Origin: Bacillus sp. UNC438CL73TsuS30
GTDB taxonomy: Bacteria > Bacillota > Bacilli > Bacillales > Cytobacillaceae
Direction: 5' to 3'
DNA: 64,000 bases
Assembly (NCBI RefSeq): GCF_000482325.1
Contig: NZ_AXVA01000014.1
Span: forward strand, 62,001-126,000
Below, piece by piece: positions 1 to 64,000 of the stretch (within the stretch, counting starts at the first letter, position 1; each line of letters starts with the position of its first letter). The notes beneath the pieces are model-generated. The model worked only from the letters and a program-made list of their open reading frames with translations. It searched no databases and was not told where the DNA came from. The position numbers and the translations under genes are program-made.

Positions 1-54
1 GTGTATCCAAATTACTTCTTGAGGATTGTAAATAAACTAGCTAGAGGGCGATAA
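1..54 (+). CDS. C-terminal tail of an upstream tua-operon gene (partial)
   Basis: One frame is open from the first base to a TAA at 52-54, encoding 17 residues that end in a basic tail (KLARGR). The stop lies two bases before the tuaC start, as expected inside an operon. In B. subtilis the gene before tuaC is tuaB, a polysaccharide flippase, so this may be its last codons. Only position and an open frame support this; the fragment is too short to identify by sequence. Confidence 0.35.
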   Translation: MYPNYFLRIVNKLARGR

Positions 55-56
55 GA

Positions 57-1232
57 ATGAAAGCATTATGGATTACAAGTGTGTATCCAAGTGGTTGTCA
101 GCCAGGGAGCGGCGTCTTTCATGAAACGCAGGTGCAGGCGTTACACCGTTTGGGAGTAGAGGTTACGGTCATTAGCCCGGTTCCACGCAGTCTGACATTT
201 ATTCGGAATTTTCGTAAAGCCGATAAGGCCAATAAACAAATCCCTGCGGTCTATGAGCGAAATGGAGTGAAGGTTTATCGGCCAAATTATTTAGCACTGC
301 CCGGACAGCTTAGATGGGCGCAGCCAGACAGGCGGATTGCGGCAGCAGTTCTGAAGACCATAGAAGATTATGGTCTTGCTCCGGATTTAATTCATGCTCA
401 TTTTGCGATGCCATCTGGCGGGGCAGCAAGAATTGTTGCCTCTGAAAAAGGTCTGCCATGGATTTTAACGTTACACGGTAGTGATGTAAACGTATATCCG
501 CATTACAGCTCTAGTGCAAAAAAGGCATTTCTTCAATCAGTCAATATGGCAGATTCGGTTTTAACAGTTGCCGAAAATTTACAAAGGAAAACGAAGGAGC
601 TGGCAGGCAGGGAAAGTGCTGTACTCCCAATTGGGATTGATCTTTCCCAATTTCAGCAGCCGGAACAAACCAAGCAGCAAATGAGACGGATGCTTGGGCT
701 CCCTGAGGATAAAAAGATTATTACATTTGTTGGCAGGTTAACGGAAGCAAAAGGTGTATTTGAACTTGCCCAGACGCTTAAGTTTCTATCAAATGAAGTC
801 GCCATTGTCTTCGTAGGGGACGGTCCCGCTAAAGATAAATTAAGCCGGAATCCGGAATTCAATAGCAGGCTTTTCATAACGGGGCAGGTTGCAAATGAAA
901 GTGTGAGAGATTACTTATTTGCTAGTGATTTATTTGCCCTTCCATCCTATACGGAAGGAATGCCGACTGTAGTACTTGAAGCCATTGCTTTAAAAATCCC
1001 TGTTATCTGTACAGCTGTGGGCGGTGTCCCGGAATTATTTGGTGAACATCGTGATCTATTAATTGAGCCGAAGTCTGTATCAAGTCTAGTACAGAGAATT
1101 CAGGATGTATTAAACCGCAGTCTATATTCACCAAAAATTCTGCTGGATCTCTATGAGCAGGTACAACAAAATTATTATTCCCATAAGAACGCAATACAAC
1201 TGAAAGAGAATTATAGAAACCTATTAAATTAA
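57..1232 (+). CDS. tuaC: Teichuronic acid glycosyltransferase TuaC-like (GT4)
   Basis: Encodes a 391-residue GT-B fold glycosyltransferase of family GT4, expected to add a sugar to the lipid-linked teichuronic acid repeat on the inner face of the membrane. The N-terminal half has the acceptor-side pattern (GSGVFHETQ near residue 20, HAHFAMPSG near 114, LHGSDV near 138). The C-terminal half carries the donor-binding EX7E signature, E300 and E308, in the stretch YTEGMPTVVLEA. Length matches B. subtilis TuaC. The identification rests mainly on gene order: the next five genes are homologues of tuaD to tuaH in the same order. The sugar specificity is not readable from sequence. A ribosome binding site (AGAGGGCGA) lies upstream of the ATG. 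Confidence 0.85.
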   Translation: MKALWITSVYPSGCQPGSGVFHETQVQALHRLGVEVTVISPVPRSLTFIRNFRKADKANKQIPAVYERNGVKVYRPNYLALPGQLRWAQPDRRIAAAVLKTIEDYGLAPDLIHAHFAMPSGGAARIVASEKGLPWILTLHGSDVNVYPHYSSSAKKAFLQSVNMADSVLTVAENLQRKTKELAGRESAVLPIGIDLSQFQQPEQTKQQMRRMLGLPEDKKIITFVGRLTEAKGVFELAQTLKFLSNEVAIVFVGDGPAKDKLSRNPEFNSRLFITGQVANESVRDYLFASDLFALPSYTEGMPTVVLEAIALKIPVICTAVGGVPELFGEHRDLLIEPKSVSSLVQRIQDVLNRSLYSPKILLDLYEQVQQNYYSHKNAIQLKENYRNLLN

Positions 1233-1250
1233 ATGGAAGGATGATGGAAA

Positions 1251-2585
1251 TTGAAGAAAGTTACGGTGATTGGAACAGGTTATGTAGGTCTTGTATCGGG
1301 CACATGCTTTGCGGAAGCCGGCAACCAGGTTACTTGCTGTGATATTAATCAAATGAAAATTAATGATCTCCTGCAAGGCGTTATGCCGATTTATGAGCCT
1401 GGATTAAAAGAACTTGTCGATAAAAATGTAAAAAGGGGCACTCTTCATTTTACCTATCAAATTACCCAAGCCATTCAAGAAGCCGAGGTCATCTACATTG
1501 CGGTAGGAACTCCCATGACATCGTCGGGAAAAGCAGATCTTACCTATATTAAACAGGTGGCCAAAACCATTGGTGAAAATTTAAATGGTTATAAGGTAAT
1601 TGTTACGAAAAGTACAGTGCCTGTTGGTACGGGGAAACTGATAAAATCTGTCATCCAAGAACATTCCTATGAACAGATTCCTTTTGATATTGTAGCGAAT
1701 CCTGAATTTTTACGTGAAGGTGATGCCATTAAGGATTCCATGAATATGGAACGTGCGGTAATTGGCGCAACCAGTGAAAAGGCGTTTCAAATTATTGCAG
1801 AGCTGCACCAGCCCTTTACATCCAATATCGTAAAAGCTTCTTTGGAAACAGCGGAATTAATAAAATATGCGGCAAATGCATTTTTAGCTACAAAGATCTC
1901 ATTTATTAATGATATTGCTAATATTTGTGAGCGTGTCGGGGCTGATGTCACCAAGGTTTCGGAAGGTATTGGGTTAGACAGCCGAATCGGCAATAAATTT
2001 TTACAGGCAGGAGTAGGCTTTGGCGGATCTTGTTTCCCAAAAGATACATCAGCTCTTCTACATATCGCGAAAGAGTGTGGATATGAATTTAATTTAATTA
2101 AGTCTGTAATTGAAACGAATGAGGGACAGCGGGTCCAATTAGTGAAAAAACTCGAGAATGCTTTAGGAACCTTAAAAGGGAAGACGATTAGTATTTTAGG
2201 ATTGGCCTTTAAACCAAATACAGATGATATCAGATCTTCACCGGCAATAGACATTATTCCATATTTAGCTGTTCATGGGGCAAATCTCCAGGCTTTCGAT
2301 CCGATTGCCATTAAGGAAACGAAAAAGCAGCTGGGATACCAGTGTGCCTATTCTGAGAACATATATGAATCGATTCAAAATAGCGATGCCTGCGTGATTT
2401 TAACCGATTGGCAGGATGTCAAAGACTTGGATTTAATCAAAGTAAAGGAATTAATGAAACAGCCGCTTATTGTAGACGGAAGAAATGTCTTTGATTTGGA
2501 AACGATGAAAGATCTTGGTTTCACCTATCTTTCAGTTGGGAGGCCGGAAGTTCGACAGAAAACTGCCGCGTCAAAGTCACTTTAG
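1251..2585 (+). CDS. tuaD: UDP-glucose 6-dehydrogenase
   Basis: Cytosolic NAD-dependent enzyme that oxidises UDP-glucose to UDP-glucuronate, the acidic sugar precursor of teichuronic acid. The 444-residue product has an N-terminal Rossmann motif (GTGYVGL, residues 8-14), the central FLREGDA element, the catalytic cysteine C261 in GGSCFPKD, and a C-terminal UDP-binding domain with LAFKPNTDDIRSSPA. Start is TTG with GGAAGGATG upstream. It follows tuaC by 18 bases. Length is normal for the family. Ugd and YtcA-type paralogues share these motifs; the tua context decides the symbol. Confidence 0.93.
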   Translation: MKKVTVIGTGYVGLVSGTCFAEAGNQVTCCDINQMKINDLLQGVMPIYEPGLKELVDKNVKRGTLHFTYQITQAIQEAEVIYIAVGTPMTSSGKADLTYIKQVAKTIGENLNGYKVIVTKSTVPVGTGKLIKSVIQEHSYEQIPFDIVANPEFLREGDAIKDSMNMERAVIGATSEKAFQIIAELHQPFTSNIVKASLETAELIKYAANAFLATKISFINDIANICERVGADVTKVSEGIGLDSRIGNKFLQAGVGFGGSCFPKDTSALLHIAKECGYEFNLIKSVIETNEGQRVQLVKKLENALGTLKGKTISILGLAFKPNTDDIRSSPAIDIIPYLAVHGANLQAFDPIAIKETKKQLGYQCAYSENIYESIQNSDACVILTDWQDVKDLDLIKVKELMKQPLIVDGRNVFDLETMKDLGFTYLSVGRPEVRQKTAASKSL

Positions 2586-2650
2586 GAGTTTTTCAAATGA
2601 AAAGATTTTATTTTGTGACAAGATCGAGATAAAAGGGAGAAAAAGGTTTT

Positions 2651-4012
2651 ATGGAAGGTAATAACAGTGTTGCACGTGGAGTTGGTACGCCAGCTTTCCT
2701 AATGGTAAGACCTTATGTAGAAACGAACCGGCTGTTTTGTGGTGTGATGTTTTTATTAGTAGCGACCACCTTTCTCAACCAGTCTGTATTAAGTATTCAT
2801 TTTGGTTTTTTTAGTTTGTTTTTATATCGATTGATATTGATCTCTGCGGCGACTCTCTTCATTGTTTCCATTGTAAAAGAAAAGAACCTCTCACAATATT
2901 GGAAGCAAATAAAAGTAAAAGAGGTTCTGCACTTTTTGATGTTTTGGCTTGTTTACGGAACCGTTTCGCTTTTATGGGCGAAATCATACGTTGATGGGAT
3001 TAAGTATTTATTCCTGCTGGGGACGGGTATCTTATTTGTCTTTTTGGCAGTGTTTACGTTCACAAAAATATCTAGATTGCTCGTTTTTTATGGAATATGG
3101 CTATTCATGACGCTGATTCTATTGTGTATTGGCTTAATCAATCATTTTACTCATATTCAGCTCCCAAGCTCAACGTTGTATGGAGGGCCGGAATATAAGT
3201 TGTCTTATCCAACTGCGGTGTTTTTTAATCAAAACGACTTTGCAACGTTTCTTACTATCTCGTTTTCTTTTTATGCAGCGGCAGCAAAAAATAGTCGGAA
3301 TGTGTGGATTAAAACTTCAACAATATTACTTGGATTGTTATGTGTTTATATCATTTATTTAACTGAATCACGAGCTAGTTTGCTAGGGGTCTTCGTAGGT
3401 TTGATTTTCTATTTATTTATCCACCTGCCTTCCTATTTAAAGAAGGTGACATTGAACATTGGTTTGATTGCAATGGTTCTTTGTTCCGTGTTTTTTTTCA
3501 ACAAGGTGTCAAATATCATTGCAGCGAATGATGGGCATTCATCGAATGTAGTAAGGCTGAATTTATTGAAAAATGCCTTCCACTTTATATTAGATACATT
3601 TGGATTTGGTGTAGGGGCGGGCAATATTCCATACTACTTGAAAAATGAAGCTATTTACGACACCAACCATGTTGTTGAAGTGCATAATTGGCTGATGGAA
3701 ATTTTAGGTAATTTCGGAATTATTATATTTTTAGGTTATCTCTTTATGTATGTTTATCTATTTTGTTGCCTTTATAAAGCCTTCAAAAAAACGAGGGATG
3801 AAAAGGAAAAAGGAATCATTGAAGCATGCATGATTGGGCAAATTGCCTTCCTTATTTCCAGTATTAGTCCGAGCTCCGTAAGCAATCTATATTTCCATTG
3901 GGTTTTCCTGGGGTTTGTCATTGCTACGGTAAATGTATATAACAACAAAAATAGAAAAATTAAGAGTGAAAATAAGCGAAGGAGTAAGCTTCGGAATGGA
4001 ATTAATCGTTAA
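2651..4012 (+). CDS. tuaE: Teichuronic acid polymerase-like membrane protein TuaE
   Basis: A 453-residue polytopic membrane protein with about ten to twelve hydrophobic segments and a long extracytoplasmic loop before VEVHNWLMEILGNFG. That pattern is typical of the O-antigen ligase/polymerase (Wzy_C) superfamily. In the tua operon this protein is the proposed polymerase that joins repeat units outside the membrane. Position between tuaD and the Wzz-like tuaF supports the assignment. Sequence conservation in this superfamily is low, so function is by family and context. The gene overlaps the next by 17 bases. The C-terminal tail after the last membrane segment is strongly basic. Confidence 0.82.
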   Translation: MEGNNSVARGVGTPAFLMVRPYVETNRLFCGVMFLLVATTFLNQSVLSIHFGFFSLFLYRLILISAATLFIVSIVKEKNLSQYWKQIKVKEVLHFLMFWLVYGTVSLLWAKSYVDGIKYLFLLGTGILFVFLAVFTFTKISRLLVFYGIWLFMTLILLCIGLINHFTHIQLPSSTLYGGPEYKLSYPTAVFFNQNDFATFLTISFSFYAAAAKNSRNVWIKTSTILLGLLCVYIIYLTESRASLLGVFVGLIFYLFIHLPSYLKKVTLNIGLIAMVLCSVFFFNKVSNIIAANDGHSSNVVRLNLLKNAFHFILDTFGFGVGAGNIPYYLKNEAIYDTNHVVEVHNWLMEILGNFGIIIFLGYLFMYVYLFCCLYKAFKKTRDEKEKGIIEACMIGQIAFLISSISPSSVSNLYFHWVFLGFVIATVNVYNNKNRKIKSENKRRSKLRNGINR

Positions 4013-4682
4013 TAGACTGGCGCAAAGAAGTAAAAAATATCTTTTAATTTTAATAGCAATTCCAATTGTTCTCGGATTGGTGGGATGGTTACTTCCTGTT
4101 GGGAAAGAAGCAACCACGTATACTGCCGAAGCGACGCTTTCTTTAGGGAGTTATGATTATGATGAATTAAATAATTCCAAAAATGTAATGATTTTATTAA
4201 CTAACCCTCCTTTCTATCTAGATAATTTATCAGATCTATCGAATGAGGAACGGGCTGAGATTTTAAGCAAATTACAAGTAACGGCTGTAACGGATAAAAT
4301 CATTAAACTTTCTTATACAGATTCTCCAAAAGAGAATGCAACTGAAGTAATAAACCAAATTTCAACGGCATTTTTGAAGATGGATAAAATAAGTTTTCAA
4401 GAAAAAAAGGAAATCACTCAAGATTCCATTCAATCATTAAGCCAGGAGAAGGTCAGCGAAGATACAATAGTTGACCAACAACGCTTTCTTAATGAACTGA
4501 AAACGACACTTTTTGAAATTAAACCGGCGTCATTACTAGAATCTTCAGATCCAAGAGAGGTAATGACGGACAATAAAGCCCTCAACTCAAAGGAACGAGC
4601 GGTAGCAGGGATTTTAATTGGAATTACACTCGCTTGTGCTTGGGTTTTGATTCCTGAACTGGTTCGGGGACAGTCAGAATAA
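3996..4682 (+). CDS. tuaF: Wzz-like chain-length/export protein TuaF
   Basis: A 228-residue protein with one membrane helix near the N-terminus (residues 13-32) and one near the C-terminus (about 203-220), enclosing a charged, partly coiled-coil extracytoplasmic domain. This is the polysaccharide co-polymerase (Wzz) topology without a kinase domain. The frame is open further upstream to 3933, but the ATG at 3996 has GGAG eleven bases before it and begins directly before the first membrane helix, so I prefer it. It overlaps tuaE by 17 bases, implying translational coupling. TuaF in B. subtilis is of similar length and position. Confidence 0.78.
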   Translation: MELIVNRLAQRSKKYLLILIAIPIVLGLVGWLLPVGKEATTYTAEATLSLGSYDYDELNNSKNVMILLTNPPFYLDNLSDLSNEERAEILSKLQVTAVTDKIIKLSYTDSPKENATEVINQISTAFLKMDKISFQEKKEITQDSIQSLSQEKVSEDTIVDQQRFLNELKTTLFEIKPASLLESSDPREVMTDNKALNSKERAVAGILIGITLACAWVLIPELVRGQSE

Positions 4683-4692
4683 AGTGAAACTT

Positions 4693-4821
4693 CAATCAGT
4701 GGGGGTTTTTTTCATCCACCACTGATTGTTAGTTGAACCAATCGGGCTTTGTACGGGCAGTTGACCCCCACTTATGCTTCCTGTTTCCGCTAACCCTTGA
4801 AGTGGGGGGCTTACTGCCCGT
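4693..4821 (+). repeat. Two inverted repeats between tuaF and tuaG
   Basis: Two hairpins follow each other in the 167-base gap. The first pairs 4693-4702 with 4719-4728 (perfect 10 bp; a T run lies in the loop, not after the stem). The second pairs 4753-4772 with 4801-4821 over about 20 bp with one bulge and one or two mismatches, with a 28-base loop and no T run after it. The second is too long and GC-rich for an ordinary terminator in this AT-rich operon and looks like an inserted palindromic repeat. It could act as an RNA processing or attenuation site separating tuaC-F from tuaG-H. Confidence 0.7.
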
Positions 4822-4849
4822 TAATGCGGGATAAAAGGAGGATAACCTT

Positions 4850-5608
4850 ATGATTCAAAAGCAGCCAACTATTTCCATTATTACCCCGTCGTATAATGCC
4901 AGCAAATTTATCGATAAAACAATCGATTCTGTTTTAATGCAGACTTATCAAAATTGGGAAATGATTATTGTCGATGATTGCTCAACTGACGAAACACCGG
5001 ATATATTAAACCGTTATGCTGAAGAGGATGAAAGAATACGAGTTATTTTTTCAAAAGAAAATAGTGGTGCTGCGATCGCCAGAAATCTTGCCTTACAGCA
5101 TGCACAAGCAAGATATGTTGCTTTTTTAGATAGTGATGATTGTTGGAAACCAGATAAATTAGAGCGCCAGCTAACCTTTATGCAGAAAAATGACTATGCT
5201 TTCACTTTCACTGGGTACGAATTTATTAATAATGATGGTGTTCGTTTGAATAAATACGTACCAGCACCAGAAAAAATTACCTATGAGGATATGTTAAAGA
5301 ATACAATTATCGGATGTCTAACGGTCATGATTGATCGCCGTAAAGTAGGCCGAATTCAAATGCCCAATATTCGAACAAGGCAGGATTTGGCAATGTGGCT
5401 TGCGATTTTAAAAAAGGGATTTAAAGCCTATGGATTAAATGAAAATTTAGCTGAGTATCGAATTGGAAATCCCTCGATTTCAAAAAACAAATGGAAAGCT
5501 GCCAAGATGAATTGGTTTGTGTATCGCAAGATTGAGAAGTTGAATTTTCTTAAAGCATTTTGGTGTTTCTCTCATTATGCTTATCATGCAGTAGTTAAAA
5601 GAATATAA
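4850..5608 (+). CDS. tuaG: Teichuronic acid glycosyltransferase TuaG-like (GT2)
   Basis: A 252-residue GT-A fold, family GT2 glycosyltransferase. The N-terminus has ISIITPSYNASKFI, the nucleotide-binding VDDCSTD segment follows near residue 44, and the metal-binding acidic cluster FLDSDD lies at residues 92-97. Length is the same as that of B. subtilis TuaG. It is preceded by AAAGGAGG and a palindromic repeat, so it may be expressed somewhat apart from tuaC-F. Acceptor and sugar are not deducible from sequence alone. Confidence 0.86.
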   Translation: MIQKQPTISIITPSYNASKFIDKTIDSVLMQTYQNWEMIIVDDCSTDETPDILNRYAEEDERIRVIFSKENSGAAIARNLALQHAQARYVAFLDSDDCWKPDKLERQLTFMQKNDYAFTFTGYEFINNDGVRLNKYVPAPEKITYEDMLKNTIIGCLTVMIDRRKVGRIQMPNIRTRQDLAMWLAILKKGFKAYGLNENLAEYRIGNPSISKNKWKAAKMNWFVYRKIEKLNFLKAFWCFSHYAYHAVVKRI

Positions 5609-5624
5609 AAGAGGTTTTGGATAA

Positions 5625-6782
5625 ATGGAAAAAATTCATATTGTGGTAGCAACAGGGGAATGGGAAAATGATGGGCTCCGTTATCGAAGACATCGACTTG
5701 CAGAATTTTTGCAACAACAACCGGATACGAAAGAAGTGATTTGGGTTTGTCCAAGCCCAAATCGTAAGGAAGTTTCTGCAAAAACACTGCCAAACGGAAT
5801 CGGACAATGGTCGGTACAAGATTTGCTGCCAAATAAGATGTTTCGGTTTGGACGCTATATGGATGGATTCTATAAATCAAAATTGCTCCCTTTCCTTTCC
5901 TATTTAAAAAAATTCAAAGGACAGTATATGATCAATCTTTGGTACACCTTTCCCGGTTTCCCATTACTTTCAGATCTGTTTCCATGGGACAGGGTCATAT
6001 ATGATTGCAGTGATTTATGGGCTTCACCCATGAACGGGAAAAGTTCAGTCGTATCTACTCTTAGACAGAACATTATTGCAAAAGCAGAAAATCGGATTAT
6101 TCAGAGGGCCGATACCATCTTTTGCACTTCTGAATATTTACGTGATCAAATGATAGAAAAAACAGGTTCGACTCAAAAAGTCTTTACATTTGAAAATGGA
6201 GTTGAATTCGAGCTATTTGCAAGCGAACATACTCAAGTTGAACATGTTCTTCCGGAAAACTTTAATGGCACTGTTTTGGGATTTATCGGGGGAATTAAAC
6301 CGAAGCTTGATTTTGAGCTAATCCAGCAAGTGGCAAGAAAAAAGCGGGAGTGGCTATTTTTGTTCGTAGGTCCAGATGGAACAAATCAAGATTCTGATTT
6401 TAAAAAGTTACTAACGGAACAGAACGTATTATGGACCGGCAGTGTTTCTCCTGCTGATGTTCCGAAATATATGAATTTAATCGACATTGGGATCATGCCA
6501 TATAAACCCTCCCAATACAATCAGGCCGTATTCCCGTTGAAATTATTTGAATTTCTGGCAGCAGGTAAACCGGTTGTAGGGATTAATTTACCTTCAACCA
6601 AAAAGTATGTTCAAGAATCGGTTTATAGCTATATAGAAAACAATCAACCAAGTGAATTTATCTATGAATGTGAAAAATTAGCAAGTTATAAGAATCAAGA
6701 TAACAATATGCTTATTCGTAAGCAGGTAGCGAAAGCGAAAAACTGGAGCGATGTATTCGAAAGCATGCTTTCTTGTGTTTAG
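5625..6782 (+). CDS. tuaH: Teichuronic acid glycosyltransferase TuaH-like
   Basis: A 385-residue GT-B fold glycosyltransferase. The N-terminus ([20 protein letters not shown]) resembles TuaH proteins as I recall them. The C-terminal part has the [15 protein letters not shown] donor-domain opening and a [25 protein letters not shown] segment, which provides the acidic EFLAAG position seen in GT4-like enzymes. It sits 17 bases after tuaG with GAGGTTTTGG upstream, closing the tua set. Its role would be a further sugar addition in teichuronic acid assembly. Confidence 0.83.
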
Positions 6783-6810
6783 GTTTTATTTTGGAAAAGG
6801 AGTGAGAGTA

Positions 6811-7701
6811 GTGAAGCAAATTCGTAAAGCTATTATTCCTGCGGCAGGATTGGGTACAAGATTTTTACCGGCTACGAAAGCTATGCCAAAGGAAATGCTT
6901 CCTATAGTGGACAAGCCAACTATCCAATATATCGTTGAGGAAGCAATGGAGTCAGGAATTGAAGATATAATTATTGTAACGGGAAAAGGAAAACGGGCAA
7001 TTGAAGATCATTTTGACAACTCTTTTGAGTTAGAAGAGAACCTTGTTACAAAAGGGAAATTTGATCTTCTTGAAAAGGTAAAGGAATCATCTAAAGTTGA
7101 TTTACATTATATTCGGCAGAAAGAACCAAAAGGACTCGGTCATGCCATCTGGTGCGCACGTAAATTTATCGGAGATGAACCATTTGCCGTTTTGCTGGGG
7201 GATGACATTGTACAAGCGGAAACTCCCTGCTTGAAGCAAATGATCAATGTTTACAATAGAATTCAGACCTCTGTAATTGGCGTTCAAACCGTTTTAGAAA
7301 GCGAAACCTCTAGATACGGGATTATTGACCCATCAGAACAAGATGGTCTATTGTATCAAGTTAGGAATTTCGTGGAGAAGCCTTCCTTAGGATCAGCTCC
7401 TTCTAATTTAGCCATAATGGGTAGGTATATTTTGACTCCTGAAATTTTTATGTTCCTAGATAAGCAAGAAGAAGGCGCTGGTGGTGAGATTCAGTTAACA
7501 GATGCTATTCAGCAGCTCAACAAAATACAAAGGGTCTTTGCTTATGAATTTGAAGGAAAGAGATTTGATGTAGGAGATAAACTAGGGTTCATTCAAACAA
7601 CGATTGAGATGGCTCTTCAAACGAATGAACTGCGATCAGAATTATTGACGTTTTTAGAAGAAATTTTAATGAAGCAAAATTTAATGATTACGAACGATTA
7701 A
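6811..7701 (+). CDS. gtaB: UTP--glucose-1-phosphate uridylyltransferase
   Basis: Cytosolic enzyme making UDP-glucose from UTP and glucose-1-phosphate, feeding TuaD directly. The product is 296 residues from the GTG at 6811, which has AAAAGGAGTGAG before it; the frame opens upstream at 6751 inside tuaH but has no ribosome site there. The nucleotide-binding signature [18 protein letters not shown] spans residues 10-27, followed by DKPTIQY, LGDDIV and EKP elements usual for this family. Bacillus genomes often carry two or three paralogues (GtaB, YtdA, YngB); which one this is cannot be settled here. The location suggests a tua-dedicated copy. Confidence 0.9.
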
Positions 7702-8108
7702 TTTAATTTAATGGATGAACTCTCTTACATATAGGAGGGTTTTTTATTTTGGAGCAAAAAAAAAGAGCAACGCTAAATATTATTTGCATTAGATCTGCTT
7801 TTTTCGGGGAGCAAAAAAGGAGTAATAAAAAATCTTACCAAAGCAAATCACCAGAAATAATTCGAACATACCATTAAGTAAATTATGCATATTATCCCTC
7901 CATATGGAAAGTTTGGTGAGAAAGGGTATAAACTTAATACTGTTATGTCATTTGAACGCTTATGACTTTATCTATACTCTATATTCTAAATTGAAAATAC
8001 TAAGGCATAGTTAAAGAGATGTAAATCTACTGTAAAAAAGAGGCCATGAATCGTATAAAAAAATTTCTTATTAATGATAAAAATGGAAGTATAAGGGACG
8101 TGATTTAA
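7702..8108. other. Intergenic region after the tua operon
   Basis: This 407-base AT-rich gap begins with a weak hairpin (about 7718-7739) followed by a T run to 7749, probably the tua operon terminator. A second weak stem with a T run ends near 7804. I see no gene. Upstream of the next start are AT-rich stretches but no clear -35/-10 pair that I can defend. Confidence 0.5.
7718..7749 (+). terminator. Probable tua operon terminator
   Basis: The left arm AACTCTC and the right arm GGAGGGTT pair with G-U wobbles, and TTTTTTATTTT follows. It lies 17 bases after the gtaB stop. Confidence 0.55.
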
Positions 8109-9657
8109 ATGTTCATTGCAGGGCAAAAGGAAATGCAGCAAATGGATCAATATACAATGGAAAAAATCGGGGTGCCTGGTATAGTTTTAATGGAAAATGC
8201 CGGAGGGAGAGTAGTAGAAGAAATTCTCGCAGGCACTCCATGTGAAAATCCTAGAATTATTGTGCTTGCTGGGGGAGGAAATAATGGAGGAGACGGTTTT
8301 GTGATTGCCCGAAAACTGGTTGATGCAGGCCTGAAGCCGCTGCTCTGTTTGTTAGTAAAACCTGAGAAAATAAATGGTGATGCGAAAGTCCACTTTGATG
8401 TATACATGAATCGGAAGCTTCCGATTTTCTATTTACATGAAAATACGCAAGAGGCCCTTCGGATGGAGTTAGTTCAAGCTGACATTATCGTTGATGCGAT
8501 TTTGGGAACGGGAGTGAACGGACCAGTTCGAGAGCCTTTCAATCAGGTTATTTCGATGGTAAATGAATTGTCCGATAAGAAGTGGGTTATTGCGGTCGAT
8601 ATCCCTTCGGGGGTAAGCAGTGATACTGGGAAAGTGGAAGGAACGGCAGTGAAGGCTACAAAGACAATAACCTTTGTTTTTCCGAAAAAGGGATTTTTCC
8701 TGCAAGACGGTCCCATGTATGTTGGAGCGTGGAAGGCAGTAGATATTTCCGTACCTCCTTCGGCTTGTGAGGAATTGGGACTTGATATGCCAAGGCTAAT
8801 TACAGAATCACTGGCTGAAGCCGCAATGCTGGTGCGTCGGAAAAATGGTCATAAAGGAACATTTGGGCATTCACTTGTTCTAGGTGGATCTCGTCATTAT
8901 GTGGGCGCTCCCATTTTTTCTGCCAAGGCTGCCCTCCATTCAGGGGCAGGATTGGTTACATTAGCCATTCCAGAATGCATTTACTCCATGGCGGCCGCAC
9001 AGTGTCCGGAATCGTTACTGTTGCCATTATCTGCTGAAGATGGTCATTTCCGCAGGCAGCTCCGTTGAAGAGCTTCAGCCTCGTCTGGGGCAGTTTGATA
9101 GTATTGCAATTGGTCCGGGGATTAGTAGATTTTCCGGAGGTGAAGAGTGGGTAAAGAATATCATTGGCGGGTTAACAGGTCAACCGATTGTAGTTGATGC
9201 GGATGCGCTTTATCTACTTCGAAACGAGTTAGAATTCGTTCGTGACTATAATGGAGATGTTATTTTCACTCCGCATCCGGGTGAAATGGCGAGTTTATTA
9301 AATTCTTCGGTAAAAGAAGTGGAAGCAAATCGAGTAGGGGTGGCTAAAAGTTTTGCAAAACTTTTTAATGTTTTCTTGTTATTGAAGGGGCATCGCACGG
9401 TGATTGCTAGTCCAGATGGAGAGATTTATATCAATCCGTACGGTCATGATGCTCTTGGAAAGGGCGGCAGCGGGGATGTACTGACGGGGCTAATTGCTTC
9501 ATTTCTCGCTCAAGGTGCTACGCCGATAGCGGCAATGATTGCGGCAAGTTATTTTCATGCAAAAGCTGGAGAAGAGAAAGCTAAAACTTTATCCCATTAT
9601 GGAGTCATGCCTTTTGATATAGTAGATGGGGTTAGAGAGCTTTTAAATAGGTTTTAG
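8109..9657 (+). pseudogene. nnr: Bifunctional NAD(P)H-hydrate epimerase/dehydratase, frameshifted
   Basis: The intact protein (about 510 residues) repairs hydrated NADH and NADPH: an N-terminal YjeF_N epimerase domain and a C-terminal ADP-dependent dehydratase. Here the first frame runs 8109-9068. It contains the epimerase domain (GGGNNGGDGF near residue 55, AVDIPSGV near 161) and the start of the dehydratase domain (LVLGGSRHYVGAP). The second frame runs to 9657 and holds the rest (AIGPGIS, VDADAL, TPHPGEMA, GKGGSGDVLTG). The two frames join around 9040-9050, where GHFRRQ should read on as ISAGSS, a one-base shift. There is no poly-A slippery site and no ribosome site before the second frame. 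So this is a true frameshift mutation or a sequencing error. Both domains are otherwise well conserved, which favours a recent lesion or an error. Confidence 0.85.
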
Positions 9658-10742
9658 CTCTCATCCCCCATTAATAATTTTTTTATTTCACGATCTAAAG
9701 CATCGTTTTCTGAATTAAGCCAATAACCAGGAATTATCAGATGTTTGCTGGTGCTGCTTTTTAAATAACTGTAGATAATCTGGGCTTCATCGATTTCATC
9801 TTTACTGATTTTGTGGGATTCATCTGAATCTCCCTTTTGAAAATAAGTCAAAATGTCTTTTTTAATGAGTGGACACAGTTCAATTAGGCTCGCAAAGCAA
9901 TATTTGTCACTGTAAAGAACTCTGTTTCCTTTAATAAGAAAAAGCTTTAATGTGCGATCCTGTAAATATTCGATTACAGCAATATTTTTATTTGCTTCCG
10001 TAAATTCGATTACTTTTTCCTTATTTAAAATAAAATTGATGGAATCTATAAAATCCCGATATTTCGAGGCCATTTCAAAGTCAAAAATTTCGGATGCCTG
10101 GACCATTTTTTCGTTCATTTCTCCAAGAATGCTTAGGTCAGTGCTATTTAATAAAGCGATGATGTCATTTATGCTGTTATTGTATTGTTCGAGGCCTGTG
10201 GGATGGCCTAGACAAATGCCATTACATAAACCCAATGAATAGTTCAGACAAGGTGCGTTCCTTTTGGTTAGATTCGTACACAAGATTTTCTTAAATTCTT
10301 TTAAGTTTGAGATTGCTTTTTCAACAGTGTACTTGTTGATGTATGGTCCGAAATATAAGTGTTTCTGATTGAAGATTAGATTATTCGTAACATCAATATT
10401 TGGAACTTTTTTATCCGTTTTAATCACAATATAGGTATAGGAACGCGGGTTTTTCATTTTTCGATTAAAAAATGGCTTTGTTTCCTTGATTAAATGACAC
10501 TCGAGCATAAAAGCTTCGAATTCAGTGTCGGTAAGGATATAGTCAAGATCCTTTATGTTATTTTTTAGTTTTACAATTTTTTGTGAATGGGCTTTTGAGT
10601 TTTGGAAATAAGATTGAACACGGCGTTTCAGGTTTTTTGCCTTTCCAACATATATAATATTGCCGTGGGAATCTTTCATGAGATAGACTCCTGGAGATGT
10701 TGGGAGGCATTTGATTTTATCTTTTAAAATTACGATCTCCAC
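9654..10742 (-). CDS. UvrC-like GIY-YIG endonuclease (short form)
   Basis: A 362-residue protein resembling the N-terminal half of UvrC. A GIY-YIG nuclease domain occupies residues 10-95 (SPGVYLMKDSHGNIIYVGKAKNLKRR). A cysteine cluster of the UvrC type follows (residues about 153-177, CTNLTKRNAPCLNYSLGLC). A UVR motif region that would bind UvrB lies near residues 205-240. The RNase H-like second nuclease and helix-hairpin-helix domains of full UvrC (about 600 residues) are absent, as in E. coli Cho. It may make the 3' incision at bulky lesions or act as an accessory nuclease. The start is GTG with AGGTG just upstream. The gene converges on nnr with a 4-base overlap. Confidence 0.8.
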   Translation of the reverse strand: MEIVILKDKIKCLPTSPGVYLMKDSHGNIIYVGKAKNLKRRVQSYFQNSKAHSQKIVKLKNNIKDLDYILTDTEFEAFMLECHLIKETKPFFNRKMKNPRSYTYIVIKTDKKVPNIDVTNNLIFNQKHLYFGPYINKYTVEKAISNLKEFKKILCTNLTKRNAPCLNYSLGLCNGICLGHPTGLEQYNNSINDIIALLNSTDLSILGEMNEKMVQASEIFDFEMASKYRDFIDSINFILNKEKVIEFTEANKNIAVIEYLQDRTLKLFLIKGNRVLYSDKYCFASLIELCPLIKKDILTYFQKGDSDESHKISKDEIDEAQIIYSYLKSSTSKHLIIPGYWLNSENDALDREIKKLLMGDES

Positions 10743-10800
10743 CGTTCACCTGAAAATATTCTTTATTATTCTAGCACAAGATTTTTAGGAGTGATTTGAT

Positions 10801-11124
10801 ATTTATACGATTACCTTATTCATTTTAGCAGGGATTGCAGAAATCGGGGGAGGTTATCTGATCTGGCTTTGGCTGCGCGATGGCAAGCCTCTTTGGTATG
10901 GGATTATTGGCGGGATTGTTTTAATTCTTTATGGTATCATCCCGACGCTTCAGAAGTTTCCTTCATTTGGGAGAGTGTATGCTGCCTATGGCGGTGTTTT
11001 CATTATTCTATCTGTATTGTGGGGATGGGGTGTGGATAAGAAAACCCCGGATACCTATGATTGGATTGGTGCGGTAATATGTATAATTGGGGTATCTGTT
11101 ATGCTTTGGGGGCCAAGACACTAA
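10801..11124 (+). CDS. ynfA: YnfA-family small membrane protein with an apparent ATT start
   Basis: The frame 10801-11124 encodes 107 residues of the UPF0060/YnfA family: four hydrophobic helices with the family stretches [17 protein letters not shown] near the N-terminus and [10 protein letters not shown] in the third helix, ending [10 protein letters not shown]. There is no ATG, GTG or TTG in frame between the upstream stop (10792) and the conserved sequence. An AGGAG at 10787-10791 sits nine bases before ATT at 10801, and a start there gives the family's usual length of about 108. Either ATT is used, as for infC, or an ATG was lost by mutation or error. The function of YnfA is poorly known; it is related to small multidrug-type transporters. 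Confidence 0.8.
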
Positions 11125-11173
11125 ATGTCACAAGGTTGATGATGCCCAAAACTAGAGGAAAAGAGTTAGAAAT

Positions 11174-11197
11174 GGTCCTCATAAGTAGATGAGGACC
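11174..11197 (+). other. Hairpin before the methyltransferase
   Basis: An 8-bp inverted repeat (GTCCTCAT / ATGAGGAC) with a six-base loop lies in the 113-base gap between ynfA and the methyltransferase gene. No T run follows, so it is not a standard terminator. Confidence 0.4.
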
Positions 11198-11237
11198 CAA
11201 CTCGCAGGAAACCCATCGAAATGTTAGGAGTAAAACT

Positions 11238-11849
11238 ATGAAAGAACATCTATATGACAAACAACTGAACATTAAAACCGGCGCGGATCAAATGACTCCC
11301 ACGAAATCCTTTCATTATCATCGATATGAGCCAACTCCTTATCAGGCACTGGAAACATTTTTTGACCAATATAAATTAAAAAGCAGTGATCGGGTTGTTG
11401 ACTTTGGTTGTGGAAAAGGGAGGCTTCTATTTTTCACCCATCATTTATTCCATTCAACGGTAATCGGCGTTGAAATGAACGAGGGGTTATTTCAAGAGGC
11501 CATTGCGAATCGAGAGCGTTATTTACAAAAAGCAAAACTGCGGACTGAAAAAATTCAGTTCCATTGCTGTTTTGCTGAAGAATACCCGATTAACCCATTA
11601 GACAATTGCTTTTATTTCTTTAATCCCTTTACGATTCAAATTTTCATCAAAATCGTAAATAATGTCTTACTTTCAGCAGAACAATCACTACGTGAAATCG
11701 ATTTAGTTCTATATTATCCATCGGAAAACTATATTTACTATCTCGAAAACCATACCCCATTTGAACTTCAGGAGGAAATCGTACTACCGGGGCTTTTCGA
11801 ACACAATCCGAATGAGCGATTTCTGATCTACCGGCTTAGAAAAAATTAA
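11238..11849 (+). CDS. Class I SAM-dependent methyltransferase, substrate unknown
   Basis: A 203-residue protein with a SAM-binding motif I (VVDFGCGKGRLLFF, residues about 54-67), the acidic motif II residue in GVEMNE, and a post-motif FYFFNPFTI that replaces the common DPPY or NPPY. A preceding HYHRYEPTPYQALE stretch resembles a family of Bacillus methyltransferases of unknown target. Start ATG with TTAGGAG upstream. It probably acts in the cytosol. No partner gene indicates the substrate. Confidence 0.72.
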   Translation: MKEHLYDKQLNIKTGADQMTPTKSFHYHRYEPTPYQALETFFDQYKLKSSDRVVDFGCGKGRLLFFTHHLFHSTVIGVEMNEGLFQEAIANRERYLQKAKLRTEKIQFHCCFAEEYPINPLDNCFYFFNPFTIQIFIKIVNNVLLSAEQSLREIDLVLYYPSENYIYYLENHTPFELQEEIVLPGLFEHNPNERFLIYRLRKN

Positions 11850-12209
11850 TTCTTGAAGTCTTTCAAATATAAGAATAATCTTAAATTAATACTTCAATCG
11901 TTATGACAGGAAGAAGGCTTACTGTGAAATGTCAGTACTAAATTTAGGGTAGGAATATCCCCTTAATTTATAGAAGATAGTAGCTGGTTTTGAAGGCCAA
12001 AAACCCATAGATTATGGGTTTTTTATGTTAGTAGTAAACAATAATTCCAGCAACCCTTGATATCCTGATGACAAAGATTGAATGAACTTTACTTTCCTCC
12101 TTAAGGGATGGATGGTACGCAAGGTAGTATAATGTTTTTTAATTTTTCGGAACGGAAGGTAAGGAGGATAGGATGAAACCTTTGCAATATGGTTTCTATT
12201 TGGAAATAA
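11850..12209. other. Intergenic region between methyltransferase and mqo
   Basis: This 360-base gap between convergent genes holds one clear terminator (listed separately) and otherwise AT-rich sequence. I see no gene remnant in it. Confidence 0.5.
12001..12026 (+). terminator. Rho-independent terminator
   Basis: Perfect 8-bp stem AAACCCAT (12001-12008) / ATGGGTTT (12014-12021), five-base loop, followed by a T run. It probably ends the transcript from the methyltransferase side. Confidence 0.75.
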
Positions 12210-13718
12210 TTAACTAAATACCGGCTCTTTTTCTTTTTCGATAAGACCAAGCGTCTGAGATGTTGAAGTATGAATTTCGTGAAGAAGCTCTGGGTTTTCC
12301 ATGAGTGACATGCCATAAGAAGGAATCATTTCTTTGATTTTCAGTTCCCACTCTTTTATATATTGTGGGAAGCATTTTTTGATTACCTCAAGCATAACGT
12401 AAACAGCAGTTGATGCACCCGGAGAAGCGCCTAGTAATGCTGCGATCGAGCCATCAGCGGAAGTAATCACTTCCGTACCAAATTGAAGCGTGCCTTTTCC
12501 GCCAGTTTCAGTATCTTTGATAACTTGCACACGTTGGCCCGCCACGACAAAATCCCAATCCTCACTTTTGGCGTTCGGGATAAACTCACGCAGCTCTTCC
12601 ATGCGCTCTTCTTTCGATAACATAACTTGCTTAATCAGGTATTTTGTCAATGACATCTCTTTTACTCCTGCCGCCAACATAGTTAAGACATTATTCGGTT
12701 TTACGGAAGTTACTAGATCAAATATTGAACCATTTTTTAAGAACTTTGGTGAGAAGCCTGCAAATGGTCCAAATAGCAACGATTTTTTATTGTTGATATA
12801 TCTTGTGTCAAGATGCGGAATAGACATTGGAGGAGCACCAACCTTAGCTTTGCCGTAAACTTTTGCATGATGCTGCGCTATAACTTCCGGATTATTGCAC
12901 ACCATAAATATTCCGCTTACCGGAAATCCTCCAATATGTTTTCCTTCAGGTATCCCGGTTTTTTGCAGTAAATGCAGGCTTCCTCCTCCGCTCCCGATAA
13001 AGACGAATTTTGCAGTATGGCGTTCGACAATACCGCTATCTAGTTTCTGCACTTTCAATTCCCACAAGCCGTCACTAGTACGTTTAATATCCTTAACATT
13101 ATGTTTGTGGTTTATAATGACACTTTTACTCTTTAGGTGGTCAAACAACATACGTGTTAAAGCACCAAAGTTGATATCAGTTCCAGAGTCCATTTTTGTT
13201 GCAGCGATAGGTTCGTTTGAGACGCGGTCTTGCATAATAAGCGGAATCCATTCCATCAGTTGTTCTGGTTCATCGGAATATTTCATCTCCTGGAATAGGG
13301 GATTGTTTGATAGCGCCTTAAAACGATTTCTTAAAAACGTTACATCTTGTTCCCCTTGTACTAAACTCATATGGGGCAGAGGCATGATAAAGTCCTGAGG
13401 ATTAAGGATTTGCCTGCTGTTTACAAGATAAGACCAAAACTGCATTGAAACCTGAAACTGTTCATAAATTTTTATTGCTTTATTAATATCTACAGATCCA
13501 TCCGATTTTTCAACTGTGTAGTTAAGTTCGCACAGTGCAGCATGCCCCGTTCCTGCATTATTCCATTCGTTAGAGCTTTCCTCTCCTACGTTTGCGAGCT
13601 TCTCAAACACTGTAATTTCCCATTCCGGTACTAATTCTTTCAAGAGTGTCCCCAAAGTTGCACTCATGATACCAGCGCCAATTAAAATCACATCAGTTTT
13701 AGCTTCTCTGTCAATCAT
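12210..13718 (-). CDS. mqo: Malate:quinone oxidoreductase
   Basis: Membrane-associated FAD enzyme that oxidises malate to oxaloacetate and passes electrons to quinone, an alternative to NAD malate dehydrogenase. The product is 502 residues, normal for Mqo. The FAD dinucleotide-binding motif is at the N-terminus ([12 protein letters not shown]), followed by [23 protein letters not shown], a strong family signature, and [13 protein letters not shown]. The frame is open to 13790, but the ATG at 13718 has GGAAGGGG eight bases upstream and gives the usual N-terminus. Confidence 0.94.
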
Positions 13719-13885
13719 TCTTACAACCCCTTCCTCTGAATTTTGCAGAAAAGATGTTGGTGTTACACCAAGCAAGGTATGCCTAGTCACAAATCATTTC
13801 TGTCTCTAACTATTTCATAGGTTATTACCATTTTTAAGATTAAAATATTTATAATTATATGATAATTTCAAATCATTGAAAAGTA

Positions 13886-14155
13886 GTAAAAACAAAAAAA
13901 CAAAGGAAATCAAAACTAAATAAAATAAAAACCAATCAAAATGTTGTATTTAGTTGGTTTTTTTATATTTAAAGTGATTATTAAGAATATTAAAATTATC
14001 CATTATCAGGGCCAGAAAAGCTTGCAAAGCCAGAATTAGAATTTTCCTATTTTCCTTTAATGAAAAAATACCCGATTCTACATCTTTTTTTACTGAAAAA
14101 CTAAAATACCAATAAAATACAACTTAAAAACAAACATAAACAAATTAAATAAAGG
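13886..14155. promoter_or_regulatory. A-rich CAA-repeat clusters upstream of the phnW operon
   Basis: Two clusters, 13886-13943 and 14090-14155, contain many short direct repeats of the type ACAAAC, AAAACCAAT and ACCAATAAAA. Very similar clusters occur before phnX (18691-18762). Regulators of the DeoR family commonly bind such A/T-rich direct repeats, and a DeoR-family gene lies in this operon. I infer operator sites; no binding data can be read from sequence. The 720-base mqo-permease gap also holds an inverted repeat (13927-13935 / 13954-13962) followed by T residues. Confidence 0.4.
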
Positions 14156-14220
14156 GAAATATCGGAAAAACTATTCACAATTGTCAGATAACATGTTATT
14201 CTTATTTGCGAGGTACAAAC

Positions 14221-14234
14221 CGAAAGCGCTTCCA
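14221..14234. promoter_or_regulatory. Possible CcpA (cre) site
   Basis: The 14-mer CGAAAGCGCTTCCA matches the cre consensus TGWAANCGNTNWCA at all but two positions. It lies about 50 bases before a good ribosome site (AAGGAGGAGG). If real, it would place the phosphonate operon under carbon catabolite control. Confidence 0.35.
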
Positions 14235-14270
14235 GTTGTAGCTTATATTTAGTTAAGGAGGAGGTTTTTT

Positions 14271-14431
14271 ATGGCCGCAAAGCAAAAGAACATCTAAAGA
14301 AGGTGAATGCAAAAGCATTAGTTGCAAGTTTAATAGGTAGTTCAATTGAATATTATGATTACCTGCTAATTTTAGAGGATCCATACCAACTGGAAATACT
14401 TCTAAAAAGAGCTCTTACTACTATTATATGA
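14271..14431 (+). pseudogene. N-terminal remnant of an MFS (MHS-family) transporter
   Basis: An AAGGAGGAGG ribosome site precedes ATG at 14271. After four codons a one-base shift is needed, then the frame reads EHLKKVNAKALVASLIGSS followed by IEYYDYLL. That is the characteristic start of metabolite:H+ symporters of the MFS (RALVAS-GTTIEWYDF pattern). After about 35 residues homology stops, and the frame ends at 14429-14431 just before the next gene's start. The body of the gene (roughly 400 codons) is missing, so this is a deletion remnant. It suggests the operon once began with a different importer. Confidence 0.65.
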
Positions 14432-14442
14432 GGAGGAGCAGT

Positions 14443-15858
14443 ATGAGTAATTCGTTACACAAAGGTCTAAAAATGAGACATATGACAATGATCGCATTGG
14501 GTGGAACCATCGGTGCAGGTTTGTTCGTGGGTAGTGGCACTGTCATTCGATCCGTCGGTCCGGCGGCAATTGTCTCCTACTTCTTGGCTGGTTTGTTGGT
14601 CGTTTTGATTATGCGCATGCTGGGAGAAATGGCAGTAGCCAATCCCACTCTTGGGTCGTTTGCTCAGTATGCCAGAACCGCACTCGGGGATTGGGCTGGT
14701 TTTTCGGTCGGTTGGTTATATTGGTTTTTCTGGGTCATTGTTCTGGGAATAGAAGCAACGGCCAGTGCAGCGGTCTTGCATTCCTGGCTGTTGCCGAATG
14801 TACCCCAGTGGCTTTTGAGCACAGTACCGCTCATTTTGTTAACCCTGACGAACTTAGTATCCGTTCGAGCTTACGGGGAATTCGAGTACTGGTTTGCGTT
14901 CATAAAAGTGGCAACGATTGTATTGTTCTTGGTTGTTGGAGGCTTATTCATCTTAGGAGTGTGGCCTGAAACACACTTTTCGTTTGAGAATCTTACCGCG
15001 CATGGTGGTTTTGCACCTCATGGTGTAGGGGTTATGTTTTCGGGGATTATCACCGCGGTTGCGGCATTTATAGGCGCCGAGATTGCTACAATTGCGGCAA
15101 CCGAATCGGACGAGCCACGAAAATCGGTTGCAAAAGCAACTAGTTCCGTCATTTGGAGAGTGCTAATTTTTTATGTTGGTTCTATTTTTGTAGTCGTTAC
15201 CATTGTGCCCTGGAATAACACCCAAATCTTAAAGAGTCCATATGTCAGCGTCATGAATGTATTGCATATTCCATCCGCTGGGGTAATCATCAATATCGTT
15301 GTTTTGGTAGCGGTCTTGTCGTGTCTGAATTCGGGCATTTATACAAGTTCACGAATGCTTTACGCAATGGCGAATCGCGGGGAAGCCCCGAGTCGATTAC
15401 TCGATGTTAACTCCCGGGGGGTTCCCGTAAAGGCAATACTATTTTGTGCAATAATAGCTTATATAACCGTGATTTTAGCATATGTTTCTCCTAACGCCTT
15501 CGCGTTTTTACTCAATGCGTCTGGGGCAGTGGGACTGTTTATCTATCTGTTCATTGCTGTATCTCAATTCAAGATGCGAAGAAAATTAGAGCAAGAAGCA
15601 CCTGACAAATTGATTGTGAAGATGTGGGGGTTCCCCTATTTAACCATCATTTGTATCCTAGCGATGATAGGCGTATTCATTTCAATGGCCTATGATGCGG
15701 ATACTCGTTCACAACTCATCTTGAGTTTAATCAGCTTTGTCATTGTACTTGCGATTTACTTTATACGTGCAAAACTTTCACTCCGTCGGGGTGGCAAATC
15801 CCATCCTACAAATCCAGATGTGGTTGAAGACACAGAGCAAGAAAATATATTTTTATAA
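14443..15858 (+). CDS. AAT-family amino acid permease, candidate AEP importer
   Basis: A 471-residue APC-superfamily transporter with about twelve membrane helices. The N-terminal motif LGGTIGAGLFVGSGTVI and the segment MRMLGEMAVANPTLGSF belong to the amino acid transporter (GabP/AnsP-like) branch. The start is the ATG at 14443 with GAGGAGGAGC upstream; the ATG at 14428 has no spacing for a ribosome site. It precedes phnW by 51 bases in the same direction. 2-aminoethylphosphonate is a GABA-like omega-amino acid analogue, so uptake of AEP is a reasonable inference, but the substrate is not proven by sequence. GC content looks slightly higher than in its neighbours, which may reflect recent acquisition. 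Confidence 0.85.
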   Translation: MSNSLHKGLKMRHMTMIALGGTIGAGLFVGSGTVIRSVGPAAIVSYFLAGLLVVLIMRMLGEMAVANPTLGSFAQYARTALGDWAGFSVGWLYWFFWVIVLGIEATASAAVLHSWLLPNVPQWLLSTVPLILLTLTNLVSVRAYGEFEYWFAFIKVATIVLFLVVGGLFILGVWPETHFSFENLTAHGGFAPHGVGVMFSGIITAVAAFIGAEIATIAATESDEPRKSVAKATSSVIWRVLIFYVGSIFVVVTIVPWNNTQILKSPYVSVMNVLHIPSAGVIINIVVLVAVLSCLNSGIYTSSRMLYAMANRGEAPSRLLDVNSRGVPVKAILFCAIIAYITVILAYVSPNAFAFLLNASGAVGLFIYLFIAVSQFKMRRKLEQEAPDKLIVKMWGFPYLTIICILAMIGVFISMAYDADTRSQLILSLISFVIVLAIYFIRAKLSLRRGGKSHPTNPDVVEDTEQENIFL

Positions 15859-15909
15859 ATATCCTACAAACTTACTTGAAAAAATTTAATTTAAAAGGAG
15901 ATAAAAAAA

Positions 15910-17043
15910 ATGACCCAAAACGATTTCACAAACAACCCTTACCTTTTACTTACACCTGGTCCACTAACAACAACGGATACTGTTAAGCTTGCGATGATGA
16001 AGGACTGGTGTACATGGGATGATGATTATAATAATATTGTCCAGGGAATCCGCAAAAGCCTTGTACAGTTGGCAACAAAATCGGTCGATCAGTATTCTTC
16101 AGTATTAATGCAGGGGAGCGGCACTTTCAGTGTTGAATCCGTAATTGGGACCGTTGTGCCGCGGGACGGCAAATTGTTGGTAATTGCAAACGGGGTATAC
16201 GGAAGCCGGATTGTTAAGATTGCCAAAACCCTTGGAATTAATACAGTGGTTATTGATAGCAGTGAAGTGGAAGCCATTGATTTGAATCGGTTAACGGTCC
16301 AATTAGAAAATGATACCGAAATTTCCCATGTTGCAATTGTTCATTGTGAAACGACAACAGGTATGCTCAATCCAATAGATAAAGTAAGTGAAATTGTTAA
16401 ACGTTATAACAGAGTGTTTATAGTAGATGCTATGTCAAGCTTTGGCGGGGTTGAATTGGATATCGCCGATTTAAGTATTGATTATATCATTAGCAGTGCT
16501 AATAAATGTATTGAAGGTGTCCCTGGATTTGGCTTTGCGATTGTAAAAAAGGACGAATTTGAAAAATGTAAAGATAATGCCAGATCGGTTTCACTAGACC
16601 TTTATGATCAATGGAAAACAATGGAGGAACAAAATGGCAAGTGGCGTTTTACTTCACCAACCCATGTTGTTCGTGCATTTGCTCAGGCGTTAAAAGAACT
16701 TGAAGAAGAGGGCGGTATTAAGGTTAGAGCTAGCAGATACAAGAACAACCAAAAGGTTCTTTCTGAGGGAATGAAAAAGCTTCAAATCCAGCCTATTTTA
16801 CCTGAAGAGTTGCAGTCACCAATTATTACATCATTTTATTATCCTAATTCTGAAAGTTTCGACTTCAAGGTGTTCTATCAAAAATTAAAAGAAAAAGGGT
16901 TTGTAATCTATCCTGGCAAGGTTTCTTCATTAGATACATTCCGAATCGGCAATATAGGAGATGTTCACCAAGAAGATATTGAGGACCTTCTTCAGGCAAT
17001 TGAACAAAGCAGCTATTGGCTTGATACCGTTTCTGAAAAGTAA
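15910..17043 (+). CDS. phnW: 2-aminoethylphosphonate--pyruvate transaminase
   Basis: PLP-dependent class V aminotransferase that transfers the amino group of AEP to pyruvate, giving phosphonoacetaldehyde and L-alanine. The 377-residue product has the family opening [24 protein letters not shown], the pocket [13 protein letters not shown], and the PLP lysine K199 in [15 protein letters not shown]. Length is normal. AAAAGGAG lies upstream of the ATG. Its partner PhnX is 2.1 kb downstream in a separate unit, and alanine dehydrogenase, which would recycle the alanine, ends that unit. Confidence 0.95.
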
Positions 17044-17193
17044 TCCACCCAAATCGATTCCACTTATTCACTATAATATTGGTAACCGGTAAAATTTGGT
17101 GGTAATATAAATGAATATTCAAATAAAATCGCTATCTTTTCCAATTATTATAGAAAGATTATAGTGGATTATCAAATCGTGGGGTGAATGGGT

Positions 17194-17979
17194 TTGTCAT
17201 TAGTAGGAGAGGAAAGGAAAAGGAAAATACTCGAGCTCCTTGACGTCAGCGGCAAGGTTAAGGTAAACGAACTTTCAAATATATTAAAGGTTTCTACGGA
17301 AACTGTTCGTAAATATTTAGATCAACTTCAAAAGGAAGAAAAATTGAAAAAAGTTTATGGAGGTGCGATCAACATTTCGTTTTTTAACGAAGAGCCCCCT
17401 ACCGTAGAACGAGAGGTGACTCATTCTGAAGCCAAACATCGAATCGGAGAGTTGGCAGTGAGCCTGATCAATGATAATGAGGTCATTGCGATTGATGAAG
17501 GCAGTACACCAATGCATCTTGTTAAAAATTTACGTAATAAGCAGAATATAACGATTTTTACTACCTCCATTTCAGCACTTTCTGTGTTAATTGAGCTACA
17601 CCAGAATAATATTTTTACCGGAAAAATCATTATGCTAGGCGGCGAAATTAATACAACCCACTATAGGGTTACAGGAAGCCTTACAATCGAAATGCTGGAA
17701 AATCTATATGTTGATAAATATTTTATCTCGGCTGACGGTTTAACAAGGGAAGCAGGGATTACGAGTTTTGACTCGTCCAAAGGTATGGTAACCAAGAAGT
17801 TAATTGAGCATTCCGGCCAATCCATTGTTTTAATTGATCAATCAAAAATCGGGAAGCGAACCCATTATAAAATGGCAGATTTAATTGATATTGATATCAT
17901 CGTTTCAGATCATGAGCATCCTCAAGACTGGGAATACCTGTTGAAAGAAAACAATATTCAATGGCTGGTTGCTAATTAA
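17194..17979 (+). CDS. DeoR-family transcriptional regulator (candidate phosphonate regulator)
   Basis: A 261-residue cytosolic repressor or activator of the DeoR/GlpR type. An N-terminal helix-turn-helix (RKRKILELLDVSGKVKVNELS, then VSTETVRKYLDQLQ, within residues 8-45) is followed by YGGAI and a sugar-isomerase-like sensor domain (DEGSTPMHL, LGGEIN, SADGLT, DQSKIG). I prefer TTG at 17194 because GTGGGGTG then has normal spacing; the ATG at 17188 is too close to it. The sensor domain usually binds a phosphorylated metabolite, so phosphonoacetaldehyde or AEP would be logical effectors here; that is inference from context. Confidence 0.85.
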   Translation: MSLVGEERKRKILELLDVSGKVKVNELSNILKVSTETVRKYLDQLQKEEKLKKVYGGAINISFFNEEPPTVEREVTHSEAKHRIGELAVSLINDNEVIAIDEGSTPMHLVKNLRNKQNITIFTTSISALSVLIELHQNNIFTGKIIMLGGEINTTHYRVTGSLTIEMLENLYVDKYFISADGLTREAGITSFDSSKGMVTKKLIEHSGQSIVLIDQSKIGKRTHYKMADLIDIDIIVSDHEHPQDWEYLLKENNIQWLVAN

Positions 17980-18048
17980 AGATAGGGAAAACTAATTGAT
18001 AGACTCTCCATACCTATGGAACAAGCTCCCGGGGAAGGGGGAAAACGA

Positions 18049-18567
18049 ATGGGCCATTTGGGAATCTTATATGAAGAGCATTTTTCGAAAAACATTGAAA
18101 TCTATTTGCGATTACTCATTAGCGCACTTCTGGGAATGTTTATAGGCTGGGACCGCAGTGCCAAAAATAAGCCGGCGGGCCTAAAAACCTTTACCTATGT
18201 TTCTGTTTCATGCACACTTATTACGCTGGTGTCCATTTATAGTGCTGAGATTTTTGGCGGCTCAAATGCAAATAACCGAATGGATCCAATGAGGCTCGCT
18301 GCACAAATTGTTTCTGGACTTGGTTTTTTAGGGGCCGGCTTAATTTTAAAAGATGGATTACAAGTAAAGGGATTGACTTCTGCAGCGATGATTTTTTTTG
18401 CAGGGGGAGTTGGAATAGGTATTGGAGCCGGTTTTTACGGCTTGGTTTTTACTTCCGTATTAATTACATTTCTACTGGCAAAAATTAGCCAGATAATTGA
18501 ACACCGCCATCCTATGACATTGGACAAAGAAGAAGCGAAGCGGGGATATCACAGTAGTTCTGGATAA
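18049..18567 (+). CDS. MgtC/SapB-family membrane protein
   Basis: A 172-residue protein with four or five membrane helices. It has the MgtC family signature regions LRLLISALLGMFIGWDR and KPAGLKTFTYVSV, the latter matching the conserved RxAGLRTH-type element with the histidine replaced by phenylalanine, and GLGFLGAGLILKDGLQVKGL. Family members are linked to Mg2+ or phosphate stress and interact with transporters or the ATP synthase. It closes the phnW unit. The start ATG at 18049 has GGGGAAGGGGG upstream and replaces an earlier ATG at 18016. A link to phosphate released from phosphonate is possible but unproven. Confidence 0.85.
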   Translation: MGHLGILYEEHFSKNIEIYLRLLISALLGMFIGWDRSAKNKPAGLKTFTYVSVSCTLITLVSIYSAEIFGGSNANNRMDPMRLAAQIVSGLGFLGAGLILKDGLQVKGLTSAAMIFFAGGVGIGIGAGFYGLVFTSVLITFLLAKISQIIEHRHPMTLDKEEAKRGYHSSSG

Positions 18568-18572
18568 TATAG

Positions 18573-18610
18573 AAGCCAGGTTCTAGTTTAACTAGGATCT
18601 GGCTTTTTAT
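18573..18610 (+). terminator. Terminator of the phnW-mgtC unit
   Basis: Stem AAGCCAGGTTCTAG / CTAGGATCTGGCTT (one or two G-U or mismatched pairs) followed by TTTTATT, directly after the mgtC-like gene. Confidence 0.85.
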
Positions 18611-18690
18611 TATCCGTGGTAAATTGGCCATTTGAGGGTAAATTTCCTAAAAACTACTATTTTATAAATACCCCAATATTATTTATATAA

Positions 18691-18777
18691 AACTACAAAC
18701 AAAAACCAATAAATTAATAAAATTTTTTAAAAAATAACAACTAAAACCAAGACAAACCAAATAATTTATGATACAAT
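18691..18777 (+). promoter_or_regulatory. Promoter/operator region of the phnX-BMC unit
   Basis: CAA-type direct repeats at 18691-18710 and 18736-18762 resemble the clusters upstream of the phnW unit. A possible sigma-A promoter is AAGACA (18749-18754), 17 bases, TACAAT (18772-18777); the -35 is weak (4 of 6), which suits a regulated promoter. The repeats overlap the -35 element, as expected for a repressor site. Confidence 0.5.
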
Positions 18778-18831
18778 CAAATCACATCAAGAGTTGAGTG
18801 AATATTTTAAATTTTATAAAGGAGGCAAAGG

Positions 18832-19009
18832 ATGAAAGTATTTCTTCTGGGTGAAGCAGGAAGAATTTGCCGTGAGGCGGTTTTGGATTTGGTTAAAGTA
18901 TTCTGATTTTACTGTCATCAGAATTGGTGAATTTAATGAGGAATTAGGGCTTGAACTGGTAAAGGAGCTAGATGATCGCCGAGTAAACTTTGGAAAAGTA
19001 AATGTTTAA
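18832..19009 (+). pseudogene. Remnant of a saccharopine dehydrogenase-like protein
   Basis: After a perfect GGAGG site, ATG at 18832 opens MKVFLLGEAGRICREAVLDL, a Rossmann NAD(P)-binding start resembling saccharopine dehydrogenase-type proteins. A one-base frameshift near 18896 then continues as KYSDFTVIRIGEF-NEELGLELVKEL, ending at a stop at 19007-19009. Only about 60 of roughly 400 residues remain. The remnant lies between the promoter and phnX, so the operon once had another first gene. An inverted repeat (19063-19072 / 19096-19105, AGGCAGGTAT) follows it. Confidence 0.65.
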
Positions 19010-19189
19010 CCATGAAGAAACAGTGAAAAAATTTAATGCATAATTTTTCTAAATTTGTATTGAGGCAGGTATTTTACATAAAAGATTTTTTTCGGGATAC
19101 CTGCCTTATAAAAAAACTACCAGCCAATAATTATGATAAATCCGAATAAAAACGGCAGTATTGGTTTGTTGAATAAGGAGGTTCGTCAT

Positions 19190-20002
19190 TTGAGTAATCA
19201 ATCTCCCCAAATTGAAGCAGTTATTTTTGATTGGGCAGGTACAACAGTGGATTATGGTTGCTTTGCACCATTAAATGTATTTTTAGAGATTTTTAGAAAA
19301 AGAGGAATAGAAGTTACAGACGAGGAAGCCCGTGCGCCAATGGGGCTTTTAAAGTGGGATCATATCCGCGCAATGTGTGATATGGACCGGATTGCCGGGT
19401 TGTGGAAGGAAAAATTCGGCAGAGTTCCGACCGATAAAGATGTCGATGATTTATATACCGACTTTGAACCATTGCTATTCGCCAGCCTCCGAAATTATTG
19501 TACACCGATTCCGGGTGCTCTTGATTTAGTCGCAAGACTTCGACAGAAGGGAATTAAAATTGGCTCTACAACCGGATATACATCAGAAATGATGGCTGTT
19601 GTTGCACCTGAGGCAAAGAAACAAGGTTATGCACCAGATTATATGTTTACACCGGATGATGCACCAGCGGGACGTCCTTATCCTTGGATGTGTTACTTAA
19701 ATGCTATGAATTTAGGAGTATTCCCAATGAAGCATATCATTAAGGTCGGGGACACGGTAAGCGATGTAAAAGAGGGCGTTAATGCAGGTGTTTGGAGTGT
19801 TGGAATAATCAAGGGCGGAAGCGAGCTTGGCTTAAAGGAAGAAGAAGTAAATTCCATGGATCCAGACCTTTTAGCGGAAAAAATGGAGGTTGTGGCCAAA
19901 CGCTTTAAAGATGCGGGAGCCCATTATGTGATTGATAGTATTGGAGAATTAGATAAACTAATTCCAAAAATTAATCTGCGTCTAGAAAATGGCGATTTTT
20001 AG
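19190..20002 (+). CDS. phnX: Phosphonoacetaldehyde hydrolase (phosphonatase)
   Basis: HAD-superfamily enzyme that cleaves the C-P bond of phosphonoacetaldehyde to acetaldehyde and phosphate using a Schiff-base lysine and Mg2+. The 270-residue product has the nucleophile region FDWAGTTVDYG (D14), the cap-domain lysine K55 in GLLKWDHIRA, STTGYT, and the acidic HAD motif KVGDTVSDVKEG. TTG at 19190 has AAGGAGGT at ideal spacing and yields the usual length; the ATG at 19133 lacks a ribosome site. It leads the BMC operon, with 63 bases to the first shell gene, so acetaldehyde production is tied to shell expression. Confidence 0.96.
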   Translation: MSNQSPQIEAVIFDWAGTTVDYGCFAPLNVFLEIFRKRGIEVTDEEARAPMGLLKWDHIRAMCDMDRIAGLWKEKFGRVPTDKDVDDLYTDFEPLLFASLRNYCTPIPGALDLVARLRQKGIKIGSTTGYTSEMMAVVAPEAKKQGYAPDYMFTPDDAPAGRPYPWMCYLNAMNLGVFPMKHIIKVGDTVSDVKEGVNAGVWSVGIIKGGSELGLKEEEVNSMDPDLLAEKMEVVAKRFKDAGAHYVIDSIGELDKLIPKINLRLENGDF

Positions 20003-20065
20003 AAAATAATTAAAAAATTTAGAGCTTTTGGTGAAATTTAAGTTTTTTTAGCCAAGAGGTAAGAG

Positions 20066-20560
20066 GTGAATGGATTGCAAAAACACGCCTATGCACTGGG
20101 AATGATCGAAACCATTGGCTTCCCGGCACTGATTGCTGCGGCGGATGCTGCATCAAAGTCGGCAGATGTAAAGGTTGCCTCCTACCAAGGGGCGGATTCG
20201 GGCATTGTTACCATTTATATTATCGGCGATGTTGCAAGTGTTAAAGCATCTGTCGAAGTAGGGGCAGATGCTGCAAAGAGGGTTGGCCAATTACGCCATT
20301 CTCATGTCATAGCTAGACCAGATAACCATATTATTCAAATGGTGTTTCCAGGTTTGTTAAAAAAAGAGCAATCAGAAAAAAAAGAATTAAAAATCGATAA
20401 ACCAAAAGATTGGACCAAAAATAGTCTTCAAGAGCTAAGAGAACTTGCTAATTCGTATAAAGGTTTTCCTTTATCGTCCGAAGAAATTTCTTCTGCTAAG
20501 AAAGAGGATTTATTGAAACAGATTAGCAAGTTCCTGGCTGAGAAAGGTGGCGATAAATAA
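20066..20560 (+). CDS. BMC-H shell protein with a C-terminal extension
   Basis: A 164-residue microcompartment shell protein. Residues about 9-95 form one BMC (pf00936-type) domain: ALGMIETIGFPALIAAADAA, a GDVASVKASVEVGADAAK helix and a HVIARPD strand. This would be a hexamer tile. Residues 100-164 are extra: a lysine-rich linker, then LQELRELANSYKGFPLS and SAKKEDLLKQISKFLAEK, which resembles the Rho N-terminal/SAP-like helical fold. EutK- and PduK-type shell proteins also carry unrelated C-terminal domains. The start is GTG 20066, or TTG 20075 (MQKHAYALG); both have AAGAGGT sites. The stop overlaps the next start (TAATG). Confidence 0.9.
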   Translation: MNGLQKHAYALGMIETIGFPALIAAADAASKSADVKVASYQGADSGIVTIYIIGDVASVKASVEVGADAAKRVGQLRHSHVIARPDNHIIQMVFPGLLKKEQSEKKELKIDKPKDWTKNSLQELRELANSYKGFPLSSEEISSAKKEDLLKQISKFLAEKGGDK

Positions 20561-22032
20561 TGAACCTGGATAAGGATCTTGAGTCAATTCAGGAAGCGAG
20601 ACTAAATCTCGAGCAGGCAAAACTTGCGCAAAAAAAGCTAAGGACGTATACACAGGAGCAAGTGGATCAAATTGTCCAAGCAATGGCACATGCCGCGATG
20701 AAAGAGGCTGGAAGGCTTGCATCGATGGCTGTAGAAGAAACAGGGTTTGGAAAAATAGAAGATAAGGTGACGAAAAACCTATTTGCGGCAAAAGATATTT
20801 ACGAGTCCATTAAGGATCGAAAAACGATTGGGATTATTTCGCGTGATGATGCTAAGCAGGTTTGGGAGGTTGCGGAACCGGCAGGAATTATAGCGGGGAT
20901 TGTGCCAACAACCAATCCTACTTCAACTGCTATTTTTAAAGCATTGATTGCAATCAAGTCAGGAAATGCGATTGTATTTAGTCCGCACCCATCTGCGGCA
21001 AATTGTACGAATGAGGCTGTGAAAATTTTAAAAGAAGCAGCGATCCGGGCAGGTGCTCCTGAAGGTGTGATTTCGTGCATTACAAAACCAACGCTTGCCT
21101 CTGCACAGGAATTAATGAATCATAAGTTGACTGATCTAATCTTAGCGACAGGCGGCCCTGGAATGGTCAAGGCAGCTTATAGCTCTGGAAAACCGGCATA
21201 CGGAGTTGGACCTGGGAATGTGCCTGTTTACATTCATTCCAGCGCCAATATTCGTAAAGCGGCCAGTCAAATTGTTCATAGTAAAACATTTGATTACGGA
21301 ACCATCTGCGCTTCGGAGCAGGCGCTGGTAGTTGATCAATCCATCAAGCGAAAAGTTAAAGCTGCTCTTGAAGAAGAAGGTGCATACTTCCTTGATGATT
21401 ATGAAAAGAAAAAGATTGAAGAGATTATTTTGAAACAAGGAAGCCTAAATCCAGAAATTGTAGGAAAATCGCCGCAAGCCTTAGCAAAAATAGCTGGAAT
21501 ACTTGTTTCAGATGATACAAGACTACTAGTTGCTGAGGAAGAAAACATTGGAAAATTTTATCCGTTTTCCCTTGAAAAGCTTTCTCCAATTCTTGCATTC
21601 TATACAGTTGAAAATTACACAGAGGGAAGTAAGGTGTGTAATGAGCTATTAGAAGCAGGCGGTTTAGGGCATACCCTTGGAATTCATTGTGAAGACAAAA
21701 CAATTATTGAAAGCTTTAGTCTAGCGCAACGAGTCTCTCGGGTTGTAGTTAATACTGGGACAACTTTTGGCGGAATTGGTGCCACCACCGGTATTTGGCC
21801 ATCGTTAACACTCGGCTGTGGTACTTACGGAAACAATATTTCATCTGACAATATTAGTCCGGAGCATTTATTGAATACAAAACGGGTTGCTTTTGGTGTC
21901 AGAGAAATGAAAAATGAGACACCAGCAGCACCAGCAGCTTCACAGCAAAAGGCTTCAATCGATGAAACGCTTATTTCCAAAGCTGAAGTAATGGAAATCG
22001 TAAAAAGTATTTTAAAAGAATTAAAGAATTAA
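20560..22032 (+). CDS. Acylating acetaldehyde dehydrogenase, BMC-associated (EutE/PduP-like)
   Basis: Converts acetaldehyde, NAD+ and CoA to acetyl-CoA and NADH, the core step of catabolic microcompartments. The 490-residue product has VPTTNPTSTAIFKALIAIK, the cofactor loop ATGGPGMV, and the catalytic cysteine C250 in YGTICASEQA, all of the EutE/PduP branch rather than ordinary aldehyde dehydrogenases. A flexible Ala/Pro linker after residue 450 leads to a C-terminal amphipathic helix (SKAEVMEIVKSILKELKN) that looks like an encapsulation peptide, in contrast to the N-terminal peptide of PduP. It overlaps the shell gene upstream by one base. Confidence 0.95.
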   Translation: MNLDKDLESIQEARLNLEQAKLAQKKLRTYTQEQVDQIVQAMAHAAMKEAGRLASMAVEETGFGKIEDKVTKNLFAAKDIYESIKDRKTIGIISRDDAKQVWEVAEPAGIIAGIVPTTNPTSTAIFKALIAIKSGNAIVFSPHPSAANCTNEAVKILKEAAIRAGAPEGVISCITKPTLASAQELMNHKLTDLILATGGPGMVKAAYSSGKPAYGVGPGNVPVYIHSSANIRKAASQIVHSKTFDYGTICASEQALVVDQSIKRKVKAALEEEGAYFLDDYEKKKIEEIILKQGSLNPEIVGKSPQALAKIAGILVSDDTRLLVAEEENIGKFYPFSLEKLSPILAFYTVENYTEGSKVCNELLEAGGLGHTLGIHCEDKTIIESFSLAQRVSRVVVNTGTTFGGIGATTGIWPSLTLGCGTYGNNISSDNISPEHLLNTKRVAFGVREMKNETPAAPAASQQKASIDETLISKAEVMEIVKSILKELKN

Positions 22033-22056
22033 ATTTTAAATGAGGAGGAATAAAAA

Positions 22057-22338
22057 ATGAGTGGAGAAGCTTTAGGAATGATTGAAACAAAAGGTTTGGT
22101 AGGTGCTGTAGAGGCAGCAGATGCAATGGCAAAGGCTGCAAATGTAAGGTTGATTGGGAAAGTCCATGCTGGCGGCGGGCTTGTAACGGTAATGGTACGC
22201 GGGGATGTAGGGGCAGTTAAGGCTTCTGTTGATGCTGGGGCTGCAGCAGCAGAAAGTGTTGGGGAATTGATATCTGTACATGTTATTCCACGCCCGCATT
22301 CAGATATTGAGTTAATTCTTCCAAAAATGGAAGGATAG
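22057..22338 (+). CDS. BMC-H shell protein (EutM/PduA-like)
   Basis: A 93-residue single-domain shell protein, length and sequence typical of EutM/Pdu[54 protein letters not shown]. It should form the main hexamer tile with a central pore. GAGGAGGAATAAAA precedes the ATG. It lies 24 bases after the aldehyde dehydrogenase and 3 bases before pduL. Confidence 0.97.
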
Positions 22339-22341
22339 GCC

Positions 22342-23124
22342 ATGGCGGTTATTACGGAATCCAAACTAAGAGCCATGCTGAAAAATGGGATTCCTAATCC
22401 TTTCATCCTGGAGGAAGGGGAGAAGCTTACCCCTTCCGCGAGGGATTTTCTTCGCGAAAGACGAATTGAAGTGAAACAGCCCCATGGGATGAAAAAAGCT
22501 AACAACGGCAATCAAATAGCTGAAAGTCCGCTTATTCCTGTCGGGGTTTCTAATCGGCATATACATCTATCGCCCCATGATGTGGAGGCCCTTTTTGGAA
22601 GCGGTTATCAGTTAACGCCGCTTCGTGAATTATCACAGCCGGGTCAATTTGCTGCGAAAGAGCTGGTTACAATACTTGGCCCAAAAGGGATTATTCAAAA
22701 TGTAAGAATCTTAGGACCAGCACGGGGGGAAACACAGGTGGAAATTGCCATCTCGGATGGGTTTCAAATTGGAATCCATCCCCCTGTGCGCTTATCTGGT
22801 TCTATTGAAGACACTCCCGGCCTTACTTTAGTTGGTCCAAAAGGGTGTGTGGTCCTAGAAAAAGGAGTTATCATCGCGAAACGCCACGTCCATCTTTCGC
22901 CTGATGATGCAAAACAACTCAATGTTGAGCAGGGTGATCGGCTATTACTGGAAACAACCGGTGAGCGGCGGATCATTTTTTCAGATGTAATTGTCCGGGT
23001 TAATCCCGGCTATCGAAAGGATTTCCATGTTGATCTAGATGAGGGAAATGCCGCTGGGTTAAAAACGGGGGATCTCGTTAAAGTCATTGGGAAAAATGAC
23101 CGATTTTATTTGAATGGGAGGTGA
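22342..23124 (+). CDS. pduL: Phosphate propanoyltransferase-type phosphotransacylase PduL
   Basis: Converts acetyl-CoA and phosphate to acetyl-phosphate and CoA inside the compartment, recycling CoA and enabling ATP formation by acetate kinase. The 260-residue product has the two PduL domains with zinc-binding histidines at H73/H75 (SNRHIHLS) and H182/H184 (AKRHVHLSPDDA). The first 45 residues are an extension (ESKLRAMLKNGIPNPF, then LTPSARDFLRERRIEVK), a motif seen at the ends of several BMC enzymes and probably used for packing. It overlaps nothing but ends in a ribosome site for the next gene. Confidence 0.95.
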   Translation: MAVITESKLRAMLKNGIPNPFILEEGEKLTPSARDFLRERRIEVKQPHGMKKANNGNQIAESPLIPVGVSNRHIHLSPHDVEALFGSGYQLTPLRELSQPGQFAAKELVTILGPKGIIQNVRILGPARGETQVEIAISDGFQIGIHPPVRLSGSIEDTPGLTLVGPKGCVVLEKGVIIAKRHVHLSPDDAKQLNVEQGDRLLLETTGERRIIFSDVIVRVNPGYRKDFHVDLDEGNAAGLKTGDLVKVIGKNDRFYLNGR

Positions 23125-23129
23125 GGAGG

Positions 23130-23948
23130 ATGGATATTCGATCAATGATTGAGTCGGTTGTAAAGGATGTTGTGCAATCGATGAAGGTTGAAAAAGAAAA
23201 TGAAAAGGTTGGAAAAGTGCTATTTGTTTTTTGTGACAGCTCGGCTCATGAGCGGTTTACTGATCAATTTATTAAGTTGAAAAATAACAAGATCGGATAC
23301 GACCTTTTATTTCTGGATGGTGAAACATCATCATGGCTAGGAATGCAAAGGGTTGAGTCAAGCGGGTCTGATCGAATTATTGCGGCTGATGAATATTCCC
23401 CAGCAGCAATTGAACTGCCAAAGGGTTATGACGGAATCATCATTCCAGAGATTGACTTGGACAATGCTGCTAGGGTGGTTACCGGTCTAAAGGGAACGAT
23501 TAAAGCTGAAATCATGTTTTCGGGAATTTTACTGGAAAAGTTCCTCATTGTCGGAGAGGATACTCCTGGAATTAAAAGAGCTGACCGCCTCTGCTTAAAA
23601 GTGACTTCTTTACCTGGCCCTTATCGCAAACAGTTTGAATTCTATGTTAAGGCAATGAAGGAACTAGGAATTGAGTTTTCCGCTCAAAAGGATTTAGCGG
23701 ATGTGATTATTGATAAATTCCGCGGGAAATTGGAGGAATCTCCAACTGCTTTGATTGAGGAAAGCGCCGGGGGTCTGGAGAATGGGTTAACCTTTAAGAA
23801 AAAACTTCTAACCCCCGAATGGATTCAAGCTCAGAAGGAATTTCCAAATCAAACCCTTTACCTTCCTAAGGGGGTCATCATCTCTCCTTTAGCTAAGGAT
23901 TTAATTAAGGAGAAAAAATTGGCCATAAAGTTTACCGGTAAAGGATGA
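23130..23948 (+). CDS. Uncharacterised BMC-associated protein
   Basis: A 272-residue protein whose family I cannot name. It starts with a short amphipathic helix (MDIRSMIESVVKDVVQSM), which looks like an encapsulation peptide, then a lysine/glutamate linker. The middle is an alpha/beta domain with KVLFVFCDSS, GYDGIIIPEIDLDNAARVV, and GIKRADRLCLKVTSLPGPYRK. The C-terminus (TLYLPKGVIISPLAKDLIKE) resembles the TP-A-D motif in the PduL N-terminus here. ATG at 23130 follows GGAGGTGAGGAGG; the frame opens nine bases earlier, inside that site. A flavoprotein-like or regulatory role is possible. Its place between pduL and the vertex gene makes it part of the metabolosome. Confidence 0.85.
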   Translation: MDIRSMIESVVKDVVQSMKVEKENEKVGKVLFVFCDSSAHERFTDQFIKLKNNKIGYDLLFLDGETSSWLGMQRVESSGSDRIIAADEYSPAAIELPKGYDGIIIPEIDLDNAARVVTGLKGTIKAEIMFSGILLEKFLIVGEDTPGIKRADRLCLKVTSLPGPYRKQFEFYVKAMKELGIEFSAQKDLADVIIDKFRGKLEESPTALIEESAGGLENGLTFKKKLLTPEWIQAQKEFPNQTLYLPKGVIISPLAKDLIKEKKLAIKFTGKG

Positions 23949-23955
23949 TGTAAAA

Positions 23956-24237
23956 ATGAGACTCGCACGGGTGGATGGAAGCATTTGGGCGATTCAAAAG
24001 GAAAAAGGAATGGAAAACATTAAACTTCTCATTGTTCAGCCCGTTAACGTGGAGAAACAGCCTGAAGGAAATGTGATCATCGCAATGGATCGGATTGGAG
24101 CGGGGATTGGAGAGTACGTCATCATCTCGCAAGGGACACCAGCTCAGAAATTGACGGGTGAAAAAAATTCACCTATCGATGCTGCGATTGTTGGTATTAT
24201 CGACTCGTTTGAAATAGGGTTTCAATCGACTAATTAA
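23956..24237 (+). CDS. BMC-P pentameric vertex protein (EutN/CcmL-like)
   Basis: A 93-residue protein of the EutN/CcmL family that closes the twelve vertices of the shell. Family features are [20 protein letters not shown], the strand LLIVQPVNV, and the conserved [20 protein letters not shown], ending [13 protein letters not shown]. It is the only vertex gene in the operon. It is seven bases after the preceding gene with AAAGGATGATG upstream of the ATG. Confidence 0.96.
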
Positions 24238-24262
24238 TGAGTTTAAAGGGAGGATGTTCATC

Positions 24263-25396
24263 TTGATTATTGGTGTACCGAAAGAAATTAAAAATAATGA
24301 AAACCGAGTGGCCTTAACACCAGCTGGAGTGATTTCATTTATAAATGCAGGTCATAAAGTTCTGGTTGAAAAGGAAGCTGGTTCTGGAAGTGGCTTCACA
24401 AATGAAGATTACGTAACTACTGGTGCTGAAATTATTGAACATGCAGAGGATGTATGGAATAGGTCCGATATGATTATGAAAGTGAAGGAGCCTCTTCCTC
24501 AAGAGTATCGTTATTTCCGTAAAGATTTAATTTTATTTACTTATTTACATTTGGCAGCTGAACCTTTCTTAGCTGAAGCGCTTAAAGAAAAAGGAGTCCT
24601 TGCCATTGCCTATGAAACGGTCTCAGTTAATCGTACCTTACCGCTGCTTACTCCAATGAGTGAGGTTGCTGGTCGAATGGCTGCACAGATTGGCGCACAA
24701 TTTTTGCAAAAATCTAATGGCGGGAAAGGTATTCTTCTTGCAGGTGTACCTGGTGTTAACCGTGGGAAAGTAACCATCATTGGTGGGGGGATAGTTGGAA
24801 CGAACGCCGCTAAAATGGCAATCGGCTTGGGAGCGGATGTAACCATTATCGATCTTAGTGCGGAACGTTTACGTCAATTAGACGATATTTTTGGTAATCA
24901 AATTAAAACGTTAATGTCCAATCCATTTAATATTGCGGAGGCAGTTCAGGAGGCTGATCTTTTAGTTGGTGCCGTCTTAATTCCTGGAGCAAAAGCTCCG
25001 AAGCTCGTCACTGAAGAAATGGTAAAAAGGATGAAGCCGGGTTCAGTCATTGTTGACGTGGCGATCGACCAAGGTGGAATCGTTGAGACGATTGATCATA
25101 TTACCACCCATGATCAACCAATATATGAAAAGCATGGTGTCGTTCATTATGCTGTTGCAAATATGCCTGGTGCCGTTCCACGAACTTCCACTATAGCCCT
25201 AACAAACGTTACCATACCATTTGCCTTGCAAATAGCTAATAAGGGAATATATAAAGCAATCTCAGAAAGCGAACCACTAAAGCTTGGGGTTAACGTGGCA
25301 AAAGGTAAGATCACATACGAGGCAGTTGCTAAGGACCTTGGTTTTGACTATGTAAAAGTCGAAAAGGCTTTAGAAAAGGAATTGGTTACAATATAG
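24263..25396 (+). CDS. ald: Alanine dehydrogenase
   Basis: NAD-dependent enzyme interconverting L-alanine and pyruvate + NH4+. The 377-residue product begins [19 protein letters not shown], with the active-site lysine in MKVKEPLP and histidine in YLHLAAE, and the NAD-binding [16 protein letters not shown] at 24263 has GGGAGG ten bases upstream; the ATG at 24254 is adjacent to that site and cannot be used. It ends the BMC operon. Since PhnW makes alanine from pyruvate, Ald would restore pyruvate and release the AEP nitrogen as ammonium. No encapsulation peptide is evident, so it is probably cytosolic. Confidence 0.95.
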
Positions 25397-25430
25397 GGTG
25401 TGTATTGCATTTTTATTTAGATAGAATAGT

Positions 25431-25474
25431 AAAACAACAAACAGAGCTTACTTGAGGCTGTTTGTTGTTTTAAG
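25431..25474 (+). terminator. Terminator of the phnX-BMC-ald unit
   Basis: Perfect 14-bp inverted repeat (25431-25444 / 25458-25471) with a 13-base loop and a short T run, 34 bases after ald. It bounds the operon downstream. Confidence 0.8.
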
Positions 25475-25605
25475 AATATTCCTTAGCGATTTAAAAAAGA
25501 GTTCACTTCGGATCGTCATCTTCACGAGCATAAGATTGTATAAATCTAAGAATTTTTATGATAGTTTACTTTCTATAATGAAAAGCTTTGAGAGGAAGAT
25601 AAACC

Positions 25606-25881
25606 ATGAGAATACAAGGTGAGATTGTTCGTAAACGTCATTACAAAAAGAATGGTAATCTAAATTATTACCTCTTATTTCTCAGAATTCATGATGGGGT
25701 AATGGTCAATGGGTTAAGGATTCATTATATACCGGCACTCATATCAAATAAAATGAATTTTAAGTTAGGCCAACAAGTTGATATTAAAGGTAAAATAAAA
25801 TTCCAACGGATTTTTACCCCTTCTGGAACTCTTAGTTTTTCTCCGGTCCCTGTCATGATTACTTCAGATTCTGGATTATAG
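25606..25881 (+). CDS. Hypothetical small protein, possible OB-fold
   Basis: A 91-residue, basic, soluble protein I do not recognise. The pattern of alternating hydrophobic strands (MRIQGEIVRKRHYKKNGNLN, LGQQVDIKGKIKF, FSPVPVMI) suggests a beta-barrel of OB type, but this is a guess. The ATG has GAGAGGAAG upstream. It stands alone between two terminators or AT-rich gaps, so nothing in the context points to a job. Confidence 0.6.
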   Translation: MRIQGEIVRKRHYKKNGNLNYYLLFLRIHDGVMVNGLRIHYIPALISNKMNFKLGQQVDIKGKIKFQRIFTPSGTLSFSPVPVMITSDSGL

Positions 25882-26122
25882 AATATAAAAATAGAATGAT
25901 GGAAGGGGAATTTCCTAGTTATCTCTCCCTCCGGAATGCTTAGAATTACTAAAAATATAATATTAAAACATTTATCAAAGCAATTATAATAAATTCGATT
26001 TTTTATAACAAATATGATATTGGATTGACATAATTTATTCCTGGACTTTGAAGAAACTGGTGGAAACAATCGTGATAAATCATGTATTCATTAAGAAAAA
26101 GAAGGGATGGAGTAAAATAATT

Positions 26123-26266
26123 ATGGAGAATCTTAACACTAAACAATTGCTAGAAGTTATTAATAAAGCAGTTGAATTAAACTTAAGCCAAGCGTTTATT
26201 GATTTACTGCGTATTGAGGTAAATAAACGATTACACATTTATTATATAGAGGATATTACACTATAA
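26123..26266 (+). CDS. sda: Sporulation histidine kinase inhibitor Sda-like
   Basis: A 47-residue peptide that aligns without gaps to B. subtilis Sda as I recall it: LLEVINKAVELNLSQAFIDL corresponds to the first helix and turn, and RIEVNKR to the second helix of the antiparallel hairpin. Sda binds the sporulation kinases KinA/KinB and blocks phosphorelay when DNA replication is stressed. The ATG at 26123 has GGGATGGAG upstream; the longer frame from 26048 adds an unlikely leader. No clear DnaA box cluster was seen before it. Confidence 0.72.
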   Translation: MENLNTKQLLEVINKAVELNLSQAFIDLLRIEVNKRLHIYYIEDITL

Positions 26267-26349
26267 AATTTTTAAATTTAAGTTGCAAACGGATCGCAGT
26301 ACTTTGGGTCTTGTGCTGCGGGTCTGAATGATGAAAGTTATTTTCAATG

Positions 26350-26396
26350 AGGGTGTTCCGAAAGTAAAACTTTTAGGAGCATCCCCTTTTTTATTT
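26350..26396 (+). terminator. Terminator after sda
   Basis: Imperfect stem GGGTGTTCC / GGAGCATCCC with an inner AAAGT/ACTTT pairing, followed by CTTTTTTATTT. Confidence 0.7.
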
Positions 26397-26418
26397 ATGC
26401 GTCTTTGAAACTTGTCTC

Positions 26419-26522
26419 TTGATTTCCACTCAAGGCATTTTGCTTTCCGTGCGCGTGCAGAGGAACCTCCTCGGCGCTCTAGCTCCTGCGGAGTGTCCCT
26501 TGCCCCGTACTCTCTCAGGTCA
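26419..26522. repeat. Degenerate Bacillus-type intergenic palindromic repeat
   Basis: GC-rich stretch with GATTTCCACTC, CCTCCTCGGCGCT and CTCCTGCGGAGTG. It is recognisably the reverse-orientation relative of the repeat at 30808-30998 (which reads CGGCGCTTTAGCGCC on its minus strand). No coding potential. It belongs to the GC-rich palindromic repeats scattered between Bacillaceae genes. Confidence 0.55.
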
Positions 26523-26569
26523 ACAGAGTAAAAAATATATTTATAAACTCTGAACAAAGAAATAAGAAA

Positions 26570-26627
26570 ATCATTCCATTTGGTATAATGAAGTTACCAC
26601 ACAAACAAAATACCAAAAAGGAATGAT
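26570..26627. repeat. Inverted repeat before the EamA transporter
   Basis: An imperfect 17-bp inverted repeat: 26570-26586 pairs with 26610-26627 (ATCATTCC...GGTAT / ATACC...GGAATGAT). The 23-base interior begins with the end of a TATAAT (26584-26589). It may be the relic of an insertion-sequence end or the operator/promoter of the next gene. No transposase remains. Confidence 0.45.
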
Positions 26628-26655
26628 CTTCTGTTAGAGCAGAAAGGAGCTTACT

Positions 26656-27549
26656 GTGAAAGGTCAATTAAACATAATTATTGCCATGCTCATATGGGGG
26701 AGTCTTGGCATTTTTGTAAAAAATATTAATCTATCCTCAAGTGAAATTGCACTATTGCGGGGAATAATTGGAAGTATATTTCTAATTTTTTTCTTAGTGA
26801 TTGCAAAACAGAAGCCCTCCATTCAAGCTGTTAAAAAGAATCTAGTGCTTTTGGTTTTTTCCGGAGCGGCCATCGGCTTTAATTGGATTCTTTTGTTTCA
26901 ATCCTATCGCTATACAACAGTCTCCAATGCAACCTTGAGCTATTATTTTGCACCAGTTTTTGTCATGGCTTTATCTCCTTTTGTATTAAAGGAAAGACTG
27001 ACTCCTGCGAAGGTGGGCTGCATCATCACGGCGATGATTGGCTTGTTCCTAGTAGTAAATATTGGGGGAGACGGTGGCGGGGGAAATTACCACCATGTAA
27101 CTGGAATTCTTTACGGTCTATCAGCAGCAGCCTTATATGCGAGTGTTGTATTAATTAATAAGTTTATTAAAAACCTGTCCGGATTTGAAACTACGTTCGT
27201 TCAGTTACTCGTCGCATCTGTCGTTCTATTTCCATATGTTTTCCTAAAAGATCATTTAGATTTTTCTGGAATTACTTCAAATTCGATTGTATTTATTTTA
27301 ATCATTGGGATTATCCATACGGGGATTGCTTATTTCCTTTACTTTACATCTATTCAAGAACTAAAGGGACAGAGGATTGCCGTCTTAAGCTATATTGATC
27401 CAATTTCAGCGGTAATATTTGCGGCAATTTTCTTAGGAGAAGGTATGGGCCTTATGCAAATGATTGGCGGAATCCTGATCCTTGGTTCAACTTTCCTAAG
27501 TGAAAGGATTGAAATTCGAATTCAAAAGATTCATAACAGTAAGGCATAA
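26656..27549 (+). CDS. EamA/DMT-family transporter
   Basis: A 297-residue inner-membrane protein with ten predicted helices formed by two EamA repeats. The first repeat begins IAMLIWGSLGIFVKNI; the second begins GILYGLSAAALYASVVLINK. Family members export amino acids or other small metabolites. The start is GTG with AAAGGAG. It may be co-transcribed with ridA (18 bases apart), which detoxifies reactive enamines from amino acid metabolism. The substrate is not deducible. Confidence 0.85.
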   Translation: MKGQLNIIIAMLIWGSLGIFVKNINLSSSEIALLRGIIGSIFLIFFLVIAKQKPSIQAVKKNLVLLVFSGAAIGFNWILLFQSYRYTTVSNATLSYYFAPVFVMALSPFVLKERLTPAKVGCIITAMIGLFLVVNIGGDGGGGNYHHVTGILYGLSAAALYASVVLINKFIKNLSGFETTFVQLLVASVVLFPYVFLKDHLDFSGITSNSIVFILIIGIIHTGIAYFLYFTSIQELKGQRIAVLSYIDPISAVIFAAIFLGEGMGLMQMIGGILILGSTFLSERIEIRIQKIHNSKA

Positions 27550-27567
27550 AGATTGGAGGTTTTTAAG

Positions 27568-27948
27568 ATGACAAGAAAAGCATATAATGCGGAGGGTGCG
27601 GCAGCTATCGGTCCTTATTCACATGCTGTTGATTCAGGTGAATTAATCTATCTTTCGGGTCAAACGCCAATTGATTCCGCAACAGGCGAGTTGGTCAAAG
27701 GTGGTATCGGTGAACAAACAAGACAATGCTTTTTGAATTTATTCAAAGTTCTCGAGGCTGCAGACTTAACGCCGGATGATGTGATTAAGGTGAATGTTTA
27801 TTTAACAGATATGAAAAATTTTAAGGCTATGAACGAAGTATACGAAACACAGTTCAGCCAACCGTTTCCGGCAAGAACGACAGTCGCCGTTGCTGCCCTG
27901 CCGCTTGCAGCAGAGATTGAAATTGAAATGATTGCAAAGAGATCATAA
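27568..27948 (+). CDS. ridA: RidA-family 2-iminobutanoate/2-iminopropanoate deaminase
   Basis: A 126-residue cytosolic trimeric enzyme hydrolysing reactive imines/enamines released by PLP enzymes. Family landmarks are AIGPYSHAV near the N-terminus, YLSGQTPID, and the C-terminal PARTTVAVAALPLAAEIEIE containing the catalytic arginine. ATG at 27568 follows TTGGAGG; a start at 27553 would precede this site. Length is standard. Confidence 0.93.
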   Translation: MTRKAYNAEGAAAIGPYSHAVDSGELIYLSGQTPIDSATGELVKGGIGEQTRQCFLNLFKVLEAADLTPDDVIKVNVYLTDMKNFKAMNEVYETQFSQPFPARTTVAVAALPLAAEIEIEMIAKRS

Positions 27949-28050
27949 GATATGTTCTAAGTTTTGGATGCAAAATAACAATTTACCTTAAATAAGTGAG
28001 CTAAACAAAAGTAAATTAATGCTCATTTCACGCTTCGAATATCAACAAAA

Positions 28051-28080
28051 AAAGCTTTGAACATTTCAAAGCTTTATTTT
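28051..28080 (+). terminator. Terminator after ridA
   Basis: Perfect 11-bp stem (28051-28061 / 28065-28075), three-base loop, then ATTTTTATT. Confidence 0.85.
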
Positions 28081-28107
28081 TATTGAAGTGCTTAGTTCAT
28101 GAAAATA

Positions 28108-28124
28108 GACCGTCACAGACGGTC
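28108..28124 (-). terminator. Probable terminator of the small minus-strand gene
   Basis: GACCGTC / GACGGTC 7-bp stem with a three-base loop; on the minus strand it is followed by TATTTTCA. It lies 24 bases beyond the stop of the gene at 28148-28342. Confidence 0.55.
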
Positions 28125-28147
28125 CTCGTTGTTGAGAGAGTTTCCCT

Positions 28148-28342
28148 TTAGTCTGAGTGAATAACACTCTCTTTTTTGTTCAACTCTAAAACGTCGAGTT
28201 TGCTTGAAATCTCTTTTAATACAACATTTCGCTCTCTTTGAGCTCTTATAAGGCTTACTGCAAACCAAATTGTAAATCCAAGTACAGCTAAATAAATAAT
28301 AATCATAAGGAATATCGGTAATATAGCTAATGATGTGTTCAC
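28148..28342 (-). CDS. Small single-pass membrane protein of unknown function
   Basis: A 64-residue protein: one membrane helix (residues about 6-30, ILPIFLMIIIYLAVLGFTIWF), then a basic segment and a short amphipathic helix (VLKEISSKLDVLELNKK). This layout is common among small Bacillus membrane proteins. GTG at 28342 is preceded by TTGGAGG with good spacing; a longer frame from 28360 has its ATG upstream of that site. No neighbour hints at function. Confidence 0.6.
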   Translation of the reverse strand: MNTSLAILPIFLMIIIYLAVLGFTIWFAVSLIRAQRERNVVLKEISSKLDVLELNKKESVIHSD

Positions 28343-28554
28343 TAAGCAACCTCCAATCATAGTATTAATGGAGCCTCTTTAGATATGAAAATGATCTTAA
28401 AAGATTATAATAATTATTTATTCACTAATCGATTATTATATGCAATGGAAGTAAGCTACTGGTTTAACTGACTTGGAGCAAGTAATTTTGTCTAAAACTC
28501 TCTTTTTATTGGATGTACAACCTGTTGAACGAAAACGTGGTTGTTAATAGATAA

Positions 28555-28760
28555 AGGCTCTTTTCGTAAACTTTGTTGCTCTTGGTATAAAAAGTGTTCC
28601 ATTTAGAGGCTTTTCGGACAGCTTCGATGTAGCCAAGTGCAAACGTGTCCGAATCAAGGGCGCATTCGGACAGCTTTGATTAACCCAAAGGCATCGAGTC
28701 CGAATCCCTAGGTTAATATTAATTCTGTTCGAAAAACAACAATCTTTGCGAAAACAGCTT
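28555..28760. repeat. MITE-like element with imperfect terminal inverted repeats
   Basis: About 206 bases bounded by inverted ends: 28555-28580 and 28735-28760 match at 20 of 26 positions (core TTTTCG-AAA-TTGTTG). Inside are two tandem units, 28613-28655 and 28665-28706, each starting TTCGGACAGCTT and ending GTCCGAATC, so each is itself a palindrome-ended unit. There is no coding capacity. It fits a miniature inverted-repeat element mobilised in trans. The rest of the 449-base gap before the DinB gene is AT-rich without features. Confidence 0.6.
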
Positions 28761-28791
28761 AGATACAAAGCTAAATAGGGGAGTGACTGCA

Positions 28792-29268
28792 TTGATCAAG
28801 TTTTTTGAGTATAACTGGCAAATAAGAGATGAATGGTTTGATTGGTGTAAGCAACTACCGATAGAAGAATTGTTAAAGGAACGCAGTGGTGGAGTAGGGA
28901 GTATTTTATATACTCTTTTTCATATTATTGATGTGGAATATAGTTGGCTTCGTGGCAGTCAAGGTAAAGAAGATGTGGCAGTTCGGTTTGTTGATTATAA
29001 TACACTTGATAAGGTTAAATTACTATCAGATTCGTATCGAAAAGAAATAGTTGGATTTTTAAAAATAGATTTTGCCAAATTAAAACAGAAACTTGTTAGT
29101 GTTCCTTGGGATGAACATACATATACATTTGATGAAATCCTACATCATATCATTTCTCACGAGATCCATCACATTGGTCAACTTTCCATTTGGGCAAAAG
29201 AATTAAAACTTAGTCCTGTTCCTGCTAACTTTATAGGGAGAGAGTTAAAATCTATCCATTCTTATTGA
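28792..29268 (+). CDS. DinB-family protein
   Basis: A 158-residue four-helix-bundle protein of the DinB/YfiT type, usually a metal-binding thiol-dependent enzyme or a damage-inducible protein of unknown role. The expected metal ligands are seen as H-x3-D near residue 42 (LFHIIDVEYSWL) and in HHIISHEIHHIGQL near residue 124. TTG at 28792 is preferred because AGGGGAG then has normal spacing; the GTG at 28783 overlaps it. It stands alone. Confidence 0.8.
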   Translation: MIKFFEYNWQIRDEWFDWCKQLPIEELLKERSGGVGSILYTLFHIIDVEYSWLRGSQGKEDVAVRFVDYNTLDKVKLLSDSYRKEIVGFLKIDFAKLKQKLVSVPWDEHTYTFDEILHHIISHEIHHIGQLSIWAKELKLSPVPANFIGRELKSIHSY

Positions 29269-29340
29269 GGTAACGGCTACCTCCCTTGATATGATAAACT
29301 GTAATGGACTAAATATAGAACTATATAAGAGGTGGCAGAA

Positions 29341-30723
29341 GTGAAAACAGTCGTAGTAATCGGTGGCGGTATTACGGGGTTATCGGCCATATATGAATTA
29401 CATAAATGGAAGAAGGCGAATGGGGCAGATGTCAGGCTGATTCTTACAGAAGCTTCCAATCAGCTTGGAGGGAAAATCCGAACCGTCAAACAAGATGGAT
29501 TTGTAATGGAAGCAGGAGCGGATTCCATTGTCGCCCGTAAAATGGAGAACATAACGGTGATCGAAGAACTTGAGATGGAAAAAGAAGTGGTTTATAATGC
29601 GACAGGTATTTCCTTTATTTACAGTGATGGAGAATTGAATCCAATTCCAGAGGATGCAGTGTTTGGAATTCCGGCAAGCATTGAATCGCTGGCGAAGAGC
29701 ACGCTCGTTTCTGCAGATGGAAAAGTGGCAGCACTAAAGGATTTTTATACAAAAAATGAAACATTTACAAAAAATGACTCCATCGGATCCTTTCTTGAGC
29801 ATTTCTTAGGAACAGAATTGGTTGAAAAACAAATTGCCCCAGTCCTCTCCGGCGTCTATTCCGGAAAACTCAGTGACTTAACGATCAAATCTACTCTTCC
29901 ATATTTGATTGATTATAAGGAAAAATACGGAAGCATCATAAAAGGACTTGAAGCTAATAAACAAAAATTTAAAGGCGGAGAAAGGAAGTTTCTTTCTTTT
30001 CAAAATGGTTTAGGTTCACTGATTGACGCGTATGAGCAAAAGCTGGATGAAGCTCAAATTTTAAAAAATACAAAAGTCAATAAAATTGAAAAAGAGGGCA
30101 GCCGTTATCAGTTGTTTCTAAACAATAAGGAAGTTATCGAAGCGGATTACATCGTGCTAAGTATTCCAAATACGGCTGCTGAATCGTTAATCAATGACCA
30201 GGATCTTCAAAGCAGGTTTTCAGGATTGAAAAATAGTTCGTTAATTAGTGCGTATCTAGGCTTTGATATCCCCGACAGTGTACTTCCAGCGGATGGAACG
30301 GGATATATCACTGCGAATACGGATGAATTGTCCTGCAATGCCTGTACATGGACAAGCCGGAAATGGGAGCACACTTCAAAATCCGGAAACCTGTTGGTCA
30401 GACTCTTTTATAAAAGCAGCCATCCTTCATTTGCTTCGTTAGAGAAAATGAATGAAGAAGAACTGCTCGAGGTTGCGCTTGGCGACATCCGTAAAAGCCT
30501 TGGAATCCAAGCAAAGCCAGTTGCCAGTGAAATCACCAAATGGACTGATCAAATGCCGAATTATTTAATTACCCATCCAAAAAGTGTTGAAGCACTTGAA
30601 AGCAAAATGGCGGCTGATTACCCTGGAATCATCCTTGCAGGTTGTTCTTATTATGGTGTGGGGATCCCTGACTGTATCGAAAATGGGGTGGATTCGGCAA
30701 GGAAAATCATTCAAATGTTTTAA
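29341..30723 (+). CDS. hemY: HemY/CgoX coproporphyrinogen III oxidase
   Basis: FAD-dependent enzyme of the Gram-positive haem pathway, oxidising coproporphyrinogen III to coproporphyrin III (formerly called protoporphyrinogen oxidase). The 460-residue product has the FAD motif VVIGGGITGLSAIYEL, EASNQLGGKIRTV, and the C-terminal ILAGCSYYGVGIPDCI, typical of HemY. GTG at 29341 follows AGAGGTG. It is not next to hemE/hemH here, unlike in B. subtilis hemEHY. Confidence 0.92.
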   Translation: MKTVVVIGGGITGLSAIYELHKWKKANGADVRLILTEASNQLGGKIRTVKQDGFVMEAGADSIVARKMENITVIEELEMEKEVVYNATGISFIYSDGELNPIPEDAVFGIPASIESLAKSTLVSADGKVAALKDFYTKNETFTKNDSIGSFLEHFLGTELVEKQIAPVLSGVYSGKLSDLTIKSTLPYLIDYKEKYGSIIKGLEANKQKFKGGERKFLSFQNGLGSLIDAYEQKLDEAQILKNTKVNKIEKEGSRYQLFLNNKEVIEADYIVLSIPNTAAESLINDQDLQSRFSGLKNSSLISAYLGFDIPDSVLPADGTGYITANTDELSCNACTWTSRKWEHTSKSGNLLVRLFYKSSHPSFASLEKMNEEELLEVALGDIRKSLGIQAKPVASEITKWTDQMPNYLITHPKSVEALESKMAADYPGIILAGCSYYGVGIPDCIENGVDSARKIIQMF

Positions 30724-31255
30724 TATTGAAGAGGATAGCTGATGTGTGTAGCTATCCTTTTTCTTTTTTCTAGGCTTTGTAAAAGACAATGTTGATTTTT
30801 AAACAAAGTTGATTGGAGCGGAAGGTGCGAGACTCCTCGAAAATGCTAACGCATTTTCTTCGTGCGTGGGTGGATTCAAGGATGTCATTCAATGTCCTGC
30901 GGGAACAGCGGGACAGGTGAGACCCCACAGGCGCTAAAGCGCCGAGGATGCTCACCGCCCGCCCCGCGGAAAAAGAGCATCCTGGAGCGGAAATCAACAA
31001 CCAAATATAACACTGCCTCTAAAAAAGAAATCTATTAAGTACTTTTTCCTTTCACCCTATGAATTTGACTAAATATGTATTTTAACGGTTGTGGAGTAAT
31101 AAAATAGTAAAAATTATGATGGAGGGGGTGGTCCATGGCGAGCGAGACCTAAGGTAATTTACTATTTAAGGGCATTATATTTTCTCATTCTTAAACTATT
31201 TTTTGATGTTAATTGGTTGTTAGCTTTCTAGAATCTTTTAACAGGAGGAATTAAC
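30724..31255. other. Intergenic region between hemY and the PTS gene
   Basis: This 532-base gap holds the palindromic repeat listed separately. After it comes an AT-rich leader with GGAGGGGGTGG followed by a five-codon frame (ATG at 31136, MASET). I do not see a RAT antiterminator or NagR-type site I can defend. Confidence 0.45.
30808..30998. repeat. GC-rich palindromic intergenic repeat with an internal insertion
   Basis: The element is bounded by GTTGATT (30808-30814) and AATCAAC (30992-30998). It contains GGAGCGGAAGGTGCGAGACTCC, GCGGGACAGGTGAGACCCC, GGCGCTAAAGCGCC and GCCCGCCCCGCGGAA. From memory this matches a widespread Bacillaceae repeat of about 130-150 bp. Here about 60 extra bases (roughly 30837-30895, including a GAAAATGC/GCATTTTC hairpin) interrupt the usual CTCC-TGCGGGAAC join. 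Confidence 0.65.
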
Positions 31256-32695
31256 ATGAAGAAATATCTGCAGAGAATTGGTCGTTCCTTAATGCTACCT
31301 GTTGCTGTATTGCCGGCCGCAGCCATCCTCATGGGGATTGGCTATTGGATTGACCCAACCGGATGGGGGGCTGGCAGTCCAGTAGCGGCTTTCTTAATTA
31401 AAGCAGGAGGCTCAATCATCGATCATATCCCGATTCTTTTTGCCGTTGGAGTTGCATTGGGTATGGCAAAGGAGAGGGATGGTTCGGCGGCACTAAGCGG
31501 CTTGGTGGCTTACCTGGTCGTGACCACCTTGCTTTCAAGCGGTTCTGTTGCGATGTTACAAGGTATTGACGCAGCTAAAGTCGACCCTGCTTTTGGAAAA
31601 ATCGAAAATGCCTTTGTTGGGATTCTCTCAGGTCTTGTCGCTGCCCGTACGTATAATCGTTTTAGCCATGTAAAATTACCGGATGCACTAGCCTTTTTTA
31701 GCGGTAAACGGCTCGTACCGATCATGACCTCTCTTGCCATGTTGCTCATTTCCCTCGTACTTTACTTTGTCTGGCCAGTAATTTTTACCGGTCTGGTTTC
31801 CTTCGGTGAAGCGATTAGTAAATTAGGTGCTCTTGGTGCTGGTCTATATGGATTCTTCAACCGATTATTAATTCCATTAGGATTACATCACGCCTTAAAT
31901 ATGGTCTTTTGGTTTGATATTGCCGGAATTAACGATATTGGGAACTTCTGGGCGAGTAAAGGGGTTAAAGGTGTTACCGGTATGTATCAAGCAGGCTTCT
32001 TCCCTGTAATGATGTTTGGTTTGCCTGCTGCAGGGCTCGCCATGTATCATACCGCAAAAACGAAGCATAAGAAACAAGTTGCCTCTTTAATGATGGCAGC
32101 AGGATTTGCTTCATTTTTTACAGGAGTGACAGAACCAGTTGAATTTGCTTTTATGTTTGTCGCACCGGTCCTTTATTTGGTTCATGCTGTATTAACGGGT
32201 ATATCTTTAGCTGTAGCAGCTTTATTCCATTGGACCGCCGGATTTGGCTTCAGCGCTGGATTGATTGACTTTGTTTTAAGCTTGAAAATTCCAATCGCCA
32301 ATCAACCGTATATGCTCCTTGTCCAGGGGTTAGTTTTTGCCGTTATTTACTATTTCTTATTCCGTTTCATCATCGTGAAATTTAATTTGATGACACCTGG
32401 AAGAGAAGAGGATTTAGATGAAGAAGCCGTTGGGTCCGTTATGAGCGGAGGAAAATTTGCAGGGCTTGCAGCCAAAATTTATAAAGGCTTGGGTGGAGAT
32501 GCAAATGTATCTTCTGTTGAAAATTGTGTAACCCGATTAAGAGTTGAAGTAAAAGATATGAGTGCTGTGGATCAAAACAAGATTAAGGCAACGGGTGTTC
32601 CGGGTGTGATAGTTGTTGGGCCGCAAAACATTCATGTAGTGGTTGGAACTCAAGTGCAATTTGTGGCTGATGAAATCGATAAATTGAGGAAATAA
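31256..32695 (+). CDS. nagP: N-acetylglucosamine-type PTS transporter, EIICB
   Basis: A 479-residue phosphotransferase permease. Residues 1-380 form the glucose-superfamily EIIC membrane domain (SLMLPVAVLPAAAILMGIG, GLHHALNMVFWFDI, GVTEPVEFAFMF). Residues about 400-479 form the EIIB domain with the phosphorylated cysteine in VENCVTRLR. The pattern resembles NagP/NagE rather than PtsG. It takes up GlcNAc and releases GlcNAc-6-P. AGGAGGAA precedes the ATG. No EIIA domain is fused, so it relies on a general EIIA. Confidence 0.88.
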   Translation: MKKYLQRIGRSLMLPVAVLPAAAILMGIGYWIDPTGWGAGSPVAAFLIKAGGSIIDHIPILFAVGVALGMAKERDGSAALSGLVAYLVVTTLLSSGSVAMLQGIDAAKVDPAFGKIENAFVGILSGLVAARTYNRFSHVKLPDALAFFSGKRLVPIMTSLAMLLISLVLYFVWPVIFTGLVSFGEAISKLGALGAGLYGFFNRLLIPLGLHHALNMVFWFDIAGINDIGNFWASKGVKGVTGMYQAGFFPVMMFGLPAAGLAMYHTAKTKHKKQVASLMMAAGFASFFTGVTEPVEFAFMFVAPVLYLVHAVLTGISLAVAALFHWTAGFGFSAGLIDFVLSLKIPIANQPYMLLVQGLVFAVIYYFLFRFIIVKFNLMTPGREEDLDEEAVGSVMSGGKFAGLAAKIYKGLGGDANVSSVENCVTRLRVEVKDMSAVDQNKIKATGVPGVIVVGPQNIHVVVGTQVQFVADEIDKLRK

Positions 32696-32705
32696 GGTTC
32701 TAATG

Positions 32706-32740
32706 GTGTCCTGAAAGGAATTTTGGGACACTTATTTTTT
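32706..32740 (+). terminator. Terminator after the PTS gene
   Basis: Stem GTGTCC / GGACAC with a long loop that can pair further (CAAAATTCC region), followed by TTATTTTTT. Confidence 0.65.
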
Positions 32741-32852
32741 ATAGATTGCTAGATGATATATGTGTTATTGTAGTTTTACTAGTTGTTAAAATATTCCTTT
32801 CTGTTATATAGGGAGGTGCTTCAACATAATAAAATTTGATTTTTCCTTTTCT

Positions 32853-33533
32853 ATGGTCGGTTTATTAATGGGAGCAGTGGCATGGGCTATCATTGTCACC
32901 ATTGCCTTGCAAATGTATAAAAAACGGACTGTTAAGCCAACGAAATGGAAAGCGATTGTTGCCATCATTATCGGTATTTTTTCGTTTACGATTAATTGGA
33001 ATATGTCTGGGACGCAGATTAAGTTTCCGATTTTGCCGCTTGGGGTGTGGATTTTATACTGGATATTAAAAGGAAGGGGGGATTCCTGGACGATTTATCG
33101 TCAATTTGCTTGGCTGGGGTTTTGGGCGAATTTTATATTTTTACTTACATCTTTTGTTACCCTCCCTGTTCAGCAAACGTTATATCCTCAAAACGAGGTA
33201 TCAACCTATATTTCCAATATTAATCAGGCTTCGCTTGTTAAAATTTATTCCCCAGCAAAAGATGATTCTCTAAATAAGGAGAACTTACAAAAGCAGCTTG
33301 ATACTATGATACAAGAACCTCTCTATAGTGAAGACTGGTTTTATTCCAACATGGATTCAAAGAAAAAATATGAACGATTTCCTTACCAGCTTATTGGCTC
33401 CTCACCTAAGTTTGGCAGCGGCTTGAAGGTAATAGTTTATGTTAAAAATGAAGGTAAAGGATTACTAATTGTTACACCGAATGAACAGCTTTATTTTCGC
33501 TCCCAAAATTCGTTGTTACAAAGGGGGAATTAA
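32853..33533 (+). CDS. Hypothetical membrane protein
   Basis: A 226-residue protein with four hydrophobic helices in the first 125 residues (GLLMGAVAWAIIVTIALQ; AIVAIIIGIFSFTINW; ILPLGVWILYWIL; FAWLGFWANFIFLLTSFVTL), then a soluble extracytoplasmic domain. I do not recognise the family. The ATG at 32853 lies 34 bases from a perfect AGGGAGGTG. The same frame is open upstream and could begin at ATA 32826, eight bases from that site, adding nine residues. It is followed after one base by the next gene and probably works with it. Confidence 0.65.
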   Translation: MVGLLMGAVAWAIIVTIALQMYKKRTVKPTKWKAIVAIIIGIFSFTINWNMSGTQIKFPILPLGVWILYWILKGRGDSWTIYRQFAWLGFWANFIFLLTSFVTLPVQQTLYPQNEVSTYISNINQASLVKIYSPAKDDSLNKENLQKQLDTMIQEPLYSEDWFYSNMDSKKKYERFPYQLIGSSPKFGSGLKVIVYVKNEGKGLLIVTPNEQLYFRSQNSLLQRGN

Positions 33534-33534
33534 G

Positions 33535-34239
33535 TTGTTGAAAAAAAGTTTATGGGTTGCTGGAAGTTTAGTCTTATTAGTCTTCGCAGCTGTCATGGTT
33601 TATGGGTATTACTTTCAAATTCTAAGCCCATTCCCTGCAAAAAAACAATTAATTAGCGAGATTAATAAACTTTTCCCCGAAGCTGCTGCAAGCAAGATTC
33701 AAGATACAATCCCCCTTGATAAAAAACATGTATTTGTGCCGTATATATCAAAAGGAGACAAATACGGTGCAAGTTCATGGGCGTGGAATCAACGTAAATG
33801 GGAACTTGAATCGATCAATACAACAGGTGAACCACAATTATGGAAAATTAACCTCGATGACCCGTCAACGTACTATTTTACTTGGAATATGGATCCGGAT
33901 AGTAAATTGAGTGATGGTAAGTTTTATATGTTGAGAGACAGGGGATTTTTTATAACAGACGGGAAAGAACATTATTTACCTAGGATTCAAATGGAGAAGA
34001 ACATCTCATTCCAGACCAAACCATATGGGGTGTTGAAAATCCCAATGGAATGGGTGGTAGTATTGAATTCGTTTATTGACCAGGGTACATCTAAAAATGA
34101 TCAGCTGAATTTTGGCTGGGTTCCCTATGATTCAAAAAACAAGGTGCTGTCTCCTAAAGATCTAATCGGTAATGGGTTTTCAAATTATGGAGATCACATT
34201 GAAATGGTAAGATTTTTGGATAAAGATGAAATCGAATGA
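33535..34239 (+). CDS. Hypothetical exported, membrane-anchored protein
   Basis: A 234-residue protein with one N-terminal membrane helix (LWVAGSLVLLVFAAVMVYGYYF) and an extracytoplasmic domain rich in aromatic residues. I do not recognise it. TTG at 33535 follows AAAGGGGGAA; the frame is open earlier to 33469 but lacks a site. It starts immediately after the preceding gene's stop, so the two are co-translated and may form a membrane pair. Confidence 0.65.
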   Translation: MLKKSLWVAGSLVLLVFAAVMVYGYYFQILSPFPAKKQLISEINKLFPEAAASKIQDTIPLDKKHVFVPYISKGDKYGASSWAWNQRKWELESINTTGEPQLWKINLDDPSTYYFTWNMDPDSKLSDGKFYMLRDRGFFITDGKEHYLPRIQMEKNISFQTKPYGVLKIPMEWVVVLNSFIDQGTSKNDQLNFGWVPYDSKNKVLSPKDLIGNGFSNYGDHIEMVRFLDKDEIE

Positions 34240-34357
34240 GGAACAGGACTTGGGAACCTGTTTCTTTTTTTAAGCCTCATCAGCGCGAAGAAATTGACTC
34301 CAGTCACTGTGAAATTTCTAAATCAAAATAGCTATACTTATGCGGTACTGCATAGAA

Positions 34358-34393
34358 AAAGAAATTCCCCATATTTTGAGGGGGAATTTCTTT
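34358..34393. terminator. Bidirectional terminator
   Basis: Perfect 13-bp inverted repeat (34358-34370 / 34381-34393) rich in A on the left arm and T on the right, so it works for both converging transcripts. Confidence 0.85.
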
Positions 34394-34396
34394 GCT

Positions 34397-35137
34397 TTAA
34401 TCTACCTTTTGAAATAAATAAAAAACGTATCCATAATACTCATGATAGTTTCGATATAAATCAATTTCCTGCTGGGTATCGTCAATTACTTTTAGAGCAT
34501 CCTCATGGTCCTTGTATTTTTCTCGAAGCAATGAGAGCCGGTCTTCCAAAGGAGTATAGTAATCTTTCCACCATGCGGACTCGGGTAAAACAAACGAATC
34601 AATGAGCCGATATCCCAGTGACTCAGCCACTTGTACATTCGAGTCAATGGTACCCGCTCCAGGATAGGCTTCGTCCCAAAAATCTCTTGCTTCCTTTGGG
34701 GCATTGTCTTTCAACCAGGTAAATTCCGTAACGGCCACAATCCCATCCTGTTTAACAAACCGTTTCCATTCCTTTAATCCCTTTTCAAACCCAATAATGT
34801 AAATCGCTCCTTCCGACCAAATTACATCGAATTTTTCCTCTTCGAAAGGAAGATTGCACATATCAGCCTTTTGAGGGTCAATTTTTTTCGAAAACCCTTG
34901 CTTTTCAGCACGCTCAGCAAGGACTTTCAAAAAATCTTCATTTAAATCAGCAGCTAAAATACTGCCGTCCGTAATACCGGCAAGCTCAATCGTTTGCATT
35001 CCAGGGCCGGAGCCAATATCTAAAATTACTGGTTGTGAAACATACTTTCCAATTAATTGATAGGCTTTTCTAGTAGACTCATTATTTCCAGGACCTTCTC
35101 TAGGAATATCTCTGTGTATTTCAAAAAATATATTCAT
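34397..35137 (-). CDS. Class I SAM-dependent methyltransferase
   Basis: A 246-residue cytosolic methyltransferase. Motif I is VILDIGSGPGMQTIELA (residues about 36-52), motif II AADLNEDFL, and the motif IV region is FDVIWSEGAIYIIGFEKGL. The methyltransferase 11/25 type with a WSEG pattern is common in Bacillus genes of unknown substrate. ATG at 35137 has TTGGAG at normal spacing; GTG at 35146 is adjacent to it and unlikely. Confidence 0.82.
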   Translation of the reverse strand: MNIFFEIHRDIPREGPGNNESTRKAYQLIGKYVSQPVILDIGSGPGMQTIELAGITDGSILAADLNEDFLKVLAERAEKQGFSKKIDPQKADMCNLPFEEEKFDVIWSEGAIYIIGFEKGLKEWKRFVKQDGIVAVTEFTWLKDNAPKEARDFWDEAYPGAGTIDSNVQVAESLGYRLIDSFVLPESAWWKDYYTPLEDRLSLLREKYKDHEDALKVIDDTQQEIDLYRNYHEYYGYVFYLFQKVD

Positions 35138-35248
35138 TTCTGACACTCCAATCGTTTACACTTATTTTACAATGGGTGTCTGAAAATAATGACGAATTGT
35201 ACCTAAAATCGTTCGAATACAAGAGAATTTTTCTGGTAAAAAAGCAAA

Positions 35249-35285
35249 TTATGCATTTTTACATATATTATTTAATTATGCATAA
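35249..35285. promoter_or_regulatory. Candidate upstream activator sites for a sigma-54 activator
   Basis: TTATGCATAA (35276-35285) is a perfect palindrome, and TTATGCATTT (35249-35258) is a close copy whose centre is 27 bases away. They lie 60-100 bases before a -24/-12 promoter, the usual place for enhancer sites. They differ from the sites before gabP, so another activator is implied. Confidence 0.5.
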
Positions 35286-35346
35286 CTAAGGGGCTCGAAA
35301 TATAATGTGTTTTCTGAAAAGTCAGTCACCAATAGCGCTCTCGGGA

Positions 35347-35363
35347 TTGGCACAAAAATTGCA
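35347..35363 (+). promoter_or_regulatory. Sigma-54 (SigL) -24/-12 promoter of the permease operon
   Basis: TTGGCAC, five bases, TTGCA is an exact match to the sigma-54 consensus. It lies 30 bases before the permease start, giving a leader of about 18 bases. Confidence 0.88.
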
Positions 35364-35392
35364 TTTTATTTTAAAAAAAGGAGGAATGATAG

Positions 35393-36751
35393 ATGCAAAA
35401 ACCCGTTCAATTACAACGGTCGTTAACTTTCTTTCATCTGGTATTGTTAGGCCTTGCTTACATGGCACCATTGACCGTCTTTTCCACCTTCGGAATTGTT
35501 GAGTCCATTTCGAAAGGCGCAACACCCTCTGCTTACATAGTTGCCCTTATTGCCATGCTGTTTACCGCTTACAGCTATGGAAGAATGGGAAAGGTTTTTC
35601 CGATTGCAGGTTCAGCTTATTCCTACACACAAAAATCGATCAGCTCACACCTAGGCTTCATGGTTGGCTGGGTTATTTTAATGGATTATTTATTTATCCC
35701 GATGATTAACTTTCTCATCATAGCTCTATATTTAACAGATTATTTTCCGTCCATTCCCTTCAGTGTCTGGATAATTAGCATGATTGTTCTTGTAACCGTC
35801 TTCAATGTGATAGGTACGAAGGTAACAGTGACTATGAACATGCTTCTTCTCGGTTTTCAATACCTCGTACTCATTTTTTTCGTAATCCTAAGTGTAAAGG
35901 CTCTTTTAGGTGGAACAGGGCAAGGAACATTGTTTTCAGTAACACCATTTGCGACTGAACATACTTCATTGATAGCCGTATTTTCAGGGGCATCAATTCT
36001 CTGTTTATCGTTTTTGGGGTTCGATGCTTTAACGACGTTTGCCGAAGAAACGATTAAACCGGAAAAAACGATCCCGAAGGCCATTATGTTTGTAACGCTT
36101 TTTGCCGGAGCTTGTTTTATCTTCATTTCATATCTTTCACATTTAATTCACCCGGATTTTACTTCATACAAAAATCTTGATACGGCTGCGATTGAAGTAG
36201 CAAAATTGATTGGCGGAACCTTTTTTAATGCACTTTTTATCGCTGCAATGGTTGTTTGTGCCTTTACCTCTGCAATGGCTTCACATGCGAGTGTATCAAG
36301 AATTTTATTCGCAATGGGCAGAGATTCCGTTATACCGAAAAAGTTTTTTGCCTATATCCATCCAAAATTTAAAACACCTGTTAACAATATTGTCTTAGTA
36401 AGTATTTTTGCCTTAGCGGCGTTGTTTACGGACCTTGTCACGATTACTTCCTTTATCAATTTTGGAGCCTTAATCGCTTTTACCTTTGTAAATTTAAGTG
36501 TAATCGCTCATTATTTTATAAAAGGAAAGCAAAGGTCGTTAAAAGGAATTGTATTGTATTTGATTATTCCATTAATTGGAGCCATCATTTCGATAAAACT
36601 ATGGAGTGATTTGGATATTAAATCAATGACTTTAGGAGGAATTTGGACTGCTGTAGGGATTGCCTATCTGGCATATAAAACAAAATTATTTCGTGTTCAG
36701 CCGCCACAGCTAGATTTTACTGAAGATTCTAGCAATGATTTAACTATATAG
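35393..36751 (+). CDS. APC-family permease, candidate polyamine/amine importer
   Basis: A 452-residue, twelve-helix APC-superfamily transporter. Motifs are LGLAYMAPLTVFSTFGIV, YSYGRMGKVFPIAGSAYSYTQK, LSFLGFDALTTFAEET and AMASHASVSRILFAMGRD, resembling PuuP/YtnA-type putrescine and amine permeases. AAAGGAGG precedes the ATG. It heads a sigma-54 operon with an amidohydrolase and a carbon-nitrogen hydrolase, so its substrate is probably an amine, amide or carbamoyl compound used as nitrogen source. Confidence 0.85.
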   Translation: MQKPVQLQRSLTFFHLVLLGLAYMAPLTVFSTFGIVESISKGATPSAYIVALIAMLFTAYSYGRMGKVFPIAGSAYSYTQKSISSHLGFMVGWVILMDYLFIPMINFLIIALYLTDYFPSIPFSVWIISMIVLVTVFNVIGTKVTVTMNMLLLGFQYLVLIFFVILSVKALLGGTGQGTLFSVTPFATEHTSLIAVFSGASILCLSFLGFDALTTFAEETIKPEKTIPKAIMFVTLFAGACFIFISYLSHLIHPDFTSYKNLDTAAIEVAKLIGGTFFNALFIAAMVVCAFTSAMASHASVSRILFAMGRDSVIPKKFFAYIHPKFKTPVNNIVLVSIFALAALFTDLVTITSFINFGALIAFTFVNLSVIAHYFIKGKQRSLKGIVLYLIIPLIGAIISIKLWSDLDIKSMTLGGIWTAVGIAYLAYKTKLFRVQPPQLDFTEDSSNDLTI

Positions 36752-36764
36752 GGAGAGATAGAAA

Positions 36765-38378
36765 TTGGAACTTAAAGCAGACATTATGATTCGTGGGAAC
36801 GCAGTTTTCACAGGTGCTTCAGATGTACCGGTACCAGCGTCCATCCTCATAAAAGAAAATAAAATTGTTAAAGTCATAGAATCACAGGATGTTTCTGATT
36901 ATATTGGTAATCAGACGAAGATTTACGATTTTGAAGATCAATTAATTATGCCTGGTTTTCATGACTTTCATATTCATCTCCTAATGGGAGGTTTATTGAA
37001 TGATAGTGTCAGACTTCATTTAGCCAGATCGGCAAAGGAAGCGGCCCAGATGGTGAAGGAATATGCCGATTCAAAAAATGATGATCCTTTTGTTATTGGC
37101 TGCAGCTGGGAGCAGAATGAATGGGAGGAAGGGGAACCGCATCGATTCTATTTGGACGAGGTTATTCCGAATCGCCCAGTCCTTCTGTATCAAGCAGAAT
37201 TCCATAGTGCCTGGGTGAATTCTAAGGCACTGGAATTAGCTGGTATCGATCGATATACGGAAAACCCGCCATATGGGGAAATCGTTAAAGATGAAAACGG
37301 TGAGCCGACTGGATTATTACTGGAACATGCTGTTGGACTTGTTACGAAGGTACTGCCGATTAGTCTCGAAGTAAAAGAGAAACTGCTAAATAACTTTTTA
37401 ACGGAGGCCGCAAAATGCGGGGTGACTTCGGTCCATGACTTATTGCGGATTCCGGAAATGAGTACAGAAGAAGCAGAACTCTACGCTGACTATGAAAAAG
37501 AAGGAAAACTGACGACACGAATTCATTTCGTTGCTCCATTAAACGGTGATCTGGAGCTCGCTAAAAGTTTACGAGAAAAATATAAAAGTAATATGGTTCA
37601 ATTCTGCGGTTTTAAGCAGTTTGCTGATGGCGTAACCACCAGCTATACTGCTTATTTGCTAGAACCTTATACCAATAATCCGGCAACCAAAGGGAGCACC
37701 GTTTTTCCGGAGGAAACAATTAAAAGGTGGACAGTTGAGGCGGATAAGGAAGGGTTCCGGGTGCGGTTCCATTGTATTGGGGATGGAGCTGTTCAATTGG
37801 CTTTGGATTCATTTGAAGCAGCACAAAAGGAAAATGGGGAAAGAGACTCCCGCCATACGATTGAGCATGTGGAAATGATTGATCCGAATGATATTGAGCG
37901 TTTCCATCAACTAGGTGTGATTGCCTCTGTACAGCCAGAGCATATTAATGTGACAGCAAGAGATGTTTACGAGGAATTAATTGGGCCAGAAAGAATGAAA
38001 CATAATTATTTATTAAAGACGATGCTGGATCAGGGTACAAAGGTTATTTTTGGTACGGATTATCCTGTCGTTAAATTGGATCCGTTTCCAGGAATCTATC
38101 GCGCGGTTACTAGATTGGATGATGATGGAGTAGTGTGGGATGCGAAGGAGAGAATTTCTCTAAAGGATGCACTCCTTTCCTATACGTCTGTACCAGCATA
38201 TGGCTCATTCCGTGAACAGGAACTTGGGACGATAGAAGCTGGTAAATTAGCAGATATTATTGTCCTTGATCGGAATCTATTTGAGGTTCCGTATGAGGAA
38301 ATTAAAAATACAAAAGTAGTTTTTACCATGGTTGACGGAAAGGTTGTCCATGAAATAGTTGAGGAGGTTTCTTTATGA
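36765..38378 (+). CDS. Amidohydrolase family protein (YtcJ-like)
   Basis: A 537-residue metal-dependent hydrolase of the amidohydrolase-3 branch. The metal-binding motif is PGFHDFHIHLLMGG (near residue 65). Others are the central GVTSVHDLLR, a CIGDGAVQLALDSF histidine segment, the IEHVEM motif, and the terminal FGTDYPVV aspartate. YtcJ-like proteins hydrolyse amides, formamides or cyclic imides; the substrate here is unknown. It lies 13 bases after the permease and overlaps the next gene by four bases (ATGA). Confidence 0.87.
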   Translation: MELKADIMIRGNAVFTGASDVPVPASILIKENKIVKVIESQDVSDYIGNQTKIYDFEDQLIMPGFHDFHIHLLMGGLLNDSVRLHLARSAKEAAQMVKEYADSKNDDPFVIGCSWEQNEWEEGEPHRFYLDEVIPNRPVLLYQAEFHSAWVNSKALELAGIDRYTENPPYGEIVKDENGEPTGLLLEHAVGLVTKVLPISLEVKEKLLNNFLTEAAKCGVTSVHDLLRIPEMSTEEAELYADYEKEGKLTTRIHFVAPLNGDLELAKSLREKYKSNMVQFCGFKQFADGVTTSYTAYLLEPYTNNPATKGSTVFPEETIKRWTVEADKEGFRVRFHCIGDGAVQLALDSFEAAQKENGERDSRHTIEHVEMIDPNDIERFHQLGVIASVQPEHINVTARDVYEELIGPERMKHNYLLKTMLDQGTKVIFGTDYPVVKLDPFPGIYRAVTRLDDDGVVWDAKERISLKDALLSYTSVPAYGSFREQELGTIEAGKLADIIVLDRNLFEVPYEEIKNTKVVFTMVDGKVVHEIVEEVSL

Positions 38379-39247
38379 GTACTGTGAAAATTGGATTGGT
38401 GCAAATGACATGTGATGAGAGGGTCGAAATCAATATCGAAAAGGCAAAAGCAAAGGTGAGGGAAGCAGCAGCGCAAGGTGCAAACATTGTTTGTTTGCAG
38501 GAGCTCTATCATGCGCAATATTTTGCCCAGACGGTTTCGGTGGATCATTATCAGTTAGCTATCCCGCATGATCATGAAGCGATTGTGGAAATGCAGGAGC
38601 TTGCCAGAGAACTTGGAATCGTGTTAATTGTCCCATTCTATGAATGGGCAGCAAAAGGAGTTTATTTTAATAGTGCAGCAGTTTTTGATGAGGCAGGCAA
38701 TCATTTAGGAACAACCCGAAAAAATCATATTCCGGATGGTCCGCAATATCATGAAAAGTATTATTTTACACCGGGAGATACTGGTTACCCGGTATATGAT
38801 ACGAAATTTGGAAAAATCGGGATCGGTATTTGTTGGGACGAGTGGTTTCCTGAAGTTGCTAGGATTTTGACATTGAAGGGTGCGGATATCCTTTTCTATC
38901 CATCTGCAATCGGATCCGAGCCGGATCATCCGGAGCTTTCGACGAGGACTGCATGGACGAAGGCGATTTCCGCACATGGAATTCATAATGGTGTCTTTGT
39001 AGCTGCAGTCAACCGGGTTGGCCAAGAAAAAGACATGAACTTTTACGGCGGCAGCTTCATCAGCAACCCGATGGGAGAAATCATCCTTTCCTTGGATGAA
39101 CAAGAAGGAATACTAGTTCAAAGCATCAATTTAAAAGAAATCGAATTTGCCAGAAACCTATTACAGTTTTTACGAGATCGACGAACCGATACTTATGGGC
39201 CGATTCTTGAAAAGTCATTGGTGCCTGTCACCACCCGAAATTTGTAG
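38375..39247 (+). CDS. Carbon-nitrogen hydrolase, N-carbamoylputrescine amidase-like
   Basis: A 290-residue nitrilase-superfamily enzyme with the triad E43 (CLQELYH), K116 (TRKNHIPDG) and C153 (GICWDEWFPE). Overall pattern (YHEKYYFTPGDTGYPVYDT, GSEPDHP, GGSFISNPMG) is that of AguB/N-carbamoylputrescine amidase, which gives putrescine, CO2 and NH3. Beta-ureidopropionase is a close alternative. Its coupling to an amidohydrolase and an amine permease under sigma-54 fits nitrogen scavenging. Length is normal for the family. Confidence 0.88.
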   Translation: MSTVKIGLVQMTCDERVEINIEKAKAKVREAAAQGANIVCLQELYHAQYFAQTVSVDHYQLAIPHDHEAIVEMQELARELGIVLIVPFYEWAAKGVYFNSAAVFDEAGNHLGTTRKNHIPDGPQYHEKYYFTPGDTGYPVYDTKFGKIGIGICWDEWFPEVARILTLKGADILFYPSAIGSEPDHPELSTRTAWTKAISAHGIHNGVFVAAVNRVGQEKDMNFYGGSFISNPMGEIILSLDEQEGILVQSINLKEIEFARNLLQFLRDRRTDTYGPILEKSLVPVTTRNL

Positions 39248-39258
39248 GTTTATGTCAA

Positions 39259-39288
39259 AAAAATCCCCCTTGGCAAAGGGGGATTTTT
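39259..39288. terminator. Bidirectional terminator
   Basis: Perfect 12-bp stem (39259-39270 / 39277-39288) with six-base loop, A-rich left and T-rich right, between converging genes. Confidence 0.92.
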
Positions 39289-39653
39289 CAATTTGGATTC
39301 CGATTATATAGAACAATAAGCAGGATTAGCATGACAATATCCAAGCGTGCATTGAAGGCAAACTGTAAAATACTTGTGTGGATGGTTGGTACTTTGGTTA
39401 AAATGATAGCAGCGATCATGATAGCGATTAACGGAATCACTGCATTTCGAACGCTCTTGTTGAGCATGATTAGGATCCCGCAGACAATCTCAAGGAGAAT
39501 AACAGTGTTCAGTAGAATATTCGGATAAGGCAAGCCTAATACGATAAAATGATTGGCTAAGTCTGCATTCAGTAATTTCATAAAACCGGAAGTAATAAAT
39601 ACGTAGGCGACAGCATAACGAATAAGTTTAAAGGTTGTAAATGAACGAAACAT
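39288..39653 (-). CDS. DoxX-family membrane protein
   Basis: A 121-residue protein with four membrane helices. RYAVAYVFITSGFMKLL is the typical DoxX first helix; ILLEIVCGILIMLNK and the final LDIVMLILLIVLYNR complete the fold. Family members have been linked to oxidative stress or quinone-related functions, but none is proven for this one. On the minus strand GGGGGATTGCC precedes the ATG. Confidence 0.82.
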   Translation of the reverse strand: MFRSFTTFKLIRYAVAYVFITSGFMKLLNADLANHFIVLGLPYPNILLNTVILLEIVCGILIMLNKSVRNAVIPLIAIMIAAIILTKVPTIHTSILQFAFNARLDIVMLILLIVLYNRNPN

Positions 39654-39981
39654 GGCAATCCCCCTTTATAAAAGGGTATGCAAGTAGGAGGACAAACCAT
39701 TACAGAAAAATTATTTGAATGATTTCTGATCATACTGGAGTGAAAAAAGTTGAAGAATGAGAAGAAATGGGTTATTTTTTAACATTAACAAAGGAATAAT
39801 AAAAGATTTTGAAAAAACATGAGGCCACATACGTTAGGAAAAGAACATTCAGAAATTGGTGCAAGCCCCTATCCCTCCTTAGAAATCTATCTTTATAGTT
39901 TCATTTTAACCAGAAAATGCAAATTAATAATCAAAGCAATGTAAATATTTGGTTAAGTTTAGCTGAGGATAGGAAATTAAA
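39654..39981. other. Intergenic region upstream of the HExxH membrane protein
   Basis: This 328-base gap is AT-rich. It has a 15-codon frame after GGGTATGC (from 39678) that looks meaningless. I see no terminator or confident promoter. Confidence 0.4.
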
Positions 39982-40842
39982 TTGATTGAGAGGGCTCAAA
40001 GCAGGATGAATATTCTGTCTTCTTTAATATATACCTTATTCATTAGTTTTATAGAACTGTTATATCTTGTAGGAGCTATAATTGTTGTCGGTTTGATCCT
40101 TGGGATACTTGAGAAATACTCGAACAAATTTTTGATTCGGACTTTTGGAGTAAGAGGTGTGCTTTGGACAGCCTGGATTGGTACACCGATTCATGAACTC
40201 GGTCATTTAATCATGTGCTTTATATGGGGGCACAAAGTGTCTAGAGTGAAATTCCTGCAGTTTAATAGCCCGGATGGAGTCCTAGGATATGTAGAGCACT
40301 ATTACAATCCCAATAGTACCTATCAACAGATAGGGAACTTTTTTATTGGTTTAGGGCCAATCTTTAGCGGTATTGGTTCCTTGCTTTTGGGAATGTACCT
40401 TTTGCTGCCGCAATCCTTTGACACCGTAAGATCTGAAATACATTTGCATGTATCTTTTGAAACCATGGATGTAAATGTTTTAAAAGCCGTTGGTGCTTCT
40501 GTTATTTCAATCATCAAAAGTATTTTTACTCTTGAAAATTTAATCAATCCATTGTTTTGGATTTTCCTAGTTCTCGCTGTCTGTATTTCCGGACATATTG
40601 GCTTAAGTAGGGCAGATATCCAAAATTCAACAAAAGGACTTCAAATGATCTTCTTTGTGTTAATTTTAGTTAATTTTGCGGCGGGAATTTTTAAAATGGA
40701 TACGTTTACCATTATTAGCAGAATCGCAGAATACAATGCCTATGTGCTTGCATTCTCAAGTATCGCTATAATCCTTTCACTTCTAACCTTTTTGATCAGT
40801 TTCGCTCTTTATAGAAATTTCGCTTACTTGAGGAAAATTTAA
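39982..40842 (+). CDS. Polytopic membrane protein with an HELGH motif
   Basis: A 286-residue protein with six or seven membrane helices. H71-E72-x-x-H75 (TPIHELGHLIMCFIWGH) lies in or beside a membrane helix, the zinc motif of M50-type intramembrane metalloproteases. A following GYVEHYYNPNSTYQQIGNFFIGLGPIF resembles M50B-like proteins. I see no clear second-site NPDG motif, so it may be a distant or inactive member. The start is TTG 39982 or ATG 40006; both have modest sites. It is alone with no obvious substrate gene. Confidence 0.65.
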   Translation: MIERAQSRMNILSSLIYTLFISFIELLYLVGAIIVVGLILGILEKYSNKFLIRTFGVRGVLWTAWIGTPIHELGHLIMCFIWGHKVSRVKFLQFNSPDGVLGYVEHYYNPNSTYQQIGNFFIGLGPIFSGIGSLLLGMYLLLPQSFDTVRSEIHLHVSFETMDVNVLKAVGASVISIIKSIFTLENLINPLFWIFLVLAVCISGHIGLSRADIQNSTKGLQMIFFVLILVNFAAGIFKMDTFTIISRIAEYNAYVLAFSSIAIILSLLTFLISFALYRNFAYLRKI

Positions 40843-40951
40843 ATGAGGAAACAGTTGTGAAACTTTTTCAGAATTATCAATTGTTTTTACCATCATCCAA
40901 AGCTTATACTTTATACAAGTTGCTATTTTAGGCTTTCGGGAGTGAAGAATT

Positions 40952-41488
40952 TTGCAAAAAGAAGAAAAAAGCATTGTCTTAATCGGTTTTATGGGTGCTG
41001 GGAAAACCACGGTTGGAAAAATCCTAGCTGAAAAATTAAATCGGGAATTTATTGATATAGATGAAGAAATCGAGAATGAATTTAATCTACCTGTATCGCA
41101 AATATTCAAGCAATATGGAGAGAGGACATTTCGTGAAAAAGAAAAAAGTCTTATAACCGATAAATGCAATCAGGGCAGGCAGATTATTTCGGTTGGCGGC
41201 GGGGCATTCCTGCAAGAGGAAATCCGTCAAATCTGTTTATCCACTTGTACGGTTCTATTCCTAGATATATCCTGGGAGTGTTGGAAGGATCGCATCAGCC
41301 TTATTATTGATAGCCGTCCTGTATTGCAAGGAAAGTCTTTGGAGGAAATGGAAGAACTATTTTATAAACGGCAGGAAGTTTATGTACGACACCACGTTAA
41401 AATTCAAACGGATCATAAGGGGCCGGAAGAAACTGCTGAGGAAATCATCGACTCATTAAAGTTGGTCGAAAAAAGGAATGGGTTATAA
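40952..41488 (+). CDS. aroK: Shikimate kinase
   Basis: Phosphorylates shikimate at O3 with ATP in the aromatic pathway. The 178-residue product has the P-loop GFMGAGKTT, the shikimate-binding DIDEEIE, FREKEKSL and SVGGGAF motifs, and the R-P-V-L lid-type SRPVLQG. TTG start with GGGAGTG upstream. It overlaps aroD by one base, forming a two-gene shikimate unit. Confidence 0.92.
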   Translation: MQKEEKSIVLIGFMGAGKTTVGKILAEKLNREFIDIDEEIENEFNLPVSQIFKQYGERTFREKEKSLITDKCNQGRQIISVGGGAFLQEEIRQICLSTCTVLFLDISWECWKDRISLIIDSRPVLQGKSLEEMEELFYKRQEVYVRHHVKIQTDHKGPEETAEEIIDSLKLVEKRNGL

Positions 41489-42252
41489 TGAAAAAAACGA
41501 TTACGGTTCGGGGAAATACACTTGGAGAAGGCACGCCAAAGATTTGTGTTCCATTAGTAGGAAATACATTAGTAGAATTAATAGAAGAAGCCGAATATTT
41601 AAACACAATTGACGCTGATCTCGTAGAATGGCGTGTTGATTTCTTCGTTCATGTTGAGCAGATCGAAAAAGTGAAGGAAGCACTTAGTGAGATCCGAAAA
41701 ATTCTAAACGGCATGCCCCTTATTTTTACCTTTCGAAGTGCTAAAGAAGGCGGAGAAAAGGAAATCAATCTGGCTGATTATCTAGAATTAAACAAAAGAA
41801 TAGCCGAAACAGGATTAGTTGATTTGATTGATGTTGAGCTATTTAATGAGGAATCAACAGTTAAAAGCTTAATTGAATTTGCCCATGCGCATAATGTGTT
41901 GGTCATTCTATCAAATCATGATTTTGAAAAAACACCGCCAAAAGAAGAAATCATAACAAGGTTGCAAAAAGCTCAGGAATTAGGTGGTGATTTACCGAAA
42001 ATCGCCGTCATGCCAAGAAGTCCTGCAGATGTATTAACCTTATTAGATGCAACCAACACTATGAATGAACAGCATGCTGATCGTCCTTTTATCACCATGT
42101 CAATGGCTGGAAAAGGCGTAATCAGCCGATTAGCAGGAGAACTGTTCGGTTCAGCACTGACTTTTGGAGCCGCAAAGAAATCTTCTGCTCCAGGTCAAAT
42201 TGATGTAATTGAATTAAGAAAAGTATTATCACTTTTACACAATAATTTATAA
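41488..42252 (+). CDS. aroD: 3-dehydroquinate dehydratase, type I
   Basis: Dehydrates 3-dehydroquinate to 3-dehydroshikimate by a Schiff-base mechanism. The 254-residue product has the TIM-barrel pattern DLVEWRVDFF, FTFRSAKEGG, LSNHDFEKTP and the catalytic lysine in SMAGKGVISRL, with GAAKKSSAPGQI near the end. ATG start shares a base with the aroK stop, implying coupling. Called aroC in B. subtilis nomenclature. Confidence 0.94.
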   Translation: MKKTITVRGNTLGEGTPKICVPLVGNTLVELIEEAEYLNTIDADLVEWRVDFFVHVEQIEKVKEALSEIRKILNGMPLIFTFRSAKEGGEKEINLADYLELNKRIAETGLVDLIDVELFNEESTVKSLIEFAHAHNVLVILSNHDFEKTPPKEEIITRLQKAQELGGDLPKIAVMPRSPADVLTLLDATNTMNEQHADRPFITMSMAGKGVISRLAGELFGSALTFGAAKKSSAPGQIDVIELRKVLSLLHNNL

Positions 42253-42346
42253 TCAGTAGGTTAAAAGAAAAAACTCTTTTTTTAAACGTTATATTAGAAT
42301 TAGATTAAAGATTAACCAACTAGAAAATAGTAGTAAAGAACAATTC

Positions 42347-42398
42347 GATCTGTCTCCAGCGCTTTAAAGTGAAAATGCGTTGGAGCAGGTCTTTTTTA
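42347..42398 (+). terminator. Terminator after aroKD
   Basis: Imperfect stem GATCTG-TCTCCAGCGC / GCGTTGGAGCA-GGTC followed by TTTTTTATTTTATTT. Confidence 0.82.
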
Positions 42399-42435
42399 TT
42401 TTATTTAAATAAAGATATTAATATTTTTAAAATTA

Positions 42436-42464
42436 TTGCCATATTCAGAAAATGTCGATATAAT
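42436..42464 (+). promoter_or_regulatory. Sigma-A promoter of the peptide transporter operon
   Basis: TTGCCA (42436-42441), 17 bases, TATAAT (42459-42464), about 95 bases before the first ATPase gene. The remainder of this 307-base gap is AT-rich. Confidence 0.65.
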
Positions 42465-42559
42465 AAAAATATGTCATAATTCCCATAATATTTATTATAT
42501 TATAATATTTTCAAGGCTCAGAAATACATAAAATAATTTACTTACAGGTAGGTGTAAAC

Positions 42560-43573
42560 GTGAGCAAAGACCCTATTCTAAAAATTAAAGACCTAAAAGT
42601 TTCCTTTCTATCAGGAAAGAAATACGTCCCTGCGGTAGATGGAATCAGCTTCGAGTTAAAAGAGGGAGAGATTCTTGGAATTGTTGGGGAGTCAGGCAGT
42701 GGGAAAAGCGTAACCTCCTTAACCACCATGGGCTTAATTCCAATTCCTCCGGGAAAAATTGAAGCCGAAGAAATTTCCTTTGAAGGAAAGGATTTAACCT
42801 CATTATCGGAGAAAGAGTGGCGAAAAATCCGCGGGAATCAAATTTCAATGATCTTCCAGGAACCGATGACATCACTAAATCCGTTATTTACCATTGGAAA
42901 TCAACTGATTGAAGCCATTCAATTACATACAGATCTTTCCAAAAGAGAAGCAAATCTGAGATGCATTGAATTATTAAAGCTAGTTGGTATTCCACGGGCT
43001 GAGGGAATTCTTAAAGAGTATCCACACCAGCTGTCCGGTGGGATGAGGCAGCGTGTGATGATTGCAATGGCCATGGCCTGTAACCCAAGAATGCTGATTG
43101 CCGACGAACCGACAACAGCTCTGGATGTAACCATTCAGGCACAAATCCTTGCATTAATGAAGAATCTAAATAAAAAAACAGACACATCCATCATTCTTAT
43201 TACCCACGATTTAGGAGTCGTAGCCGAAATTTGTGAACGAGTCATTGTAATGTATTCCGGCCAAATCGTCGAACAAGGCGATGTACGAACCATCCTTAAA
43301 AATCCGCAGCATCCGTATACAAAGGGATTACTAAAATCCGTACCAGATCTGAGAGGAAAAAAAGAAAGATTATACAGCATCCCAGGAAATGTTCCGGCAC
43401 CAGGAACGATAAAAAAGGGATGCCGATTTGCGGCGAGATGTTCGGAAGCGTTTTCACAATGTTTTGAAGAATCACCGGAATTGTACCAAATGGATAAAGA
43501 CGGGCATGTTGTGAGATGTTTATTACATTCATCAGGGGAGAGGAGTGACAAACATGTCGGAGTTACTTCTTGA
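42560..43573 (+). CDS. Peptide ABC transporter ATP-binding protein (DppD/OppD-like)
   Basis: A 337-residue ATPase of the oligopeptide/dipeptide importer. Walker A GESGSGKSV, signature LSGGMRQR, Walker B MLIADEPTTALD, switch histidine in LITHDLGVV. The C-terminal OppD/F extension has the cysteine pattern (GCRFAARCSEAFSQCF, then VVRCLLH) that commonly binds an iron-sulfur cluster. GTG start. First gene of a five-gene importer operon. Confidence 0.93.
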   Translation: MSKDPILKIKDLKVSFLSGKKYVPAVDGISFELKEGEILGIVGESGSGKSVTSLTTMGLIPIPPGKIEAEEISFEGKDLTSLSEKEWRKIRGNQISMIFQEPMTSLNPLFTIGNQLIEAIQLHTDLSKREANLRCIELLKLVGIPRAEGILKEYPHQLSGGMRQRVMIAMAMACNPRMLIADEPTTALDVTIQAQILALMKNLNKKTDTSIILITHDLGVVAEICERVIVMYSGQIVEQGDVRTILKNPQHPYTKGLLKSVPDLRGKKERLYSIPGNVPAPGTIKKGCRFAARCSEAFSQCFEESPELYQMDKDGHVVRCLLHSSGERSDKHVGVTS

Positions 43574-44522
43574 AGTTAACGGTTTAAAAAAATACTTCCC
43601 AATAACGGGCGGTCTTCTCGGCAGAAAAAAAGGAGAAGTTAAGGCAGTCGATGATGTTTCTTTTTATGTTAGAAAGGGAGAAACACTAGGAATCGTCGGC
43701 GAAAGCGGCTGCGGAAAATCCACAACCGGAAGGCTGTTGATGCGTCTGATTGAGGCTAGTGATGGGAAAATTATTTTTGAAGATAAAGAGATTACGCGCA
43801 TGTCGAAATCTGAATTACGAAGAACGCGCAGGGATATCCAAATGGTGTTCCAGGATCCCTATGCTTCTTTGAATCCCCGCCATTCTGTTGAACAGATTCT
43901 TGAGGAGCCATTGATTGTCCACGGCATTGGAACAAAAGAAGAAAGACAGAAACGGGTAAAAGAAATGCTTGAAGTAGTTGGATTAAGCAGCTATCACGCA
44001 AAGCGCTATCCACATCAATTCAGCGGCGGCCAGCGTCAGCGGATTGGGATTGCAAAAGCATTGATGACGAAACCGAAGCTGATTATCGCTGATGAACCTG
44101 TATCCGCTCTCGATGTATCGATCCAGGCTCAGGTATTGAACCTGATGAAAGATATCCAACAGGAATTTGGCCTTACATACATCTTTATCGCCCATGACTT
44201 AGGGGTTGTCCGGCATATTAGTGACCGGGTCGGCGTAATGTATTTAGGTAGATTAATAGAATTAGCTGATAGTGAAGAACTATACGAAAATCCATTGCAT
44301 CCTTACACAAAAGCACTTCTTTCAGCCGTACCCATTCCGGATCCTGATATTAAACGGGAAACCATCTTAATTGAGGGAGAGCTGCCAAGTCCGGCCAATC
44401 CTCCTTCAGGATGTGCTTTTCATACAAGATGTTCGGAATGTATGGACATCTGTAAAACGACACGACCAGAAGAACGAAATGTGAATGGTCATTACGTTGC
44501 ATGCCACTTGTTTAACGAGTAA
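43554..44522 (+). CDS. Peptide ABC transporter ATP-binding protein (DppF/OppF-like)
   Basis: A 322-residue partner ATPase. Walker A GESGCGKSTTGR, signature FSGGQRQRIG, Walker B LIIADEPVSALDVS, and the C-terminal cysteine extension (SGCAFHTRCSECMDICK). ATG at 43554 has GGAGAGGAG at proper spacing; the GTG at 43545 is too close. It overlaps the previous gene by 20 bases. Confidence 0.93.
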   Translation: MSELLLEVNGLKKYFPITGGLLGRKKGEVKAVDDVSFYVRKGETLGIVGESGCGKSTTGRLLMRLIEASDGKIIFEDKEITRMSKSELRRTRRDIQMVFQDPYASLNPRHSVEQILEEPLIVHGIGTKEERQKRVKEMLEVVGLSSYHAKRYPHQFSGGQRQRIGIAKALMTKPKLIIADEPVSALDVSIQAQVLNLMKDIQQEFGLTYIFIAHDLGVVRHISDRVGVMYLGRLIELADSEELYENPLHPYTKALLSAVPIPDPDIKRETILIEGELPSPANPPSGCAFHTRCSECMDICKTTRPEERNVNGHYVACHLFNE

Positions 44523-44578
44523 AGTATGAGGCGTTTATGATAAAAATTATTAAAGAGAAATTGGGGGTAAAAGAACGC

Positions 44579-46192
44579 ATGAAAAAAACAATGAAATTGT
44601 TACTGATTTCCATTCTGGCAATCAGCATGTTCCTTGTTGGCTGCAGCAGTAAAACAAGTAATAATGCCGATAGCAAAAAAGACACTGCAGGGAGTGGCGG
44701 ATCGAAAAAAGATACGCTTGTCTTTGCACGCGGTGGTGACTCCACTTCATTGGATCCAATTACGACGACTGAAGGGGAAACCTACAGAGTAACAGAGAAC
44801 GTTTTTGAAACTCTTCTTGATTATGGTCCGCAGGATACAATTGTAAAACCAGGACTTGCTGAAAAGTGGGAAGTATCGAAAGATGGCTTAACTTACACCT
44901 TCCACCTTCGTCAAGGGGTTAAATTCCATGACGGCACAGACTTCAATGCGGATGCTGTTGTATTTAACTTTGACCGTTGGATGAACGGGGATGCTGATAA
45001 ATTCCCATATTATACAATGTTTGGTGGATATAAGAAAGATAAAGGCCACGTGATTAAAGAAGTGAAAGCCCTAGATACAAATACCGTTCAATTTGTATTA
45101 AAAAGACCTTTAGCTCCATTCTTAAAGGACTTGGCAATGTCTCCATTTGGAATTGCCAGCCCAACAGCAGTTAAGAAATATGGTGATAAATTCAGAGAAA
45201 ATCCGGTTGGTACAGGTCCATTTAAGTTTGTTGAATGGAAACAAAATGACCGTATTGTTCTTGAAAAGAACCCTGACTACTGGCAAAAAGGTTTACCTAA
45301 GTTAAACAAAATCATTATTCGTGTAATTCCTGAAAATACTGCTCGTCTTAACGCGCTAGCGAATGGTGAAATTGATATCATGGATGGCCTTAATAATTCT
45401 GACGAAGCTACCGTTACATCGAATCCGAATTTACAAGTAATCGAGCGTCCTTCCATGAACGTAGGTTATATCGGTTTAACTGTGACTCGTAAACCGTTTG
45501 ATAACAAGCTTGTTCGTCAAGCATTAAACATGGCCGTTGATAAAAAGGCTATCATAGAGTCATTCTACGGTGGTAAAGCTGTTGCTGCGAAAAACCCAAT
45601 GCCGCCATCAATTGAAGGCTATGACGATGCGATTCAAGAATATCCATATGATTTAGAAAAAGCGAAAAAACTATTGGCTGAAGCGGGATATCCAAACGGA
45701 TTTAAGATGGATCTATGGGCAATGCCTGTAGCACGTCCGTATATGCCTGAAGCACAAAAAGTTGCTGAGGTTATTCAAGAAAGCTTTAGCAAAATCGGTG
45801 TAAAGGCTGAAATTAAATCTGTTGACTGGGCTACTTACTTAGACAAGGCAAACAAAGGTGAGTTTGATGCCTATATGCTTGGCTGGACAGGTGACAACGG
45901 AGATGCTGACAACTTTATTTATACATTATTAGATAAAGACAGCATTGGAAGTAATAACTATTCCCAATATAGCAATGACAAGTTACATGACATTCTAATC
46001 AAAGCTCAAACAGAGACAGATCAAGCAAAACGTAATGATCTTTATAAACAAGCTCAAGAAATCATTCACGAAGATGCACCGTGGATTCCGCTTGTTCACT
46101 CAACACCATTAATGGCAGCTGCAAAGGATGTTGCTGGATATCTTCCTCATCCAACAGGATCTGAGCCATTTACAAACGTATACTTCAAGTAA
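44579..46192 (+). CDS. Peptide ABC transporter substrate-binding lipoprotein
   Basis: A 537-residue SBP_bac_5-family solute-binding protein. A lipoprotein signal peptide ends in the lipobox LVGC with C22 as the lipidated residue, followed by a Ser/Asn/Lys linker. The mature protein has the family segments LTYTFHLRQGVKFHDGTDF and VGTGPFKFVEWK. It binds dipeptides or small peptides outside the membrane. ATG at 44579 follows TTGGGGGT; the earlier ATG at 44537 would bury the signal. Confidence 0.93.
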   Translation: MKKTMKLLLISILAISMFLVGCSSKTSNNADSKKDTAGSGGSKKDTLVFARGGDSTSLDPITTTEGETYRVTENVFETLLDYGPQDTIVKPGLAEKWEVSKDGLTYTFHLRQGVKFHDGTDFNADAVVFNFDRWMNGDADKFPYYTMFGGYKKDKGHVIKEVKALDTNTVQFVLKRPLAPFLKDLAMSPFGIASPTAVKKYGDKFRENPVGTGPFKFVEWKQNDRIVLEKNPDYWQKGLPKLNKIIIRVIPENTARLNALANGEIDIMDGLNNSDEATVTSNPNLQVIERPSMNVGYIGLTVTRKPFDNKLVRQALNMAVDKKAIIESFYGGKAVAAKNPMPPSIEGYDDAIQEYPYDLEKAKKLLAEAGYPNGFKMDLWAMPVARPYMPEAQKVAEVIQESFSKIGVKAEIKSVDWATYLDKANKGEFDAYMLGWTGDNGDADNFIYTLLDKDSIGSNNYSQYSNDKLHDILIKAQTETDQAKRNDLYKQAQEIIHEDAPWIPLVHSTPLMAAAKDVAGYLPHPTGSEPFTNVYFK

Positions 46193-46203
46193 TTTTGTTG
46201 CGG

Positions 46204-46227
46204 AAGGGGAGCTTGGCCTCCCCTTTT
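46204..46227 (+). terminator. Intra-operon terminator or attenuator
   Basis: Perfect 8-bp stem (46204-46211 / 46218-46225), six-base loop, T residues after it. It sits between the binding-protein gene and the permease genes and would favour a higher level of binding protein. Confidence 0.65.
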
Positions 46228-46280
46228 GTTAGCTACAGCATCGGACTCATAAACCATCATTGAAAAAAGAGGGTGAGAAA

Positions 46281-47288
46281 GTGTTTACATATACGGTCCG
46301 CCGTGTCTTTTCATTAATCCCAGTATTATTTGGAATGACCCTAGTCGTTTTTGCCATTATCCACGCTATTCCCGGAAACCCTGCACAGGTAATCCTCGGC
46401 CAAAGAGCAACAAAAGAAGCGATTGCTACGCTTACCGAACAATTAGGCTTGAATAATCCTTGGTACATACAATATTTTGACTATATTAAAGCACTCCTTC
46501 ATGGTGACTTAGGAACTTCATTACGGACAAGGGGTCCAATCAATGAAGAAATTTGGCCCTATCTAGCAGCAACGATTGAACTTGCCGTTGTGGCAATGAT
46601 TATCGCTGTTGTTATTGGGGTGAATGCAGGGATTATCAGTGCATGGTTTTCAAAATCATGGTTTGATTATGTGGCAATGGTCCTTGCCCTTGTAGGAGTT
46701 TCCCTTCCGATCTTTTGGCTTGGTTTAATGGAGCAATGGGCGTTTTCTATCCACTTAGGCTGGTTTCCAACCACTGGACGCGAAGATGTCCGAGACCCGG
46801 TTTCGGCAATTACAAATTTATATCTAGTCGACACCTTACTACAAGGTAGGTTTGACCAATTTGCTACCGTTTTAAAGCATTTGGTTTTACCAAGTTTCGC
46901 CCTTGCAACCATTCCAATGGCCATCATCGCAAGGATGACACGGGCTACTATGCTTGAGGTCATGCGGTCTGATTATATTCGAACAGCGAGGGCAAAAGGG
47001 CTTAGAATGTTTTGGGTAGTGTACAAGCATTCATTGAAAAATGCCGTTATTCCTGTTTTAACCGTAATCGGTTTACAAATGGGACTATTGTTAGGTGGAG
47101 CAATCCTAACCGAAACCATTTTCGGATGGCCTGGAATTGGGCGTTACTTATACGACGCCATTGCTTATCGAGACTATCCGGTAATCCAGTCCGGGATCCT
47201 GATTATTGCAGCAATCTTTGTTTTAATCAACTTAATTGTGGATCTGATGTATGTATTTGTTGATCCACGAATAAAGTACACGAAGTAG
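46281..47288 (+). CDS. Peptide ABC transporter permease (DppB-like)
   Basis: A 335-residue inner-membrane subunit with about six helices. N-terminus TVRRVFSLIPVLFGMTLVVF and GNPAQVILGQRATKEAI are typical of DppB/OppB; the EAA-type loop is YIRTARAKGL. GTG at 46281 follows GAGGGTGA; the TTG at 46260 lies before that site. Thirteen bases separate it from the next permease. Confidence 0.92.
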   Translation: MFTYTVRRVFSLIPVLFGMTLVVFAIIHAIPGNPAQVILGQRATKEAIATLTEQLGLNNPWYIQYFDYIKALLHGDLGTSLRTRGPINEEIWPYLAATIELAVVAMIIAVVIGVNAGIISAWFSKSWFDYVAMVLALVGVSLPIFWLGLMEQWAFSIHLGWFPTTGREDVRDPVSAITNLYLVDTLLQGRFDQFATVLKHLVLPSFALATIPMAIIARMTRATMLEVMRSDYIRTARAKGLRMFWVVYKHSLKNAVIPVLTVIGLQMGLLLGGAILTETIFGWPGIGRYLYDAIAYRDYPVIQSGILIIAAIFVLINLIVDLMYVFVDPRIKYTK

Positions 47289-47300
47289 GAGGGATTTTAA

Positions 47301-48203
47301 GTGGCTGAACTTGCAAAGAATACAGTCGAGATTAATTCGGCAGCCGTTGAAGAAGAAAAGCTTACACCTCCGTGGAAGGAAGCAGTACAAGCGTTTTACA
47401 AAAATAAATTAGCTGTTATTGGTTTAGCGATTGTTCTATTTTTCATTGTTTTAGCGATAGTAGCACCTTTAATCGCACCGTATAGCTATAAAGATCAGGT
47501 GCTGGCTGAAAGGCTACAGGCTCCATCCGGAAAACATTGGTTTGGAACGGATGATTTTGGACGCGATATTTTCTCACGGATTGTCTATGGAGCAAGAATC
47601 TCTTTATGGGTAGGATTTTTCTCTGTGTTAGGATCTGTAGTTATTGGGACACTTTTAGGAATTGTCGCTGGTTATTACGGCCGCTGGGTAGATACGATTA
47701 TTTCTCGTAGTTTTGATATTATGCTGGCTTTCCCTAGTATTCTATTAGCGATTGCGGTTGTGGCAATTTTGGGACCTTCATTGCAAAATGCGTTAATTGC
47801 GATTGCAGTTATTAATATCCCAAACTTCGGCCGACTTGTACGTTCAAAGGTTCTTAGTGTTAAACAGGAAGAATATATTATGGCGGCACGGGCAGTAGGA
47901 ATGAAGGATACGAGAATTCTGTTAAAGCATATTCTGCCAAACAGTATCTCGCCAGTAATTGTACAGGCAACACTTGCAATTGCAACAGCGATTATCGAAG
48001 CGGCAGCATTAGGTTTCCTTGGTCTGGGGGCTCAAGCACCAACGCCAGAATGGGGGAAAATGCTTTCGGATTCCAAGCAATATCTTGTACAGGCACCGTG
48101 GACATTGTTTTTCCCTGGTATCGCTATTATGCTGACAGTACTAGGATTCAACCTAATGGGTGATGGATTGAGGGATGTCCTGGATCCGAAGATGAAGCAA
48201 TAA
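47301..48203 (+). CDS. Peptide ABC transporter permease (DppC-like)
   Basis: A 300-residue inner-membrane subunit. Residues 30-60 include KNKLAVIGLAIVLFFIVLAI with the DppC N-terminal region, HWFGTDDFGRDIFSRIVYG, and the EAA loop MAARAVGMKDTRILLKHILP. GTG start with AGGAGGG upstream. Last gene of the importer. Confidence 0.93.
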   Translation: MAELAKNTVEINSAAVEEEKLTPPWKEAVQAFYKNKLAVIGLAIVLFFIVLAIVAPLIAPYSYKDQVLAERLQAPSGKHWFGTDDFGRDIFSRIVYGARISLWVGFFSVLGSVVIGTLLGIVAGYYGRWVDTIISRSFDIMLAFPSILLAIAVVAILGPSLQNALIAIAVINIPNFGRLVRSKVLSVKQEEYIMAARAVGMKDTRILLKHILPNSISPVIVQATLAIATAIIEAAALGFLGLGAQAPTPEWGKMLSDSKQYLVQAPWTLFFPGIAIMLTVLGFNLMGDGLRDVLDPKMKQ

Positions 48204-48235
48204 AAAAAGAGACTCGATGAGAGTCTCTTTTTTTA
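48203..48235 (+). terminator. Terminator of the peptide transporter operon
   Basis: Stem AAAAAGAGACTC / GAGTCTCTTTTT with five-base loop and a long T run. Confidence 0.93.
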
Positions 48236-48271
48236 GTTGGCTAAATCTAAGATTTCCACTCAATAAGGGAG

Positions 48272-48845
48272 AAGCGGAAGGTATTTTACTAAAAGCGGTG
48301 GGTAAAAGAGGAGAACCGGAATGTAAATGCTCCAAAGTGGTAGGTAAAGAGATAAAACTGGTGGGTAAACGAAATGAGGTTTCAAAATCCCAATGTTATT
48401 TTACTAAAAATGGTAATTTTCTATCCGAAAAGGTATTTAAATAAGAAAGATACCTTAGTTCTCAATAGATTAAATGATAAGCGGAAGGTATTTTACCAAA
48501 AGCGGTGAGTAAAAGAGGAGAACCGGAATGTAAATGCTCCAAAGTGGTAGGTAAAGAGACAAAACTGGTGGGTAAACGAAATGAGGTTTCAAAATCCCAA
48601 TGTTATTTTACTAAAAATGGTGATTTTCTATCCGAAAAGGTATTTAAATAAGAAAGATAACTTAGTTTTCAATAGATTAAATGATAAGCGGAAGGTATTT
48701 TACCAAAAGCGGTGGGTAAAAGGAGAGAACCGGAATGTAAATACTCTAAAGTGGAAGATAATGAGGAAAAACCGGTGGGTAAACAAAATGCGTTCAAATT
48801 CTAAACAGATGTTCACTAAAAATGGTAATTGTCTCCTTCAAAAGT
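48272..48845. repeat. Three tandem copies of a 207-bp unit
   Basis: Units begin with AAGCGGAAGGTATTTTAC at 48272, 48479 and 48686, a constant 207-base period. Copies 1 and 2 are nearly identical; copy 3 is diverged and shorter. Within each unit the motif GGTRGGTAAA recurs about three times at irregular intervals, and TTTTACTAAAAATGGT appears near the end. Short frames inside it are not conserved as proteins and lack ribosome sites. The function is unknown. Confidence 0.88.
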
Positions 48846-48885
48846 AACTTTAAAAGAAAAGATGCTTCGGTCTTAAAAAAACTAA

Positions 48886-48979
48886 ATTGGATACAAATAA
48901 AAATAATTGTATCCAATATTATAAAAAATATATTGAAAATTGCCTTTTTTGCTGATATATTGATTATATTGTATCCAAT
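48886..48979. promoter_or_regulatory. GntR-type operators and promoter of the lhgO unit
   Basis: ATTGGATACAA (48886-48896) and TTGTATCCAAT (48907-48917) form a perfect 11-bp inverted repeat. A third copy, TTGTATCCAAT, lies at 48969-48979. A sigma-A promoter TTGAAA (48933-48938), 17 bases, TATATT (48956-48961) lies between them, so the third site covers the transcription start. Sites of this TTGTATCCAA type are typical of FCD-class GntR repressors, and such a gene follows directly. Autoregulation with DNA looping is inferred. Confidence 0.8.
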
Positions 48980-49001
48980 CTAGAGAGGAGTGGATAAAAT
49001 T

Positions 49002-49658
49002 TTGGGTAAAACAAGTGAAGATAAGTCAACAATCGTAAAATTCGTAACGAAGAGACTCCGCAAAGCGATTTTGAATGGAACATTGAAAAAAGGCGACCGT
49101 TTAATCCAAGAAGAGTGGGCAGAACGACTAGAAGTTAGCCGAATGCCGATTCGTGAAGCGCTAACACAGCTTCAGATGGAAGGTTTAGTAGAAATGATTC
49201 CCCATAAGGGAGCCGTAGTTACTCCGATTACAAAAGACAACATTGAAGAAATCTACCATACACGTGCATTATTAGAAGGATTGGCTGTTGAAAAATCACT
49301 TCCTTTTTTAACAGAGGATGATAAAAAAAGATTAAAAGATATCCTTATTCAAATGGAAGAACTGGAAATATCAGATGCTACCAATGATCAATATATTCAG
49401 TTAAATGCTGCTTTTCACGAAACATTGCGGAAGGATTGTCCATGGCCGAGGGTTCAAAAAATGGTGGAAACCCTTGGAATCTCACCAATTGCACCGAATC
49501 TACTAGTTGATTATTACCATGAAACACAGCGGGAGCATCGGATGATTTATGAAGCTGTTCTACGGGGGGATGCTGCAGAACTCCGTGCAGCCGTGGAATT
49601 TCATATTTTACGAACAAAGAATAATTTAATTCAGTATATGGAAGAGCTGAATAACTAA
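49002..49658 (+). CDS. GntR-family regulator, FCD class (CsiR-like role)
   Basis: A 218-residue repressor. N-terminal winged helix-turn-helix (RKAILNGTLKKGDRLIQEEWA, then LEVSRMPIREALTQLQMEGLVEM); C-terminal FCD ligand domain with the metal/effector histidines in LNAAFHETL and EHRMIYEAV plus EFHILRT. TTG at 49002 follows AGAGGAG at eleven bases; GTG at 48990 touches that site. The next gene, lhgO, is 15 bases away. In E. coli the equivalent CsiR senses glutarate, so glutarate or L-2-hydroxyglutarate is a likely effector here. Confidence 0.87.
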   Translation: MGKTSEDKSTIVKFVTKRLRKAILNGTLKKGDRLIQEEWAERLEVSRMPIREALTQLQMEGLVEMIPHKGAVVTPITKDNIEEIYHTRALLEGLAVEKSLPFLTEDDKKRLKDILIQMEELEISDATNDQYIQLNAAFHETLRKDCPWPRVQKMVETLGISPIAPNLLVDYYHETQREHRMIYEAVLRGDAAELRAAVEFHILRTKNNLIQYMEELNN

Positions 49659-49673
49659 AAAGGGGGATTTGCA

Positions 49674-50891
49674 ATGTTTGATTTTGCGATTATTGGAGGG
49701 GGAATTGTTGGTCTATCCACAGGTATGGCCATTTATCAACGTTTTCCCGATGCAAAAGTGGTTGTAATTGAAAAGGAGTCCGCTGTTGCACAACATCAAA
49801 CCGGTCATAATAGCGGGGTAATCCATTCTGGTATTTATTATAAGCCAGGCAGCTTTAAGGCTCGCTTTGCGCGACAAGGAAGCCAATCGATGAGGGAATT
49901 CTGTGAAACGCATGGGATTGAACACGATATTTGTGGAAAAGTCATTGTCGCAACCAAACAGGAAGAAATTCATCTTCTAGAGAATCTACATAAACGGGGA
50001 CTAGAAAACGGTTTGAATATACAGCGCATTGGATCCGATGAATTAAAAGAAATTGAACCCCATGTAAATGGAGTTGGTGCTATACGAGTACCAATGGCAG
50101 GGATCGTAAATTATCGCCAAGTCAGTGAGAAATTTGCTGAGATCATTAAAGCAAACGGCGGTGAGATTCAATTAAATACAAAAGTAGAAAAAATCCACGA
50201 GGAATCAGATCAAGTGACGATTGAAACCTCACGAGGCACAATCAAAGCAAATATGGTTATCAATTGTGCCGGACTGCACAGTGACCGTGTCGCTGAAGCT
50301 GCAGGCTATAAAACAGACATGAAAATTGTCCCGTTCCGTGGTGAATACTTTAAATTAAAACCGGAAAAACGCTATCTTGTAAAACACCTTATTTATCCTG
50401 TTCCCAATCCTAAATTCCCATTCTTGGGCGTTCATTTTACCAGGATGATTTCCGGTGAAGTCGATGCAGGTCCTAATGCCGTATTAAGCTTTAAACGGGA
50501 AGGGTATAAAAAAACAGATTTTAATGCGAAAGACCTTGCTGAAGTTTTAAGTTACGGAGGGTTTTGGAAACTTGCCGGCAAATTTATGAAAGAAGGATTA
50601 GAAGAATATGTCCGTTCCTTCAGTAAAAAGCAATTTACCAAAAGTCTTCAAGAATTAATACCGGAAATTCAGGAAGATGATCTGATTCCTGCACCGGCGG
50701 GTGTTCGTGCCCAGGCCTTGAAGTATGATGGGAATATGGTAGACGACTTCAATATTATTATGGGAAAACGCTCGATCCACGTGTGTAATGCCCCATCACC
50801 GGCAGCAACTGCATCAATAGAGATTGGGAAAGAGATCGTAAAACGGATTCCTGCAGAAACAAAAATAATAAAATCCGCTATAATCGTTTAA
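49674..50891 (+). CDS. lhgO: L-2-hydroxyglutarate dehydrogenase/oxidase
   Basis: FAD enzyme oxidising L-2-hydroxyglutarate to 2-oxoglutarate, with electrons passed to quinone or oxygen. The 405-residue product has [37 protein letters not shown] (a strong LhgO signature), and VRAQALKYDG and the C-terminal NAPSPAATASIEIG. GGGGG precedes the ATG. With csiD downstream it completes the glutarate to 2-oxoglutarate route. Confidence 0.94.
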   Translation: MFDFAIIGGGIVGLSTGMAIYQRFPDAKVVVIEKESAVAQHQTGHNSGVIHSGIYYKPGSFKARFARQGSQSMREFCETHGIEHDICGKVIVATKQEEIHLLENLHKRGLENGLNIQRIGSDELKEIEPHVNGVGAIRVPMAGIVNYRQVSEKFAEIIKANGGEIQLNTKVEKIHEESDQVTIETSRGTIKANMVINCAGLHSDRVAEAAGYKTDMKIVPFRGEYFKLKPEKRYLVKHLIYPVPNPKFPFLGVHFTRMISGEVDAGPNAVLSFKREGYKKTDFNAKDLAEVLSYGGFWKLAGKFMKEGLEEYVRSFSKKQFTKSLQELIPEIQEDDLIPAPAGVRAQALKYDGNMVDDFNIIMGKRSIHVCNAPSPAATASIEIGKEIVKRIPAETKIIKSAIIV

Positions 50892-50905
50892 ATATTAAAA
50901 AGAGT

Positions 50906-50949
50906 TTGACAAGTGAGTTTATAAGTTTTATAATATAAGTAACTTATAT
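50906..50949 (+). promoter_or_regulatory. Sigma-A promoter of csiD with a palindrome at the start site
   Basis: TTGACA (50906-50911), 17 bases, TATAAT (50929-50934) is a perfect consensus. A perfect palindrome ATATAAGT-A-ACTTATAT (50933-50949) overlaps the -10 and start site, an ideal repressor position. It does not match the GntR sites before lhgO. Confidence 0.75.
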
Positions 50950-51082
50950 TTATAGTATGCTCTCCTTTTGAAAACTACCAATTCAAAATCGGGAACAATT
51001 ATAAATAATCGAAAATGGGAAAAATAATAACAGACTGCCTATTCGCTACGATTCTATTTCCGTAGAACGATCAAGTGAATCC

Positions 51083-51145
51083 AAGCCAGTTGCAAAAAAG
51101 TAAATTCCTTATTGTTTAGGAATCCTTTTGCAACTGGCTTTTTTA
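51083..51145 (+). terminator. Leader terminator/attenuator before csiD
   Basis: Perfect 15-bp stem (51083-51097 / 51126-51140) with a 28-base loop that itself pairs (ATTCC/GGAAT), then a T run. It is downstream of the csiD promoter and 53 bases before csiD, so it lies in the csiD leader. It may also end lhgO transcripts, but as it stands, csiD transcription must pass it, implying attenuation or a riboswitch-like control. Confidence 0.75.
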
Positions 51146-51197
51146 TATTTCCTGTTTTTTAAAATACTAAATTCATTAAAAATCGGAGGAATGAAAC

Positions 51198-52136
51198 ATG
51201 AGTATTGCAGAAAAAACATTCGCGAAATTTGAAAGAGTAACGGAAAACTATGAAGTAAAGGTTCATCCACAGACGAACCGTTTATACCACATTCAGCTGT
51301 CAAAAGATAGCATTGTTAAATTTCTTAATCGTGTAGCCCAGGAAAATTATTCTGTTCAGCACTTGGAATACACACCATATGCTCGTATTCTTGTAGCTTC
51401 CTATTTATTAGACCAGGTAGGAGAAGAGTTTGGTGAAATCCTTCGCGGCATTGTTCATGACAGGGAATCAGGTGGCTTTACCCTTGGTTTAGAAGGTGTC
51501 ACCGAAAATACAGACGAATATGTTATTTTTGCAACAGCCATCTCTCATTTATTAGGAAGTCCTAACCATGATTCTATGTCAGGAAAATATTATGCACGGT
51601 TTAGCGTAAAGGATACAGATAGCAGTGATTCGTATTTGCGCCAAGCGTATCGTTTATTTACCCTCCATACGGATGGTACGTTTGTGGATGAACCTACCGA
51701 TTGGTTATTGATGATGAAGATGGTGGAAGAAAATGCAGTTGGCGGGGAATCACGATTATTACATCTTGATGACTGGAAGGAGCTCGACTATTATACTAGC
51801 CATCCGTTAGCAAACTACAAATTTACCTATAAAGCACCAAGAAGTAAAAATGTCGACCAAGAGATTGAGCGCCTAACTTTTTTCAATTATAATAACAAAC
51901 CTGGTATGTGTTTTATCGATCAATTTGTGTACCCTGAAACAATTGAACAAGCAAAATATCTTCGTGACTTGTCTGCCTCAATGGAAAATGACGAGAGTGT
52001 AACGGAGTTGGAACTTCCAGTTGGAGATCTTGTTGTTGTTAATAATATTTTCTGGCTTCATGGCCGTGCAGCGTTTGAAAAGAATCCAAACTTAAATCGG
52101 GAATTACTTCGTCAGCGCGGACGATTTAATCAATAA
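51198..52136 (+). CDS. csiD: Glutarate 2-hydroxylase
   Basis: Fe(II)/2-oxoglutarate dioxygenase (GlaH) that hydroxylates glutarate to L-2-hydroxyglutarate. The 312-residue product has the iron triad H157-x-D159 (LHTDGTF) and H288 (WLHGRAAF), plus the terminal RQRGRF arginine that binds 2-oxoglutarate. Family segments YHIQLSKDSIVKFL and LGLEGVTENTDEYVIFATAI agree. CGGAGGAA precedes the ATG. It sits under its own promoter but next to lhgO, so the pair works together in lysine/5-aminovalerate degradation. Confidence 0.94.
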   Translation: MSIAEKTFAKFERVTENYEVKVHPQTNRLYHIQLSKDSIVKFLNRVAQENYSVQHLEYTPYARILVASYLLDQVGEEFGEILRGIVHDRESGGFTLGLEGVTENTDEYVIFATAISHLLGSPNHDSMSGKYYARFSVKDTDSSDSYLRQAYRLFTLHTDGTFVDEPTDWLLMMKMVEENAVGGESRLLHLDDWKELDYYTSHPLANYKFTYKAPRSKNVDQEIERLTFFNYNNKPGMCFIDQFVYPETIEQAKYLRDLSASMENDESVTELELPVGDLVVVNNIFWLHGRAAFEKNPNLNRELLRQRGRFNQ

Positions 52137-52177
52137 AAATCATTATTTAGTACCCAACCCCTTTGGGTAAATATACA

Positions 52178-52229
52178 GACAAATTCATTTTACTGGACCT
52201 TTGTTCAGGAATTGAATTTGTCTTTTTTA
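52178..52229 (+). terminator. Terminator after csiD
   Basis: Stem GACAAATTCA / TGAATTTGTC (52178-52187 / 52213-52222) followed by TTTTTTATTT. Confidence 0.85.
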
Positions 52230-52351
52230 TTTAAAGAATCATTTGTGGAAAAATAGAACACGATAAATATATTGTATTTTTAAAATATTTTCATTGAGTA
52301 AAAATACATATAGTTGTATATTTATAATATTATTGCAAAAGGAGCAATCAG

Positions 52352-52807
52352 ATGGATATTTATCATGCAGTTACCAGTGATGTAAAAGATATTTATAAAT
52401 TAATTCAAATTTATGCTGAAAAAGAAATTGTATTGCCGCGTACGTACTTATCACTTTATCAGCACTTACAATGTTTATATGTTATGAAAGAAAATAATAA
52501 AATACTAGGTGTTGCGGGATTACATGTATTAGGCCAAGATCTTGCAGAGATACGCTCTTTGGTTGTATCTCCGGAGCATGCCGGGAAGGGGATTGGCCGT
52601 AAACTAGTAAATCGCCTCGTAGAGGATGGACCTGAACTTGGAATTAGCCGTGTAATGTCCTTTACCTACGAAACAGAGTTTTTCAAAAAATGTGGCTTTG
52701 AGATTGTGGCAAAGGAGACTTTGCCTGAAAAGGTTTGGGTCGATTGTATGAACTGCCCCAAGTTTAATTGCTGTGATGAAGTAGCGATGATCAAATATAT
52801 CGGATAA
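52352..52807 (+). CDS. GNAT N-acetyltransferase, short N-acetylglutamate synthase-like
   Basis: A 151-residue GNAT-fold acetyltransferase. Acetyl-CoA-binding motif A is VVSPEHAGKGIGRKLV. The C-terminal KVWVDCMNCPKFNCCDEVAM, with clustered cysteines, resembles short ArgA/ArgO-type N-acetylglutamate synthases. That would link it to glutamate made by the neighbouring gab genes, but other substrates are possible. AAAGGAGC precedes the ATG. Confidence 0.75.
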   Translation: MDIYHAVTSDVKDIYKLIQIYAEKEIVLPRTYLSLYQHLQCLYVMKENNKILGVAGLHVLGQDLAEIRSLVVSPEHAGKGIGRKLVNRLVEDGPELGISRVMSFTYETEFFKKCGFEIVAKETLPEKVWVDCMNCPKFNCCDEVAMIKYIG

Positions 52808-52811
52808 ACGC

Positions 52812-52843
52812 AACACCTCATTCTGAACGAATGAGGTGTTTTT
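52812..52843. terminator. Bidirectional terminator
   Basis: Perfect 11-bp stem (52812-52822 / 52830-52840), seven-base loop, T run; separates converging genes. Confidence 0.9.
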
Positions 52844-52854
52844 CATAACAAGGT

Positions 52855-54249
52855 TTATTGGAAATTATCTAAGTCTTCTTTGTGTTTTTTTAGTTTACGA
52901 ATAACCGATGGCTGGCTGATACCAAGATATTTAGCTATTTCATAAGTGGATTTGCATTGCTTTTGAGCTTTTTCCAGCATCCATTTTTCCACTAGATCTA
53001 ATACAGTTTTAAGATTCGTTTCTTCTGTTATCAGATTTTCAATCAGGGAGACATCCTCCTCGTGTGTGGATCCCTCACCCAGAATGGAAGTGGGGAGTGA
53101 ATGCAGACGAATAATGGGTTCTTCGGTAGTTAAAACAAGTCTTTCAAGTAAGTTCTCTAATTCTCGAACATTCCCGGGCCATTTATAATTAAGTAATTTT
53201 TCAAATAAGGAAGGGTGTAATTTTTTCGCCGTTTTATATTTCTTGTTCATTAACTCGATATAATGGTTAATTAATAGAGAAATATCTTCCTTTCGATTGC
53301 GTAGGGGAGGTATGGAAAGAGGAATTACATTTAATCTATAATATAAATCAAGACGGAATTCCCCTTTTTGCACCATTTCTTCTAAATTTTTATTTGTAGC
53401 TGTTACTAACCTAAAATCAACATGCCGCTCTTTCGTTCCGCCCACTCGGTTAAACTTCTTTTCTTGTAAAACCTTTAATAATTTTGCTTGGATGGACAAG
53501 GGCAGTTCGCCGATTTCATCTAAAAATAGCGTACCTTCATGGGCTTGTTCAATCAATCCCGGTTTCCCATTTTTTTGTGCGCCTGTAAATGAACCGGATT
53601 CATAACCGAACATTTCCGATTCAAATAAACTTGCTGGGATGGTTGAGCAATTTACTTCGATAAAAGGTTTCTTATGCCGGTTGCTATAAGTATGCATTTT
53701 TCGGGCTAGCATGCTCTTTCCAACTCCAGACTCTCCTAACATCAAAACTGTAGCATCGGTAGGGGCTACCCGCTGGATGGTTTTCGCGATTTGCTGCATT
53801 TCCTTACTTCGATAGAGGATATCCTCTCTGCCCTTTAGTTCCTCCATCTCGATTTGATACTCTTTTAACTTTCTTTCTAATTGTTCGTATTGAGCTTGAA
53901 GGCTGCTAATTTCTGTTCGGTCAAGGGCGTAACTAATAACGCGGATGATCTCCCCTTTATCATTGCAAATGGGATAAGCTGTCGACATAATAACTTTTCC
54001 TTTTTTTGTGTTTTGCATAATTTGAATGGGTTTTTGTTCAGTGAGTACTTTTGCTGTAATCGAGGGCGTTAAGATCCCTAGCTCCTGAAGTTCAAAAATA
54101 GATTTCCCAATGTATTCTTTTGGTCCGTCTTCATAAACCGTCCAATGCTCACTATTGGTATACAAAATAACCCCTTTTTCATCCGTGATGGTGATATTAT
54201 TATTGGAAGTTTTTACAATAGTCTCTAATATAATTTCTGCTATCGACAT
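52855..54249 (-). CDS. Sigma-54 activator with PAS domain (GabR-type)
   Basis: A 464-residue bacterial enhancer-binding protein. PAS sensor domain residues 10-115, coiled coil 115-140, AAA+ domain about 142-375 with Walker A GESGVGKS, the sigma-54 contact loop as GSFTGA, Walker B FLDEIGEL and arginine-finger region; C-terminal Fis-type helix-turn-helix (TYEIAKYLGISQPSVIRKL). It is divergent from gabP, whose promoter has a -24/-12 element and palindromic enhancer sites. A similar activator controlling gab genes is known in B. thuringiensis. It lacks a GAF or receiver domain, so the signal is probably a small ligand such as GABA. Confidence 0.9.
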   Translation of the reverse strand: MSIAEIILETIVKTSNNNITITDEKGVILYTNSEHWTVYEDGPKEYIGKSIFELQELGILTPSITAKVLTEQKPIQIMQNTKKGKVIMSTAYPICNDKGEIIRVISYALDRTEISSLQAQYEQLERKLKEYQIEMEELKGREDILYRSKEMQQIAKTIQRVAPTDATVLMLGESGVGKSMLARKMHTYSNRHKKPFIEVNCSTIPASLFESEMFGYESGSFTGAQKNGKPGLIEQAHEGTLFLDEIGELPLSIQAKLLKVLQEKKFNRVGGTKERHVDFRLVTATNKNLEEMVQKGEFRLDLYYRLNVIPLSIPPLRNRKEDISLLINHYIELMNKKYKTAKKLHPSLFEKLLNYKWPGNVRELENLLERLVLTTEEPIIRLHSLPTSILGEGSTHEEDVSLIENLITEETNLKTVLDLVEKWMLEKAQKQCKSTYEIAKYLGISQPSVIRKLKKHKEDLDNFQ

Positions 54250-54288
54250 GAGTTCTCCTTTTGTATCTCGTAATCTACTTTAAATATA

Positions 54289-54354
54289 ATTCAAAATTGA
54301 ATCAATAATCAATAAGTGAATCAGAAAAATCTAATTTTAATTCAAAAACGAATT
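54289..54354. promoter_or_regulatory. Paired upstream activator sites before gabP
   Basis: ATTCAAAATTGAAT (54289-54302) and AATTCAAAAACGAATT (54339-54354) are both near-palindromes sharing ATTCAA, with centres 51 bases apart (about five helical turns), 50-115 bases before the -24 box. They are probable binding sites of the divergent activator. Confidence 0.7.
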
Positions 54355-54404
54355 GATTTTTTAAAAAAGTTCGACTTTTTTGTCTAAATTAAGGGAAATT
54401 ACTG

Positions 54405-54421
54405 TTGGCACGTTAATTGCA
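54405..54421 (+). promoter_or_regulatory. Sigma-54 -24/-12 promoter of gabPTD
   Basis: TTGGCAC, five bases, TTGCA: exact consensus. It lies 43 bases upstream of the gabP start. Confidence 0.93.
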
Positions 54422-54463
54422 TTAAATATAGATGTATATCGATAAAAATTGGGGGGATGTTTG

Positions 54464-55873
54464 GTGGGGTTTCAAAATCATGAACTGAAACATGATCTGA
54501 AGACAAGGCATGTAACCATGATTTCGATTGGCGGTGTAATAGGTGCAGGCCTATTTATAGGAAGCGGAACGATGATTATGTCGGCAGGACCGGGTGCATT
54601 GATTTCTTATATCATTGCAGGATTAATGATTGTTCTGGTCATGCGGATGCTAGGAGAAATGGCAGTTGTTAACCCTGATAGTGGTTCCTTTGCTACTTAC
54701 GCGCAGCAGGCCTTTGGGCCGTGGGCCGGGTATACGATTGGCTGGTTATATTGGTTCAATTGGGTAATTATTGTAGCGATTGAAGCAACCTTATTGGGAA
54801 CGTTTGTTCACAATTGGATTCCTTCTATACCTGCATGGGTGGCAAGTTTAGTCTTTCCTATTTTAATGACAGCTACGAATGTCTTCTCGGTTAAAACCTA
54901 CGGGGAGTTTGAATACTGGTTAGCTTTTATTAAGGTTTCTGCCATTATTATTTTTCTAGGTGTAGGTACAGTAATCATTTTTGGTTTGTTTCCAGGAGTT
55001 AAAGCGACAGGGATTACCAGCTTGATGTCAGGTGCCGGCTTCTTCCCGCATGGATGGATGCCTGTACTCCTAAGTGTCATCTTTATTACCTTCTCGCTAT
55101 CAGGGAGTGAGGTAGCAGCGATTGCGGCGGGAGAGTCCGAAAATCCGGAAAAGAATATCATTAAGGCGATCAATGCTGTAGTTTGGCGGCTTCTGCTTTT
55201 CTTTGTCGGTTCCGTAGCTATTTTAGTTATGATTATTCCACAAAATGCCAAAGATTTGTTGCAATCACCTTATGCCAGTGTTTTCGATATGGCTGGCCTT
55301 CCCGCTGCTGCTCAAGTCATGAACGGAATTATTTTTATTTCGCTTCTTTCTGTTTTAAATTCCGGGCTCTATACAAGTTCGCGTATGCTGTACTCTCTTT
55401 CGAAAAAGGGAACGGCTCCAAAATTCCTGTCACGAGTCAGCAAAAGGGGGATTCCGCTTTGGGCTTTGGCTGTAAGCGTTATCTTTACCTATGTATTCGC
55501 CACGTTTAAGTTTGTCTCACCAAATGGATTGTTTGTCTTTTTGGCTAATGCTTCCGGTGGTGTAACCATCGTGATGTATATTTTTATTGCTTTCTCCCAT
55601 ATACGCCTTCGAGTAAGAGCGGAAAAGGAAGATCCTAAGAAACTTAAAGTGAAAATGTGGTTATTTCCTCACTTAACCTATGCTACGATTGTCGTCCTAT
55701 TTATTATTTTTGTTGCCCAAGCATTTATCGATTCAATGCGTGAACAATTCTATCTTACTTCACTTCTTACGATCCTCGTGATCGGTTCTTACTTTCTTTT
55801 TTACCGAAAAAAGGAGAAGGCCAAGAACCAGCCGGATCTTGGATTTAATTCTGAAAAAATAGTAAATGATTAA
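54464..55873 (+). CDS. gabP: GABA permease
   Basis: A 469-residue twelve-helix transporter of the AAT family. Motifs KTRHVTMISIGGVIGAGLFI, MRMLGEMAVVNPDSGSFATY and YTSSRMLYSLSKKG match GabP. GTG at 54464 has GGGGGGA six bases before; the frame is open to a TTG at 54449 that lies ahead of that site. It is about half identical by eye to the permease at 14443. It imports GABA and perhaps 5-aminovalerate. First gene of gabPTD. Confidence 0.88.
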   Translation: MGFQNHELKHDLKTRHVTMISIGGVIGAGLFIGSGTMIMSAGPGALISYIIAGLMIVLVMRMLGEMAVVNPDSGSFATYAQQAFGPWAGYTIGWLYWFNWVIIVAIEATLLGTFVHNWIPSIPAWVASLVFPILMTATNVFSVKTYGEFEYWLAFIKVSAIIIFLGVGTVIIFGLFPGVKATGITSLMSGAGFFPHGWMPVLLSVIFITFSLSGSEVAAIAAGESENPEKNIIKAINAVVWRLLLFFVGSVAILVMIIPQNAKDLLQSPYASVFDMAGLPAAAQVMNGIIFISLLSVLNSGLYTSSRMLYSLSKKGTAPKFLSRVSKRGIPLWALAVSVIFTYVFATFKFVSPNGLFVFLANASGGVTIVMYIFIAFSHIRLRVRAEKEDPKKLKVKMWLFPHLTYATIVVLFIIFVAQAFIDSMREQFYLTSLLTILVIGSYFLFYRKKEKAKNQPDLGFNSEKIVND

Positions 55874-55903
55874 TTTTATTTTTAAAACGAAAGGGAGATT
55901 ATC

Positions 55904-57262
55904 ATGAGTTTTGCAAAAATCGAAACAAATATACCAGGGGAAAAATCAAAAAGTTTAGTAGAGAGACGTGAAAATATCGTACCAAAGGGCGTGAGCTATG
56001 GGGTTCCGGCTTTTGCTGAATCAGCCGATGGGGCGCTGATCCAAGATGTGGATGGGAATACCTTTATTGATTTTGTCGGAGCAATCGGAGTACAAAACGT
56101 AGGACATGGTCATCCGAAAGTGAAACAAGCACTACATGAACAAGTGGATCAGTTTATCCATACAGGCTTTAATGTGATGATGTTCGAATCCTATATTGAG
56201 CTTGCTGAAAAACTTGCTAGTCTCGCACCAGGGCGACATGAGAAGAAAGTACTTTTACAAAATAGTGGGGCAGAAGCAGTCGAAAATGCCGTGAAAATTG
56301 CACGAAAGTATACTAAAAGACAAGGGATTATTTCTTTTTCAAGGGGATATCACGGCCGGACCTTAATGACGATGACCATGACAAGTAAGGTGAAGCCATA
56401 CAAATTTGAATTTGGACCGTTTGCTCCTGAGGTTTATAGAGCGCCGTTTCCGTATATGTACAGACGCCCTGATGGGTTAACAGAAGAGCAGTATGAAGAT
56501 TTTGTGCTTGAGGAATTTCGTAATTTCTTTGTAAGCGATGTGGCACCGGAATCAATTGCAGCCGTTGTGATGGAGCCGGTCCAAGGTGAAGGTGGATTTA
56601 TTGTTCCTGGAAAACGCTTCGTACAGGGAGTCGCCCAATTATGTAAGGAAAATGGAATTCTCTTTATCGCAGATGAGATTCAAACTGGTTTTGCCCGCAC
56701 CGGCAGATACTTTGCAATTGAGCATTTTGATGTGGTTCCAGACCTGCTTACGGTATCAAAATCCATGGGAGCGGGCGTACCAATTAGCGGCGTGATTGGA
56801 CGTAAAGAAATCATGGACGCGGCAGACCCTGGGGAGCTTGGCGGAACCTATAGCGGCAGCCCATTGGGATGTAAAGCGGCCTTAGCTGTCTTAGATATTA
56901 TCGAAGAAGAAGGGCTAAATCAGCGCGGGGAAGAAATCGGAAAAATCGTCATGGATAAGTTTAAAGTATTCTATGACAAATTTGAATGCATTGGCGATAT
57001 AAGAGGCCTTGGAGCCATGTGTGCAATTGAAATTGTAAAAGATCGGGAAACAAAGGAGCCGGCAAAAGATTTGACCAATCAAATCATTAAAGAAGCGAAC
57101 AAAAGAGGCTTGTTAATCCTTAGCGCAGGTATTTACAGCAATGTCATTCGTCTGCTTATGCCGCTGGTCATTACCGATGAGCAATTGGCGGAAGGTTTAA
57201 CCATTTTAGAAAATTCCATTGAGGCAGCGCTCGTTTCTTCTGGAAGCGTTAGTTTAGTATAA
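55904..57262 (+). CDS. gabT: 4-aminobutyrate (5-aminovalerate) aminotransferase
   Basis: PLP enzyme transferring the amino group from GABA to 2-oxoglutarate, giving succinic semialdehyde and glutamate; many homologues also use 5-aminovalerate (DavT). The 452-residue class III transaminase has NSGAEAVENAVKIARKYT, SRGYHGRT, EPVQGEGGF, DEIQTGFARTG and the PLP lysine K286 in VSKSMGAGVP. AAAGGGAG precedes the ATG. It lies 30 bases after gabP. Confidence 0.95.
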   Translation: MSFAKIETNIPGEKSKSLVERRENIVPKGVSYGVPAFAESADGALIQDVDGNTFIDFVGAIGVQNVGHGHPKVKQALHEQVDQFIHTGFNVMMFESYIELAEKLASLAPGRHEKKVLLQNSGAEAVENAVKIARKYTKRQGIISFSRGYHGRTLMTMTMTSKVKPYKFEFGPFAPEVYRAPFPYMYRRPDGLTEEQYEDFVLEEFRNFFVSDVAPESIAAVVMEPVQGEGGFIVPGKRFVQGVAQLCKENGILFIADEIQTGFARTGRYFAIEHFDVVPDLLTVSKSMGAGVPISGVIGRKEIMDAADPGELGGTYSGSPLGCKAALAVLDIIEEEGLNQRGEEIGKIVMDKFKVFYDKFECIGDIRGLGAMCAIEIVKDRETKEPAKDLTNQIIKEANKRGLLILSAGIYSNVIRLLMPLVITDEQLAEGLTILENSIEAALVSSGSVSLV

Positions 57263-57304
57263 ACGTAGAAATTTTATGAGAAATAATAGAAAAGGAGAAT
57301 TCGT

Positions 57305-58735
57305 ATGAGCACATATTTAATGCAGATCAACGGGGAAAGTGTTGAAAGTGAAAGTAAGGAAATGATTAAGGTAATTAACCCTGCGAATAATCAGGTGATC
57401 GCAGAAGTTCCAAAAGGGGGAATGGTTGAAGCGAAAAAGGCGGTAGATGCAGCATTTGCCGCTTTTAAGGAATGGTCTGTTAAAACGGCTGAGGAACGCA
57501 GTCAATTATTAATGAAATGGTTTCAATTGATAGATGAAAATAAAGAAGAACTCGCACGGATTATGACAGAAGAGCAAGGGAAGCCGTTGAAAGAAGCGTT
57601 GGGTGAGATTATTAATGCGAACAGCTATGTTTCCTGGTATGCAGAAGAAGGAAAACGGATTTATGGCGAAACGATTCCATCCTCCCATCCGAATAAACGA
57701 ATTCTTATTCAGAAACAACCGGTAGGTGTAGTTGCAGCGATTACACCATGGAATTTCCCTGCCTCGATGATTACTAGAAAGGTAGCACCTGCACTGGCAG
57801 CCGGTTGTACGGCTGTTATTAAGCCGGCCACTCAAACTCCTTTAACAGCCTTAAAGATGGTTGAGTTTGGACATTTGGCTGGAATTCCAAAAGGCGTGTT
57901 AAATGTCGTGACTGGAGATTCCAGGGCAATTGGTGATGCTTGGCTGCAAGATGAGCGTGTTCGTAAACTAACATTTACCGGTTCGACAGAGGTTGGTAAG
58001 ATGCTAATGAAGGGTGCGGCAGATACCGTTAAGAAAATTTCTTTAGAATTAGGCGGTCATGCGCCGTTTATCGTGATGGATGATGCAAATATTGATAAGG
58101 CGGTTGAAGGGGTTGTGGGCTCGAAGTTCAGGAATGCCGGTCAAACTTGTATTTGTACGAATCGTATCTATGTTCATGAATCAATTGAAGCCGAATTTAA
58201 TGAAAAATTCCGTGAAGCCGTTGCAAAATTAAGGATTGGAGATGGATTAGATCAAGGAACAGACATTGGTCCAATGATTGATTCACATGCTATTGATAAA
58301 GTAAAGGAACAAATTGATGATGCTCTTAGCAAGGGCGGGAAACTGCTTCAAGGCGGCAGCAGAGCTAATATTGCAGATGGTTACTTTTTTGAGCCGACAA
58401 TTATCACAAATGCTGGGGATGAAATGCTTTGTATGAAAGAGGAAACGTTTGGACCGCTGGCACCGGTGGCAACGTTTAAAACAGAAGAGGAAGTACTTGA
58501 GAGAGCGAATAATTCAATATACGGATTGGCTGCCTATGTTTATACGGAAAGCCTAAGCAGAGCGATTCGGATTAGTGAAAAGCTTGAGTATGGAATCGTC
58601 GGGCTAAATGATGCACTTCCGACGGTTGCACAGGCACCGTTCGGAGGATTTAAAGAAAGTGGTTTAGGACGCGAAGGCGGGCATTACGGGATTGATGAAT
58701 ATCTCGAAGTGAAATATGTTTCGATTGCATTTTAA
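57305..58735 (+). CDS. gabD: Succinate/glutarate-semialdehyde dehydrogenase
   Basis: Oxidises succinic semialdehyde to succinate (or glutaric semialdehyde to glutarate, DavD role) with NAD(P)+. The 476-residue product has TPWNFPASMITRKVAPALAAG, the glutamate in LELGGHAP, and the catalytic cysteine C282 in NAGQTCICTNR; the second cysteine C284 is the GabD redox-switch position. AAAGGAG precedes the ATG. Glutarate from the DavD reaction feeds csiD. Confidence 0.94.
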   Translation: MSTYLMQINGESVESESKEMIKVINPANNQVIAEVPKGGMVEAKKAVDAAFAAFKEWSVKTAEERSQLLMKWFQLIDENKEELARIMTEEQGKPLKEALGEIINANSYVSWYAEEGKRIYGETIPSSHPNKRILIQKQPVGVVAAITPWNFPASMITRKVAPALAAGCTAVIKPATQTPLTALKMVEFGHLAGIPKGVLNVVTGDSRAIGDAWLQDERVRKLTFTGSTEVGKMLMKGAADTVKKISLELGGHAPFIVMDDANIDKAVEGVVGSKFRNAGQTCICTNRIYVHESIEAEFNEKFREAVAKLRIGDGLDQGTDIGPMIDSHAIDKVKEQIDDALSKGGKLLQGGSRANIADGYFFEPTIITNAGDEMLCMKEETFGPLAPVATFKTEEEVLERANNSIYGLAAYVYTESLSRAIRISEKLEYGIVGLNDALPTVAQAPFGGFKESGLGREGGHYGIDEYLEVKYVSIAF

Positions 58736-58746
58736 AATATCAATGT

Positions 58747-58780
58747 AAGGAACCTCATATATAAAGGGGTTCCTTTTTTT
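58747..58780 (+). terminator. Terminator of gabPTD
   Basis: Stem AAGGAACC / GGTTCCTT (58747-58754 / 58768-58775) followed by TTTTT. Confidence 0.85.
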
Positions 58781-58808
58781 ATGGAAATAAAAAGGGGAGA
58801 ATTAAATA

Positions 58809-58837
58809 TTGACTAAAATTGAAATACTCAATATAAT
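58809..58837 (+). promoter_or_regulatory. Sigma-A promoter of the amt unit
   Basis: TTGACT (58809-58814), 17 bases, TATAAT (58832-58837), 35 bases before the start of the next gene. I do not see a clear TnrA or GlnR box. Confidence 0.75.
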
Positions 58838-58872
58838 CAGAAAAAGTAACATTTCATGTGAGGAGATATAAC

Positions 58873-59280
58873 ATGGACGTCATTGATGAATTATATCGCA
58901 CTTTAGAATTTCAATTTGATCCCAAAGAATTAGTTCATATCTTGCAAGAAATAAAGATATATAAGGAAAAAGAAATAGTTCAAATTAAAAACAAAATTAT
59001 AAAGTACGAAGAAAAAAGAAGAACACATGAGGCTTGGTATCAATCATTACCAGCTATAAAAAAGTTTTTCACAGGACGCCCCCCCAGCCATCATCAAGCA
59101 GTTGAGTACCTTGTTAATGTGAAACAGCGATTAATGAACATAGAAGATATTAAGAGAAAAATTAATGATTTAGAGAGAATTATAGTGATGGTGCAAGACG
59201 AGGAGAAACAAGCTATTGTTCTTTCTCATAGTGTTATAGAAGAACTTAAAAGCTATAAAGGAATAGGGGGCCAATCGTAA
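58873..59280 (+). CDS. Uncharacterised coiled-coil protein coupled to amt
   Basis: A 135-residue, charged, mostly helical protein with coiled-coil segments (residues about 25-55 and 88-110), no membrane segment and no recognised domain. ATG at 58873 has GAGGAGAT upstream; the GTG at 58858 overlaps that site. Its stop shares a base with the amt start (TAATG), so translation is coupled. Amt is usually paired with the PII protein GlnK; this protein is unrelated to PII and takes that place here. A role in transporter control is inference. Confidence 0.72.
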   Translation: MDVIDELYRTLEFQFDPKELVHILQEIKIYKEKEIVQIKNKIIKYEEKRRTHEAWYQSLPAIKKFFTGRPPSHHQAVEYLVNVKQRLMNIEDIKRKINDLERIIVMVQDEEKQAIVLSHSVIEELKSYKGIGGQS

Positions 59281-60548
59281 TGACAATCCCTGCCATTCAA
59301 TCAGGTCTTGATACGATCTGGGTTGTTCTGACTGCAGCTATGATTTTATTAATGGAAGGCGGATTTGCTCTGCTTGAAGCAGGCTTTGTTCGCTCTAAAA
59401 ACAGTGTGAATATTATTATGAAGGTATTTGCCGATATTACGATTGGGACACTTTGTTATTACTTAGTCGGCTTTGCGCTTATGTATGGTTCAGACCTTTT
59501 GGGTGTAATTGGTACGGATGGATTTATGTTAAAAGGGGATTTTACCCATTTAAAATTATCTATTTCGACGGATACCTTTTGGCTTTTCCAAGGTGCTTTT
59601 GTTATCGCAGTTATTTCCATTGTTTCCGGGGCTCTAGCAGAAAGGGTGAATTTCCGCGCTTATCTTTTATACGTTATATTGATGACTTCACTAATCTATC
59701 CAATTGCCGGACATTGGGTCTGGGGTGGAGGATGGTTAGGGAAACTAGGAATGGAAGACTTTGCAGGTTCTGCTGTTATACATGCTTTAGGAGGGTTCTC
59801 AGCATTAGCGGCAGCTATTCTTATCGGACCAAGAAAAGGTAAATTTACGTCAAAAAACTCCGCTTCCATTGCTTTGCCTAGTAATCTGCCGCTTGCTTCA
59901 GTAGGGGCCTTTTTATTATGGTTCGGCTGGTTTGGATTTAATGCTGGAAGTACACTGACAGCTACGGATGTGAGAATAGGTCACATCGCAATTGTAACCA
60001 TGTTATCAGCTGCTGCAGGCGGAGCAACCGCATTAATCTATACTTTATTCCGATACGGCCGATCGGATGCCCCATCTGTCATTAATGCCTCCCTCGCAGG
60101 CCTTGTGGGGATAACAGCTGGTTGTGCCTTTGTAAGCGACCAGTCATCCATCATAATTGGCGCGATTTCTGGTTTATTAATGATGGGTGCGACGAATTGG
60201 TTGGAAGCAAAACAGATTGATGACCCGGTTGGCGCTTTTCCAGTTCATGCTGTTTCTGGTGTATGGGGAACGATTGCTGTCGGTCTTTTCGCAACAAAAG
60301 GGGGCCTTTTAGAAGGAGGGGGCTGGCATTTATTATGGATTCAGTTGTTAGGATTAATCATTTTATGCGGATGGGGATTCCTGCTTACATGGGCAGGTTT
60401 AAAGCTCATCAATAAATGGGTCCCAATTCGAGCCTCAAATGATGAAGAAGATCTTGGTCTGGATATAAGTTACCATGGTATCATGGCAACCCATACATCT
60501 CCTGAGTTCCTTCAAGTGGGTGAGTATTTAAATAGGAATGAAGATTAA
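59280..60548 (+). CDS. amtB: Ammonium transporter
   Basis: A 422-residue, eleven-helix Amt channel-type transporter. Motifs DTIWVVLTAAMILLMEGGFA, GALAERVNFRAY, the twin histidines in VIHALGGFSALAA and FPVHAVSGVWGTIAVG, and LLWFGWFGFNAGS identify it. The cytosolic tail has GLDISYHG, usual for the family. Length is normal. In B. subtilis the homologue NrgA is followed by the PII gene nrgB; here no PII gene follows. Confidence 0.95.
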   Translation: MTIPAIQSGLDTIWVVLTAAMILLMEGGFALLEAGFVRSKNSVNIIMKVFADITIGTLCYYLVGFALMYGSDLLGVIGTDGFMLKGDFTHLKLSISTDTFWLFQGAFVIAVISIVSGALAERVNFRAYLLYVILMTSLIYPIAGHWVWGGGWLGKLGMEDFAGSAVIHALGGFSALAAAILIGPRKGKFTSKNSASIALPSNLPLASVGAFLLWFGWFGFNAGSTLTATDVRIGHIAIVTMLSAAAGGATALIYTLFRYGRSDAPSVINASLAGLVGITAGCAFVSDQSSIIIGAISGLLMMGATNWLEAKQIDDPVGAFPVHAVSGVWGTIAVGLFATKGGLLEGGGWHLLWIQLLGLIILCGWGFLLTWAGLKLINKWVPIRASNDEEDLGLDISYHGIMATHTSPEFLQVGEYLNRNED

Positions 60549-60560
60549 AGATAAAAATGA

Positions 60561-60598
60561 AAAAAACGTTAAAGCTCTAAGCGTTAACGTTTTTTTTA
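60561..60598 (+). terminator. Terminator after amtB
   Basis: Inverted repeat AAAAAACGTTAA / TTAACGTTTTTT with an inner AGCTC loop and long T run. Confidence 0.88.
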
Positions 60599-60707
60599 TT
60601 CGCCCCTCAAAAAAATGGAAAGTTTATTGTGTGTACAAAACGAGAATAAATGGATAATATATAGGGATATTTAAATTGATAAATCCAATAGGAAAGGTTG
60701 GATTAAA

Positions 60708-61142
60708 TTGTCAAAATCTATCCGCTCTATACCACGACCGCTTGTCAGGACAAATCAATCGGTCATTGTTATATGTTCTGTTTTAACATTATTTTCGGGC
60801 CAAGAATGGTTTTTACTGATACCATTTATATCTGGTCTCCTTGGGCTGTTTTTTGGGTTTAATCCCATTATGCAGATTGCAAAGAGATTTTTGCGTAAAG
60901 AGCCAAAGGCTTACATTCCTGAAGATTGGGATCAGCAGCAATTTAACCAAAAAATTGCCGTTATATGTTTAGGATTAAGTTTCATCGGCTTTATTACAGG
61001 ATGGAATACAGTTGGTTATGTATTTACTATTCTTGTTGCAATAGCAGCTTTCGTTGCAATATTAGGATTTTGTATTGGATGCTTCATCCATTATCAATGG
61101 AAAATGTACTCTTATAGAAGAAACAAAAACCACTCTAATTAG
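60708..61142 (+). CDS. DUF4395 membrane protein
   Basis: A 144-residue protein with four membrane helices. The pattern of IPRPLVRTNQSVIVICSVLT at the N-terminus, FFGFNPIMQIAKRFL, and the cysteine pair in GFCIGCFIHYQW fits DUF4395 proteins as I recall them, which often accompany thioredoxin or rhodanese functions. TTG start with AGGAAAGG. It stands alone. Confidence 0.75.
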   Translation: MSKSIRSIPRPLVRTNQSVIVICSVLTLFSGQEWFLLIPFISGLLGLFFGFNPIMQIAKRFLRKEPKAYIPEDWDQQQFNQKIAVICLGLSFIGFITGWNTVGYVFTILVAIAAFVAILGFCIGCFIHYQWKMYSYRRNKNHSN

Positions 61143-61149
61143 AAAAGAG

Positions 61150-61187
61150 AAAGCAGAATCCTGCAAACTGTGGGCGTTCTGCTTTTT
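61150..61187 (+). terminator. Terminator after DUF4395 gene
   Basis: Stem AGCAGAA / TTCTGCT with an 18-base interior that can pair partly, then a T run. Confidence 0.75.
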
Positions 61188-61289
61188 TATTTGTATAAAA
61201 AATGTATAATCTAACAAGGAAAAATGAAAGCGTTTTCAGTATATTTTTATTAAAATTTCAATTAAAACTGATAATTTAGTACTTTTAAT

Positions 61290-61319
61290 ATTGAATAATT
61301 ATTAATCTGTAAGTATAAT
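61290..61319 (+). promoter_or_regulatory. Promoter and ARG box of the arginine operon
   Basis: TTGAAT (61291-61296), 17 bases, TATAAT (61314-61319). The 18-mer from 61290 matches the ArgR/AhrC consensus (WNTGNATWWWWATNCANW) at all but two positions and covers the -35, so arginine repression is likely. Confidence 0.75.
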
Positions 61320-61355
61320 AATTCATTAAGAAGACGAATTCGGGAGATGAAAAGA

Positions 61356-62393
61356 TTGAAGGTTGCGATTATCGGTGGAACGGGATACGGGGCAATTGAA
61401 TTAATCAGATTAATTAATAAACATCCATATTTAGAAATTGGTACCGTTGTATCTAACTCGCAAGCCGGTACCCAATTTAGTGAAGCATATCCGCACTTGT
61501 TGAATATAGTAGATTTATCGCTCGAAACATTTGACCCAAGTGAATTAAGCAAAAATAATGAAATGGTTTTTCTTGCAACTCCTTCAGGTGTAAGTAAGGA
61601 CATGGTTCCGCAGCTTTTAAAAGCCGGAATCAAATGCGTAGACTTATCCGGTGACTTCCGACTAAGGTCTACTGTTGAATACGAATCGTGGTATAAACAT
61701 TCACCCGCAGATGAAAATTATTTAAATCAGGCTGTCTATGGACTTAGTGAAATTTACACAGAAAATATAAAGAATGCTAATCTGCTTTCCAATCCGGGGT
61801 GCTACCCAACGGCAGCTACACTTGGGCTTTTACCAATTTTGAAAACAAGTTTAGCAGATTATAAGTCTATTATCATTGATGCAAAATCGGGGGTATCTGG
61901 AGCAGGAAGAGGGCTTTCATTAACCTCCCACTACGGAGAAATAAATGAAAACATAAGGGCCTATAAACTTGGAGCCCATCAACATATACCGGAAATTGAG
62001 CAAACTCTTAGTGATGAAGCGCAAACACCGATCACAATCTCCTTTACAACTCACTTAGTGCCCATGACAAGAGGAATCATGTGTACGACTTATATAAACT
62101 TAAAGGATAATATTTCAACTGAAGAAGTGCTTGAATTATATGATGAATTTTATAAAAATAAGCCGTTTGTAAGGGTAAGACCAATAGGTAACCTTCCTTC
62201 AACTAAAGAGGTCCTTGGCAGTAATTATTGTGACATCGGGTTGCATGTTGATCCACGGACCGCCCGTCTAACCATTATTTCGGTGATTGATAACCTAGTA
62301 AAAGGGGCTGCAGGGCAAGCAATTCAAAATGCAAACATTATGAACGGTTGGGATGAACAGACTGGGCTTAGCGATATTCCAATGTATCCATAG
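61356..62393 (+). CDS. argC: N-acetyl-gamma-glutamyl-phosphate reductase
   Basis: NADPH-dependent third step of arginine synthesis. The 345-residue product starts KVAIIGGTGYGAIELIRL, has the catalytic cysteine C149 in SNPGCYPTAATLG, and HQHIPEIEQTL. TTG at 61356 has GGGAG nine bases upstream; ATG at 61347 touches that site. Start of the argCJB order common in Bacillus. Confidence 0.95.
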   Translation: MKVAIIGGTGYGAIELIRLINKHPYLEIGTVVSNSQAGTQFSEAYPHLLNIVDLSLETFDPSELSKNNEMVFLATPSGVSKDMVPQLLKAGIKCVDLSGDFRLRSTVEYESWYKHSPADENYLNQAVYGLSEIYTENIKNANLLSNPGCYPTAATLGLLPILKTSLADYKSIIIDAKSGVSGAGRGLSLTSHYGEINENIRAYKLGAHQHIPEIEQTLSDEAQTPITISFTTHLVPMTRGIMCTTYINLKDNISTEEVLELYDEFYKNKPFVRVRPIGNLPSTKEVLGSNYCDIGLHVDPRTARLTIISVIDNLVKGAAGQAIQNANIMNGWDEQTGLSDIPMYP

Positions 62394-62429
62394 AACATTA
62401 TTTTTGGGAAGCACAGGAGGGAAAACTTG

Positions 62430-63656
62430 ATGCAAGCAATTTCTAATCATAAAGTGGTTGTCTTAAAAGAAAAAGGCGTTACCTTACCAAAGGGATTTAA
62501 CGCAGGCGGGATGAATTGCGGGATTAAAAAGGGAAAACTGGACTTAGGCTATATCGTTTCGGAAGTTCCCTCTACAGCGGCCGGGGTATATACAACAAAC
62601 ATCTTTCAGGCAGCGCCGTTAGTCGTTACACAAGAAAGCATTGCGAAAGAACATAAAATTCAGGCTGTGCTTGTGAATTCTGGTAATGCCAATGCTTGCA
62701 CAGGGGGACAGGGACTAAAAGATGCCTCCACAATGCAAAAGGCTTTTGCCAATGAATTGGGAATACCTGAACACCTTGTTGCTGTAACTGCAACGGGCGT
62801 AATCGGAGAATTGCTTCCAATGGAAAAAATCAATCCGGGAATCGGCCAAATTTTACAGGCAGAAAATGAGGCTGAAGAAAACTTTATACAAGCGATTTTA
62901 ACAACAGATACGGCTGTGAAGCATATTGCGGTCCAAACTCAAATAGACGGGAAAACAGTCAGTATTGGCGGAGCTGCAAAGGGCTCGGGAATGATACATC
63001 CAAACATGGCAACCATGCTTGGTTTTATTACTACTGATGCAAATATAGCCCATGAGGATCTTCTTTTTGCCCTTAAAGAGGTGACAAATCAAACCTTTAA
63101 TATGATTACCGTTGATGGGGATACAAGTACAAATGATATGGTGCTGGTTATGGCCAACGGACTTGCAGAAAACAATCTACTAACTAAAGATCATCCTGAT
63201 TGGGATGGATTTGTAACGGGTTTAAAAATCGTTTCCGAGGAGCTGGCTAAAAAGATTGCCCGTGATGGTGAAGGAGCAACAAAATTAATCGAGGTAACCG
63301 TTGAAGGAGCACAAAATCAGAAGGATGCAAGCATAGTCGGGAAATCGATTATTTCTTCCAGTCTGGTTAAAACGGCTATCTTTGGAACGGACGCAAACTG
63401 GGGCAGAATTGTTACGGCGATTGGTTATAGTGGTGTGCAAGTTCAGCCTAATGCCATCAAGGTAGCGATTGGGCCTTACCAAGTGTTTGAAAATGGCTTG
63501 CCTTGTCCATTCGATGAAGCGGAAGTTAAAAACTATTTAGAGCAGGAAACCATCAAAATTTTTGTTGAATTAAATCAAGGAAATCACAGTGCTACAGCCT
63601 GGGGATGCGATTTAACCTATGATTATGTCAAAATCAATGGATCCTATCGCACATAG
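62430..63656 (+). CDS. argJ: Glutamate N-acetyltransferase / amino-acid acetyltransferase ArgJ
   Basis: Bifunctional enzyme that recycles the acetyl group from N-acetylornithine to glutamate and may also acetylate glutamate from acetyl-CoA. The 408-residue precursor self-cleaves before the nucleophile T195 in HPNMATMLGF. Other motifs: VNSGNANACTGGQG, DGDTSTNDMV, DPNWGRI-type TDANWGRIV. ATG at 62430 or TTG at 62427; AGGAGGG serves both. It lies 36 bases after argC. Confidence 0.95.
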   Translation: MQAISNHKVVVLKEKGVTLPKGFNAGGMNCGIKKGKLDLGYIVSEVPSTAAGVYTTNIFQAAPLVVTQESIAKEHKIQAVLVNSGNANACTGGQGLKDASTMQKAFANELGIPEHLVAVTATGVIGELLPMEKINPGIGQILQAENEAEENFIQAILTTDTAVKHIAVQTQIDGKTVSIGGAAKGSGMIHPNMATMLGFITTDANIAHEDLLFALKEVTNQTFNMITVDGDTSTNDMVLVMANGLAENNLLTKDHPDWDGFVTGLKIVSEELAKKIARDGEGATKLIEVTVEGAQNQKDASIVGKSIISSSLVKTAIFGTDANWGRIVTAIGYSGVQVQPNAIKVAIGPYQVFENGLPCPFDEAEVKNYLEQETIKIFVELNQGNHSATAWGCDLTYDYVKINGSYRT

Positions 63657-63671
63657 AGGAGGGGCACAAAA

Positions 63672-64000
63672 GTGAAATACCTAGTTATCAAGTGTGGCGG
63701 CAGTGTGTTAGAAAATCTGCCGAGATCATTTTATGAGGATATCGTAAAAATCCACGAATCGGGCGAGTGGACTCCTATTATTGTCCACGGTGGAGGCCCT
63801 TTAATTACAGGATTACTTAAAAACTTAAATGTTGAAACCACCTTTGTGAACGGCCTGCGCGTAACGAGCCTTCAGGTTCTGGATATCGTGGAAATGGTAC
63901 TAAGCGGGTCAGTTAATAAACAAGTGGTTAGAAATATTATTGAAGCGAGCGGTAATGCTTATGGTGTCAGCGGGGTAGATGGCTCTCTATTAAAGGCGAA
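63672..64000 (+). CDS. argB: Acetylglutamate kinase (partial, cut by window end)
   Basis: The first 109 codons of ArgB, the second enzyme of arginine synthesis. Visible are KYLVIKCGGSVLENL (phosphate-binding lysine and GG), VHGGGPLI, NGLRVTS and VEMVLSGSVNKQVV. GTG start after AGAGGAGGGG. The last visible segment is GVSGVDGSLLKAK. Confidence 0.95.
   Translation, partial: MKYLVIKCGGSVLENLPRSFYEDIVKIHESGEWTPIIVHGGGPLITGLLKNLNVETTFVNGLRVTSLQVLDIVEMVLSGSVNKQVVRNIIEASGNAYGVSGVDGSLLKA

Follow-up and report, generated by a model that had tools for sequence, protein, structure and literature searches.

Does the gene cluster between positions 14428 and 25396 of the window (the whole stretch of DNA that was analysed, 64,000 nucleotides from Bacillus sp. 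UNC438CL73TsuS30) encode a bacterial microcompartment (BMC) that is fed with acetaldehyde from 2-aminoethylphosphonate (AEP)? Known metabolosomes obtain their aldehyde from ammonia-lyases, dehydratases, glycyl-radical enzymes and aldolases. Part of this list is covered by the accessible text of PMC8217296. A C-P bond hydrolase as the aldehyde source would, if true, be a new signature enzyme for metabolosomes and would link phosphorus cycling with protein organelles.

Gene content of the cluster

The genes named in the first-pass annotation (phnW, phnX, two BMC-H, BMC-P, an acylating aldehyde dehydrogenase (AldDH), pduL and alanine dehydrogenase (AlaDH)) are real; all of the genes it named are open reading frames on the + strand of the window, and those just listed exceed the curated HMM cut-offs (Table 1). 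Its list began with phnW; phnW is present and is followed by the DeoR, MgtC-like and phnX genes, but a permease gene comes before it. A homologue of this permease lies at the equivalent site in Bacillus sp. MUM 116 (L016). DeoR homologues adjoin PhnW/PhnX in relatives, the regulator being retained with the phosphonate genes, and several relatives have kept the MgtC/SapB-family gene at the locus. Between this gene and phnX, the window has a decayed saccharopine-dehydrogenase-like gene, which is an open frame in five other loci (L009, L017, L098, L103 and L104). The identification of this gene as PbfF was rejected, as it belongs to PF03435/PF16653, whereas the available part of PMC12366243 assigns the PbfF racemase to pfam02826, the D-2-hydroxyacid dehydrogenase family.

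Table 1. Features of the phosphonate and shell gene cluster in the window.
Feature	Position	Strand	Evidence
GABA-permease-like amino-acid permease, may import AEP for the window copy	14428..15858	+	PF00324 413 bits; TIGR01773 563 bits, below cut-off 678
PhnW, 2-aminoethylphosphonate:pyruvate transaminase	15910..17043	+	TIGR02326 583.7 bits vs cut-off 400.8
DeoR-family regulator	17188..17979	+	PF00455, PF08220
MgtC/SapB-family membrane protein	18016..18567	+	PF02308 106 bits
Saccharopine-dehydrogenase-family remnant, truncated, frame broken	18832..19040	+	Sequence inspection
PhnX, phosphonoacetaldehyde hydrolase, candidate signature enzyme	19190..20002	+	TIGR01422 372.6 bits vs cut-off 220; PDB 2iof 373 bits
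BMC-H shell protein with C-terminal extension	20066..20560	+	PF00936 82 bits, over cut-off
Acylating acetaldehyde dehydrogenase (AldDH, EutE type)	20560..22032	+	TIGR02518 646.2 bits vs 620.1; PDB 5j78 677 bits
BMC-H shell protein, EutM/PduA-like	22057..22338	+	PF00936 97 bits, over cut-off
PduL-type phosphotransacylase	22342..23124	+	PF06130 252 bits; NF011652 263.3 bits vs cut-off 209
TIGR02536-related protein, N-terminal encapsulation-peptide-like helix and predicted FMN-flavoprotein (HFCD) fold	23121..23948	+	TIGR02536 29 bits vs cut-off 152.5
BMC-P vertex protein	23956..24237	+	PF03319 104 bits, over cut-off
Alanine dehydrogenase (AlaDH)	24254..25396	+	TIGR00518 609.8 bits vs 391.85

The window thus carries, as expected of a metabolosome, BMC-H and BMC-P genes together with an acylating aldehyde dehydrogenase and a phosphotransacylase. 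The AldDH is of the acetylating acetaldehyde type by its HMM and PDB matches, and its grouping in the AldDH tree was weakly supported (76/96). Activity on phosphonoacetaldehyde was rejected for this enzyme (TIGR03250 45 bits vs cut-off 636). The AlaDH of the cluster is one of three alanine dehydrogenase copies in the genome. No Rfam family reached its gathering score between 10000 and 30000 (0 matches), and promoter-like sites were at chance level (33 vs 33.9 in shuffled sequence).

The gene that had been listed as an unassigned BMC protein is present, and its product can now be described as a weak relative of TIGR02536 with a predicted FMN-flavoprotein (HFCD) fold. A PDB sequence search with this protein returned chance-level rows alone (E 0.2 or worse). 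Among the matches listed, 119 flavoprotein homologues with a size given and 120 PhnX homologues had at least 14 equal-sized contigs in common, vs a mean of 0.3 with the sizes shifted. In the class sample, the counts cover 16 of the 33 sites at which the flavoprotein-fold gene occurs. By resemblance, both this protein and the AldDH would carry encapsulation peptides, the former as an N-terminal helix and the latter as an amphipathic C-terminal tail, which is conserved in 11 of 11 loci.

PhnX and the spread of its linkage to shell genes

The start of PhnX is probably the TTG at 19190 behind AAGGAGG, and not the ATG at 19133; the same start site of phnX was found in six relatives (L009, L016, L017, L018, L103 and L104). 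An N-terminal encapsulation peptide on PhnX was rejected, since the apparent extension lies upstream of the ribosome-binding site, and inspection of the termini of PhnX, PhnW and AlaDH showed no classical encapsulation peptide. Asp12, Lys53, His56 and Asp186, which we take to be the catalytic residues in the numbering of the solved enzyme, are identical in 20/20 shell-linked PhnX. The hydrolytic AEP (PhnWX) pathway is thereby represented in the window by PhnW and PhnX above their cut-offs, with the PhnX catalytic residues intact.

In a PhnX tree of 63 rows, all 20 shell-linked PhnX fell in a single 27-row clade (support 82/90), which also took in 7 of the 10 rows classed as neither shell-linked nor shell-free and 0 of 33 from shell-free loci. 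This tree used 20 of 39 order genomes and, of the 23 rows without a shell in an earlier tree, omitted 10, all from outside Bacillota; row L050 is absent from the earlier tree and L098 is only in the later set. Six of the 18 clade-diagnostic positions of the shell-linked PhnX lie in a C-terminal stretch, residues 250-265, which may serve for docking or may simply reflect ancestry. PhnX was represented on plasmids by 54 records, every one of which was below 60% identity.

The adjacency of phnX and shell genes is not confined to this genome, an outcome that the first-pass annotation had considered fatal to its proposal. A search for phnX near shell genes found complete loci, with AldDH and PduL, 11 times in 10 genomes of three families (f1, f36 and f68) and in three gene orders, so the linkage is conserved beyond one genus. 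Within the genus sample, PhnX lay no more than 5 kb from BMC-P in 5 of 61 genomes, corresponding to 5 of the 11 genomes that have PhnX, and the linkage was missing within 5 kb or through a contig break in 6 of these 11. It was rare in the order sample (2/40 PhnX genomes). The Brevibacillus-family loci have no AlaDH, and the locus of genome G577 has lost BMC-H and AldDH and kept PhnX. The cluster genes are under purifying selection, with unsaturated dN/dS values of 0.009 to 0.221 in every gene compared, including the shell genes. As the cluster recurs in three bacterial families, it is likely to specify a new type of bacterial organelle.

The genome of the window also contains a second, diverged copy of the cluster around the same core, with an AEP transporter (AEP-binding protein TIGR03261, 466 vs 393 bits) and PbfA (NF049939, 730 vs 525). 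Two phnX genes of this type (L016 and L018) likewise occur in Bacillus sp. MUM 116.

Predicted pathway and alternative explanations

The cluster joins the two enzymes of hydrolytic AEP breakdown to a complete shell and core set, and we consider it probable that it encodes a BMC containing the acetaldehyde from C-P cleavage. The acetylating acetaldehyde-type AldDH, the EUT-homologous chassis and the linkage in three families support the AEP-fed interpretation proposed at first pass, within the limits that EutB is encoded in the same genome and that PhnX has no apparent sequence signal for entry into the shell. For the substrate, the flux and the role of the flavoprotein, we infer the following scheme. 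AEP would enter through the permease of the window copy or the ABC transporter of the second copy, and PhnW would transfer its amino group to pyruvate, yielding phosphonoacetaldehyde and alanine; in the cytosol, AlaDH would likely regenerate pyruvate for PhnW and release ammonium. Phosphonoacetaldehyde would be hydrolysed by PhnX, which is likely to act in or at the shell, yielding acetaldehyde and phosphate. From the acetaldehyde, the EutE-type AldDH would then form acetyl-CoA and NADH, and PduL would exchange CoA for phosphate to give acetyl-phosphate, so that PduL could use the very phosphate that PhnX releases. Profile searches of the 12 genes in 14428-25396 identified no alcohol dehydrogenase, unlike the usual metabolosome core, and for this reason the flavoprotein-fold protein may aid the re-oxidation of NADH. 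According to the available text of Axen 2014, PF00465 is present in 76% of heterotroph BMC loci; alcohol dehydrogenase is thus common, but not universal. To the most specific form of the scheme, a phosphonatase metabolosome that arose by the takeover of an ethanolamine-type chassis and in which the C-P bond is broken inside the shell, acetaldehyde passes to AldDH, phosphate passes to PduL and the AEP phosphorus exits as acetyl-phosphate, we give an even chance.

We lean slightly towards PhnX being encapsulated. In the Bacillus-type loci, phnX adjoins the first shell gene and is separate from phnW, the clade-specific C-terminal stretch could serve in docking if it is not mere ancestry, and the containment of acetaldehyde would be defeated by a cytosolic source. 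However, in the loci of the Brevibacillus family, PhnX precedes the shell genes in a group with PhnW and DeoR, and AldDH and the flavoprotein have an encapsulation-peptide-like terminus, whereas PhnX, PhnW and AlaDH do not. PhnX may accordingly be cytosolic, with just AldDH, PduL and the flavoprotein encapsulated and the shell acting as a sink for externally made acetaldehyde; this is a serious possibility, though short of probable. A chance adjacency, an assembly artefact or contamination might be suspected from the 8.76% contamination listed for the source assembly, but is already refuted by the ten genomes, from three families, that share the linkage, to which the two phnX copies of MUM 116 may be added, and we consider its probability negligible.

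The source of the acetaldehyde was also considered. EutB is present elsewhere in the genome in 11 of 11 genomes tested, so each organism may also make acetaldehyde from ethanolamine, and the shell could be an ethanolamine or shared acetaldehyde chassis, with the phosphonate genes as a supplementary feed or as passengers instead of the main client. The only full chassis found in G714, EutL included, begins with the phn genes, and EutABC is on another contig, of which the 20 kb that were read contain no AldDH, PduL, flavoprotein or BMC-P; this phn-headed chassis may therefore serve both substrates. The locus has no EutBC ethanolamine ammonia-lyase, and the only EutB of the genome is on contig C11 (the window is on C9). 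There it belongs to a separate EUT locus that is equipped with shell genes, an AldDH and a PduL, as is such a locus in G793, and this, together with the presence of PhnW, PhnX and DeoR in the cluster and of the transporter and PbfA in the second copy, makes an ethanolamine or shared chassis of this kind improbable. The shell might alternatively serve a broader range of aminophosphonates, with R-HAEP entering via PbfA, possibly N-substituted AEP via the saccharopine-dehydrogenase-like enzyme, and AEP as one of several substrates. This reading is compatible with an AEP-fed BMC and agrees with the PbfA of the second copy and the saccharopine-dehydrogenase-like gene of several loci; as the window copy has no adjoining PbfA and a decayed saccharopine-dehydrogenase-like gene, we regard it as rather unlikely.

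Comparison with known systems

No phosphonate-linked microcompartment was found in the accessible portion of the open-access literature, a scope that excludes the supplementary catalogue of BMC types; the available texts of Axen 2014 and Sutter 2021, apart from their supplements, have 0 occurrences of 'phosphon'. An AEP-fed BMC would offer a testable function for loci in Brevibacillus and Bacillus-type species that can be cultivated, and possibly a tool in the form of engineered shells that form acetyl-phosphate or release phosphate.

The sugar-phosphate/deoxyribose (SPU) BMC is likewise an acetaldehyde metabolosome and is also present in the genome of the window, but has DERA and RpiB as its signature enzymes, and its AldDH branches far from the others in the tree. 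The hydrolytic AEP pathway uses the same two enzymes, PhnW and PhnX, with the accessory PbfA; in the available part of PMC8154272, it is described without shell, AldDH or PduL genes, which here form one cluster with it. A precedent for the exchange of a signature enzyme on a conserved shell is GRM4, which is such a variant of PDU (PMC8217296, accessible text); both of those enzymes, however, act on 1,2-propanediol, whereas the signature enzymes of the phn and EUT loci have just the product acetaldehyde in common.

The EUT2-type ethanolamine BMC, the form found in Bacilli, has the same acetaldehyde chemistry and, in relatives, the same core in the same order: an extended BMC-H, a type-I AldDH with a C-terminal tail, BMC-H, PduL, the TIGR02536-related flavoprotein and BMC-P. 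By sequence, the chassis of the phn cluster is homologous to that of EUT-type loci, with a phosphonatase in place of the ethanolamine lyase. The phn cluster differs in having PhnX, PhnW and DeoR instead of EutABC, and EutL is missing save in G714. The cluster would thus show clearly how one enzyme can replace another while the shell is conserved, and G714, still with EutL, may represent an intermediate.

Gene content and proposed chemistry of the window cluster

The predicted phosphonate microcompartment (BMC) cluster of the window comprises 12 same-direction genes, and from the extended BMC-H gene through the alanine dehydrogenase gene neighbouring genes overlap or almost abut. Curated profile cut-offs were surpassed by PhnW, PhnX, the aldehyde dehydrogenase (AldDH), PduL and alanine dehydrogenase (AlaDH). 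In a sequence comparison, the residues of the window PhnX matching known catalytic ones were all preserved. The best match of the AldDH among solved structures was 5j78, an acetylating acetaldehyde dehydrogenase (677 bits).

Features of the window (contig C9) and of the other BMC loci of the same genome
Feature	Contig	Coordinates (window or L009 numbering)	Content
Phosphonate cluster	C9	14428-25396	permease, phnW, deoR, MgtC-like, phnX, extended BMC-H, AldDH, BMC-H, pduL, TIGR02536-related (predicted flavoprotein fold), BMC-P, alanine dehydrogenase
Saccharopine-dehydrogenase-like (sacDH) remnant	C9	18832-19040	decayed
Divergent piece	C9	23121-24237	flavoprotein-fold gene, BMC-P
Short ORF, putatively UvrC-like	C9	9654-10742 (-)	
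Second phosphonate copy (L009)	C4	8144-18792	predicted AEP transporter (TIGR03261), PhnW, DeoR, MgtC-like, sacDH, PhnX, six-gene core as in the window (extended BMC-H to BMC-P), PbfA
sacDH gene of L009	C4	10977-12173	
SPU locus	C4		DERA, RpiB
Ethanolamine (EUT) locus	C11		EutABC, EutL, own shell, own AldDH, own PduL

As the first-pass annotation had proposed, the locus is most likely an acetaldehyde metabolosome supplied by PhnX. PhnX would release one phosphate for each acetaldehyde and PduL would consume one for each acetyl-CoA; a shell enclosing both would therefore be phosphate-balanced, with acetyl-phosphate exported. The balance requires PhnX in the lumen, a location towards which we lean slightly. 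In the cytosol, AlaDH probably works alongside PhnW.

For the shell, core and phosphonate genes, dN/dS was 0.009-0.221 wherever dS was computable, with many dS values close to saturation. Relative to MUM 116 and BSR1-1, dS was about 1.5 to 2.5 in the divergent piece and up to 0.35 in the neighbouring genes, as if the piece had been swapped in by recombination. Elsewhere in the window, the N-terminal part of the short ORF presumably resembles UvrC N-terminal (GIY-YIG) sequences; the ORF is much shorter than full UvrC.

Distribution and variants of the linkage

The window PhnX matched 37 loci on GTDB contigs, two of which carried shell genes within the stretch examined (Bacillus sp. MUM 116 and 'Paenibacillus' sp. 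BSR1-1); a third case, a second MUM 116 phnX copy, was broken off by the contig edge. Contig C125 of genome G031 holds two BMC-H genes and a BMC-P frame interrupted by one in-frame TGA, and these are perhaps the other half of that copy. A shell-free PhnX-PhnW-AlaDH cluster was present in Paenibacillus marchantiophytorum.

In the genus sample, PhnX was found in 11/61 genomes and BMC-P in 37/61, with the two no more than 5 kb apart in five. PhnX occurred in 40/397 genomes of the order sample and the flavoprotein-fold gene in six; any BMC domain was present in 2/39 PhnX genomes (window's genome excluded), adjoining phnX in one, G379, from another family. The class sample had the flavoprotein-fold gene in 28/398 genomes, and the 13 loci examined comprised four complete phosphonate BMCs, one remnant and eight EUT loci. 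Overall, 11 complete loci were identified in 10 genomes of three families (f1, f36 and f68). Among the matches listed (120 each), PhnX and flavoprotein-fold homologues shared equal-sized contigs in at least 14 cases versus 0.3 with shifted sizes, three of the 14 being loci known from direct examination; for contigs of at least 5 kb, the count was at least 12 versus 0.06.

The order was phnW-deoR-mgtC-like-(sacDH)-phnX-core in f1 and f36, and phnX-phnW-deoR-core plus one additional BMC-H in three f68 genomes. The sacDH gene recurs in Bacilli phnWX clusters with or without shells (L009, L020, L108, L113); no role for it there was found in the parts of the literature examined. Locus L118 (G577) is a remnant with PhnX, PhnW, DeoR, a PduL fragment, the flavoprotein-fold gene and BMC-P, and without BMC-H or AldDH.

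The second copy and relation to known microcompartments

The window's genome, a 5.6 Mb draft with contamination listed as 8.76%, contains four BMC loci. In the second phosphonate copy, the predicted AEP transporter lies upstream and PbfA downstream, in the place of AlaDH. PbfA converts R-HAEP to phosphonoacetaldehyde (PMC8154272). The transporter and PbfA suggest a distinct substrate range (R-HAEP).

No organelle linking a microcompartment or metabolosome to AEP, phosphonoacetaldehyde, phnX, phosphonatase or phosphonates was found in the open-access literature searched. The search covered part of that literature, and the phosphonate BMC could be an unnamed entry in the published supplementary list of 68 BMC types.

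In the PhnX tree, all 20 shell-linked rows and none of the 33 shell-free rows fell inside one 27-row clade (82/90); a long-branch warning applies to parts outside this clade. In the AldDH tree, a single branch separates phosphonate from EUT rows (76/96), and the EUT and SPU enzymes of the window's genome are placed far away. The PhnX tree shows the ancestry more clearly. In genome G714 (L124, L132; phnX-phnW-sacDH-deoR-eutL-core), phn genes lead a chassis that includes EutL, and EutABC lies on a separate contig, with AldDH, PduL and BMC-P absent from the 20 kb examined there. G714 may be an intermediate, possibly with a chassis shared by phosphonate and ethanolamine genes.

In related EUT loci, EutL comes first, followed by the core in identical order to the phosphonate BMC and then by EutABC. 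Because of this common core order and the AldDH-tree split, the phosphonate type looks like an EUT-type chassis with its lyase swapped out, and we infer that the change ran from EUT to the phosphonate type.
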